The translations under genes were made by a program, and so were the position numbers. Shown here in pieces: positions 1-40,439 of a stretch of DNA of 40,439 bases. The notes beneath the pieces are model-generated. The model made no database searches. It was not told the DNA's origin and worked only from the letters and a program-made list of their open reading frames with translations. Source of the stretch: Alphaproteobacteria bacterium (GTDB lineage Bacteria > Pseudomonadota > Alphaproteobacteria > Reyranellales > Reyranellaceae); the NCBI GenBank assembly GCA_016869975.1, contig VGCZ01000047.1, forward strand, positions 1 through 40,439, given 5' to 3'. The stretch's first letter is position 1, and every line of letters starts with the position of its first letter.

Positions 1-648
1 TGCCTGCGCGGCAAGCGCCATCGCCTGGGCATCGGGGAAGCGGCGAATCTCGATCGGCGGCAGGTCGGCGCTGGCGGGGTGATGCGGGTTGGGCGCGAGT
101 CGCAGCCGGCGATCGGCTTCAAAGGCGGCCACCGCCCAAGGTCCGGTGAAGTGCATTGTTTCGCCGTCGCGCCGATAGACCGCGAACACCCATTCAGCGA
201 GCAGCACGGCCGCCGAGGGAATCGCGCGTTCGCTGCGAAGCCGAAGCGCGAGGTCGCCGTCAGTATCGAAGACGATGCTTCCCGCGCTCGCGCGCGCGGC
301 GGCGTTTTCGCTGACTGTCCGGCTCAATGCCTCGGCGACCGCTCGGGCGGTGACCGGCGTGCCGTCGGAGAAACGGCGCCCCGCCTTCAGCGTGACCGTC
401 CATGTCCGATCATCGATCCGCGCCGCACTGTCGGCGAGCTGCGGCTCCAGTCGGCCACTCTGATTCACCGAGAACAGTTTCTCGGCGACCCCGTGGCTCA
501 CCAGCGCCCATCCGGCCGAACCGCGTGCCGGGTCGAGGCCAGCCGACAGAAAGGTCTGGCCGACGACCAGCGGCTCGCGCGCTGTGGCGGGGGAAGAAAG
601 AACCGTAGCCGCGAGGGCGCCGAGGGCAAGCGAACGGCGGCGCATCAT
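1..648 (-). CDS. ABC transporter substrate-binding protein, peptide/nickel (SBP_bac_5) type, 3' end outside window
   Basis: The first 216 codons are present and the gene runs off the left edge. The N-terminus (MMRRRSLALGALAA) has basic residues followed by a hydrophobic stretch ending near residue 23, a secretion signal, so the product should be periplasmic. After it come features of the dipeptide/nickel binding-protein family: an early LFSVNQSGRLEPQLADS segment and the WTVTLKAGRRFSDGTPV segment, where this family describes binding of oligopeptides, nickel or metallophores. GGAG lies about 8 bases before the ATG. It starts 2 bases after the DUF1636 stop, so the two are one operon under the Zur-like promoter near 1211-1246. 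That context suggests a metal or metallophore ligand, but this is inference; an ordinary peptide binder is possible. Permease and ATPase genes are not visible. Confidence 0.82.
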   Translation of the reverse strand, partial: MMRRRSLALGALAATVLSSPATAREPLVVGQTFLSAGLDPARGSAGWALVSHGVAEKLFSVNQSGRLEPQLADSAARIDDRTWTVTLKAGRRFSDGTPVTARAVAEALSRTVSENAAARASAGSIVFDTDGDLALRLRSERAIPSAAVLLAEWVFAVYRRDGETMHFTGPWAVAAFEADRRLRLAPNPHHPASADLPPIEIRRFPDAQAMALAAQA

Positions 649-650
649 GG

Positions 651-1100
651 CTAGTCTCCCAGGCGGTCGGTGGGGCTGCGTGGCCCGGCAGGGAATGAGC
701 GGCGCGACACGACCAGATCGTGCGACGAGTCGAGCGGCGGCACGCGACCCAGGATGCCGGTGCGCATGGAGGCCGGCCGTTGCGGCCGCGTGAGGTAGCC
801 CTCGGGCTCGGTCAGCCACAAATCGATCGTTCGCAACACGTCGGCGGCATGGAGGCCGGGCGCCAGGTCGCCGAAGACGTAGGCGTAGCGCGCCGGATCG
901 GAGAGGGAGATCACGCACGGCCGCAGGCACTGGCTCATGCAATGCACCCGACGAAAGACGATGGGGTGGGCAAGCGCACCGCGCTCGAGTTCGGCCTCCA
1001 TCTCGTGCGCGAGCATGGCGCCGGGGCGCTCCGCGTCAGGCCCGGTCCAGCCGGGCGGCCGACAGCGCGTGCACACTGAGAGCGTGGCGTGGCTGCTCAT
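651..1100 (-). CDS. DUF1636 family protein, predicted 2Fe-2S/metal-binding
   Basis: A 149-residue protein with Cys10, Cys13, Cys54, Cys58 and Cys62 (CTRC near the start and CMSQCLRPC in the middle). This is the arrangement of the DUF1636 family, predicted metal-binding proteins with a thioredoxin-like ferredoxin fold. No signal peptide is visible, so it should be cytoplasmic. The C-terminal ~35 residues are basic and probably disordered. The gene is the first of an operon with a peptide/nickel-type binding protein 2 bases downstream. It has a leader of about 115 bases from a predicted promoter overlapping a Zur-like site. The role is unknown; the family is repeatedly found with metal transport genes, so a part in metal-responsive import or cofactor handling is plausible. 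Confidence 0.8.
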   Translation of the reverse strand: MSSHATLSVCTRCRPPGWTGPDAERPGAMLAHEMEAELERGALAHPIVFRRVHCMSQCLRPCVISLSDPARYAYVFGDLAPGLHAADVLRTIDLWLTEPEGYLTRPQRPASMRTGILGRVPPLDSSHDLVVSRRSFPAGPRSPTDRLGD

Positions 1101-1210
1101 GCGCGACTTACCTACGGATGGAGTGGGAGCAAACGGCGCGCGACGTTCGCGCGGCCAAGCCGGCGCCGGAACGTCACGAGGCGATTAACAGACGCACAAG
1201 TGGCACACAC

Positions 1211-1246
1211 TGTTATGTTATAACGTACTAATTAACGATCGATCAA
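1211..1246 (-). promoter_or_regulatory. Predicted promoter with Zur-like operator before the DUF1636 operon
   Basis: Plus strand 1213-1223 reads TTATGTTATAA. This contains the ATGTTATA half of the known gammaproteobacterial/alphaproteobacterial Zur box (ATGTTATAnTATAACAT); the second half is poorly matched here (CGTACTAAT). On the minus strand TTGATC (1246-1241) and TATAAC (1222-1217) are spaced by 18 bases and form a reasonable sigma70-type promoter that the site overlaps. The same 11-mer occurs in front of znuC at 24844-24854. Apart from this element, nothing further was recognised in the 307-base gap 1101-1407; no B12 riboswitch box was found. Confidence 0.55.
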
Positions 1247-1407
1247 GGTCCGCTGGCCGGGGTGGATAGCCCGGTGCCGATTGATCGGCTGTGGCACCAC
1301 CCCCCACCTTGTTGGCCGTTGGTCCGCTCGCCACGCGATGCTGGATACTGCCCCTGGACAGTTGACGTGGCGCCGGCTCAGGAACGCGCCGGCAGTCTTG
1401 AGAGGGG

Positions 1408-2340
1408 TTACTCGGCGGCGATCGCGGAGTTGTCGACGGTGGCGACGACTGGCGCGATAGGCAGCGTGAAGCGGAAGCGCGCGCCCTTGCCCTCGAGGTT
1501 CTCGGCCGAGATGGTGCCGCCCATCTGGCGCACGATCTCATAGCTGATCGACAGGCCCAGGCCCGTGCCCTTGCCACCGGGCTTGGTGGTGAAGAACGGC
1601 TCGAACAGGCGCGGCAGGACTTTGGGCGGAATGCCGGGGCCGTTGTCCTCGACGTCGACGACGACACCCGAACCGTCGGGCTTCGGGTAGGCATGGACGC
1701 GGATCGTGGGCGGCGCGTCGCCGGGCTTCTCGAGCATGGCGTCGCGGGCGTTGAGCACCAGGTTGATCACCACCTGCTGCAGGCGGTTGGCGTGGCCCAG
1801 CACCTGGCCGCAGGCCTCGTCGAGCCGCAGCTCGATGGCGACGCTGGCCAGGCGCAACTGCTCGTGGACCAGGTCGGCGGCGCCGCGCAGGGCGTCGGGA
1901 ACCGAGAACGGTGTCGGCTGATCGTCGGGCTTGCGCGCGAAGATGCGCAGGTCGCGGATGATGGTCGAGGCGCGCTCGGTCTGGTTGGCGATGCGCTCGA
2001 GCTTGCGCCCGGTGAACTCGCGTAGCTCGGCCGGCACGACGCCGGGCTCGGCGAGCTGGAACTCCTCGTTCAGGGTCTCGGCGGCGAGACGGATCACCGC
2101 CAGCGGCTGGTTGATCTCATGCGCGATGCTCGAGGCCATCTCGCCCAGGGTCGCCAGGCGCGAGGCGTCGAACAGGCGGACCTCGGCGGCGCGGCGCATC
2201 GTCTCGTCGACGCCCAGCAGCACGAGGTGGCGCATGCGGCCGTCCTCGGCGTAGTCGGCCTGCGCGGTGACGCGGATGATGCGCTTCTCTTGTCGGGTGT
2301 CGTTCAGGGTAACGTCAAACTCGACCGGCGCGCGCGCCAT
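1408..2340 (-). CDS. Sensor histidine kinase, C-terminal part (HisKA + HATPase), separated from the N-terminal part by a frameshift
   Basis: This frame carries the kinase core of the protein whose sensor half lies at 2315-4360. It opens with the end of a PAS domain, then the dimerisation/phospho-acceptor helix with [11 protein letters not shown] (the His is the predicted phosphorylation site). The ATP-binding domain follows, with the N box ([10 protein letters not shown]), G1 ([10 protein letters not shown]), F box (FEPFFTTK) and G2 (GTGLGLS). All catalytic boxes are intact. The given start (2340) is the ATG closest to the junction; the open frame itself extends to 2418. If one GC unit were added in the run at 2328-2337, the two halves would join into a protein of about 990 residues. 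Downstream of the two response regulators in one operon. Confidence 0.8.
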
Positions 2341-4360
2341 CGGCCGTGGCGAAGGTCTCGACCACGCGGATATCGGGCGGGCAAGGGATGACGAGGTCGA
2401 GCGGCTGGCCGACGACATCCTCGTGGCTGAGCCCGGTGAGCGCCAGGAAGCCGCTATTGGCCATGGTGACGCGGCCGTCGCGATCGACCAGCAGGATCAG
2501 GGCGCCGCTCGAATGCACGATCGAGCTCAGCCGGCTCATCTCGTTGCGCAGCTGCAGGACAAGGTGGTGCTGCTTGTGGATGTCGCGGATCACGCCGGAG
2601 ATGACGCTGTTGCCGGCGTCGCCCGATTCGCCGGCGCCCAGCCGGATCTCGACGAAGCGCGCGGCGCCATCAGGGCGCACGGCGCGGCAAACCACGGTAA
2701 GCGGCGCGCCGCGCGGGTGCACGCTGCGCATGGCGCGCCGCACCTTGTCGTGGTCCTGCTCGTGGATCAGCGTGAGGATGTCGCGACCGTGGAGGCTGTC
2801 GGCGGGATAGCCCAGGAAGCGGGTCACCCGGGCGCTGATGTAGGTGATGTCGCCCGAACGGCCGCAGGAGAACACGACGTCGGCCAGCGAGTTCACCAGG
2901 TTTTCGTAGCGCCGGCGACTGGCCTGCAGCTCGCCCTCGCGACGCTTCAGGGGCGTGATGTCGAGCTGCATGCGCACGCGCTCGCCGCTGCCCATGCCGA
3001 CACCGAAGTTGCGTTGCCAGGAACCGTCGGGGGCCGGCGAGTCGTAGGGCTCGCCGGCGTGGGAGCCCTCGATCAGCAGCTGGCGCGTCGCTGCCCAATC
3101 GTGGTCGGGCCGCTTGGCTCGCTCCTGCTCGATCAAGTCGTCGAGCAGCTCGGTGAAGGTGCGGCCAAGCGCGTGCGGGCCGACGATCGCGCCGTTGAGC
3201 TCGACCGAACGGCGATTGTAGAGAATGAGGCGGTCGTCGCGATCGAACAGGCCGAACGACACCGGCAGCGTGTCGATGGCCTCGAGCAGCAGGCGCGTGG
3301 TCGAGGAGGCGCGCGCGCGTTCGGCATTGGTCGCCAGCGTGCGTTGGCCAAGCAGCATCAGAGTGATGCCCAGCAGCACGCTCAGCGCGATGGCGCCGGC
3401 GACGTACCGCGACTGGTGCGCGGCGACCGAGCCATTGATGGGGCCGAGATCGAAGCCGACGGAGACGATGAGCGGCAAGCCATCGAGGCGGTGATAATAC
3501 GAGAGGCTTTGGCGGTCAGAAGTATCGCGCCGTAGGCGGCCGCTGGAGGCGCTCTGTTCGGCGTCGACAAGATCGGGCGCCCTGGTGGCGGCGCTCAGTG
3601 CGGCCTCCAAGGCGTAAGATCGCGCGCGCAGCAGGCCGTCGGTGCCGACCAACTCGATGTGTCCGCCGGGAGCGAGTTTCAGGCTGCGCCAGGACTCGGC
3701 GAAGTACGCGGGGTCGACGGCTGCTACGACGATGCCCAGTAGCCTGCCGTCGGCGTCGCGCACCGCGCGCGAGATAAACACTGACCATTTGCCGCTGATC
3801 TGGCCGATGATCGGCTGGCTGATCAAAAGACCCGTGTCGGGCGAGCGCAGATGCGGGGCGATGTGGCCGCGGGCCGACAGATCCGGCCCGTCGGCGATCG
3901 GGCCCTCGTGGGTCTGCACGAGCCGACCCCGCTCATCGATGAGGCCGAGCATGACGACCTGGCCAAGCGAGACCGCGCCCTCTTCGACCAGCGCCCGCAC
4001 CGATACACCGCCGCTGTCGCGACGCACTTCACGGGCGACATATCGCAGACGCTCCTCGACATTGGCGAATGTGCGCTGCACGTGCTCGCTGACGATCGCG
4101 GTTAGGCCCTCAGCGTCACGAAAGGCCGTTTCGTGCGCCTCGAGATGGCCGGAGTCGATGAGCTTTTTGGTGCCGAATGCGATGGTGCTGATCATCAGCA
4201 CGGCGATCAGCAGCACCAGGCGTAGCTCGCGGACGAGAGCCCACAGCCCGAGCGAGTTCGTGTCGTTCAGCGCGGGCGCAAGAAAGCGCTGGGCATATTC
4301 GACCGAAAGCGCCGTGGCCTCGCGGTCTGGCGCGGGCGAACGGCTGTCAGTCATGGCCAT
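2315..4360 (-). CDS. Sensor histidine kinase, N-terminal sensory part (Cache-like + three PAS), frameshifted before the kinase domain
   Basis: 681 residues. Transmembrane helix 1 is at about 47-63 (RLVLLIAVLMISTIAFG), followed by a periplasmic region of about 250 residues resembling a double-Cache sensor, then helix 2 at about 319-338. Cytoplasmic PAS domains follow at about 355-475, 482-595 and 609 onward. The reading frame then meets (GC)5 at 2328-2337, continues as GARAGRV and stops, in the middle of the third PAS domain. The remaining PAS and kinase are in another frame. Loss of one GC dinucleotide explains the break exactly. It could be a real inactivation, reversible slippage or an assembly error. 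ATG at 4354 is an alternative start. The ligand is not predictable. Confidence 0.82.
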   Translation of the reverse strand: MAMTDSRSPAPDREATALSVEYAQRFLAPALNDTNSLGLWALVRELRLVLLIAVLMISTIAFGTKKLIDSGHLEAHETAFRDAEGLTAIVSEHVQRTFANVEERLRYVAREVRRDSGGVSVRALVEEGAVSLGQVVMLGLIDERGRLVQTHEGPIADGPDLSARGHIAPHLRSPDTGLLISQPIIGQISGKWSVFISRAVRDADGRLLGIVVAAVDPAYFAESWRSLKLAPGGHIELVGTDGLLRARSYALEAALSAATRAPDLVDAEQSASSGRLRRDTSDRQSLSYYHRLDGLPLIVSVGFDLGPINGSVAAHQSRYVAGAIALSVLLGITLMLLGQRTLATNAERARASSTTRLLLEAIDTLPVSFGLFDRDDRLILYNRRSVELNGAIVGPHALGRTFTELLDDLIEQERAKRPDHDWAATRQLLIEGSHAGEPYDSPAPDGSWQRNFGVGMGSGERVRMQLDITPLKRREGELQASRRRYENLVNSLADVVFSCGRSGDITYISARVTRFLGYPADSLHGRDILTLIHEQDHDKVRRAMRSVHPRGAPLTVVCRAVRPDGAARFVEIRLGAGESGDAGNSVISGVIRDIHKQHHLVLQLRNEMSRLSSIVHSSGALILLVDRDGRVTMANSGFLALTGLSHEDVVGQPLDLVIPCPPDIRVVETFATADGARAGRV

Positions 4361-4392
4361 GACCTGTCTCTTTCGTCGCAGGGAAGCGGCCG

Positions 4393-4827
4393 TTACGGGT
4401 CCTTACCCGCGATATCGCGGCGAGGCGCGCCCGCCTGGATGGCGCGGTTGAGTTCGGAGAGGCTGAACGGCTTGAGCAGCACATGCTCCGCGCCCGACGC
4501 CTGGGCCTGGTCGATGCCTTCCTGGTCGAGATGGCCGGTCATCGCCACGCGACGTAGCGCGTTCGGGCCGCCGGCGCCGGCGGAGCGCAGCAGGTCCAAA
4601 CCGCTGCCGCCGGGCAGGCGCACATCGGTCAGCAGAAGGTCCAGCCGGTGGGCGCAGTCTTTCAGCTGCTCGAGCGCCTCGTCGAAGTTCGAGGCGGTCC
4701 GCACGTCGTGGCCACGACGACGCAGGAAGGCGGAAATCTCGGCCAGTAACTCGATCTCGTCCTCGACGAGCAGCACCAGGCGGCGGTGGGTCGGGTCGGT
4801 GGTGGCGGTATCAGGCGGGGCTGGCAT
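4393..4827 (-). CDS. Single-domain response regulator (CheY-like receiver)
   Basis: 144 residues consisting of one receiver domain with no output domain. Visible hallmarks are the acidic pocket (VEDE), the phospho-acceptor Asp in LLLTDVRLPGGSG, the conserved Thr in AMTGH and the Lys in LLKPF. The ATG at 4827 overlaps the end of the preceding receiver gene by 17 bases and is preferred because it gives a short N-terminal tail before the first strand; an in-frame ATG at 4860 is possible. It lies 32 bases upstream of the histidine kinase and is probably co-transcribed with it. It likely acts by protein-protein contact or as a phosphate sink or relay; the partner is unknown. Confidence 0.85.
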   Translation of the reverse strand: MPAPPDTATTDPTHRRLVLLVEDEIELLAEISAFLRRRGHDVRTASNFDEALEQLKDCAHRLDLLLTDVRLPGGSGLDLLRSAGAGGPNALRRVAMTGHLDQEGIDQAQASGAEHVLLKPFSLSELNRAIQAGAPRRDIAGKDP

Positions 4828-5182
4828 CGAGCGCACCGATGAAGCGGGCGAGCACCACAAGCGGCACCGGCTTGTCGACGACCTGCACCGTGGGCAGGCG
4901 GGCCAAGGTGCCGTAGCGCACGAGTTCGCGATTGCCGGACATCAGGACCCATTTTGTGCCGGGCATGCTGTCGGCCATACGGGCGCAGAAGCTCACGCCA
5001 TCGCCATCGGGCAGGTTGATATCGGAGAGGATCAGCCGCGGCTTCAACCCTTGCTGGCAGGCCTCATCCGCCTGGGCGATGGTTTCGCAGCACACGACGC
5101 TGCGTCCGCGACGCGCCAGGAAATCAACGATCTCGTCGCGAAGAAACGCGTCGTCCTCGATGACCAAGATTTCATTAGCCAT
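4811..5182 (-). CDS. Single-domain response regulator (CheY-like receiver), first gene of the signalling operon
   Basis: A 123-residue stand-alone receiver. The N-terminus ILVIEDD supplies the acidic pair, LILSDINLPDGDG the phosphorylated Asp, LMSGN the Ser/Thr position and VVDKPVP the conserved Lys followed by Pro. No DNA-binding or enzymatic output domain is present. It is the promoter-proximal gene of a three-gene unit with a second receiver (17-base overlap) and a large PAS histidine kinase. Two receivers served by one kinase suggests a branched or relay pathway, but the order of phosphotransfer cannot be read from the sequence. Confidence 0.86.
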   Translation of the reverse strand: MANEILVIEDDAFLRDEIVDFLARRGRSVVCCETIAQADEACQQGLKPRLILSDINLPDGDGVSFCARMADSMPGTKWVLMSGNRELVRYGTLARLPTVQVVDKPVPLVVLARFIGALDASPA

Positions 5183-5220
5183 GAATGTTTCCGTCGGGAC
5201 AACAGTTTAAATTAGTATCT

Positions 5221-5250
5221 TATATAATCGCTTTAGCTGTGCAATAGCAA
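5221..5250 (-). promoter_or_regulatory. Possible promoter of the response regulator/kinase operon
   Basis: On the minus strand TTGCTA (5250-5245) is followed after 18 bases by TATATA (5226-5221), in a markedly AT-rich patch of an otherwise GC-rich region. The site is about 40 bases before the first receiver gene. The rest of the gap 5183-5552 shows no other feature I can support. Confidence 0.35.
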
Positions 5251-5552
5251 GTGAGTATTGGTCGATTAAGCCCTCTGGTCTGCAGCATATAGTATGCGGA
5301 AAGCGGGTCGCTGGTCGAATGTCGCGGCGATGGCGAATACATGGATCGTCGGCCCCGGAGTTGGCTGGTCGAGTCGTTCGTCCGCTCAACGGCGGATTGT
5401 GCGGCTGGCCTGGTGACAGTCGCGTCATGATTGGCGGCGGACACAGAACCCGGCCGGCGGCGCGTCGGGGCGATACCCAAATGACCCGGACCTCCAGCAA
5501 TCTGACGCGCCACCATCTCGGCGAGTATGGCGGGGCCTTGGGGTCGATCACG

Positions 5553-5729
5553 ATGAATCTTCGCCAGATCGAGGCCTTTCTGGCTGTCTTCGAGGAGGGC
5601 GCGTTCAGCGCCGGCGCAGCACGACTGAAGGTCGCCCAGCCAACCGTCAGTAAGCCGGTGGACGCGCTGGAGCGCACCGGGTCCAGCGCGCGCTGGTTGG
5701 CGGGACGGTCGACTGGTCGCGCGGGGTGA
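5553..5729 (+). pseudogene. Remnant of a LysR-family regulator (HTH only)
   Basis: The 58-codon frame begins MNLRQIEAFLAVFEEGAFS and continues AARLKVAQPTVSKPVDALER. This is the winged-helix DNA-binding start of LysR-type regulators (helix-turn-helix with the SAAA-xxLxxxQPTVSxxIxxLE pattern, here slightly decayed). The normal continuation (LGxxLFxR and the ~200-residue effector domain) is missing; the frame reads through unrelated residues to a stop and mnmG starts 36 bases later. This is a truncated relic, probably left by the rearrangement that removed mnmE from its usual place before mnmG. A functional mini-regulator is unlikely because the wing and dimer helix are incomplete. Confidence 0.7.
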
Positions 5730-5765
5730 GTCGGCAGGCTTGACTCGGCGGGGCGCGTTCGCAAT

Positions 5766-7697
<1,932 letters not shown>

Positions 7698-7713
7698 AAC
7701 ACTCTGTCGCGGC

Positions 7714-7880
7714 GCCCCTCCTCCCTTCCCCCGCCGGCGGGGGAAGGTGGCAGCGCGAAGCGCTGACGGATGGGGGTGGCTCTGGCGGTCAGACGCGATC
7801 CGCGGATGAGATCTCATTCGTCTGCGACCGCCACCCCCATCTGGCGCTTCGCGCCGCCTTCCCCCGCCAGCGGGGGAAGG
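7714..7880. repeat. Long imperfect inverted repeat between the two parS sites
   Basis: The left arm (about 7714-7780) holds CTCCCTTCCCCCGCCGGCGG, then AGCGCGAAGCGC and GGATGGGGGTGGC. The right arm (about 7825-7885) holds the complements in reverse order: GCCACCCCCATC, GCGCTTCGCGC and CCGCCAGCGGGGGAAGGGAG. Inner arms CAGACG/CGTCTG and a perfect 12-base centre ATGAGATCTCAT (7806-7817) complete the palindrome. Together with the flanking parS sites the symmetric unit spans about 7687-7904. It looks like a repetitive extragenic palindrome and may also act as the mnmG terminator, though there is no T-run. Confidence 0.75.
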
Positions 7881-7887
7881 GAGGAGT

Positions 7888-8469
7888 GTGTTTCACGTGA
7901 AACACGCCGCCAAGCTCCAGACCTATGCCGACCTGCTGCGCAAGTGGCAGCGGTCGATCAACCTCGTGGGTCGCTCGACGCTCGACGATCTGGAGCGGCG
8001 GCATTTCGACGATTCGCTTCAGCTTCTGTCGCTGCTGCCGTCTGAAGCCCGGTCTTTGCTCGACCTGGGCTCCGGCGCCGGCTTCCCGGGCCTCGTCATC
8101 GCCGCCGAACGCCCCGACATCGCCGTCACCCTGGTCGAATCCGACCAACGCAAGGCCGCCTTCCTGATCGAGGTCGCGCGCGCCATCGCGCCCAACGCTA
8201 CGGTCAAGGCGACCCGCATCGAGGCCCTGCCGCCCTTCCCCGTCGACGTCGTGACCGCCCGCGCCCTGGCGCCGCTGCCGAAACTGCTCGCCTGGGCCGC
8301 GCCCTTCGCGGTTGACCCCGCTATTTGCCTTTTCCACAAGGGCGCCACCGTCGACGCCGAATTGACCGAGGCGGCGCGGGGCTGGATGATGGACGTCCAG
8401 CGCGTGCCCAGCGTGACGGAGCCCAACGCCTCCATCCTCCGGATCGCGCGGCTGCGCCCGCGCATCTGA
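7888..8469 (+). CDS. rsmG: 16S rRNA (guanine(527)-N7)-methyltransferase RsmG (GidB)
   Basis: 193 residues. It methylates N7 of G527 in 16S rRNA with S-adenosylmethionine. The SAM-binding motif is LLDLGSGAGFPGLVIA, followed by the family segments VESDQRKAAFL and TARALAPL. GTG at 7888 is the only reasonable start: it is preceded by GGGAGGA, and its first codons lie in a perfect parS, so the N-terminus FHVKH is dictated by the centromere. The length is slightly below the usual ~205-215. It is followed closely by parA (8 bases), forming the conserved alphaproteobacterial mnmG-rsmG-parA-parB order. Confidence 0.95.
   Translation: MFHVKHAAKLQTYADLLRKWQRSINLVGRSTLDDLERRHFDDSLQLLSLLPSEARSLLDLGSGAGFPGLVIAAERPDIAVTLVESDQRKAAFLIEVARAIAPNATVKATRIEALPPFPVDVVTARALAPLPKLLAWAAPFAVDPAICLFHKGATVDAELTEAARGWMMDVQRVPSVTEPNASILRIARLRPRI
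7889..7904 (+). other. parS: parS centromere site 2, perfect (overlaps rsmG start)
   Basis: TGTTTCACGTGAAACA is an exact 16/16 match to the ParB-binding consensus. It starts one base into the GTG start codon of rsmG and therefore encodes residues 2-6 (FHVKH). The two sites are 203 bases apart (start to start). Confidence 0.95.
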
Positions 8470-8477
8470 GAGCCCGA

Positions 8478-9311
8478 GTGTCCGACGCCCCCGCCGTTCC
8501 GCCGACACCACCCCGCATATACGCGCTCGCCAACCAGAAGGGCGGCGTCGGCAAGACCACGACCGCGATCAACCTCGCCACCGCGCTCGCCGCCGTCGGC
8601 CAGAAGGTGCTGTTGATCGACCTCGACCCGCAGGGCAACGCCTCGACCGGGCTGGGTGTCGGCGCGGCCGAGCGCAAGACTGGCACCTACGAAGCCCTGC
8701 TTGGCCTGGCGCCGCTCGCCGAGGCGATCGTCGAGACCCGCATTCCCCACCTGTTCGTCGCGCCCGCCAATGTGAACCTGGCCGGCGCCGAGCTCGAGCT
8801 GATCGACATCGAGCGCCGCGAGTTCCGCCTGAAGGATGCGCTCGACGCCAGCGACGCGCGTGCGCGCTGGGACGTGATTCTGATCGACTGCCCGCCCTCG
8901 CTCGGCCTGCTGACATTGAACGCATTGGTTGCAGCCGACGCCGTGCTGGCACCGCTGCAATGCGAGTTTTTCGCGCTCGAAGGCATCGGCCACCTGGTGC
9001 GCACCGTCGATCGCATCAAGCGCGGACTCAACCCTGGATTGCATATCGCCGGGATCATCCTGACCATGATGGACCGCCGCAATAATCTCGCCGTCCAGGT
9101 CGAGAAGGATGTGCGCGCGCATTTCGGCGAGGTCGCCTTCGGCACCACGATCCCGCGCAACGTGCGCATCTCGGAGGCGCCGTCACACGGCCTGCCGGTG
9201 CTGGTCTACGACAAGGATTGCAGCGGATCGCAGGCCTACATCCTGCTGGCGGGCGAGCTGCTGCGGCGGCGCCGGCTGGGCATTCCCGCGTCAGAGAGAG
9301 CCGCGCAATGA
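8478..9311 (+). CDS. parA: Chromosome partitioning ATPase ParA
   Basis: 277 residues. This Walker-type ATPase binds DNA nonspecifically as an ATP dimer and drives segregation of ParB-parS complexes. The deviant Walker A KGGVGKTT is near residue 20, the Walker A' region reads LLIDLDPQGNASTGLG, Walker B reads DVILIDCPPSLGLLT, and the C-terminal IPRNVRISEAPSHGLPV segment is typical of chromosomal ParA/Soj. GTG at 8478, 8 bases after rsmG, is chosen because upstream codons in this frame lie within rsmG. It overlaps parB by ATGA, indicating translational coupling. Confidence 0.96.
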   Translation: MSDAPAVPPTPPRIYALANQKGGVGKTTTAINLATALAAVGQKVLLIDLDPQGNASTGLGVGAAERKTGTYEALLGLAPLAEAIVETRIPHLFVAPANVNLAGAELELIDIERREFRLKDALDASDARARWDVILIDCPPSLGLLTLNALVAADAVLAPLQCEFFALEGIGHLVRTVDRIKRGLNPGLHIAGIILTMMDRRNNLAVQVEKDVRAHFGEVAFGTTIPRNVRISEAPSHGLPVLVYDKDCSGSQAYILLAGELLRRRRLGIPASERAAQ

Positions 9312-10336
9312 GCAAGGAACCGATCAAGCCGCGTGGACTGGGCCGCGGGCTCGCCGCCCTGCTGGGCGACGACCCGCCGCCTCCAGTCGAAACCGCAGCG
9401 CCCGCCGCCATATCCACCGGGCCCACGGCCGCGCCGCCGGCGACCGCGCCGGCCCTGCCGACCATGACCCTGCCGATCGAATGGCTGCGGCCCGGCAAGT
9501 ACCAGCCGCGTCTCGACTTCAGCGACGAGAGCCTGGCGCAGCTCGCCGAGTCGATCGCCGCGCACGGCCTGGTGCAGCCGATCCTGGTGCGCCCGGCGCG
9601 CGATGGCGGCAACGTCGTCATTCAGCAGCGCTACGAGATCGTCGCCGGCGAGCGGCGCTGGCGCGCCGCGCAGCGCGCCAAGCTGCACGAGGTGCCTGTC
9701 GTCATCCGGCCGCTGGCCGATCGCGACGCGCTGGAGATCGCGCTGATCGAGAACGTGCAGCGCGCCGATCTCAACCCGATCGAGGAGGGGCTCGCCTATC
9801 GCCGCCTGCAGAACGAGTTCGGTCATACCCAGGAGCACATCGGCGCCACCGTGGGCAAAAGCCGCGCGCATGTCGCCAATACCTTGCGCCTGCTCGACCT
9901 GCCGGCCGAGGTCGCCAACATGATCATCAACCAGCGCCTTGAGGCCGGCCAGGCGCGCGCGCTGCTTGGCACCAGAGATCCGGCGGCGCTGGCGCGTTTC
10001 GGCGTCGAGCAGGGATTGAGCACGCGCGAGTTCGAGCGGTTGGGCAATCTCGCGAAGGAGGCGGCGAAGGCGGGCTGGGACGGCGTGGGCGTGCCGCCGG
10101 GGTGGAGCAAGGCGGCGGCGAAGCCTCCGGTGCGCGGCGGCGCCAAGCCGGCGCCCGCTGCGAAGCCGGGCGAGAAGGACGCCGACACCTTGTCGCTCGA
10201 GCGCACCCTGACCGAGTCGCTAGGCCTTCGAGTCGAAATCGAACAGGTCGGACGCGGCGAAGAAAGCCGCATGACGATTCACTTCGAGAATTTCGATCAG
10301 GTCGATCTTGTGGTGCGGCGACTGACACGGGCTTAG
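9308..10336 (+). CDS. parB: Chromosome partitioning protein ParB
   Basis: 342 residues. ParB binds parS, uses CTP to form a sliding clamp and is the cargo moved by ParA. The N-terminus has the ParA-interacting motif KPRGLGRGLAALLGDD. Next come the CTP/N domain with PGKYQPRLDF, GLVQPILVRP and the catalytic GERRWRAA box, then the parS-binding helix-turn-helix TQEHIGATVGKSRAHVANTLRLL. A Pro/Ala/Lys-rich linker precedes the C-terminal dimerisation domain ending VVRRLTRA. The ATG overlaps the parA stop. Its two predicted targets are at 7686 and 7889. The usual neighbour holA is displaced about 11.6 kb downstream. Confidence 0.96.
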   Translation: MSKEPIKPRGLGRGLAALLGDDPPPPVETAAPAAISTGPTAAPPATAPALPTMTLPIEWLRPGKYQPRLDFSDESLAQLAESIAAHGLVQPILVRPARDGGNVVIQQRYEIVAGERRWRAAQRAKLHEVPVVIRPLADRDALEIALIENVQRADLNPIEEGLAYRRLQNEFGHTQEHIGATVGKSRAHVANTLRLLDLPAEVANMIINQRLEAGQARALLGTRDPAALARFGVEQGLSTREFERLGNLAKEAAKAGWDGVGVPPGWSKAAAKPPVRGGAKPAPAAKPGEKDADTLSLERTLTESLGLRVEIEQVGRGEESRMTIHFENFDQVDLVVRRLTRA

Positions 10337-10472
10337 CGAAAGCGAACTTCCTTGTGGCGAGTCGTGGCCACAGCGCAAGCGCAGAACAGTGGGGCCGCGA
10401 CTCGAAGGGCGCGGATTTGCAGATCGCCCGCCACCGGCGCACGACTGACGGCGGTGGTCGGATCCGGCAGCA

Positions 10473-11174
10473 TCAGGCGGACAAGCGCAACTGCTCGAAG
10501 CGCGCCACCGTTTCATCGACCTTCCGCTTGTGGCAGGTCGGACAGACGATCTTCGGGTTGGGCACGTCGGCGCCCGAAAGCATCACCTTGTCGGTGCCGC
10601 ACTTCCTGCAGGCGTAGCCGTCGAGCCGAAGGAATGGCGCCAGGAACCCGGGATCGGCCAGCGACACCTTTGCCGCCAGGCGGGCGAATTGGACTTGCGA
10701 AAAGATGTTGCCGATCGCGAGCTGTTCCAGCCCCACGAGGCCGTGCAGCGGCGACAGGTCGCCGTCCTCGGCCCGCACGCCGGACAGGACCAGTTTCTTC
10801 AGTTTCGTCAGTCCGCTGAGCGGCTGGAAACTTTCCACCACCTGGTGTTTGCGCGAGGCATCCCAGCTCGGCAGGGTCTGGAGGGTCAGCTCCTGCAAAC
10901 TTGCGAGGCCCGCCAGCGGCGCCAGCGAATGGACCTTGGGGAAGTGCGTGATCGACAGCAGCCGCAACGCCCGCAGCTCGGCCAGCGGCGCGAAGGATGG
11001 ACCAACAAAGTCCATGATGGTTAGTTCCGCGAGATTGGGGAAACGGGCCAACTCCTCGAATCTTTTGAACCCCATATTCCAGATCCGGAGCTTCAGGTCT
11101 GGGACCTCTCGCAGGGATTCCGGGATCGAGGTTTCATTCCTGCCGAGGTAATGCGTGTCACCGTCTTTGGGCAT
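10473..11174 (-). CDS. Leucine-rich repeat protein with C-terminal zinc ribbon, function unknown
   Basis: 233 residues. Residues about 25-165 consist of leucine-rich repeat-like units of 22-26 residues (LKLRIWNMGF, LAELTIMDFV, LRLLSITHF, LQELTLQTL, LKKLVLSGV, LEQLAIGNI). The C-terminus has CRKCG and CPTCHKRK, two CxxC knuckles that would bind one Zn ion. There is no signal peptide or membrane helix, so it should be cytoplasmic. ATG 11174 is preceded by CGGAG at a good distance. It stands alone between parB and hyuA on the opposite strand. I do not recognise a named family; binding of protein or nucleic acid is a guess from the two modules. Confidence 0.8.
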   Translation of the reverse strand: MPKDGDTHYLGRNETSIPESLREVPDLKLRIWNMGFKRFEELARFPNLAELTIMDFVGPSFAPLAELRALRLLSITHFPKVHSLAPLAGLASLQELTLQTLPSWDASRKHQVVESFQPLSGLTKLKKLVLSGVRAEDGDLSPLHGLVGLEQLAIGNIFSQVQFARLAAKVSLADPGFLAPFLRLDGYACRKCGTDKVMLSGADVPNPKIVCPTCHKRKVDETVARFEQLRLSA

Positions 11175-11263
11175 TGTCCGGCTCCGGTAAAGTCGCGCGA
11201 CCTGAGCATGCTCGAGCGGCGAAGGGGATGATACCGCGGGGCGCCGCGTCCTGTCGCGGCTTG

Positions 11264-11287
11264 ACGTTGTGGGCCAGGCCACAACGT
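11264..11287. promoter_or_regulatory. Perfect 9+9 inverted repeat, possible operator
   Basis: ACGTTGTGG and CCACAACGT form perfect 9-base arms around a 6-base centre. The element lies in the 307-base divergent gap (11175-11481) between the LRR gene and hyuA, 90 bases before the former and 195 before the latter. It overlaps a TTGACG that could be a -35 element. There is no T-run, so an operator is likelier than a terminator. Nothing else was recognised in the gap. Confidence 0.4.
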
Positions 11288-11481
11288 GCGCAGCGAGCGC
11301 CGTCGTTTGCGTGAGCGAAGGAAGTTCGGCTGGAGAGCGTGGCCGGCCCTCTCTCCTCATGCTATCGGACGCGCATGGACATAGGTCTTCGCGAATCACC
11401 AGGGCCGACCCCGGTTGCAGCGCCAGACGGCGCGCGTGCTGACCGACCGGCTCGGTGCGCGGAACCTTCTCGATCGACCGC

Positions 11482-13557
11482 ATGAGCACATCCCCAGGTT
11501 CGGCCGCGCGCTGGCGCGTCGGCGTCGATTCGGGCGGCACCTTCACCGACATCTGCCTGTTCGACGAGGCGACCGGCCGCGTCGAGGTGTGGAAGGTGCC
11601 GTCGACGCCGGACGATCCCTCGCGCGGCATCGCCGAGGGCGTCGAGCAGGGCATGAAGCGCGTGGCGGCCGAGGGAGGGGCGATCGTCTATTTCGGCCAT
11701 GGCACCACGGTGGCGACGAACGCGCTGATCCAGCACCGCGGCGTGAAGACCGGCCTCGTCACCACCGACGGGTTTCGCGACCTGCTCGAGATCGGCCGGC
11801 AGAAGCGGCCCGACCTCTACGACATCCAGGCCGACAAGGCGCTGGTCCTGGTGCCGCGCGATCTGCGGCTCGAGGTGCCCGAGCGCGTGCTCTACAGCGG
11901 CGAGGTCGCGACACCGCTCGACGAGGCGGCGGTGCGCGCCGCGGCGCGGACATTGAAGGCCGCCGGCGTGGCGGCGGTCGCGGTGTCCTTCCTCTACGGC
12001 TTCCTGCGGCCGGATCACGAGATGCGAGCCGTGGCCATCCTGCGCGAGGAACTGCCCGATGCCTTCATCTCGGCCGGCCACGCGATCGCGCCAGAGTTCC
12101 GCGAGTACGAGCGCCTGTCGACGGTGGTGCTGAACGCCTATCTCGGGCCGGTCATGGCGCGCTACATCAAGCGCCTCGCGCCGCGGCTCAAGAGTCTCGG
12201 CATGACGGCGCCGCCGCATCTCACGCAGTCGAACGGCGGCGTGATCGGCTTCGCCAGCGCCGCCGACATGCCGGTGCGCACGATCCTGTCCGGCCCGGCG
12301 ACCGGCGTCGTCGGCGCCCAGGCGATCGGCCGGCTGGCGGGCTTCGAGGATCTGATCACCTTCGACATGGGCGGCACCTCGACCGACGTGGCGCTGCTGC
12401 AGGGCGGGCAGTGCAAGCTCGCGTCCGAGGCGACCGTGCACGGCTATCCGATCAAGGCGCCGATGCTCGACATCCACACCGTCGGCGCGGGCGGCGGCTC
12501 GATCGCCACCATCGACGAGGGTGGCCTGCTGAAAGTGGGGCCACGTTCGGCCGGCGCCGATCCCGGTCCGGTCTGTTACGACAAGGGCAACCAGGAGCCG
12601 GTGACGACCGACGCCAATGTCGTCCTGCAGACGCTCAATCCGCACCATCTCCTTGGCGGCCGCATGACAATCCGCCGGGACCTCGCCCAGCGAGCGGTCG
12701 GGCGGCTGGCCGAGCGGCTGGGCCTCGGACTCGAGGAGACGGCGCAGGGCATTCTCTCGGTCGTGACCGCCAACATGGCGCGCGCGATCCGTGTCATCTC
12801 GGTGCAGCGCGGCCATGATCCGCGCGACTACACGTTGATGGCGTTCGGCGGCGCGGGGCCGCTGCACGCGGCCCGGCTCGCGCGCGAGCTCGACATCAAG
12901 CGCGTGCTGGTACCGGCCAATCCCGGCATTCTCTGTGCGATGGGTCTGCTGCTCACCGACCTGCGCGCCGACTTCGCCGGCACGCGATTGCTGCCAGCGA
13001 CCGATGCCTCGGCGGGCGAGGTGGTGGCGGGCTTCGCAGCCCTCGCCGAGCGCGCCGGGCAATGGTTCGCGCACGAGGCCATCGCCACGGCCGACCGTCG
13101 GCTCGCACGCGCCGCCGACATGCGCTACGAGGGGCAGAATTACGAGCTGGGAGTGCCGGTGCCCGACGGGCCGATCACATCCGAGACCATGCGAACGCTC
13201 GTGGCGCGCTTCGCCGACGCGCATCGCCAGCGCTATGGCTTCGCGCCGGAGGCCGACCCGGTGCAGGTCGTGACGTTGCGTGTCGAGGCGACCGGGATTG
13301 TCGCCAAGGCCGCGCTCAAGTCCCATCCCGACGCCGGCCCCGATGCCTCTGGCGCCATTACCGAGCGGCGGCCGGTGTGGCTGGCCGAGACGCGCGGCGT
13401 CGTCGACACGCCGATCTATGCCCGCGACAAGTTGCGGCCGGGCAACCGCTTCGCCGGTCCGGCGATTGTCGAGCAGATGGACGCAACGACGCTGGTGCCA
13501 CCGGGCATGACAGCGCGGGTCGACCGCTGGCTCAACCTGATTCTGGAGGCGGCATGA
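11482..13557 (+). CDS. hyuA: Hydantoinase/oxoprolinase family protein, subunit A (HyuA)
   Basis: 691 residues. With HyuB it should form an ATP-dependent amidohydrolase of the N-methylhydantoinase/5-oxoprolinase family, opening a cyclic amide. The N-terminal Hydant_A_N motif is VGVDSGGTFTDI, followed by GTTVATNALIQ, the second ATPase-type segment LITFDMGGTSTDVALLQ and the GAGGGSIATID loop. Length is normal for the family. The ATG at 11482 puts the conserved motif at residue ~15; an upstream in-frame GTG at 11455 is less likely. It overlaps hyuB by ATGA. The true substrate (hydantoin, 5-oxoproline, other lactam or ketone) cannot be read from the sequence. Confidence 0.92.
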   Translation: MSTSPGSAARWRVGVDSGGTFTDICLFDEATGRVEVWKVPSTPDDPSRGIAEGVEQGMKRVAAEGGAIVYFGHGTTVATNALIQHRGVKTGLVTTDGFRDLLEIGRQKRPDLYDIQADKALVLVPRDLRLEVPERVLYSGEVATPLDEAAVRAAARTLKAAGVAAVAVSFLYGFLRPDHEMRAVAILREELPDAFISAGHAIAPEFREYERLSTVVLNAYLGPVMARYIKRLAPRLKSLGMTAPPHLTQSNGGVIGFASAADMPVRTILSGPATGVVGAQAIGRLAGFEDLITFDMGGTSTDVALLQGGQCKLASEATVHGYPIKAPMLDIHTVGAGGGSIATIDEGGLLKVGPRSAGADPGPVCYDKGNQEPVTTDANVVLQTLNPHHLLGGRMTIRRDLAQRAVGRLAERLGLGLEETAQGILSVVTANMARAIRVISVQRGHDPRDYTLMAFGGAGPLHAARLARELDIKRVLVPANPGILCAMGLLLTDLRADFAGTRLLPATDASAGEVVAGFAALAERAGQWFAHEAIATADRRLARAADMRYEGQNYELGVPVPDGPITSETMRTLVARFADAHRQRYGFAPEADPVQVVTLRVEATGIVAKAALKSHPDAGPDASGAITERRPVWLAETRGVVDTPIYARDKLRPGNRFAGPAIVEQMDATTLVPPGMTARVDRWLNLILEAA

Positions 13558-15185
13558 AACCGAGCGCTGTCGATCCGATCACGGTCGAGGTGATCGGCGC
13601 CGCCATGGCCTCGATCGTCGAGGAGACCGGCGAGACGCTGATCCGGGCCTCGCACTCGACCAACATCAAGGAGCGGCGCGATTGCTCGACCGCGTTGTTC
13701 AACGCCGCCGGCGAGACGCTGTGCCAGGCCGAGCATATCCCGATCCATCTCGGCAGCTTCCTCGACCTCATCCCACACATCATGCGGCGCTATCCGACCC
13801 AGGACATCCGCCCGGGCGACGCCTTCATCGGCAACGACGCCTACGAGGGTGGCGGCACGCACCTGCCTGATATCGTGATCGCCGAACCGATCTTCGTCGA
13901 CGGCAAGCTCGCCGCCTGGACGGTGAACCTGGCGCACCACGCCGACTTCGTCGACCGCGGCCATGCCCACATCTACCAGGAGGGGCTGCGCATCCCGCCG
14001 GTGCGGCTCTATCGCTCCGGCGAGCTGCAGAAGGACGTCCTGGACCTGATCCTGCTCAACATGCAGGTGCCGAAGGAGCGTCTCAGCGATCTGCGGGCGC
14101 AGATGGCGGCCAATCGCGTCGGCGTCCAGCGCTTCCAGGCGCTCGCCGCCAAGTACGGCACCGAGACGGTGCTCCAGGCGGGCGGCGCGCTGATGGACTA
14201 CGCCGAGCGCAAGATGCGCAACGCCATCGCCGCGATGCCCGACGGCACCTGGCGCTTCGAGGACGTGTTCGACAACGAGGAATTGGCCGGCACGGTGGCG
14301 CTGGCCGTCGAGCTCACCGTGAAGGGCGATACGATGTCGCTCAAGTTCGACGCGCCCGATCAGATGCGCGCCGGCATCAACATGACCATGACGGCGCTGC
14401 TCGCCACGACCTATTACGTCGTCAAGTCGGTGCTCGATCCCAGCATTCCACCGAACGCCGGACTGGCGCGGCCGCTGCGGGTCGAGGCGCCGCTCGGCAG
14501 CATCCTGAACTGCGTGTCACCCGCCGCGGTCAACGGCCGCCTGCAAACCTGCCAGCGCGTCGCCGACATGATCCTGGGCGCGCTGGCGCAACCGGTGCCG
14601 CAGCGCGTGATGGCCTGCTCCAACTCGGCCTGCACCGTCGCCTACTTCATCGGCAAGAAGCCCAAGGACGGCTCGACCTGGGTCTATCTCGAGACCATCG
14701 GCGGCGGCAGCGGCGCGCGCTCGGCCAAGGACGGGCTCGACGGCGTCCACGTCCACACCACCAATACGTCGAACCTGCCGGTCGAGGCGCTGGAGATCGA
14801 GTATCCGCTGACGCTGCTGCGCTACGAGCTGGTCGAGGATTCGGGCGGCGTTGGCCAGTACCGCGGCGGCATGGGCCTGCGCCGCGTCTACCAGGCGACG
14901 CACGATTGCCGCGTGCGCGTCGACCTCACACGCCAGCGTTCGCGGAGCTGGGGCCTGTTCGGCGGTGGCGCCGGCGCGAACGGCAAGGTCGAGGCGGGGC
15001 CCGGCGTGACGTTCGACGGCGACCAAGCAGCGCTGAAGGCGGGCCAGTGGTTTGCGCTGGTGACACCGGGCGCCGGCGGATTCGGCCCACCCGACAAGCG
15101 CGATCCGGCGGCGGCCGCGCGCGATTTCGCCGAGGGTGCGATCAGCGCCGCGACGGCGAAGGCAGCCTACGGCGTCGGCGACTGA
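13554..15185 (+). CDS. hyuB: Hydantoinase B/oxoprolinase family protein (HyuB)
   Basis: 543 residues, the partner subunit of HyuA in ATP-dependent hydantoin/oxoproline-type hydrolysis. It has the family start VDPITVEVIGAAMASIVEE, the RASHSTNIKERRDCSTALF region, the AEHIPIHLGS segment, the DAYEGGGTHLPDIV motif, and the C-terminal GGMGLRRVYQ and GGGAGANG segments. The ATG overlaps the hyuA TGA, so translation is coupled and a 1:1 complex is expected. It is cytoplasmic. No permease, racemase or carbamoylase gene lies next to it, so the pathway is not defined by context. Confidence 0.92.
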   Translation: MKPSAVDPITVEVIGAAMASIVEETGETLIRASHSTNIKERRDCSTALFNAAGETLCQAEHIPIHLGSFLDLIPHIMRRYPTQDIRPGDAFIGNDAYEGGGTHLPDIVIAEPIFVDGKLAAWTVNLAHHADFVDRGHAHIYQEGLRIPPVRLYRSGELQKDVLDLILLNMQVPKERLSDLRAQMAANRVGVQRFQALAAKYGTETVLQAGGALMDYAERKMRNAIAAMPDGTWRFEDVFDNEELAGTVALAVELTVKGDTMSLKFDAPDQMRAGINMTMTALLATTYYVVKSVLDPSIPPNAGLARPLRVEAPLGSILNCVSPAAVNGRLQTCQRVADMILGALAQPVPQRVMACSNSACTVAYFIGKKPKDGSTWVYLETIGGGSGARSAKDGLDGVHVHTTNTSNLPVEALEIEYPLTLLRYELVEDSGGVGQYRGGMGLRRVYQATHDCRVRVDLTRQRSRSWGLFGGGAGANGKVEAGPGVTFDGDQAALKAGQWFALVTPGAGGFGPPDKRDPAAAARDFAEGAISAATAKAAYGVGD

Positions 15186-15310
15186 CCATCGTGGATTGCC
15201 TAAAGCGGAAGTAGGACATCGTCGCTTCCCTGGCGGTCAACCCTTCGTCAGCTTTCAGGCCGTACCCTTGCCGCCGTCCATTCGGACCACAGCGAGGAAA
15301 GGAGCGGCCC

Positions 15311-15766
15311 ATGGCTTTGCAACGACGGCATCTTGGAATCGTCGGCATCGGTGCGCTGGCATTCGTCGGGTCGGGCATTGGATTTGCGGCATTGGCGCAA
15401 TCGGCCGATGAGACCGCGGTCGCCAAGGCGGTCGAGGCGTTCCGCGACGCCATGCTCAAGAAGGACAAGGCGGCGTTCGAGAAGCTGTGTGCGGAGGAGA
15501 TGAGCTACGGCCATTCGGCCGGGCGCATGGAGACCAAGGCGCAGTTCATCGCCGACGCGACCGGCACGCGCAGCGAGTGGAAATCGATCACCTTGTCCGA
15601 CGCGTCGGTGCAGATCGTCGGCACCAACGCCATCGCGCGCCACAAGCTGACCGGCGAGACCCTCAGCGAAGGCAAGACCAACGCCATCAACATCGGCATC
15701 CTGATGGTGTGGACCAAGCAGGGCGCCGACTGGAAGCTGCTGGCGCGTCAGGCCTATCGACTGTGA
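15311..15766 (+). CDS. Secreted NTF2-like (DUF4440/SnoaL-type) protein
   Basis: 151 residues. An N-terminal signal (basic MALQRRH then a hydrophobic stretch ending at about ALAQSA, residue 30) points to export. The mature part is a small alpha/beta cone of the NTF2-like superfamily. It has the opening helix AVAKAVEAFRDAMLKKDKAAFEKLCAEEMSYGHS, the HKLTGE central strand and the final MVWTKQGADWKLLARQAYRL, which is characteristic of DUF4440 proteins. GAAAGGAG precedes the ATG. The fold is used by enzymes and binding proteins alike; no catalytic residues can be assigned. It follows hyuB by 125 bases and may be monocistronic. Confidence 0.82.
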   Translation: MALQRRHLGIVGIGALAFVGSGIGFAALAQSADETAVAKAVEAFRDAMLKKDKAAFEKLCAEEMSYGHSAGRMETKAQFIADATGTRSEWKSITLSDASVQIVGTNAIARHKLTGETLSEGKTNAINIGILMVWTKQGADWKLLARQAYRL

Positions 15767-15943
15767 TGTGACGCCGAGCGCGGGAAGAACGCGGCGTGCC
15801 GGCGCGCGCCGGGTCGACGTGTTCGCCCGCCTCGCCCACGCCATGCCGTTTGCGCGGGCGCGACGCCCTCAACAGGCGTTGAGCGCTGACGATGACAACA
15901 ACCCACCCGTGTGCCACTCTGTGGCCAGGGATGGGAGGGCGCC

Positions 15944-16816
15944 ATGTTCGGGATTAAATCGACATCGGCCAAGCGCCTGGACGTGGCGATCAAGCTCGCC
16001 ACCGCGGAGATCGCGCGGATCGCCACGGCCAACGCCAACGACCCGCGAGTCGTCGAAGCGCGGACGTTGCTCGGCAACGCCGAGGAGGCGCACGCCGCCG
16101 GCCGCGTCGAGCAGGGCTGGCAGTGCCTCAAGGCCGCGCAGCGCCCGCTCTGGCACTTCGCCGATCTGAGCGCGCTGGAGGCCGAGGCGCGGGCCCTGCT
16201 GGCCACGGCCAAGGACGCGGGCGTGGGCATGACGCCGTGGCGCGCCAAGGCGATCGTCGACTCGCTGGAGCCGCAATTCGCCGCCGGCGTGAACCGCCAG
16301 GAGGCCGTGATGCGCCCCCTGGTGATCGGCGCGCGGCGCCTGCTCGACGATTATCTCGACAACAACTACATCCGGCTCTCGGCGCTGCGCCGCCGGCTCG
16401 GCTGGCTGAGCTTCGCGAGCGCGGTGGCGCTGGCGCTGTGGGCGATCTTTCCGCCGCTCGACATGCGGGCGCCGACCCCGCCTGCGACGGCCCTGGGCAA
16501 GCAGCTCGTCAAGACGCCGGAACTCTTCTGGGCATCGGTCATGCTGGCCGGCGCCATCGGCTCGCTGATCAGCACCTTCACCTCCGCGGTGAGCGCGATC
16601 GGCGCGCGCTCGAAGATTCCCGAGGAGATCAACGCCGTCACCATCACGCTGTCGCGGCTGTTGCTCGCGGCGCTGTCGGCGACGGCGCTGGTTCTCTTCG
16701 TGGTGTCCGGCCTCCACACGGTGGTCCAGGCCAGCTACGAGCTGGTGCTGTCGCTGGCGCTGATTGCCGGGTTCTCGGATCGGCTTCTGATGGCGGCCCT
16801 GGAGAAGACCAAGTAG
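15944..16816 (+). CDS. Integral membrane protein of unknown function
   Basis: 290 residues. The first ~145 residues are soluble and largely helical (AKRLDVAIKLATAEIARIAT, PRVVEARTLLGNAEEAHAAGRVEQGWQCLKAA), resembling a helical repeat. They are followed by four predicted membrane helices at about 152-170, 195-213, 237-256 and 265-283. Between helices 2 and 3 is a basic/acidic loop (GARSKIPEEIN). GGAGG lies 7 bases before the ATG at 15944. I do not recognise a family. It is followed by a GlcG-like gene after 35 bases and could be co-transcribed with it. Confidence 0.8.
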   Translation: MFGIKSTSAKRLDVAIKLATAEIARIATANANDPRVVEARTLLGNAEEAHAAGRVEQGWQCLKAAQRPLWHFADLSALEAEARALLATAKDAGVGMTPWRAKAIVDSLEPQFAAGVNRQEAVMRPLVIGARRLLDDYLDNNYIRLSALRRRLGWLSFASAVALALWAIFPPLDMRAPTPPATALGKQLVKTPELFWASVMLAGAIGSLISTFTSAVSAIGARSKIPEEINAVTITLSRLLLAALSATALVLFVVSGLHTVVQASYELVLSLALIAGFSDRLLMAALEKTK

Positions 16817-16851
16817 GCTCCGCGCCGATCGCAACACCGGCCGGAGCCACC

Positions 16852-17274
16852 ATGCCGCTGACCCTCACCCAGGCCAACGCCATCATCGCCGTCGCCTTCG
16901 CCAAGGCGCGGGCGATGAACATCAAGCCGCTGGCCGTCGTCGTGCTCGACGAGTCGGGTCACGTGAAATCGGCGCAGCGTGAGGACGGCGCCAGCATGTT
17001 CCGCGTCGACATCGCGACCGGCAAGGCGTGGGCCGCCGTCGGCATGGGCGCGTCGAGCCGCACGCTTCTGGGCCGCGCCAAGGAGAACCCGCAATTCTTC
17101 GGCGCGCTGGCCGCCACGGCGCAGGGCAAGTTCCTGCCGCAGACCGGCGCGGTGCTGATCAAGGACGCCTCGGGCAACATCCTGGGCGCCGCCGGCGCCT
17201 CGGGCGGCACCGGCGACGAGGACGAGGCCGCCTGCATTGCCGGCGTCGAGGCGGCGGGCCTGACGCACGGCTGA
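16852..17274 (+). CDS. GlcG/HbpS family (heme-binding-like) protein
   Basis: 140 residues, one complete GlcG/HbpS domain (formerly DUF336). It opens with LTLTQANAIIAVAFAKARAM, followed by PLAVVVLDESGHV, the FRVDIATGKAWAAVGMG helix and the closing GNILGAAGASGGTGDEDEA segment, all typical. Members have been described as heme- or corrin-associated and as small accessory proteins in glycolate and aromatic catabolism operons. The specific role here is not shown. CCGGAG precedes the ATG. It is 35 bases after the membrane protein gene; a structured leader lies between it and the downstream dapA-like gene. Confidence 0.86.
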   Translation: MPLTLTQANAIIAVAFAKARAMNIKPLAVVVLDESGHVKSAQREDGASMFRVDIATGKAWAAVGMGASSRTLLGRAKENPQFFGALAATAQGKFLPQTGAVLIKDASGNILGAAGASGGTGDEDEAACIAGVEAAGLTHG

Positions 17275-17356
17275 GCGCGGGATCTTTGGGGCCGCCGGCG
17301 GTCCCACAAGATGAGTCTGAGTTGACTTCGTGCCGTCAGCCGGCGATGGTGTGGGC

Positions 17357-17491
17357 ATGCACATGCGCGTTCTTCAGGCCAAAGCCAAACCGTTCCCATC
17401 TCGGGGGACCGGAGGTCTTTGCCTGCGCTGAACGCGCGCCGCATCGATGACCAACAGGCCCCGCCGCATCAGGACGGGGCCTTCGCTTTTT
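17357..17491 (+). ncRNA. Structured leader RNA (or free small RNA) before the DapA-like gene
   Basis: A predicted promoter has TTGACT at 17322-17327 and a weak GATGGT after 17 bases, giving a start near 17357. The RNA would then form a long rod. 17365-17384 pairs with 17417-17437 (GCGCGTTC/GAACGCGC, CAGGC/GCCTG, AAAG/CTTT, 17 pairs with one internal loop and a bulge), and it encloses a second hairpin GTTCCC/GGGGAC (17392-17397/17404-17409). An intrinsic terminator follows. An ATG at 17357 opens a 24-codon frame with no run of one amino acid, so classical attenuation is not obvious. No known riboswitch or small RNA was recognised. Confidence 0.45.
17456..17491 (+). terminator. Intrinsic terminator upstream of the DapA-like gene
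   Basis: AGGCCCCG (17456-17463) pairs perfectly with CGGGGCCT (17475-17482) around an 11-base loop, and the run TTTTT ends at 17491. It is 41 bases before the ATG of the DapA-like gene and 180 bases after the previous stop, so it is better placed as a leader or small-RNA terminator than as the end of the upstream gene. Confidence 0.75.
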
Positions 17492-17532
17492 GGGTGTCCG
17501 CTCCTGCTCCGGCTTCGACAGGAGACGAGACC

Positions 17533-18450
17533 ATGGCGAACACCCGAATCACCCCGGCCACGCGACCGCGCTTCAGCGGCGTATGGCTGCCGCTGATCAC
17601 CACTTTCCGCGACGGCGCGCTCGACGACGCCTCGTTGCGCAAGCTTCTGCGCCACTATGCCGGGCTGCCGATCCACGGCATCATCCTCGCCGGCACGACG
17701 GGCGAGTCGCTGACGCTCGACGATGACGAGTTGCACCACCTGGTCGAGGTCTCGGCCGCGACGCTCGACGGCGCCAAGCCGCTGCTGCTGGGCCTCTCGG
17801 GCAGCGACACCCGCAAGATGCTCAGGACGCTCGACAAGGTCGCGTCGTGGCCGGTGGCGGGCTACCTGATCGCCTGCCCCTACTACACGCGGCCCTCGCA
17901 GGAGGGCATGCGTCGTCACTTCGAAGCGCTCTCGGACAAGAGCGCGCGACCGATCCTGGTCTACAACATCCCCTATCGCACCGGCGTGAACCTCTCGAAC
18001 GAGACGCTGCTGCGCCTGGCCGAGCGCGCCAACATCGTGGGCGTGAAGGATTACTGCGCCGACGCGCTGCAGAGCTTCGAGCTGATCCGCGACAAGCCCG
18101 AGGGCTTCTCCGTGCTGACCGGCGAGGACGCGCTGTTCCGCACCATGGTGGCGCAGGGCGCCGATGGCGGCATCCTCGCCGCCGCGCATGTCCAGACCGC
18201 GGGTTTCGCGCGCGTGCGCGAGCGCCTGCTGGCCGGCGACGCGGCCGGCGCGCTCGACGAATGGCGCGGCATGATCGATCTGGTGCGCCTGCTCTTCGCC
18301 GAGCCCAACCCGGCGGCGATCAAGCACTGGCTGTGGCTCGATGGCCTGATCGCCAGCCCGGAGCTGCGCCTGCCGATGACGGCGGCGAGCCCGGCGCTGG
18401 CCGCGCGACTCGCCACCGAGCACGGCAGGCTAAGCCAGAAGGCGGCGTGA
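17533..18450 (+). CDS. dapA: Dihydrodipicolinate synthase (DapA) family aldolase
   Basis: 305 residues, a (beta/alpha)8 class I aldolase. Visible family residues are GTTGES, which holds the pyruvate carboxylate, the Tyr in LVYNIPYRTG and the Schiff-base Lys in IVGVKDYCAD. The fold and residues fit condensation of pyruvate with aspartate semialdehyde in lysine biosynthesis. DapA paralogues acting on sugar acids or keto acids share all of them, and the catabolic surroundings make a paralogue plausible. The ATG at 17533 has AGGAGA 7 bases before it. An intrinsic terminator and structured RNA lie directly upstream, so expression may be controlled by termination. A CCTCTCCCCGC hairpin-like repeat follows the stop. 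Confidence 0.85.
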   Translation: MANTRITPATRPRFSGVWLPLITTFRDGALDDASLRKLLRHYAGLPIHGIILAGTTGESLTLDDDELHHLVEVSAATLDGAKPLLLGLSGSDTRKMLRTLDKVASWPVAGYLIACPYYTRPSQEGMRRHFEALSDKSARPILVYNIPYRTGVNLSNETLLRLAERANIVGVKDYCADALQSFELIRDKPEGFSVLTGEDALFRTMVAQGADGGILAAAHVQTAGFARVRERLLAGDAAGALDEWRGMIDLVRLLFAEPNPAAIKHWLWLDGLIASPELRLPMTAASPALAARLATEHGRLSQKAA

Positions 18451-18586
18451 TCTTGTTCCCTCTCCCCGCTTGCGGCGAGAAGGAGGTAGAAGATTGTCCC
18501 GGGACATCTTCGGCCTCGACAGAAGCATCGCACGCGCCCGGGATGCTACGGCACGGCGTCACCCACACGCGGACCGGAGATCCAGC

Positions 18587-19408
18587 ATGACCACGCAGGC
18601 CGACAAGATCGCCCGCTTTCACGCGCTGCACGCGAGCGGCACCTTCGTCATTCCCAATCCCTGGGACATCGGCAGCGCGCGCTACCTCAAGAGTCTCGGC
18701 TTCAAGGCACTGGCCAGCACGTCCGCCGGCTTCGCCTGGACCATCGGCAAGGCCGACTTCCAGTGGTCGGTGAGTCTCGATGAGATGCTCGAGCATCTGC
18801 GCGCGCTGTCGGCGGCCACCGACCTGCCGGTGAACGCCGATTTCGAATCGGGCTACGCCGACGATCCCGAGGGCGTCGCCGCCAGTGTGACGCGCTGCGT
18901 CGCATCGGGCGTGGCGGGGCTGTCGATCGAGGACCACACGTCGCTCAAGGACAAGCCGCTCTACGACTTCGCCGACGCCGTGGCGCGCATCCGCGCGGCG
19001 CGCGCGGCGATCGATGCGACGGGTCTGCCTGTCCTGCTGACGGCGCGCAGCGAGGCCTGGCTGGTGCGCCATCCCGAGGCCAAGCGCGAGAGCATCAAGC
19101 GACTGGTGGCCTTCGCCGAGGCTGGCGCCGACGTGCTCTATGCGCCTGGCGTGCGTACGGCCGAGGACATCGCCGAGCAGGTCAGGGCGGTGGCGCCCAA
19201 GCCGGTCAACGTGCTGGTCGGCTGGCAGGGCCTGCCGGTCAAGCAGCTCGCCGATCTCGGCGTGCGTCGCGTGTCGATCGGCGGGGCGCTGGCCAAGGTC
19301 GGCTGGAGCGCGGTCATGGCTGCCGCCGAAGAGATCGCCAAGGACGGCACCTTCAACAGTTTCGCCGGCGGCCGCGACGTCAACGGCTTCTTCCGCGGCC
19401 TGGGCTGA
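18587..19408 (+). CDS. Isocitrate lyase/phosphoenolpyruvate mutase family protein
   Basis: 273 residues. The family pattern is clear: IPNPWDIGSARYLKSLGFKALASTSAG, then NADFESGYADDPEGV (metal-binding Asp/Glu), GLSIEDHT and LLTARSEAW. Such proteins cleave or form C-C or P-C bonds at a 2-oxo or enolpyruvate centre with Mg2+. This short branch includes carboxyphosphonoenolpyruvate mutase-like and oxaloacetate hydrolase-like enzymes. The substrate cannot be assigned. The ATG at 18587 is chosen because it places the first strand at the usual distance; the open frame extends further upstream. It is cytoplasmic. It follows the DapA-like gene on the same strand with a 136-base gap. Confidence 0.87.
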   Translation: MTTQADKIARFHALHASGTFVIPNPWDIGSARYLKSLGFKALASTSAGFAWTIGKADFQWSVSLDEMLEHLRALSAATDLPVNADFESGYADDPEGVAASVTRCVASGVAGLSIEDHTSLKDKPLYDFADAVARIRAARAAIDATGLPVLLTARSEAWLVRHPEAKRESIKRLVAFAEAGADVLYAPGVRTAEDIAEQVRAVAPKPVNVLVGWQGLPVKQLADLGVRRVSIGGALAKVGWSAVMAAAEEIAKDGTFNSFAGGRDVNGFFRGLG

Positions 19409-19507
19409 CCACCCGCAAAGCGGTGCGTAAGGCGGCCACCCGCTTGACCGCGCCCGCTGGTCGCTGCTCCCATAGGTGGTAAGAACGGGCGGAGGGAGCG
19501 GACGACC

Positions 19508-19624
19508 ATGGGCCTGAAGACGGCGGCGCAATACACCCAGAGCCTGCGCGACGGGCGCGGGACCTATTGGGGTGGCGAGCGCATCGCCGACATCACGACG
19601 CGCCGACCCGCGGCGGCGCAGTAG
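19508..19624 (+). pseudogene. N-terminal remnant of a 4-hydroxyphenylacetate 3-hydroxylase (HpaB) family gene
   Basis: A 38-residue frame beginning MGLKTAAQYTQSLRDGRG and continuing TYWGGERIADITT resembles the conserved start of HpaB-type flavin-dependent hydroxylases (pattern M-x-x-T-G-x-Q-Y-x-x-S-L-R-D-G-R-x-V-Y-x-x-G-E-R-V-x-D-V-T-T-H-P). It stops after another ~9 residues, whereas the full protein is about 480 residues. GGAGG lies about 14 bases before the ATG. The break is followed after 10 bases by a different aromatic hydroxylase gene, suggesting a deletion joined two catabolic genes. A short functional peptide is unlikely. Confidence 0.65.
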
Positions 19625-19634
19625 AGTCCGGGGC

Positions 19635-21143
19635 GTGCTGCCGACCGATCCTGACTATCTCCACGACGTCGCCATCGTCGGCTTCGGTCCGACCGGCGCG
19701 CTGCTCGCCAATTTGCTGGGCCGCGCTGGCCGGTCGGTGCTGGTGCTGGAGCGCGATCCGGAAGTCCATCCCCTGCCGCGCGCCGTGCATTTCGACGGCG
19801 AGGTCATGCGCATCTTCCAGACCGCCGGGCTGGCCGAGGCGGTGCTCGGCGTCTCGCGGCCGTCGAGCAAGGGCATGCGTTTCATCAACGCCGAGGGCGA
19901 GACCTTGATGGAGCGCCGCGGCCTGGACGGCGTCGGGCCGCAGGGCTGGGTCAACAACTGGTACTTCCATCAGCCCCGCCTCGACTCGGCGTTGCGCGAG
20001 GGCGTCGCCAACCTGCCCAACGTCACCGTCGCGCTCGGCCACGAGGTGGTGCGCATCGACGAGCACGCGGACCACGTGCGGCTGTCGGCCGGCGCGCCGC
20101 TGCGCACGCGTGGTGTGACTCATCAGGCGCGCTATGTCGTGGGCTGCGACGGCGCGCGCTCGCTGGTGCGCCGCCACATGGGTGTCGACAGCGAGGATCT
20201 CGGCCTGCATCAGCCCTGGCTGGTGCTCGACCTGCTGGTCGATCCCGCCGCGCCGCGCGCCCAAGCGCTGCCGGACCACACCATGCAGCTCTGCGATCCG
20301 GCGCGGCCGATGACCATGGTCCATATCGGCGGCCGGCGGCGGCGTTGGGAGATCATGCTGATGCCGGGCGACGATCCGGAGGTCGCGATCCGACCCGACA
20401 AGTTCTGGCCGCTGCTGTCGCGTTGGATCAAGCCCGAGGACGCCGTGGTCGAGCGCGCGGCGGTCTACACCTTCCACGCGACGATCGCGCGGCAATGGCG
20501 CAAGCGCCACCTGCTGCTGGCCGGCGATGCCTGCCACCAGACGCCACCCTTCCTCGGCCAGGGCATGTGCGCGGGCCTGCGCGACGCCGCCAATCTGGCG
20601 TGGAAGCTCGACGCGGTGCTGCGCCGTGTCGCGCCTGACTCGCTGCTCGATAGCTATGGCAGCGAGCGCATCGCCCATGTGCGCGCCTTCATCGAGCTCG
20701 CCGTCTATCTCGGCAGCGTCATCCAGGCCACCGACAAGCGCGGCGCCGCCGCGCGCGATCGGCATTTCCGCGAGCAGGGCGCCGAGATCTTCGACTTCCC
20801 GCAGCCGCAGCTCGGTCCCGGCGCGCGTCAGGACGCGCCGCCGCCGGTCGGCGTCGTCTTCCCGCAGCCGCGCCTGGCCGACCGCCGCCTGCTCGACGAG
20901 GCGATCGGCTGGCGCTTCGCGGTGATCGGCACGGCGCGCGCGCTGGGCGGCGTGACGGCCGATACGCGACGGCGCTGGCACGAGCGCGATGTCGTGACCA
21001 TCGACGACGGCGGCCCGGTGATCGAGGCCTGGCTCGCCGCGCACGACTGCGCCGCGCTGATCCTGCGCCCCGACCGCTACGTCTTTGGCACCGCGCGCAC
21101 GCCGGCCGACCTCGACGCCCTGACGAGCGCCCTGCCATACTGA
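19635..21143 (+). CDS. FAD-dependent aromatic monooxygenase, MhpA-like
   Basis: 502 residues, a class A flavoprotein hydroxylase. The N-terminal dinucleotide motif VAIVGFGPTGALLANLLGRAG, the DG motif VVGCDGARSLVR and the GD motif LLAGDACHQTPPFLGQGM are all intact. The overall pattern (PRAVHFDGEVMRIFQ, WYFHQPRLD) is that of 3-(3-hydroxyphenyl)propionate hydroxylase MhpA. It should hydroxylate a phenolic ring with NAD(P)H and O2; the exact substrate is not certain. GTG at 19635 is used because it follows the HpaB remnant and sits just before the first strand. Its stop overlaps an ATG of the next gene frame. It belongs with the ring-cleavage enzyme gene further on (27217) in theme only. Confidence 0.88.
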   Translation: MLPTDPDYLHDVAIVGFGPTGALLANLLGRAGRSVLVLERDPEVHPLPRAVHFDGEVMRIFQTAGLAEAVLGVSRPSSKGMRFINAEGETLMERRGLDGVGPQGWVNNWYFHQPRLDSALREGVANLPNVTVALGHEVVRIDEHADHVRLSAGAPLRTRGVTHQARYVVGCDGARSLVRRHMGVDSEDLGLHQPWLVLDLLVDPAAPRAQALPDHTMQLCDPARPMTMVHIGGRRRRWEIMLMPGDDPEVAIRPDKFWPLLSRWIKPEDAVVERAAVYTFHATIARQWRKRHLLLAGDACHQTPPFLGQGMCAGLRDAANLAWKLDAVLRRVAPDSLLDSYGSERIAHVRAFIELAVYLGSVIQATDKRGAAARDRHFREQGAEIFDFPQPQLGPGARQDAPPPVGVVFPQPRLADRRLLDEAIGWRFAVIGTARALGGVTADTRRRWHERDVVTIDDGGPVIEAWLAAHDCAALILRPDRYVFGTARTPADLDALTSALPY

Positions 21144-21160
21144 TGGCGGGAGGATCGTTC

Positions 21161-21877
21161 ATGGTCGCGGATATCAAGGCTTGCATCTTCGACGTCTTCG
21201 GCTCGGTGGTCGATTGGCGCTCGAGCCTGATCAAGGATCTCTCGGCTTTCGGCGCGTCGAAGAACATCAGCGGCGTCGACTGGACGGAGTTCTCCGTGGC
21301 GTGGCGCAAGATGTACCAGCCGGCGATGGAGGAGGTGCGCTCCGGCCGCCGGCCGTTCACGCAGCTCGACACCTTGCATCGCGAGAGCCTCTACGTGCTG
21401 CTCGGCCGCTTCGGCATCAAGGGCCTCACCGGCGCCGATATCGAGCACATGAACAAGGTCTGGCACCGCCTCGATCCCTGGCCTGACTCGGTGCAGGGGC
21501 TCACGCTGCTGAAGACCAAGTACATCATCGCGCCGTGCTCCAACGGCAACGTGGCGCTGATCGTCAACATGGCCAAGCGCGCCGGCCTGCCGTGGGATTG
21601 CATCCTCGGCGCCGAGGCGACGCGGGCCTACAAGCCGACGCCGCGCGCCTATCTCGGCTCCTGCGAGCTGCTCAACCTGATGCCGCACGAAGTGCTGATG
21701 TGCGCCGCGCACAACGGCGACCTGAAGGCCGCCAAGGCGCAGGGCCTGTGCACCGCCATGTGGCCACGACCCACCGAGCACGGCCCCGGCCAGACCACCG
21801 ACCTCGCCGCCGATCCCGCGGTGGTCGATATCGCCGCGACGGATATCGTCGATCTGGCGCGCAAGCTCGGGTGTTGA
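21161..21877 (+). CDS. Haloacid dehalogenase type II (L-2-haloacid dehalogenase-like)
   Basis: 238 residues of the HAD superfamily. Motif I is ACIFDVFGSVVDWRSS with the nucleophile Asp followed by Val rather than the second Asp of phosphatases, as in haloacid dehalogenases. The type II Arg side chain region follows (VVDWRSS), motif II is APCSNGN and the motif III Lys is in AYKPTPRAY; AAHNGDLKAAKAQGL closes the site. It is expected to hydrolyse 2-haloalkanoates to hydroxyacids, although many members have other substrates. ATG 21161 has GGAGG 8 bases before it; an in-frame ATG at 21143 overlaps the monooxygenase stop. Likely co-transcribed with the monooxygenase. Confidence 0.87.
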   Translation: MVADIKACIFDVFGSVVDWRSSLIKDLSAFGASKNISGVDWTEFSVAWRKMYQPAMEEVRSGRRPFTQLDTLHRESLYVLLGRFGIKGLTGADIEHMNKVWHRLDPWPDSVQGLTLLKTKYIIAPCSNGNVALIVNMAKRAGLPWDCILGAEATRAYKPTPRAYLGSCELLNLMPHEVLMCAAHNGDLKAAKAQGLCTAMWPRPTEHGPGQTTDLAADPAVVDIAATDIVDLARKLGC

Positions 21878-21886
21878 TCCGCCGCC

Positions 21887-21913
21887 GTCATCCTGAGCGC
21901 AGCGAAGGATGAC
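21887..21913. repeat. Dispersed palindromic repeat, short copy
   Basis: GTCATCCtGAGCGCAGCGAAGGATGAC: arms GTCATCC/GGATGAC around the GAGCGCAGCG centre. It is the same family as 25827-25895 and 29384-29414. It lies between convergent genes (HAD and holA) and could serve as a bidirectional terminator. Confidence 0.7.
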
Positions 21914-21922
21914 GGGGAGCGT

Positions 21923-22987
21923 TCAAGCTCGCCTGCGCTGCAACCCACGCGCGGCCTGCGCCAACCGAAGGCACAGCCGCCGTGCGATCGCCTCGTCGGG
22001 GAAGCCGGTGGTCTTGGTGTGCATGTCGGCTTCCAGGATCAGGCCGAGCGCGTCGGCCATGCGGGTGTCGGGCCACATCCGGGCCTGGCGCAGGATCGTG
22101 TTGCGGCGGCTGAAATGCGGGCGCGGGAAGATGCGGGCGTAGGCGCTGTCGATGCCGCTGCCGGCCGCGCCGAGGCGATGCAGCATGTCGGCGTGGCGTT
22201 GCACGGCGCGCACGATCTGCGGCGCCTTCACGCCTTCGCCGATGACGCGGTCGAGCGCGCGGTCCATGCCGGCGTAGTCGCCGTCGAAGGTGCGGTCGAC
22301 GACGTCATCGAGGCCGATGGCGGCGGTGTCGCCGATCACCGCCATCGCCTCGTCGAGGCTGACGGTGCGCGCCTCGGCTGACGCGCCTTCGCCGGCCGGG
22401 CCCTTGTAGAGCGCCAGCTTCTCCAGCTCGGAGCGCGACAGCGCGCGGTCGCCGCCGAGATTGTCGACGAGATATTCCTGCGTCTCAGCGTCGGCGCGCA
22501 GGCCGAACTCGCCCAGCACGCGCTCGACCAGCCCGCCCAGCGCGTCCTCGGTGTCGGGATAGCAGCCGATGGCGGCGCCCGCCTCGCTGTTGGTGACCGC
22601 CTTGCGCAGGCCCGAGGACGGCGCGAGATTGCCGGCCTCGATCACGACCAGCGCGTCGCCGGCCTTGGCCTCGAACAGCGCCTCGACGGCGGCAAGGCAT
22701 TCCTCGCCCGCCGGCCGCACGCGCACCACACGGCGGCCGCCCATCAGCGACATCGACTGGAATTCGTCGGCCAGCCGCGCCGGATCCTGCTTCAGCGCGT
22801 CGCCACCGATATCGACGACGCGGAACGGATCGGCGAGGTCGGGGCAGACACTGAGCGCCAGGGCCTTGCCGCGCTCGGCCACCAGCCCGTCGTCGCTGCC
22901 GAAGAGCAGCACGGCGCGCAGCGCCGCGTCGGGCTTCTTGGCGTATCCCCGCAGGAAGGCTTCGGCCTGGGCCGCCTTGATCTCCAT
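21923..22987 (-). CDS. holA: DNA polymerase III subunit delta (HolA)
   Basis: 354 residues. Delta opens the beta sliding clamp as part of the clamp-loader complex. It starts MEIKAAQAEAFLRGYAKKPDAALRAVLLFGSDDGLVAERG, the usual alphaproteobacterial opening. It continues with the LMGGRRVVRVRP region, the DNLGGDRALSRSELEKLALY segment of the second domain and the RPHFSRRNTILRQARMWP collar segment. Length is normal. In many alphaproteobacteria it sits next to lptE-leuS and faces parB; here it is alone, about 11.6 kb from parB and 13 kb from lptE, pointing to two separate interruptions. Confidence 0.93.
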   Translation of the reverse strand: MEIKAAQAEAFLRGYAKKPDAALRAVLLFGSDDGLVAERGKALALSVCPDLADPFRVVDIGGDALKQDPARLADEFQSMSLMGGRRVVRVRPAGEECLAAVEALFEAKAGDALVVIEAGNLAPSSGLRKAVTNSEAGAAIGCYPDTEDALGGLVERVLGEFGLRADAETQEYLVDNLGGDRALSRSELEKLALYKGPAGEGASAEARTVSLDEAMAVIGDTAAIGLDDVVDRTFDGDYAGMDRALDRVIGEGVKAPQIVRAVQRHADMLHRLGAAGSGIDSAYARIFPRPHFSRRNTILRQARMWPDTRMADALGLILEADMHTKTTGFPDEAIARRLCLRLAQAARGLQRRRA

Positions 22988-22996
22988 GCCAGGAGA

Positions 22997-23872
22997 TTAG
23001 CCGTGCAGGTGGGCCGGGCGCGAGAGGCGTTGACGCACCGAATCGCGCGCGCCCAGCAGCAGCGAGGCGATGTAGCAGGCGGCGGCGGTGAGCACGATCG
23101 AGGGGCCCGAGGGAAGGTCGCTATGGAACGAGACCAGCAGGCCGACATAGCTGGAGAACAGCGCGATCGGCGCCGCCACCAGCGCCATCGACGCCACGTC
23201 GCGGGTCCAGAACGAGGCGGCGATCGCCGGCAGCAGCACCAGGCCCAGCGCCATCAAGGTGCCGATGGCCTGGAAGGCGGCGACCATGTTGAGCACCGCC
23301 AGCGCCAGGAAGGCATAGTGGAAGATCGCGCCGCGCTCGCCCATCGCCACCAGGAAGCCGGGGTTGAAGCACTCCACCACCAGCGGGCGGTAGATGATCG
23401 CCATGCCGACCAGGGTGATGGTCGCCGTCGTCGCCACCAGCAGCAGCGACAGATCGTCGACGGCGAGGATCGAACCGAACAGGATGTGCATCAGATCGAC
23501 GCTCGAGCCCCTGAGCGAGATCATGGTCACGCCCAGGGCCAGCGCGGTGAGATAGGACGCGGCGAAGCTCGCGTCCTCGCGCAGCGAGGTGTAGCGCGCG
23601 ACGACACCGGACAGTAGCGCCACGAGGATGCCGGCGGCGAAACCACCCGCGCCCATCGCCGGCAAGGACAGGCCGCCCAGCAGGAAGCCCACCGCCGCGC
23701 CGGGCAGCAGCGAATGCGCCAGGGCGTCGCCCATCAGGCTCATGCGGCGCAGGATCAGGAACACGCCGATGGTCGAGCTGCCCACCGACAGCGCCAGGCA
23801 CGCCACCAACGCGCGGCGCATGAAGCCGAACTCGACGAATGGCCCGAGCAGGAAGTCGTAAAGGGCTTGCAT
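22997..23872 (-). CDS. znuB: Zinc/metal ABC transporter permease ZnuB
   Basis: 291 residues, with about eight hydrophobic helices across the length. The ABC-3 family pattern is visible: FMRRALVACLALSVGSSTIGVFLILRRMSLMGDALAHSLLPG at the start, the ILFGSILAV cytoplasmic loop, and MALGLVLLPAIAASFWTRD before the last helices. It forms the inner-membrane channel for Zn2+ (possibly Mn2+ or Fe2+ in paralogues) with the ATPase encoded just upstream. It ends in HLHG. It is 81 bases after znuC with a small hairpin between. It starts with ATG at 23872 (MQALYDFLLGPFVEFG). Confidence 0.92.
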   Translation of the reverse strand: MQALYDFLLGPFVEFGFMRRALVACLALSVGSSTIGVFLILRRMSLMGDALAHSLLPGAAVGFLLGGLSLPAMGAGGFAAGILVALLSGVVARYTSLREDASFAASYLTALALGVTMISLRGSSVDLMHILFGSILAVDDLSLLLVATTATITLVGMAIIYRPLVVECFNPGFLVAMGERGAIFHYAFLALAVLNMVAAFQAIGTLMALGLVLLPAIAASFWTRDVASMALVAAPIALFSSYVGLLVSFHSDLPSGPSIVLTAAACYIASLLLGARDSVRQRLSRPAHLHG

Positions 23873-23883
23873 TGCTAGTTCCT

Positions 23884-23906
23884 ACCTTCCCCCGGAGCGG
23901 GAAGGT
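23884..23906. repeat. Hairpin between znuC and znuB
   Basis: ACCTTCCC and GGGAAGGT form perfect 8-base arms with a 7-base loop, in the 81-base spacer of the zinc transporter operon. There is no T-run. It may tune the ratio of ATPase to permease or be a repeat relic. Confidence 0.45.
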
Positions 23907-23953
23907 AAGTCCGGAATCCAAATGCGATAGCCCCGCCCCTCCGTGGGAAGGGA

Positions 23954-24697
23954 CTAGTCAGCCGCGCGCAGGCAGGCATCGGCGTCCTCGTCCCACGCCT
24001 CGGCCATGGCGCGGGCGCGCAGCAGGTTGGCGGCGCTCAAGGTCTCGGCGGTCGGGCCGGCGGCGACCAGCTCGCGCGCCAGCAGGATGGCGTCGGGGAA
24101 GCGCGCACGGGCCTGGTCGATGTCGTGCAGCACGCAGAGCACCGTGCGGCGATCGGCGTGCCAGCGCTGCACCAGCGCCATCAGGTCGGCCGTGGTGCGC
24201 GCGTCGATGGCGTTGAACGGCTCGTCGAGCAGGATGATCTCGGCGTCCTGCAGCAGCACGCGCGCGAACAGCACGCGCTGGAACTGACCGGCCGACAAGG
24301 TCGAGATCGGCCGCCGCTCGAAGCCGCGCAGGCCGACCGCCTCGATGGCGTGGATCGCCTCGTGCCGGTCGTGCGCGCTGGCGCCGCCGAAGCCGCCGAT
24401 GCGCGCCCATCGGCCCAGCAGCACCACCTCGAGCACCGAGATCGGGAAGCCGCGGTCGATGTCGGAGACCTGCGGCAGATAGGCGATCTTGGCACGGCCG
24501 CGGCCCGCCAGGTCGATGCTGCCCTCGACCTTACGGACCTCGCCGATCACCGCCTTCAGGAGCGTGCTCTTGCCGGCGCCATTGGGCCCGACTACGGCGG
24601 TCAGCGCGCCTTCGGCCACGTCGAGGGTGACGTGATGGATCGCCGGATGCCGCTCGTAGGCGACGGTGAGGTCGCGCAGACTGAGCGCGGCGCTCAT
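23954..24697 (-). CDS. znuC: Zinc/metal ABC transporter ATP-binding protein ZnuC
   Basis: 247 residues. It powers high-affinity metal import with ZnuB. Walker A is GPNGAGKST, the ABC signature LSAGQFQRVLFAR, Walker B IILLDEPFNAID, and the switch His lies in VLCVLHDIDQA. The true start is the ATG at 24697 (MSAALSLRDLTVAYERH); the frame is open upstream but that part is occupied by another gene in a different frame. The start overlaps the stop of the 44-residue His-rich gene by ATGA. No periplasmic ZnuA gene is present next to it. Predicted Zur repression comes from the box at 24839-24855. Confidence 0.92.
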   Translation of the reverse strand: MSAALSLRDLTVAYERHPAIHHVTLDVAEGALTAVVGPNGAGKSTLLKAVIGEVRKVEGSIDLAGRGRAKIAYLPQVSDIDRGFPISVLEVVLLGRWARIGGFGGASAHDRHEAIHAIEAVGLRGFERRPISTLSAGQFQRVLFARVLLQDAEIILLDEPFNAIDARTTADLMALVQRWHADRRTVLCVLHDIDQARARFPDAILLARELVAAGPTAETLSAANLLRARAMAEAWDEDADACLRAAD

Positions 24698-24828
24698 GAC
24701 AGCGCCCACCACACGGCCAGCCAGATCAACCCCGCCGGCAGCAGCGCCCAGGCGACACGCCTGACGGCGCTCAGCGATATCAAGGCGGTCGCGAGGTCGG
24801 TAGACAGGTGGTGGTGATGCGTGGCCAT
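24694..24828 (-). CDS. Small His-rich membrane protein coupled to znuC (new, 44 residues)
   Basis: ATG at 24828 opens a 44-codon frame: MATHHHHLST at the N-terminus, a neutral helix, Arg-Arg at residues 23-24, then one hydrophobic segment (residues ~25-42, AWALLPAGLIWLAVWWAL). A single-pass inner-membrane protein with an exposed His4 metal-binding patch is suggested. Its TGA overlaps the znuC ATG (ATGA), indicating translational coupling. The predicted -10 element TATAAT is only 14 bases before the ATG, so the mRNA would be nearly leaderless. I know no named family for it. A role in zinc capture or in regulating ZnuBC is inference; it is easily missed by gene callers because of its size. Confidence 0.68.
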   Translation of the reverse strand: MATHHHHLSTDLATALISLSAVRRVAWALLPAGLIWLAVWWALS

Positions 24829-24838
24829 CGGATTGGCG

Positions 24839-24855
24839 CAATATTATAACATAAG
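24839..24855 (-). promoter_or_regulatory. Zur-like operator and -10 element of the znu operon
   Basis: On the minus strand the sequence reads CTTATGTTATAATATTG. It matches the Zur box ATGTTATAnTATAACAT perfectly across the left half, the central base and TAT of the right half. The embedded TATAAT (24848-24843) would be the -10 element, so a bound repressor would block transcription. No good -35 is visible. The core TTATGTTATAA is shared with 1213-1223. The plus-strand DUF1223 gene starts about 205 bases away on the other side. Confidence 0.68.
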
Positions 24856-25059
24856 ACCGCCCAAGATGTGGCCCATCGACCAGTCGGGCGCAAGGCGATT
24901 CAGCGCAGGGGGCGTCGCCTTTACCAGCTTGGATCGATGTGGCATCTCCCGCCAGCAGTCGGCGATATCACCCGCTTTTGACCCGGCACGGCGCGTTTCG
25001 TGAGCGAGGTTTCCGCGAAGTGATTGGCGCGGGCGGTTCACGACAGGCACATTCGGATT

Positions 25060-25818
25060 ATGACAACTCGACGACAGTTCGCTCGTATCGCCGCCGGCGC
25101 GGCGCTGGGCGGGCTGGGCCTTTCATCGCCGGGCGCCGCCCAGCCCACGGTTCCACTGCCGAACCCACCGGTCGTGGTCGAGCTGTTCACCTCGCAGGGT
25201 TGCTCGTCCTGTCCGCCAGCCGACCGCGTGCTGGGTGAGCTGGCGCGCCGGCCCGACGTGATCGCGCTGTCGGTTCATGTCGATTATTGGGACTACATCG
25301 GCTGGAAGGACCGCTTCGCCAGTGCCGCGACCACCGCGCGCCAGCACGCCTATGCCCAGAGCTTGAAGCAGCGTTACGTCTATACGCCAGAGATGGTGTT
25401 CAACGGCGCCGCGCACGATCCCGGCATCAACGCCAGCCGGGTCGAGAAGCTTCTGCGACAGGCGGCCGAAAAGGCCGGCGCGCGTGTCAATCCCGTGCTT
25501 GGCGCGCTGAGCGGCGGGCGCGGCCTGATCGAGCTGCCCAAGACCCCCGGCGTGCCGCCGGTGGATGTCTGGCTGCTGGGCGTCGATTCGCGCCATGTGA
25601 CGTCGGTGAGCCGCGGCGAGAACCGCGGCGCCACGCTCACCAACGTCAACGTCGTGCGCTCGATCGAGAAGATCGCGACCTGGAGCGGCGAGGCGGCCCG
25701 CCTGACCGTCGCATCGGACAAGCTGGCGCCCGGCGCGGCGATGGTCGTGCTGGTGCAGAGCGTCAATTGCGGCCCGATCCTGGGCGCCGCGCGCCTCGAC
25801 CGGCTGGCCACCAACTAA
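25060..25818 (+). CDS. DUF1223 secreted thioredoxin-like protein
   Basis: 252 residues. A Tat-like signal (TTRRQFARIAAGAALGG, mature near residue 28 after PGAAQ) leads a DUF1223 domain. The domain has VVVELFTSQGCSSCPPADRVL with a CSSC pair in the position of a thioredoxin active site, then LSVHVDYWDYIGWKDRFA and YVYTPEMVFNG, all hallmarks of the family. It should be periplasmic. The redox or binding role is unproven in the family. ATG 25060 is preferred because it begins the twin-arginine signal. It is divergent from the znu operon, so the Zur-like box could influence it, but the distance is large. Confidence 0.87.
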   Translation: MTTRRQFARIAAGAALGGLGLSSPGAAQPTVPLPNPPVVVELFTSQGCSSCPPADRVLGELARRPDVIALSVHVDYWDYIGWKDRFASAATTARQHAYAQSLKQRYVYTPEMVFNGAAHDPGINASRVEKLLRQAAEKAGARVNPVLGALSGGRGLIELPKTPGVPPVDVWLLGVDSRHVTSVSRGENRGATLTNVNVVRSIEKIATWSGEAARLTVASDKLAPGAAMVVLVQSVNCGPILGAARLDRLATN

Positions 25819-25826
25819 GACGCATT

Positions 25827-25895
25827 CCTGTCATCCTGAGCGCAGCGGGGGATCCAGGCCGACCCTGGATCCCCCGCTGCGCTCGGGATGACAGG
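25827..25895. repeat. Dispersed palindromic repeat, long copy
   Basis: Arms CCTGTCATCC-GAGCGCAGCG-GGGGATCCAGG and its near-perfect complement (about 32 bases each, one mismatch) surround a 5-base centre. Related shorter copies are at 21887-21913 and 29384-29414, and a half copy (CTGTCATCCCGAGG) near 35950. It follows the DUF1223 stop by 8 bases and can form a very stable hairpin, perhaps acting as a terminator. Confidence 0.85.
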
Positions 25896-25975
25896 AGTGT
25901 CCGCTCGATCGGATCGCGCATGGAGGCGCACGCGACGTCTTGGGCCGATCGCGTCGGCCGCCTATATTCGCGGCC

Positions 25976-26716
25976 ATGCTCTCCGCGATCGAGAAATCCT
26001 TCGGCCAGCTGTTCGACCCGAAGCTGCGCTGGGTGGTGCTGAAATCCCTCGCCCTGGCGTTGGTGCTCTACGTCGTGCTGTGGCTGCTGATGCGCTGGGC
26101 GGGCAAGTCGATCCCGACCGTCGACATCGGCTGGTTCGGGCCCAAGACCAACGCCTGGATCGATGGGGGCGTGCGCTGGATCGTCGGCCTGCTGGCCTTC
26201 GCCGCCCCGCTCCTGCTCTTCCCCGCCTTCTTCGGCATGATGGTCGGCCTGTTTCTCGACGAGGTCGCCGACGCGGTCGAGGCGCGCCACTACCCCGAGC
26301 TGGGTGTCGCGCGCGGCACGCCGATCGCCAGCGGCCTGTGGTCGGGCGTGAAGTTCCTGCTGCTGATGCTGGGCGTGAACCTGCTTCTGCTGCCGATCTA
26401 CCTGCTGCTTCTGTTCATTCCGCCGACCGGCCTGATCCTGTTCTACGCCATCAACGGCCATATGACCGGCGCGATGTATCACGAGGGTGTCGGCCTGCGC
26501 CGGCGCACCGCGGGCGAGACCAAGAAGCTGCGCGCGCCCGACAGCGGCCGCGTCTGGATGACCGGCATCCTGATCATGCTGATGGGCACCGTGCCGTTCC
26601 TCAACCTGCTCGCCCCGGTGGTCGGCACGGCGATGATGGTGCATATCGCGGGGGCGCTGCGTCAGCCGGTCGTGCCGCCGCCGTTCCCCGATCCCTCCAC
26701 GCCACGCGCCGCCTGA
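25976..26716 (+). CDS. EI24/CysZ-like integral membrane protein
   Basis: 246 residues with about five hydrophobic segments (LALALVLYVVLWLLM, IVGLLAFAAPLLLFPAFFGMMVGLFL, FLLLMLGVNLLLLPIYLLLLFI, and ILIMLMGTVPFLNLLAPVVGTAMMVHIAGAL). The segment FFGMMVGLFLDEVADAVEARHYPEL and the final NLLAPVVGTAMMVH are characteristic of the EI24 domain family, which includes the sulfate transporter CysZ. The true substrate is unknown; many alphaproteobacterial members are uncharacterised. ATG 25976 is chosen as it begins the conserved LSAIEKSFGQL; the open frame extends upstream by 12 codons. Confidence 0.85.
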   Translation: MLSAIEKSFGQLFDPKLRWVVLKSLALALVLYVVLWLLMRWAGKSIPTVDIGWFGPKTNAWIDGGVRWIVGLLAFAAPLLLFPAFFGMMVGLFLDEVADAVEARHYPELGVARGTPIASGLWSGVKFLLLMLGVNLLLLPIYLLLLFIPPTGLILFYAINGHMTGAMYHEGVGLRRRTAGETKKLRAPDSGRVWMTGILIMLMGTVPFLNLLAPVVGTAMMVHIAGALRQPVVPPPFPDPSTPRAA

Positions 26717-26804
26717 GGCTTGCCGGGCCGATCATATGCGATGGCTCTGCCCGCGCCGGCGGCGTAAGGTGCCGCCGTCCTTCAGCTACGCCAGATCAGA
26801 AACA

Positions 26805-27203
26805 ATGCGCTTCGCCGTCCTCGCCTTCAGTGCCTTGTCCCTCGCCGCCTGTACTGGTGGCGATGCCAGCGGCGGCCGTACGGTCAGCCAGTACTCGCTG
26901 ACCAGCGCCGAGCCCGGCGTCTTCTCGTCGAGCAAGTCAGGGCAGCCGATCCCGCTGGAGAAGTTGCGCGGCATGGACGAGCGCAGCGTGGCGCAGACGT
27001 TCGGTCGGCCGGTGTTCACCCGCGAGGACGGCCCCTCGCGCCTGCTGCGGTTCCGCAGCGACGCCTGCGATCTCGACCTGTTCCTGTATCAGGCCGGCGG
27101 CGGCTGGCAGGTTCGCCATGTCGAGGCACGCGACCCGCGCCTGCGCACCTTGCCGGTCGATCGCTGCGCCGGCTCCGTCGCGGCGCAGAAGCGCACGGCT
27201 TAG
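26805..27203 (+). CDS. Small lipoprotein, unknown function
   Basis: 132 residues. The N-terminus MRFAVLAFSALSLAAC carries a lipobox (LAAC, Cys16), so the mature protein should be lipid-anchored in the envelope. The body contains IPLEKLRGMDERSVAQTFGRPVFTREDGPSRLLRFRS, then CDLDLFLYQ and a late Cys in VDRCAG, which could form a disulphide with the earlier Cys. This layout resembles small SmpA/OmlA-like lipoproteins (helix, 'FGxP' turn, then strands), but I would not assign a family firmly. ATG 26805 is chosen because it gives a proper signal. It lies 88 bases after the EI24 gene. Confidence 0.78.
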   Translation: MRFAVLAFSALSLAACTGGDASGGRTVSQYSLTSAEPGVFSSSKSGQPIPLEKLRGMDERSVAQTFGRPVFTREDGPSRLLRFRSDACDLDLFLYQAGGGWQVRHVEARDPRLRTLPVDRCAGSVAAQKRTA

Positions 27204-27216
27204 CCGTTCCCCACGA

Positions 27217-28266
27217 CTACTTCCCGCCGCGATCCTCGCGCCACAGATCCAGCCGTTCCTGGATCGGCCGATCGGAGAAGCTGAACAGCACCGCCTCGCT
27301 CGAGGCTTTGTGCGTCACCGTCATCCAGCTCGGCACGATGAAGTGGTCGCGCTTCTTCCAGGCGATGACCTCTTTGCCGATCGTCGTCTCGCCCTCGCCT
27401 TCGACGACCGAGACCACCGTGCCGTCGGTGCTGCGATAGGGCGCCGTCGCGAAGCCCTTGGGCAGCAGCTGCATGAACGTGCCCATGGTGGGAATCGGCG
27501 CGCCGCCGGTGGCGGGATTCACATAACGCAGCTTGTGGCCGTGACAGGGATCGGGCGCGCCGGCGGCGGCCATACGCGCCAGTGCCTCGCGCGTGCGCGC
27601 GTAGGGATAGTTGAAGATCGGTGAGGCCTGACGCGCGACCTTGTGGTCGACCGGCAGCAGGCCGGCGGCGTAGCGTGCGTCGGAATCGCCCTGCGGTCGC
27701 GTGATCACCTGCTCGTCTTGCGCGCCGTTCTCGGCGAAGCTGGCGTTGAACATCGCGACGATCGGGATATCGAGACCGTCAAGCCAGACCATCGGCTTCG
27801 ACGACTCGTTGCCATGGTCGTGCCAGGTCCAGGACGGCGTGATGACGAAGTCGCCTTCGCGCATGATGGTGCGCTCGCCGTCGACCGCGGTATAGGCGCC
27901 CTCGCCTTCGACGATGAAGCGCAGCGCCGATTGCGTGTGGCGATGGCTGGGCGCGATCTCGCCGGGCAGGATCAGCTGCAGGCCGGCATAGAGCGTGGGC
28001 GTCGCGCAGGCGGTGCCCTTGAGCGCCGGATTCTCGAGGATCAGCACGCGGCGGATCGCTTCCTTCGCGGTGATCAGCGCGCCCGATTCCATCAGATACG
28101 GCCGCACTTGCGCGTAGTCCCAGTGCGCCGGCCCATACTTCGGTGCCGGCGCGGGCGGCACGAGCTGATGCATCGACTCCCACAACGGCGTCATCGAGAG
28201 CGTGGCGATGCGCTCATAGAAGTCGCGCCGCGCGTTGGCGCCGCTGCGTACGGGCTCCGCCGTCAT
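27217..28266 (-). CDS. Gentisate 1,2-dioxygenase
   Basis: 349 residues, a bicupin ring-cleavage dioxygenase. The first cupin shows LQLILPGEIAPSHRHTQSALRFIVEGEGAYT, with the His pair expected to bind Fe(II), and ITPSWTWHDHGNES with the third His. The second cupin region starts near residue 270 (GTFMQLLPKGF). The length and the opening DFYERIATLSMTPLWE fit gentisate 1,2-dioxygenase (or the close salicylate 1,2-dioxygenase), which opens gentisate to maleylpyruvate. No maleylpyruvate isomerase or fumarylpyruvate hydrolase gene is visible nearby. It is divergent from the Bug-type binding protein gene. Confidence 0.9.
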   Translation of the reverse strand: MTAEPVRSGANARRDFYERIATLSMTPLWESMHQLVPPAPAPKYGPAHWDYAQVRPYLMESGALITAKEAIRRVLILENPALKGTACATPTLYAGLQLILPGEIAPSHRHTQSALRFIVEGEGAYTAVDGERTIMREGDFVITPSWTWHDHGNESSKPMVWLDGLDIPIVAMFNASFAENGAQDEQVITRPQGDSDARYAAGLLPVDHKVARQASPIFNYPYARTREALARMAAAGAPDPCHGHKLRYVNPATGGAPIPTMGTFMQLLPKGFATAPYRSTDGTVVSVVEGEGETTIGKEVIAWKKRDHFIVPSWMTVTHKASSEAVLFSFSDRPIQERLDLWREDRGGK

Positions 28267-28388
28267 GATCCGCTCCCCGTCGATACCGGCGGATTAGACG
28301 ATCCGTGCCCCGTCTTGTCGAGGCGCGCTTGCGTCGCGCGTCGCCCTCGGCTTGACTGCGCGCCGCTGTTCGACGGGAGAATTTCAGT

Positions 28389-29372
28389 ATGGCCATCCGC
28401 TTCAGTCGCCGACAGGCGCTCGCCCTGGGCGCGGGCGCGCTCGCTTCGCCGACGTTCGCGCGCGCACAGTCCGCTCTGCCGGCGGGCACGATCAAGCTGC
28501 TGATCGGCTTTCCCGCCGGCGGCGGCACCGACGTGATGGGCCGCATCGTTGTCGAGAAGATCCGCGAGCGCACCGGCGCCAACATCGTGGTCGAGAACAA
28601 GGGCGGCGCCAGCGGCACGGTGGCCGCCGAGCAGCTCAAGAACGCGGCGCCGGACGGCCTGACGCTGATGCTGGCGCCGATCGCCTCGACTGTCATGGCG
28701 CAGCTCACCTTCCCCAAGCTGCCCTACGACATCCAGGCCGACTTCGCGCCGATCAGCCTGCTCGGCACCTTCCAGCTCGCCTACGCGATCTCGCCGACCT
28801 TGGGCGTCAACACCTTGGCGGAGTACATCGCCTGGCTGAAGGCCGATCCCAAGCGCGCCAGTTTCGGCACCACGGCGATGGGCAGCCTGCCGATGTTCTT
28901 CGGCACCATGTTGGGCGGCGGCATCGGCGTCGACCTGCAGCCCGTGCCCTATCGCGGCGCGGCGCCGCTGGTCCAGGATCTCACCAGCGGGCAGGTGCCG
29001 GCGGGTACCGGCGCGCTCACCGACTTCCTTCAGCACCATCGCGGCGGCAAGGTGCGCATCCTCGCGACCTCGGGAGCCAGGCGCGCGATCGCCGGTCCCG
29101 ACCTGCCGACCTTCACCGAGCTGGGCTACCCCAAGATCGTCGGCGACGGCTGGCTGGGCTTCTACGCGCCGGCGAAGACGCCGCTGGCCATCGTCGAGGC
29201 GTTCAATCGCGAGATCATCGCCGCGGCGAACGCCGAGGACGTGAAGAAGAAGCTGCTCGACGCCGGCCTGGAGCCGCGCACCACCACGCCGAACGAGTTC
29301 GCGGATTTCGTCGTAGCGGAACTCGCGCGCTGGAAACCGGTGATCGCCGCCTCGGGCTACAAGCACCAATAG
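28389..29372 (+). CDS. Bug/TctC family periplasmic substrate-binding protein
   Basis: 327 residues. A Tat-like signal (SRRQALALGAGALASPTFARAQS) precedes the domain. The domain begins IKLLIGFPAGGGTDVMGRI, the standard opening of tripartite tricarboxylate transporter binding proteins, and goes on to VENKGGASGTVAAEQLKNAAPDG, FGTTAMGSLP and the late YAPAKTPLAIVEAFNREI. It binds a carboxylate such as a dicarboxylate, nicotinate or aromatic acid; the ligand is unknown. No TctA/TctB membrane genes are adjacent, which is common for this expanded family. It is divergent from gentisate dioxygenase (122-base gap), so aromatic acids are a reasonable guess. Confidence 0.92.
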   Translation: MAIRFSRRQALALGAGALASPTFARAQSALPAGTIKLLIGFPAGGGTDVMGRIVVEKIRERTGANIVVENKGGASGTVAAEQLKNAAPDGLTLMLAPIASTVMAQLTFPKLPYDIQADFAPISLLGTFQLAYAISPTLGVNTLAEYIAWLKADPKRASFGTTAMGSLPMFFGTMLGGGIGVDLQPVPYRGAAPLVQDLTSGQVPAGTGALTDFLQHHRGGKVRILATSGARRAIAGPDLPTFTELGYPKIVGDGWLGFYAPAKTPLAIVEAFNREIIAAANAEDVKKKLLDAGLEPRTTTPNEFADFVVAELARWKPVIAASGYKHQ

Positions 29373-29383
29373 GCGGCGCGGGG

Positions 29384-29414
29384 CTGTCATCCCTCGCTGC
29401 GCTCGGGATGACAG
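29384..29414. repeat. Dispersed palindromic repeat, short copy
   Basis: CTGTCATCC, a GCGCTCG-containing centre, then GGGATGACAG. It is of the same family as 25827-25895. It lies 12 bases after the Bug gene stop between convergent genes and may terminate both. Confidence 0.72.
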
Positions 29415-29445
29415 ATGTGCCTGAATAATCGCTCGATGCCCTGAA

Positions 29446-30234
29446 CTACTCCGCCGCGGCGCGCAGCGGCAGGCCGTGGCGTGCGGCCATGTGTGCGCGG
29501 CAGGCCTCGCCGAACGCGTGGAAAATCGCGCGCGACAGCGGGTTCTCCAGCGCGCGGTGCTCGGGGTGCCACTGCACCGCCAGCATGAAGCCCGGCGCGT
29601 CGGGCAGGCTGATTGCCTCGACCTGGCCGTCCGGCGCCACCGCCTCGATGCGCGCGCCGGGCGCCACCTGGGCGATGCCCTGGCCGTGCAGCGAGTTGAC
29701 CTCGGCGCGCTTCAGGCCGGTGATTCGCTGGAGCAGGCCGCCCGCGGTGATGTCGATGGCGTGCGCTGGTGCCACCTTGGCTTCGAGGTTGTCGACGCGT
29801 GGCGAGCGGTGATCCATGCGGCCGGGGATTTCCTCGACATGGGCGTGCAAGGTGCCGCCCAGGGCGACATTGACCTCCTGGATGCCGCGGCAGATCGCCA
29901 GCAGCGGAATGCCGCGCGCGATGGCGCCCTTGATCACCGGCAAAGTGGTGGAATCGCGCGCCGGATCGGCCGCCACACCGGGTCGCGGATCGCGGCCGCC
30001 ATAGTGCAGCGGCTCGACATTGGACGGGCTGCCGGTCAGCAGCACGCCGTCGACGGCGTCGAGGATGCGGTCGAGGTCGAGGCCCTGCTCGCCGACGCCG
30101 ACGGCCGGCAGCAGGATCGGGGTGGCGGTGACGGCCTCGACCACGGCTTTGATGTAGCGATCGCCGACCGAGTGGATGGTCCAGGCCTTGATCTGGCGGC
30201 GGCAGGCGGAGATGCCAACGAGGGGACGCGACAT
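29446..30234 (-). CDS. Class I glutamine amidotransferase-like hydrolase (gamma-glutamyl-GABA hydrolase family)
   Basis: 262 residues, peptidase C26 type. It shows the opening RPLVGISACRRQ, the LLTGSPSNVEPLHYG turn, the nucleophile elbow LLAICRGIQEVNVALGGTLH with the catalytic Cys, and the closing MLAVQWHPEHRA that supplies the His and Glu of the triad. PuuD in this family hydrolyses gamma-glutamyl-GABA in putrescine breakdown; other members act on related gamma-glutamyl compounds. No other puu genes are visible. ATG 30234 is chosen by similarity of the N-terminus; an in-frame ATG at 30279 exists, with GGAGG directly against it. Confidence 0.9.
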   Translation of the reverse strand: MSRPLVGISACRRQIKAWTIHSVGDRYIKAVVEAVTATPILLPAVGVGEQGLDLDRILDAVDGVLLTGSPSNVEPLHYGGRDPRPGVAADPARDSTTLPVIKGAIARGIPLLAICRGIQEVNVALGGTLHAHVEEIPGRMDHRSPRVDNLEAKVAPAHAIDITAGGLLQRITGLKRAEVNSLHGQGIAQVAPGARIEAVAPDGQVEAISLPDAPGFMLAVQWHPEHRALENPLSRAIFHAFGEACRAHMAARHGLPLRAAAE

Positions 30235-30427
30235 TTGGGGAGGTTGGGGCCTTCGGCGCGGATTGGACGCGTCCGCCATCCTCCGCCGCGCGGTTCAGCG
30301 GGGCAAGCGCAATAGCCGCAGGGATCGCATGTCTATTCGCGGCGGCTTGCCTTGTCCCGGCCGGGCGGCGCGTGCTACGCGGGCCGCGCCCCCAAAGCGC
30401 GGGAAGATCCGAGCAGGAAGATCCGAG

Positions 30428-30898
30428 ATGAGCGACACCAACCAGCCGGCCGGCCAGGCGCCGATCACGATCCATGGCCAGTACATCAAGGACATGTCGT
30501 TCGAGAACCCCCGTGCACCGCAGAGCCTGCAGCTCACCGCGCCGCCGCAGTACAACCTCAACGTCCGCTGCGATGCGCGCAACCTCGAGCAGCCCGGTAT
30601 GTTCGAGGTGACGATGAGCATCGAGCTGGACGGCAAGGACCAGCAGGGCCAGCTGATCTTCATCATGGAGCTGGCCTATGCCGGCGTGGTCAGCGTCGGC
30701 GCCGTGCCGCAGGATGCGATCGGGCCGATCATCGGCATCCACGTGCCGATGCTGCTGTTCCCCTTCGCCCGCGCCATCGTCACGGCCGTGCTGAGCCAGG
30801 CGGCGCTGCCGCCGCTGCTGCTTCAACCGGTCGATTTCGCCGCGCTCTACCAGCAGCAGATGGCGCAGGCCGGCAACACGCCGGTCGGCCGCGCGTGA
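30428..30898 (+). CDS. secB: Protein-export chaperone SecB
   Basis: 156 residues. SecB keeps preproteins unfolded and hands them to SecA. The family start ITIHGQYIKDMSFENPRAP, the strand NLNVRCDARNLE, YAGVVSVGAVP, and IIGIHVPMLLFPFARAIVTAVLSQAALPPLLLQPVDFAALYQQQ are all typical of alphaproteobacterial SecB. A GGAAG ribosome site lies about 9 bases before the ATG and is part of a 14-base tandem duplication (30402-30427). It is convergent with dnaQ, an arrangement conserved in many alphaproteobacteria. Confidence 0.95.
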   Translation: MSDTNQPAGQAPITIHGQYIKDMSFENPRAPQSLQLTAPPQYNLNVRCDARNLEQPGMFEVTMSIELDGKDQQGQLIFIMELAYAGVVSVGAVPQDAIGPIIGIHVPMLLFPFARAIVTAVLSQAALPPLLLQPVDFAALYQQQMAQAGNTPVGRA

Positions 30899-30906
30899 TC
30901 TGTTCG

Positions 30907-30928
30907 CTCTCCCCGCTCGCGGGGAGAG
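30907..30928. terminator. Hairpin between convergent secB and dnaQ
   Basis: CTCTCCCCGC and GCGGGGAGAG form a perfect 10-base stem with a 2-base loop (TC). It is 9 bases after secB and 5 bases from the dnaQ stop. No T-run follows, so efficiency as an intrinsic terminator is uncertain. A related sequence follows the DapA-like gene near 18460. Confidence 0.55.
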
Positions 30929-30932
30929 GGAG

Positions 30933-31619
30933 TCATTTCAGCCAGAGCGGATCGCTCAGTTTCTCGAGAAAGGCCTCGTGTGCCGCCAGTTCGGCGGCGG
31001 AGGGCGCGTGCGGGCGCGGCGGGCGCGCGGCGCTGATCGTCGTCGAGGCGCCCGCGCTCGCCTGTACCGCGGCGACTTTGGCGGCGGCGGCGAGGTCGAG
31101 GCCGCGCTGGCGGCCGCCGTTGAGCTCGATATAGACCTCGGCCAGCAATTCGGCGTCGAGCAGCGCGCCGTGCTTGGTGCGGTGCGCGTTGTTGATGCCA
31201 AAGCGCTCGCACAGCGCATCGAGGCTGTTACGCTGGCCCGGGAATTTGCGCCGCGCCACGCTCACCGTGTCGACGAAGGTGTTGGTGAGCGCCGGTCGGC
31301 CGACCCGGTCGAGCTCGGCATTGACGAAGCCCAGGTCGAAGGCCGCGTTGTGGATCACCAGGGTGGCGTCGCCCAGGAACGCGAGGAAGCCTTCGGCGAC
31401 GTCGCCGAACAGCGGCTTGTCCTGCAGGAAGTCGACCGACAGGCCGTGGACGTTGAACGCCTCCTCCGGCATGTCGCGCTCGGGGTTGAGATAGCTGTGC
31501 CAGGACTGGCCCGAGGGCATGCCGTGGATCAGCTCGACGCAGCCGATCTCGACCAGCCGGTGGCCGGCCCGCGGATCGAGCCCGGTGGTCTCGGTGTCGA
31601 AGGCGATCTCTCGGGTCAT
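30933..31619 (-). CDS. dnaQ: DNA polymerase III epsilon subunit (3'-5' proofreading exonuclease)
   Basis: 228 residues. DEDDh exonuclease motifs are visible: Exo I EIAFDTETTGLD, Exo II VIHNAAFDLGFVNAEL and Exo III HGALLDAELLAEVY, with HGLS after the first. After the nuclease domain comes an Ala/Pro-rich linker and a C-terminal helix ending in FLEKLSDPLWLK, likely the contact to the polymerase alpha subunit. The ATG at 31619 overlaps the coaE stop by ATGA, so the two are translationally coupled; the frame is open further upstream but that is inside coaE. It may depend on transcription from the toxin-antitoxin promoter upstream. Confidence 0.95.
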   Translation of the reverse strand: MTREIAFDTETTGLDPRAGHRLVEIGCVELIHGMPSGQSWHSYLNPERDMPEEAFNVHGLSVDFLQDKPLFGDVAEGFLAFLGDATLVIHNAAFDLGFVNAELDRVGRPALTNTFVDTVSVARRKFPGQRNSLDALCERFGINNAHRTKHGALLDAELLAEVYIELNGGRQRGLDLAAAAKVAAVQASAGASTTISAARPPRPHAPSAAELAAHEAFLEKLSDPLWLK

Positions 31620-32287
31620 AGCGGTCGGCCCCTGCGGCCGCGGGCGATCTCGGCGATGCGGCGCTCGAACAGCGGCCGGCCGGGCCAGAACTTGCCCTTG
31701 CGCTTGCGCAGCTCTTTCAAGGCTTTGGCCAGCGCGGCGCGGGTCGGGCCGATGCCTGAGTTGCTTGGCAAAACGAAGTCGGCGTATCGGCGCTTGATGG
31801 TGTCGTGGACCTGCCGGCGATGGATGTCCTGAAACTTCTCCAGTGTCATGCCGGGGCGAGCCAACACACGCTGTCTTTGCAGGAAGTAAGGAGAACTGAC
31901 GACCATCGTCGCGTCCATGCGTCGATGACCGCTGCCCTCGAACAATAGCGGGATGTCGAGGACCACGATCGGCGCGCGGCGCATGGCCCATGTCTTGAGG
32001 AAGGCGCGCTGGCGGCGGCCGACGATGGGATGGACGATGCTCTCCAGCCGGCGCAAAGCGACGGGATCGCCGAATACCTTGGCGCCGAGCGCGGCCCGAT
32101 CCAGGATGCCGTTCTTCACCGCCCCCGGAAAGGCTGCCTCGATCGGTGCCAACGCCTCGCCGCCGGGCGCCTGGACGGCGTGGACGGCGGCGTCGGCGTC
32201 GTAGACCGGCACGCCCATGCTGTGCAGCAAACGCGTCGCGGTGGATTTGCCCATGCCGATGGAACCGGTCAGACCAACGATCAGCAT
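31616..32287 (-). CDS. coaE: Dephospho-CoA kinase
   Basis: 223 residues. It phosphorylates dephospho-CoA in the last step of coenzyme A synthesis. The P-loop GLTGSIGMGKST is at residues 5-16, followed by DADAAVHAVQAPGGEAL and the LESIVHPIV lid helix, then VLDIPLLFE with the substrate-binding region. ATG at 32287 has GAGG just before it; a GTG at 32305 would overlap the toxin gene. It begins 4 bases after the stop of the mazF-like toxin gene and overlaps dnaQ by ATGA, so it is embedded in one transcription unit: antitoxin, toxin, coaE, dnaQ. Relatives usually have aroE directly upstream. Confidence 0.94.
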   Translation of the reverse strand: MLIVGLTGSIGMGKSTATRLLHSMGVPVYDADAAVHAVQAPGGEALAPIEAAFPGAVKNGILDRAALGAKVFGDPVALRRLESIVHPIVGRRQRAFLKTWAMRRAPIVVLDIPLLFEGSGHRRMDATMVVSSPYFLQRQRVLARPGMTLEKFQDIHRRQVHDTIKRRYADFVLPSNSGIGPTRAALAKALKELRKRKGKFWPGRPLFERRIAEIARGRRGRPL

Positions 32288-32291
32288 CACC

Positions 32292-32630
32292 TCAATCGTC
32301 CTCACCTAGAGCCGACCGCAAGGCCCGGCGCAGCGCCTTGGCGTCCTTGCGCGCCAGTTCACCCAGCCGCCGTTCGGGCTTGGCGTTTTCGACCACGAAC
32401 AGCTTCAGCCGCACCACCGACGGCACCGGCAGGCCGGCGGTCAGCAAGTCGACGATCGGCACGTCGCTCGACCAGCCGCCGGCCGCGCTGGTGATCATGG
32501 CGCACAGCGTATGGCCCTGGCTGATGTTGAAGTTGCGCGTCGACAGCACGACGGCCGGGCGCCGCTCCGACGGGTGCGGATCGGTCAGCGGGTGCGGCAG
32601 CGCTACGACATCGTAACGATCAAAGATCAC
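32292..32630 (-). CDS. PemK/MazF-like toxin
   Basis: 112 residues. The opening MIFDRYDVVALPHPLTDPHPSERRPAVVLST fits the MazF/PemK barrel, and MITSAAGGWSSDVPI and LPVPSVVRLKLFVVE correspond to the middle strands of that fold. In this family the product is usually an mRNA-cleaving ribonuclease held by the antitoxin. The N-terminal segment is longer and more polar than in MazF, so it may belong to a divergent PemK branch. It overlaps the antitoxin gene by 11 bases and precedes coaE by 4 bases. Confidence 0.84.
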   Translation of the reverse strand: MIFDRYDVVALPHPLTDPHPSERRPAVVLSTRNFNISQGHTLCAMITSAAGGWSSDVPIVDLLTAGLPVPSVVRLKLFVVENAKPERRLGELARKDAKALRRALRSALGEDD

Positions 32631-32850
32631 GGTAGGCGTTCCGGTCGGCCGCGCCGCCCCATTCCGACAGATCCGTGGTCACCGCGCTGGCGGGAGCGGG
32701 TTCGGCATGCTGCGCAATTTTGCGCAGCATCGCCTGGTCGTGGTCTATGGCGAACGAGACCAGATCGCCATCCTGCAGGCCGAGCGCCACGCGCACGGCC
32801 TTGGGGATGGTGATCTGACCCTTGCTGGTGATCCGGCTGATGAGACGCAT
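32620..32850 (-). CDS. AbrB/MazE-type antitoxin
   Basis: 76 residues. The N-terminal swapped-hairpin DNA-binding motif reads ISRITSKGQITIPKAVRVALGLQDGDLVSF, a textbook SpoVT/AbrB domain. The C-terminal part (AVTTDLSEWGGAADRNAYRDL) is likely the flexible toxin-neutralising tail. TAAGGA lies directly before the ATG. A perfect 10-base inverted repeat begins at the start codon, the expected autoregulatory operator. First gene of the unit antitoxin-toxin-coaE-dnaQ. Confidence 0.9.
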   Translation of the reverse strand: MRLISRITSKGQITIPKAVRVALGLQDGDLVSFAIDHDQAMLRKIAQHAEPAPASAVTTDLSEWGGAADRNAYRDL

Positions 32851-32884
32851 TCCTTACTTTCTGCCTCAGAAGTAAGGAAGTCAA
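32850..32884 (-). promoter_or_regulatory. Autoregulatory operator/promoter of the toxin-antitoxin operon
   Basis: TTCCTTACTT (32850-32859) and AAGTAAGGAA (32870-32879) are perfect inverted arms with a 10-base spacer (GC-poor compared with its surroundings). On the minus strand TTGACT (32884-32879) is a good -35 element adjoining the palindrome; the -10 would fall inside it. AbrB-type antitoxins bind such sites, so repression by the antitoxin-toxin complex is likely, and coaE-dnaQ downstream would share it. Confidence 0.68.
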
Positions 32885-32889
32885 TAGGA

Positions 32890-33864
32890 TCAGGGGATCA
32901 AGACGGTCTGTCCGGTCGTCTTGCGGCTCTCCAGATCGCGATGCGCCTGCGCTGCGTCCTTCAAAGCGTAGGTCTGGTCGATGGTGATCTTGATCTTGCC
33001 GCCCTTGACCATCTTGAACAGCGCCTTGGCGCTGCCCTCGAGGTCCTTGCGGGTGGAGGTGTAGGCCCCCAGGCTGGGCCGGGTCAGGAATGCCGAGAGG
33101 TTGCCGCCCAGAACGGCCGGCGCGACCGGCGGCACCGGGCCGGAGGCGTTGCCGAAGCTCGCCAGGGTGCCCAGCGGCGCAAGGCACTTCAGCGAGATGT
33201 CCCAGGTGTCCTTGCCGACGCCGTCATAGACCACCGGCACGCCCTTGCCCTTGGTGATCTCCTTGACCTTGGCGACCACGTCTTCCTTGGAATAGTCGAT
33301 TACCCAGGCGTAACCATGTTTCTTGGCGATCGCCGCCTTCTCCGGCGACGACACGGTGCCGATCGCCTTCACGCCGATCGCCTTGGCCCACTGGCCGAAC
33401 AGCAGACCGACGCCACCGGCTGCGGCGTGGAACAGCACGATGTCGCCCTTCTTGCACTTGTGCGTGCGGCGGATCAGGTACTCCGTGGTCATGCCCTTGA
33501 GCATCATCGCGGCGGCCTGCTTGTCGCTCACGCCGTTGGGCACCTTCAGCAGGATCGCCGCCGGCAGGACGCGCTCCTCGGCATAGGCGCCCGGCGCGCT
33601 GCCGCAGTAGGCGACCCGGTCGCCCTTCTTGAAGCCCTTCACCTTCGGGCCGACCTCGACCACCACGCCGGCGCCTTCGCGGCCGATGCAGTTGGGCATC
33701 GGCACCGGGTACAGGCCGGAGCGGGTGTAGATGTCGATGAAGTTCAGGCCGATCGCGGTATGGCGGATGCGCACCTCGCCCGCGCCGGGCTTGCCGACCT
33801 CGACATCGGTGTACTCCATCACCTCCGGCCCGCCGGCCTGTTTGATCTGCACCGCCTTGACCAT
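32890..33864 (-). CDS. NADPH:quinone oxidoreductase (zeta-crystallin-like)
   Basis: 324 residues, a zinc-free medium-chain dehydrogenase. The N-terminal GroES-like part has EVRIRHTAIGLNFIDIYTRSGLYP and the GREGAGVVVEVG signature of quinone reductases. The nucleotide motif is LFHAAAGGVGLLFGQWAKAIG, followed by KHGYAWVIDYSKED, where NADPH specificity is set. It reduces quinones by one or two electrons, probably a detoxification role in the cytoplasm. Start ATG 33864 (MVKAVQIKQAGGPEVMEY) is preceded by GGAGAGG. It is 40 bases upstream of the toxin-antitoxin unit on the same strand. Confidence 0.92.
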   Translation of the reverse strand: MVKAVQIKQAGGPEVMEYTDVEVGKPGAGEVRIRHTAIGLNFIDIYTRSGLYPVPMPNCIGREGAGVVVEVGPKVKGFKKGDRVAYCGSAPGAYAEERVLPAAILLKVPNGVSDKQAAAMMLKGMTTEYLIRRTHKCKKGDIVLFHAAAGGVGLLFGQWAKAIGVKAIGTVSSPEKAAIAKKHGYAWVIDYSKEDVVAKVKEITKGKGVPVVYDGVGKDTWDISLKCLAPLGTLASFGNASGPVPPVAPAVLGGNLSAFLTRPSLGAYTSTRKDLEGSAKALFKMVKGGKIKITIDQTYALKDAAQAHRDLESRKTTGQTVLIP

Positions 33865-33997
33865 GAGAGCCTCTCCTCGACTGTTGCGAGGCGGAGCCTA
33901 GAGCAGCGCGGCGCCGCTCGCCACCGCGACAGCGTAACGCTTGCGCGTTTGTCGTGTGACGCGTAGGCGTCGCCGCCTGTTTCGTCGGGAGTCCATC

Positions 33998-34456
33998 ATG
34001 CGTCGTCGTTCCCTGCTTCTCGCCGTTCTCGCGATGCCCGCCGCCGCCCTGGCGCAAGGCACCAGCCCGTTGCGCATCGAGCAGCCCTTCGCCCGCGCCA
34101 CCGCGCCGACGGCGCGCGCCGGCTCCGCCTACATGACGATCGTCAACGGCGCGGCGAGCGCCGATCGCCTGCTGCGCGCCGAATCGCCCGTCGCGGCCCG
34201 GGTCGAGCTGCACACGGTGATCAAGGAAGGCGATGTGATGCGCATGCGCGAGGTGCCCGCCATCGACGTGCCGGCCAACGGCAAGGCGACCTTGGCGCCG
34301 GGCGGCCTGCACATCATGCTGATGGAGCTCAACGCGCCGCTGAAGGCGGGCGACACGGCGGCGATCACGCTGGTCTTCGAGAAGGCCGGCCGCGTCGAGG
34401 TCGCGGTACCGATCCTGCCGCTTGGCTCCGCGCCCGCCGGCGAGCACAAGCACTGA
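33998..34456 (+). CDS. Periplasmic copper chaperone PCuAC (copper-binding DUF461 family)
   Basis: 152 residues. A signal peptide (MRRRSLLLAVLAMPAAALAQ) directs it to the periplasm. The mature domain has the cupredoxin-like pattern FARATAPTARAGSAYMTIVNGA and the Cu(I) ligands of the H(M)x10Mx21HxM motif: HTVIKEGDVMRM and, after a spacer, GGLHIMLM. A His-containing tail (GEHKH) ends it. PCuAC delivers Cu(I) to the CuA site of cytochrome c oxidase, usually with a Sco protein, absent here. It overlaps maf by TGATG, an uncommon partnership. ATG 33998 is chosen because it opens the signal. Confidence 0.9.
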   Translation: MRRRSLLLAVLAMPAAALAQGTSPLRIEQPFARATAPTARAGSAYMTIVNGAASADRLLRAESPVAARVELHTVIKEGDVMRMREVPAIDVPANGKATLAPGGLHIMLMELNAPLKAGDTAAITLVFEKAGRVEVAVPILPLGSAPAGEHKH

Positions 34457-35043
34457 TGGACCTGGTCCTCGCCTCGACCTCGATCGCGCGCCGCGCGCTG
34501 CTCATGGGCGTCGGTCTCGCGCACGAGGCGCTGTCACCCGGCGTCGACGAGAATGTCGAGAAAGCCCGGCTGGGCGCGATTTCGGGCGAGGCGCTGGCGG
34601 CGGCGCTCGCCGACCTGAAGGCGTTGGCCGGCGCGCGCATGCGGCCGGGCGCGCTGGTGATCGGCGCCGACCAGACCTTGACCAGCGACGGCGCGCTCTA
34701 CGACAAGCCGGTCGACCTCGCCGAGGCGCGCTCGCATCTGGTGCGCCTGCGCGGTCGCACGCACACACTCCATGCCGCGATCTGCGTCGCGCGCGACGAT
34801 CGCGTGATCTGGCGCCATCTAAGCGAAGCACACCTGACGATGCGCGATTTCAGCGACGCCTTCCTCGATCACTACGTCGCGCTGTGCGGCGAGACGCTCA
34901 CCACCTCGGTCGGTGCCTATCGCCTCGAAGGTCCGGGGCCACAGCTCTTCGAGCGTATAGAAGGCGATTACTTCACCATCCTCGGTCTGCCACTATTGCC
35001 GCTGCTCGACTTCCTGCGCGGTGCCGGGGTCGCCCGGAACTGA
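34456..35043 (+). CDS. maf: Maf family nucleotide pyrophosphatase
   Basis: 195 residues. Maf proteins hydrolyse (d)NTPs with modified bases, or TTP/UTP/CTP depending on subfamily. The first motif is LVLASTSIARRALL, the general acid region VIGADQTLTSDGALYDKP, and the late motif SVGAYRLEGPGPQLFERIEGDYFTILGLPLLPLL is conserved. The usual early SPRR motif is replaced by TSIARR, a common variant in alphaproteobacteria. The ATG overlaps the PCuAC stop and aroE starts 3 bases after its stop, so PCuAC-maf-aroE is one operon. Confidence 0.93.
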   Translation: MDLVLASTSIARRALLMGVGLAHEALSPGVDENVEKARLGAISGEALAAALADLKALAGARMRPGALVIGADQTLTSDGALYDKPVDLAEARSHLVRLRGRTHTLHAAICVARDDRVIWRHLSEAHLTMRDFSDAFLDHYVALCGETLTTSVGAYRLEGPGPQLFERIEGDYFTILGLPLLPLLDFLRGAGVARN

Positions 35044-35046
35044 CCG

Positions 35047-35946
35047 ATGACACCCGATTTCGCCACCCTGCTCGCCGCCGCCCAGAACCGGCCTTTCGCC
35101 TTCATCGTCGGCTGGCCGGTCGAGCATTCGCGCTCGCCGCTGATCCACGGCTTCTGGCTGAAGGAGCGCGGCATCGTCGGTCATTACGGCCGCCTCGCCG
35201 TCGCGCCAGGCGGCGAGGCGTTGCGCGCCACGCTCGATTTCATCCGCAAGACACCGCACGCGCGCGGCTGCAATCTCACCCTGCCGCACAAGATCGACGT
35301 GCTCGGCATGCTCGATCGCATCGAGCCGGGCGCTGCGCGCATCGGCGCGGTCAACACCATCGTCAAGCGCGCCGACGGCACCCTGGAGGGCCGCAATACC
35401 GACGCCTTCGGTTTCATCGCCGCGCTGCGCGCCGGCGCGAAGGCGTGGCGGCCGAAGGCGGCGCCGGCGGTCGTGCTCGGCGCCGGTGGTGCGGCGCGCG
35501 CGGTGTGCCACGCGCTCATCGACGCCGGCGTGCCTGAATTGCGTCTGCTCAATCGCACGCGGCAATCGGCGATCGACCTCGGCGCGCAGGTGACACCCAA
35601 GGACGGCCGCACCGTGGTGATCGACAGCTGGGACCGGCGCGCCGCGGCGCTCGCCGGCGCCGGGTTGCTGGTCAACACCACGTCGCTGGGCATGAAGGGC
35701 GCGCCGCCGCTGGAGATCGAGCTCGCGGCGCTTCCGAAGAAGGCGGTGGTCAACGACATCGTCTACGTGCCGCTCGAGACGCCCTTGCTGGCGGCGGCGC
35801 GGGCGCGCGGCAACGCCACGGTCGATGGCCTCGACATGCTGCTGCACCAGGCGCGGCCGGGCTTCGGCGCGTGGTTCGACGTGGCAATGCCCGAGGTGAC
35901 CTCGGCCTTGCGCCGCGCCGCCGCCGGCGATCTCGGCGCGCGTTGA
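35047..35946 (+). CDS. aroE: Shikimate dehydrogenase
   Basis: 299 residues. It reduces 3-dehydroshikimate with NADPH in aromatic amino acid synthesis. The substrate domain shows VGWPVEHSRSPLIHGFWL, CNLTLPHK with the catalytic Lys, and GAVNTIV with the Asn; the NADP motif is VLGAGGAARAV followed by NRTR. The C-terminal DGLDMLLHQARPGFGAWF closes the site. It follows maf by 3 bases. In many alphaproteobacteria the order is maf-aroE-coaE-dnaQ on one strand; here aroE ends the unit and coaE-dnaQ lie on the opposite strand 2.8 kb away. Confidence 0.95.
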   Translation: MTPDFATLLAAAQNRPFAFIVGWPVEHSRSPLIHGFWLKERGIVGHYGRLAVAPGGEALRATLDFIRKTPHARGCNLTLPHKIDVLGMLDRIEPGAARIGAVNTIVKRADGTLEGRNTDAFGFIAALRAGAKAWRPKAAPAVVLGAGGAARAVCHALIDAGVPELRLLNRTRQSAIDLGAQVTPKDGRTVVIDSWDRRAAALAGAGLLVNTTSLGMKGAPPLEIELAALPKKAVVNDIVYVPLETPLLAAARARGNATVDGLDMLLHQARPGFGAWFDVAMPEVTSALRRAAAGDLGAR

Positions 35947-35964
35947 GCATCTGTCATCCCGAGG

Positions 35965-36513
35965 CTACAACCCGCGGCGCTGGCGGAAATACAGCGCGAG
36001 CTTCACCCGGATGTCCTCGGCCAGATCGCGCGCGGCGCGCTCGCGCGCGTTCTCGCGCGCGGCTTCGGTGGCCGGCTGCGAGCGTGTCAGGTCAAAGCGC
36101 GCCACGGCGCGGCTGACGCCCGCGGTCAGCGTGGCACCGGTCGGATCGCGCAGGCTCCATGTCGCGCTGACGCGCAGAATCTGCAGCATCGCCACTTCAT
36201 CGAGCCGTCGTAGCGGCGACTGCTCGGACTCGGCGCGCGTGACCACCAGGTTGTAGAGCGGCTGGCGCGGCTCGCCCTCGGGCGTGAGGTGGTCGAGCAG
36301 GGCGTTGCGCAGCACTTGCCCGCCACGCTCGGCGATGGTCGCGATCTTGATCGCCGCGAGGTCGCCGCGCACGCCACCCGACGGCGCGCCCGCCGGTGAC
36401 ACGCCCTCGCCGCCGCCGTAGAGCGGCCGCAGGCCGCAGGCGGGGAGTGCCGTCAGCGCCGCCAGTACCAGGCCGCGCCGCGTCGTATCGACGATGGCGC
36501 GACGAACGCTCAC
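35965..36513 (-). CDS. lptE: LPS assembly lipoprotein LptE (LptE/RlpB-like)
   Basis: 182 residues. It has a basic start with a twin Arg, then [12 protein letters not shown], with the lipobox Cys at 26, followed directly by GLRPLYGGG, the classical opening of alphaproteobacterial LptE. The body has the [15 protein letters not shown] helix, [15 protein letters not shown] strand and [20 protein letters not shown] near the end. It plugs the LptD barrel and helps insert lipopolysaccharide in the outer membrane. The GTG start at 36513 overlaps the leuS TGA (GTGA). The conserved next gene holA is not here. Confidence 0.9.
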
Positions 36514-39104
36514 ACCACCACGTTGACGATGCGGTTTGGCACGACGACGATCTTCTTCGCCGGCTTGCCGGCCATCGCCTTTATCACGTCGGCCTCGGCA
36601 AGAGCCGCGGCCTCCGCCTTCTCCTTCGGCGTGTCCTTGGCCAGCTTCAAGGTCGCGCGCAGCTTGCCGTTGACCTGCACCGCCACGGTGACGGCCTCGT
36701 CGGCCAGCAGCGCCGCGTCGGGCGTCGGCCAGGGCGCGTCGGCGACCAGCCCGTCGCGGCCCAGCAGGGTCCACAGCTCCTCGGCCAGATGCGGCGTCAT
36801 CGGCGCGATCAGGCGCACGAAGATGTCGAGCGTCTCGGCCAGCGCCGCGCGATCGGAATCGGTCGTCGCCTTGAAGCCCTCGATGGCGTTGGCCAGCTCG
36901 TAAAGACGCGCCACCGCCTTGTTGAAGTGGAAGGCCTCGATGTCGGCGGAAATGCCGGCCGCCGCCTTGTGCGCGGCGCGGCGCAAGGTCATCGCCGCGT
37001 CGGAGAAGGCGCCATTGGCCTTGGCCGCCGACACGCCGCCGCCGATCGCCTCGCTCAACAGGCGGTAGAGCCGCTGCTGGAAGCGCCAGGCGCCGCTGAC
37101 GCCGGCCTCGGTCCACTCCAGGTCGCGTTCCGGCGGGCTGTCGCTCAGCATGAACCAGCGCGCAGTGTCGGCGCCGTAGTCGCGGATGATCTGGTCGGGA
37201 TCGACCACGTTCTTCTTCGACTTCGACATCTTCTCGGAGCGGCCCACCGTCACCGGCGAGCTGTCCGAGGCGCGCACGACGGCGCCGCCGTCGAGCCGCT
37301 TGATCTCGTCGGGGAACAGCCACGTGTTGTCAGCGGCACGGTACGTCTCGTGGCAGACCATGCCCTGCGTGAACAAGCCGTCGAACGGCTCGTCGCGGCC
37401 GGTCATGCGCACCTCGCGCATCGCGCGCGTCCAGAAGCGCGAGTACAGCAGATGCAGGATCGCGTGCTCGACGCCGCCGATATACTGGTCGACCGGCATC
37501 CAGTAGTGGTTCTCCTCGCGATCGAACGGCGCGCTCTCGACGCCGGGCGAGGTGAAGCGGTCGAAGTACCAGCTCGAATCGATGAAGGTGTCGAAGGTGT
37601 CGGTCTCGCGCCGCGCCGGCTTGCCGCACGACGGACAGGCGACATGATTCCACGTCGGATGGCGATCCAGCGGATTGCCCGGCGTGTCGAACTCGACGTC
37701 GTCGGGCAGGGTCACCGGCAGATCCTTCGCCGGCACCGGCACGACGCCGCAGGCATCACAATGGATCGCCGGGATCGGGCAGCCCCAATAGCGCTGGCGC
37801 GACACCAGCCAATCGCGCAGGCGGTACTGCACCGTGCCCTTGCCCTGCCCCTTGTCCTCCAGGTGGCGGATGATCGCGCGCTTGGCGTCCGGCACCGACA
37901 GACCATTCAGGAAGGCGGAGTTGTAGATCGTGCCGTCCTCGACGAAGGCCTCGGCGCCGATCGTGAAGCTCCGGGGATCGGCGTCCTTGGGCAGCACGAC
38001 GGGAATCACCGGCAGGCCGTACTTGCGCACGAAGTCCAGGTCGCGCTGGTCGTGCGCCGGGCAGCCGAAGATGGCGCCGGTGCCGTATTCCATCAGCACG
38101 AAATTGGCGACGTAGACCGGCAGGGTCTCGCCATCCTTGACGATGTGCTTCACCGACAGCCTGGTGCGATAGCCCTTCTTCTCGGCGGTCTCGATCTCGG
38201 CGGCGCTGGTGCCGGTCTTGCGGCATTCGGCGATGAACGCCGCCAAGGCGGCGTCGTCCTTCGCCAGCCGCGCGGCCAGCGGATGGTCGGGCGAGATCGC
38301 CATGAACGAGGCGCCGAACAAGGTGTCGGGCCGCGTGGTGAAGATCTCCAAGGTCTCGCCGGGCTCGGCGCCCTCGCCGGTCAGCGCGAAGAAGACGCGC
38401 GCGCCCTCGCTCCGGCCGATCCAGTTGGCCTGCATCAGGCGCACCTTCTCGGGCCAGCGCGGCATCGACTCCAGGCGGCTCAGCAACTCTTCGGCGTAAT
38501 GCGTGATCTTCAGGTTCCACTGCGACAGCTTGCGGCGCTCGACGGTGGCGCCGGTGCGCCAGCCCTTGCCGTCGATCACCTGTTCGTTGGCCAGCACGGT
38601 GTTGTCGACCGGATCCCAGTTGACCCAGGCTTCCTTGCGGTAGGCCAGGCCGGCTTGCCAGAAGTCGAGGAACATCTTCTGCTGATGGCGGTAGTAGCTG
38701 GGATCGCAGGTCGCGACCTCGCGGCTCCAGTCCAGCGACAGCCCCATCGACTTGAGCTGTCCCTTCATCGTCGCGATGTTTTCGTAGGTCCATTTCTTGG
38801 GATGGACCTTCATCTGCATCGCGGCGTTCTCGGCCGGCAGGCCGAAAGCGTCCCAGCCCATGGGGTGCAGCACGTTGAAGCCGCGGGCGCGGCGGTAGCG
38901 CGCCACCACGTCGCCCTGGGTGTAGTTGCGTACGTGGCCCATGTGGATGCGCCCCGACGGATAGGGGAACATCTCCAGGACGTAATACTTCGGCTTGGCG
39001 CGATCCATCTTCGCGCGGAAGGTGCCGCGTTCGTCCCAGGCCTTCTGCCACTTGGACTCGGTCTCGCGGAAATTGTAGCGCACGGGGGATTGGCTGGAGG
39101 ACAT
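36510..39104 (-). CDS. leuS: Leucyl-tRNA synthetase
   Basis: 864 residues, class Ia synthetase. The HIGH motif is in [22 protein letters not shown]. The CP1 editing domain includes [17 protein letters not shown]. The zinc-type Cys pairs CDACGVVPV and CPSCGK are present, the KMSKS loop is [13 protein letters not shown], and the C-terminal anticodon-binding part runs to [10 protein letters not shown]. It charges tRNA-Leu and edits mischarged isoleucine and norvaline. Its TGA overlaps the lptE GTG. The DUF3576 lipoprotein gene precedes it on the same strand, as in many relatives. Confidence 0.98.
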
Positions 39105-39214
39105 GATCGGACCTGATGAGAACTCGGCGACGGGACCACAGGGCGCGAGCGCCCGACCGGCCTCAGTGGCCGGCGGCGATAAGTCGAAGGAGAGGTCGAC
39201 GTCCGATCATCATG

Positions 39215-39236
39215 GGCGGGCAAGCTAAGGCCCGCC
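39215..39236. repeat. Hairpin between the DUF3576 gene and leuS
   Basis: GGCGGGC and GCCCGCC are perfect 7-base arms around an 8-base loop. It is 41 bases after the DUF3576 stop and about 110 before leuS, with no T-run. It could be a weak terminator or a leuS leader structure. Confidence 0.35.
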
Positions 39237-39277
39237 GCGCGATTGTCAACTCGATTGCCCGGCTGGTCGCCGCTCGC

Positions 39278-39859
39278 TCAGTTGCCCCGGGCGGCGATGC
39301 GCAGCTGGCGGGCGCGGGTGAGAATCGCGTTCTCGAACTCGAAGGCGGTCTTGGGGTCGACAGGCGCGTCGACCCAGCCGCGACCGCCCGCCTGCTGCTG
39401 GCGGATGATCGACGCGCGGATGGCGTCGGCCCGCAGATCGCGGTCGAGGATCAGCACCTGCAGCTTCAGCCGCTCGTTGGGCGACTCGGTGAACTGGAAC
39501 CAGTCGGTGATGATCAACCCACCGAACGGGTCGGCCGACGCGATCGGCCACTTGTTGTCGATGATCACGTCGAGCGAGGCGCGCCACAGGAAGGCGTTGA
39601 CGGCGATTCCCGGCTCGTTCAGCCCCTTGCTCTTCTCCTCGCGCGAGCCGAACAGGCCGCCGGGGCCGAACAGGCCGACGCCTTCCTGCCGGCCACCGCC
39701 AATACCCAGGCCGCGGTCCTGCTTCGGGCGGGTGAGCTGGTCGGGCAGCGCCGTGTCGTCGCCGCTGCAGCTTGCCAACCCGACCGACAATCCGGCGATG
39801 AGGATGATGGAGGCAACGCGCAGACCGCCCCGGATCGGGCGACGATGGCCTCTGAACAT
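39278..39859 (-). CDS. DUF3576 family lipoprotein
   Basis: 193 residues. The N-terminus has a basic part (RGHRRPIRGG), a hydrophobic core (ASIILIAGLSVGLASC) and a lipobox with Cys31, so it should be an envelope lipoprotein. The conserved DUF3576 region follows: VNAFLWRASLDVIIDNKWPIASADPFGGLIITDWFQ, then ERLKLQVLILDRDLRADAIRASI and a closing AFEFENAILTRARQLRIAA. The family is confined largely to alphaproteobacteria and often precedes leuS; its role is unknown, with outer-membrane biogenesis a guess from the lptE neighbour. ATG 39859 is chosen because it begins the signal; the frame is open upstream. Confidence 0.88.
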   Translation of the reverse strand: MFRGHRRPIRGGLRVASIILIAGLSVGLASCSGDDTALPDQLTRPKQDRGLGIGGGRQEGVGLFGPGGLFGSREEKSKGLNEPGIAVNAFLWRASLDVIIDNKWPIASADPFGGLIITDWFQFTESPNERLKLQVLILDRDLRADAIRASIIRQQQAGGRGWVDAPVDPKTAFEFENAILTRARQLRIAARGN

Positions 39860-40334
39860 TGCGAGCGGCTCCCTGTGGCGGCGCGGCGGCTCGTGGGCCC
39901 GCCGGAGCGCCGAGACCGAGTTATAGGGGAAGTCCGCCCCCGGGAACAAGTCACGGACACGGAACGGGGGTGTCGACGCGGCACGCGGCGAAGGCGGTGA
40001 TAGAAAACGCAATAATTTCAATGTGATAGCAAATAATGCTTTTGCTAAACATACTATATATAGCGTCACTCATAGGTCTTGCTCAATATATTGACGATCA
40101 GGGGTGTGGTTGGAGCGGGGCGCCGAGGCGGCTGATTTGTGGCGTTCCTGCCACACCCCGGGACCGAATCGGTTCATACGGCTTTGGTTTCTTGACCCCT
40201 GATAAGGCGCCGAGTTTAATCCGCCAAGGCCCGGCGAGTGGCAGGAGCGGTTTTGGCCGAGTTGTGTGGCTAGCCCTTCTAAAACCGGTCGCCGTCGGTC
40301 CTGATCGCGAGACGCAGCAGAGAGAGAGGGAGAA
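39860..40334 (+). promoter_or_regulatory. Porin upstream region with mutually exclusive pairings
   Basis: This 475-base gap contains an AT-rich stretch (about 39998-40080), unusual here, with an inverted repeat AGCAAA/TTTGCT near 40028-40046 and TATATATA near 40054; a promoter is likely in it but no clean -35/-10 pair stands out. Further on, ATCAGGGGTGTGG (40097-40109) can pair with either CCACACCCC (40151-40159, 9 bases) or ACCCCTGAT (40195-40203, 9 bases), but not both, because GGGGT is shared. Such competing stems are typical of RNA switches and could control the porin. No known riboswitch was recognised. The porin ribosome site GAGGGAGA is at 40326-40333. Confidence 0.45.
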
Positions 40335-40439
40335 ATGAAGAAAGTCCTCCTGGGGACGACCGCTTTGATCGCAGGCGGCCTCGCGGCCGTACCGGCGATG
40401 GCGGCCGATCCCATCAAGATTGGTGTCGGCGGCTACATG
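40335..40439 (+). CDS. Porin, N-terminal part (continues beyond window)
   Basis: Only 35 codons are present. The signal peptide MKKVLLGTTALIAGGLAA ends in VPAMA, and the mature part begins ADPIKIGVGGYM. This resembles the start of general outer-membrane porins of Rhodospirillales (mature A-D-P-I-K-x-x-V-G-G-Y), which form trimeric beta barrels. GAGGGAGA precedes the ATG by 1 base. The gene has a long upstream region with competing inverted repeats. The assignment rests on the first strand only. Confidence 0.82.
   Translation, partial: MKKVLLGTTALIAGGLAAVPAMAADPIKIGVGGYM

Follow-up and report, generated by a model that had tools for sequence, protein, structure and literature searches.

A widespread, putative small membrane protein encoded ahead of the ATPase of Zni-type zinc importers

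Does a short, histidine-rich reading frame at the head of a zinc importer operon encode a protein, and could that protein belong to the importer? We addressed this question in a 40,439-nucleotide stretch of DNA from an alphaproteobacterium of the family Reyranellaceae (hereafter, the window). An earlier note on this DNA had described a 44-codon frame that opens with MATHHHHLST, ends in one hydrophobic helix and overlaps the following ATPase gene through an ATGA, and all of these features are present (Table 1). The frame starts with the ATG at 24828 and stops with the TGA at 24696-24694. Its product is strongly hydrophobic in a single stretch, at residues 25-43 (Kyte-Doolittle mean over 19 residues, 1.86), with Arg24 immediately N-terminal to it and Trp36 and Trp41 within it. 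AlphaFold2 modeled the product as one helix spanning residues 8-43, with a mean pLDDT of 84.6. The 44-residue microprotein is thus predicted to have the short, single-pass membrane form expected of KdpF/CydX-type subunits. A structured RNA in place of a gene was rejected, since the only Rfam match was a chance one, scoring 18 bits where the cut-off is 80.

Table 1. Features of the importer operon and its upstream region in window coordinates
Feature	Position	Strand	Basis
Zinc ABC transporter permease (ABC-3), AztB/ZniB type	22997..23872	-	PF00950; NF040871, 245 bits; PsaB fold, Z 24.3
Zinc ABC transporter ATPase, AztA/ZniC type	23954..24697	-	Pfam/NCBIfam; relatives in 240-ATPase tree
Microprotein gene	24694..24828	-	44 codons + TGA; order-wide relatives, genus dN/dS
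ATGA overlap, microprotein stop/ATPase start (ATG 24697)	24694..24697	-	Sequence
Predicted transmembrane helix, residues 25-43	24700..24756	-	Hydrophobicity, AlphaFold2, family profile
Four His codons, residues 4-7	24808..24819	-	Lineage-specific N-terminal feature; in 4 genus members, outside family core
Zur-like 15-bp box TGTTATAATATTGCG	24837..24851	-	Consensus score, shuffles; holds -10-like TATAAT (24843-24848)

The two genes downstream of the microprotein gene encode an ATPase and a permease. The earlier note had called the ATPase gene znuC. The specific name needs qualifying: the closest NCBIfam equivalogs are AztA for the ATPase (216 bits, just under the cut-off of 220) and AztB for the permease (245 bits, under the cut-off of 280), and in a tree of 240 ATPases those of the window's family cluster apart from ZnuC-type ATPases. 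AztA and AztB belong to the AztABCD system (Paracoccus), whose operon also carries AztC and AztD. In contrast, no substrate-binding protein is encoded behind the permease in any of the eight loci checked in the window's family, and the 354-codon frame that follows the window permease is, by eye, unlike a substrate-binding protein. Across microprotein loci with enough sequence, a substrate-binding protein does stand behind the permease in 135 of 186. The absence of ZnuA from the operon, which the earlier note had pointed out, was borne out; the genome's only match to PF01297 (the ZnuA family) lies on another contig (C5). That gene (L001:1501-2427) includes its own His-rich stretch and is directly preceded by a Zur-like box, GGTTACATTATAACAT.

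Other features of the locus were also noted. Before the Walker A loop, the window ATPase has an RHPA.HH motif (residues 16-22), in which R16, H17, P18 and A19 are invariant in an alignment of 18 ATPases and H21 and H22 are present in at least 90%; this motif is possibly metal-related. Divergent from the microprotein gene, and about 230 nt from its start, lies a DUF1223 gene (25060-25818) with no visible link to zinc. An inverted repeat after it (25830-25893; GTCATCCTGAGCGCAGC...), of which the same 17 bases occur again at 21887, resembles a dispersed palindromic repeat or a terminator.

To ask whether the frame is conserved, we searched its relatives. A tblastn search with the 44 residues detected relatives in 72 of the 75 family genomes, the window's own counted. 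All 72 lie upstream of the ATPase gene, 71 of them at -3 to +26 nt and one (L064) beside a partial ATPase match. A profile search of the order detected a relative in 74 of 76 genomes, including every one of the 51 with a completeness of 90% or more and a contamination of no more than 5%. The two misses are uninformative on absence, because in one (G046) only 4 nt separate the start of the ATPase gene from the contig end, and in the other (G054) the contig breaks off inside that gene. The dN/dS ratio, which the earlier note had suggested as a check on the frame, was 0.21-0.38 over six pairs from the genus and had a median of 0.235 over 893 close pairs from the family; these values come from 65 of the 72 family sequences (seven were dropped, mostly for unsure or other starts), and the pairs are not independent. 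Entropy at the three codon positions was 0.45, 0.34 and 1.06 bits (42 sequences). Together, the dN/dS values and codon-position entropies indicate that the microprotein gene is a real gene whose product is under purifying selection.

We then expanded the search to the class, for which 385 genomes were sampled. The family profile matched 20 of these, 15 of them outside the family, and 14 of the 15 matches adjoin a ZnuC relative; the other (G100/L114) has no adjoining ATPase and was taken as false. An ATPase relative with an E-value of 1e-50 or better was present in 97 of the 385 genomes (98 places). From these we took 95 loci (the 93 places outside the family, together with G035 and G075) and searched the 450 nt upstream of the ATPase. 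A first profile, built from 40 members of which 14 come from places also represented in the class set, scored at least 9 bits in 89 of 95 loci, against 8.8 for the best reverse-complement or shuffled control. The six remaining loci are L203, L205, L210, L228, L231 and L249; in L203, L205, L210 and L231, a similar short frame is visible by eye. An iterated profile, for which class and family loci themselves supplied part of the members, reached at least 12 bits in 92 of 95, with a best control of 5.7. In G090 (L228/L412), one of the three loci below this score, the microprotein gene is one position further upstream, behind a 296-codon frame. That intervening frame looks EamA-like by eye.

The iterated profile also underlies the counts given below for the phylum, the named loci, the more distant ATPases, the peptides, the permeases and off-target matches. 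In the phylum sample, the microprotein was found in 45 of 47 loci, including all 25 examined from outside the class; these 47 are mostly the better ones of 120 listed places, and three repeat genomes of the class sample. Of the two loci that lack it, one is of the AztABCD type and the other of the ZnuC type. Among named public loci, the best 80 of at least 579 matches to the window's ATPase all have the microprotein at 20 bits or more (best control, 6.3), and include Reyranella massiliensis, Vineibacter, Rhizobium leguminosarum, Agrobacterium vitis, Azospirillum, Bradyrhizobium, Pseudomonas gingeri, Herbaspirillum and Variovorax. We examined 19 of 30 plasmid matches, of which nine have the microprotein and ten do not. 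It is retained in a genome of only 1.2 Mb (G702, L393). Two records titled Planctomycetota and Anaerolineae (L324 and L372) carry the same operon; their ATPases group among alphaproteobacterial ones, and they are probably misplaced metagenome contigs.

Overall, the microprotein gene stands at its expected place in the operon in 232 of 261 loci, so that it is encoded with the operon throughout the family, as KdpF and CydX are with their complexes. The other 29 loci comprise 11 of the AztABCD type, 17 that are of the ZnuC type or unplaced, and G090. No off-target match of 12 bits or more occurred among the 33,029 frames of these 261 loci, and on this ground we rejected the idea that the microprotein is fused to a different gene in any of them. 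Weak matches in G713, on contigs other than that of its ATPase and with a 65-residue frame as the best, were left uncounted. These counts support the view that a conserved membrane microprotein is encoded together with the ATPase. As for the claim that the gene had gone uncalled, gene tables for seven plasmid loci with the microprotein give a divided answer: four list a hypothetical protein and three list nothing, the table being incomplete by its tool's own account.

The microprotein is absent from sister systems. All 11 loci assigned to the AztABCD type lack it (L124, L128, L276, L401-L406, L409 and L411); the assignment rests on an AztD annotated beside six of them and, for the others, on annotation, resemblance or, for L276, the tree. 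L407 had been placed in this group beforehand, turned out to have the microprotein and was removed. Two Skermanella ATPases annotated as aztA also have it. Among 20 further loci with more distant, mostly ZnuC-type ATPases, 16 lack the microprotein (5.1 bits or less) and four, all outside the class, have it.

We mapped presence and absence onto the ATPase tree, which was built by a quick method from 240 of 250 loci (four short and six duplicate sequences dropped) and includes none of L401-L411. Of the 21 rows scored as absent, 15 form one fully supported clade on one side of the midpoint root. The others lie among the remaining 225 rows: three of the AztABCD type in one clade, L228 (G090), L392, whose branch is long and unsure, and L225, which has a frame at 27 bits but a cut ATPase match. 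The AztABCD clade is drawn inside the microprotein-bearing ATPases on weakly supported forks, which would imply a loss; the starred branches force only one change of label, so the tree depicts a separate AztABCD loss without establishing it. By this pattern, the microprotein marks Zni-type ATPases.

Which part of the microprotein is conserved? We aligned 218 peptides, with starts set by a first-ATG rule and a median length of 44 residues. One profile column is Arg in all 218. Twelve columns later there is a Trp in 206, a second Trp is present in 182, and an Ala follows it in 197. In contrast, only 41 of the 218 have three or more His residues before the helix, and 113 have none. Because few relatives are His-rich and the helix residues are kept, the His cluster in the window is a lineage addition, and on these alignments the conserved core is one helix with an Arg and two Trp residues. 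His-rich tails do recur across several genera, and peptides with 15 to 18 His residues occur in a clade that includes Bradyrhizobium jicamae. In G290 (L110/L188), the helix encoded upstream of the ATPase follows a long run of Gly-His-Pro repeats; the open frame has 142 codons and represents an extreme of His richness. The segment before the helix, Arg included, has a mean net charge of +2.2, compared with 0.0 for the segment after it; the former is more positive in 186 peptides, less so in 13 and equal in 19. This bias predicts an N-in topology, with the His segment in the cytoplasm. The earlier note had suggested searching upstream of znuC in relatives for short frames with a His cluster, one helix and an ATGA overlap. 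A frame with the helix was found widely; the His cluster is confined to a minority, and the 4-nt overlap to 85 of 218. Zinc capture by the His cluster, which it had put forward as a function, therefore finds no support as the central role of the microprotein.

Upstream of the gene, the earlier note had reported a Zur-like box containing a -10 element, and this is indeed present, with TATAAT ending 14 nt before the microprotein ATG. Against a 15-bp Zur consensus (14 positions scored), the box matches at 11 of 14 positions, and an overlapping register at 24842-24856 scores equally. In a mononucleotide shuffling test of the 120 nt upstream, one of 2,000 shuffles equalled this score. Within 110 nt upstream, every one of the 72 family loci reaches 10 of 14 or better (shuffled controls, 4 of 72), whereas a box of at least 11 of 14 was found in only 51 of the 95 class loci (shuffled, 3 of 95). 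The Zur operator of Caulobacter znuGHI is reported to overlap the -10 region in a similar way. The microprotein is therefore probably controlled by Zur, as judged from sequence.

To place the microprotein among known proteins, we compared it with family databases and the literature. The window protein has no Pfam or NCBIfam match at E-values up to 1, and scans of 26 and 28 relatives gave scattered weak matches, each to one or two members and to no one family (the best were DUF378, E 0.0019, and SepX/GlpR, E 0.0025; ZrgA matched one relative at E 0.13). CbtB is a small, His-containing subunit of a metal transporter. A cobalt CbtB-like protein was rejected, as neither the window protein nor the relatives scanned have such a Pfam match. 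The portions consulted of the accounts of ZniCBA in R. leguminosarum (PMC12183173) and Klebsiella pneumoniae describe three genes and do not mention a small gene, nor was one named in the parts seen of the literature searched on zinc importers and small proteins. ZniCBA of Cupriavidus is an efflux pump that shares the name. The R. leguminosarum system has an ATPase and permease of the type found in the window (L336), and in strain UPM791 a Zur motif is reported 153 bp upstream of rlv_3442 (zniC) (PMC12183173). In strain Tri-43 (L336), a box-like sequence, GTAATGTTATTACAT, picked by hand, begins 153 bp ahead of the ATPase ATG; between the two lies a 42-codon relative of the microprotein, MPPRPDRPSVSLLGQSALSRVIGMALVIAVLWLAIHWAVLLP. 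The published Zur box thus leaves enough space for a microprotein gene. Our searches point to a widespread small membrane protein of Zni-type zinc importers that is undescribed in the literature and databases searched.

What might this protein do? KdpF and CydX are single-helix proteins of under about 60 residues that are encoded together with their complexes. We consider it likely that the microprotein is a comparable subunit of the Zni-type (AztA/AztB-like) zinc ABC importer, small and crossing the inner membrane once; the resemblance lies in form and gene order, as the partner here is a zinc ABC importer and sequences were compared only through the Pfam and NCBIfam scans. Binding to ZnuB/ZnuC, one of the roles proposed earlier, is in this sense the best reading, and the association would be physical. 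Upon zinc starvation, Zur would release the single promoter, giving a short transcript that opens with the microprotein; the stop-start overlap would pass translation to the ATPase and then the permease, so that the helix would be made together with its partners. With the N-terminus in the cytoplasm, the Arg would sit at the inner interface and the Trp near the outer one. The helix would pack against the permease and stabilize or tune the complex, a role like that of KdpF and CydX in their own complexes, and in some lineages, including the window's genus, the His-rich tail may bind entering zinc and feed back on transport. ZnuC-type and AztABCD systems work without the microprotein, so it is not needed by the fold.

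Permease residues were compared between loci with and without the microprotein. R19 is present in 202 and D139 in 201 of 221 microprotein loci; these positions are Gln and Asn in all ten AztB sequences, and R19 and D139 are each kept in two of 17 others without the microprotein. By topology reasoning, both may lie at outer helix ends, and they could reflect the binding protein instead. We did not use this co-variation (R19, S69 and D139) as proof because, while the differences are real, they rest on a single AztB group of ten rows and on outer-side positions.

A more specific version of the subunit proposal, which we regard as possible though unlikely, is that the importer receives its tenth helix as a chain of its own, the microprotein. 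BtuC-fold (type II) importers have ten helices per permease, and the related metal permease of MntBC has been modeled with nine (PMC8487065). The predicted window permease has nine long helices at modest confidence (pLDDT 72.7); its model matches the fold of PsaB (Z 24.3), and its alignments to BtuC, HmuU and BhuU begin only at residues 28, 23 and 45 of those proteins, respectively. We take these residues to mark about the end of the first helix. The missing part would then be the first helix of the BtuC fold, whose N-in orientation the microprotein would share.

We weighed the subunit proposal against three other explanations. The main role of the helix may be to anchor a zinc buffer or sensor, rich in His, in the membrane close to the importer, which was the view taken in the earlier note. 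The recurring tails, with up to 18 His residues, speak for this, but more than half of the peptides have no His in that segment and the helix and its Arg are what is conserved, so we consider it improbable. It is distinctly improbable that the microprotein is a small inhibitor that closes the importer once cytoplasmic zinc rises. Small membrane regulators of transporters do exist, among them AcrZ, which like the window microprotein has a single helix and fewer than about 60 residues, and the charge bias would place the many-His tails in the cytoplasm; however, the microprotein would be made together with the importer and, judging from the box, under starvation, when inhibition would be unhelpful, and the tails are often missing. 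Finally, that translation of the frame merely couples or tunes ATPase expression, its residues being irrelevant, is very improbable: it would suit the position directly behind a promoter-like box and the overlap with the ATPase gene (some overlap in 176 of 218 by the first-start rule, 4 nt in the 85 noted above), but not a dN/dS near 0.23, the invariant Arg, gaps of up to 26 nt in the family or the G090 copy one frame further upstream.

Current descriptions give zinc ABC importers three or four parts. A conserved additional one, easily missed for its shortness, would affect the way in which researchers delete, express, purify and model the Zni-type importers of rhizobia and of many other proteobacteria. 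If it does supply a tenth helix, Zni importers would be split-subunit transporters whose added helix carries a His tail in some lineages. Control of a metal ABC importer by a small subunit would become directly testable, with AztABCD and ZnuABC, which lack the microprotein, as a built-in comparison.
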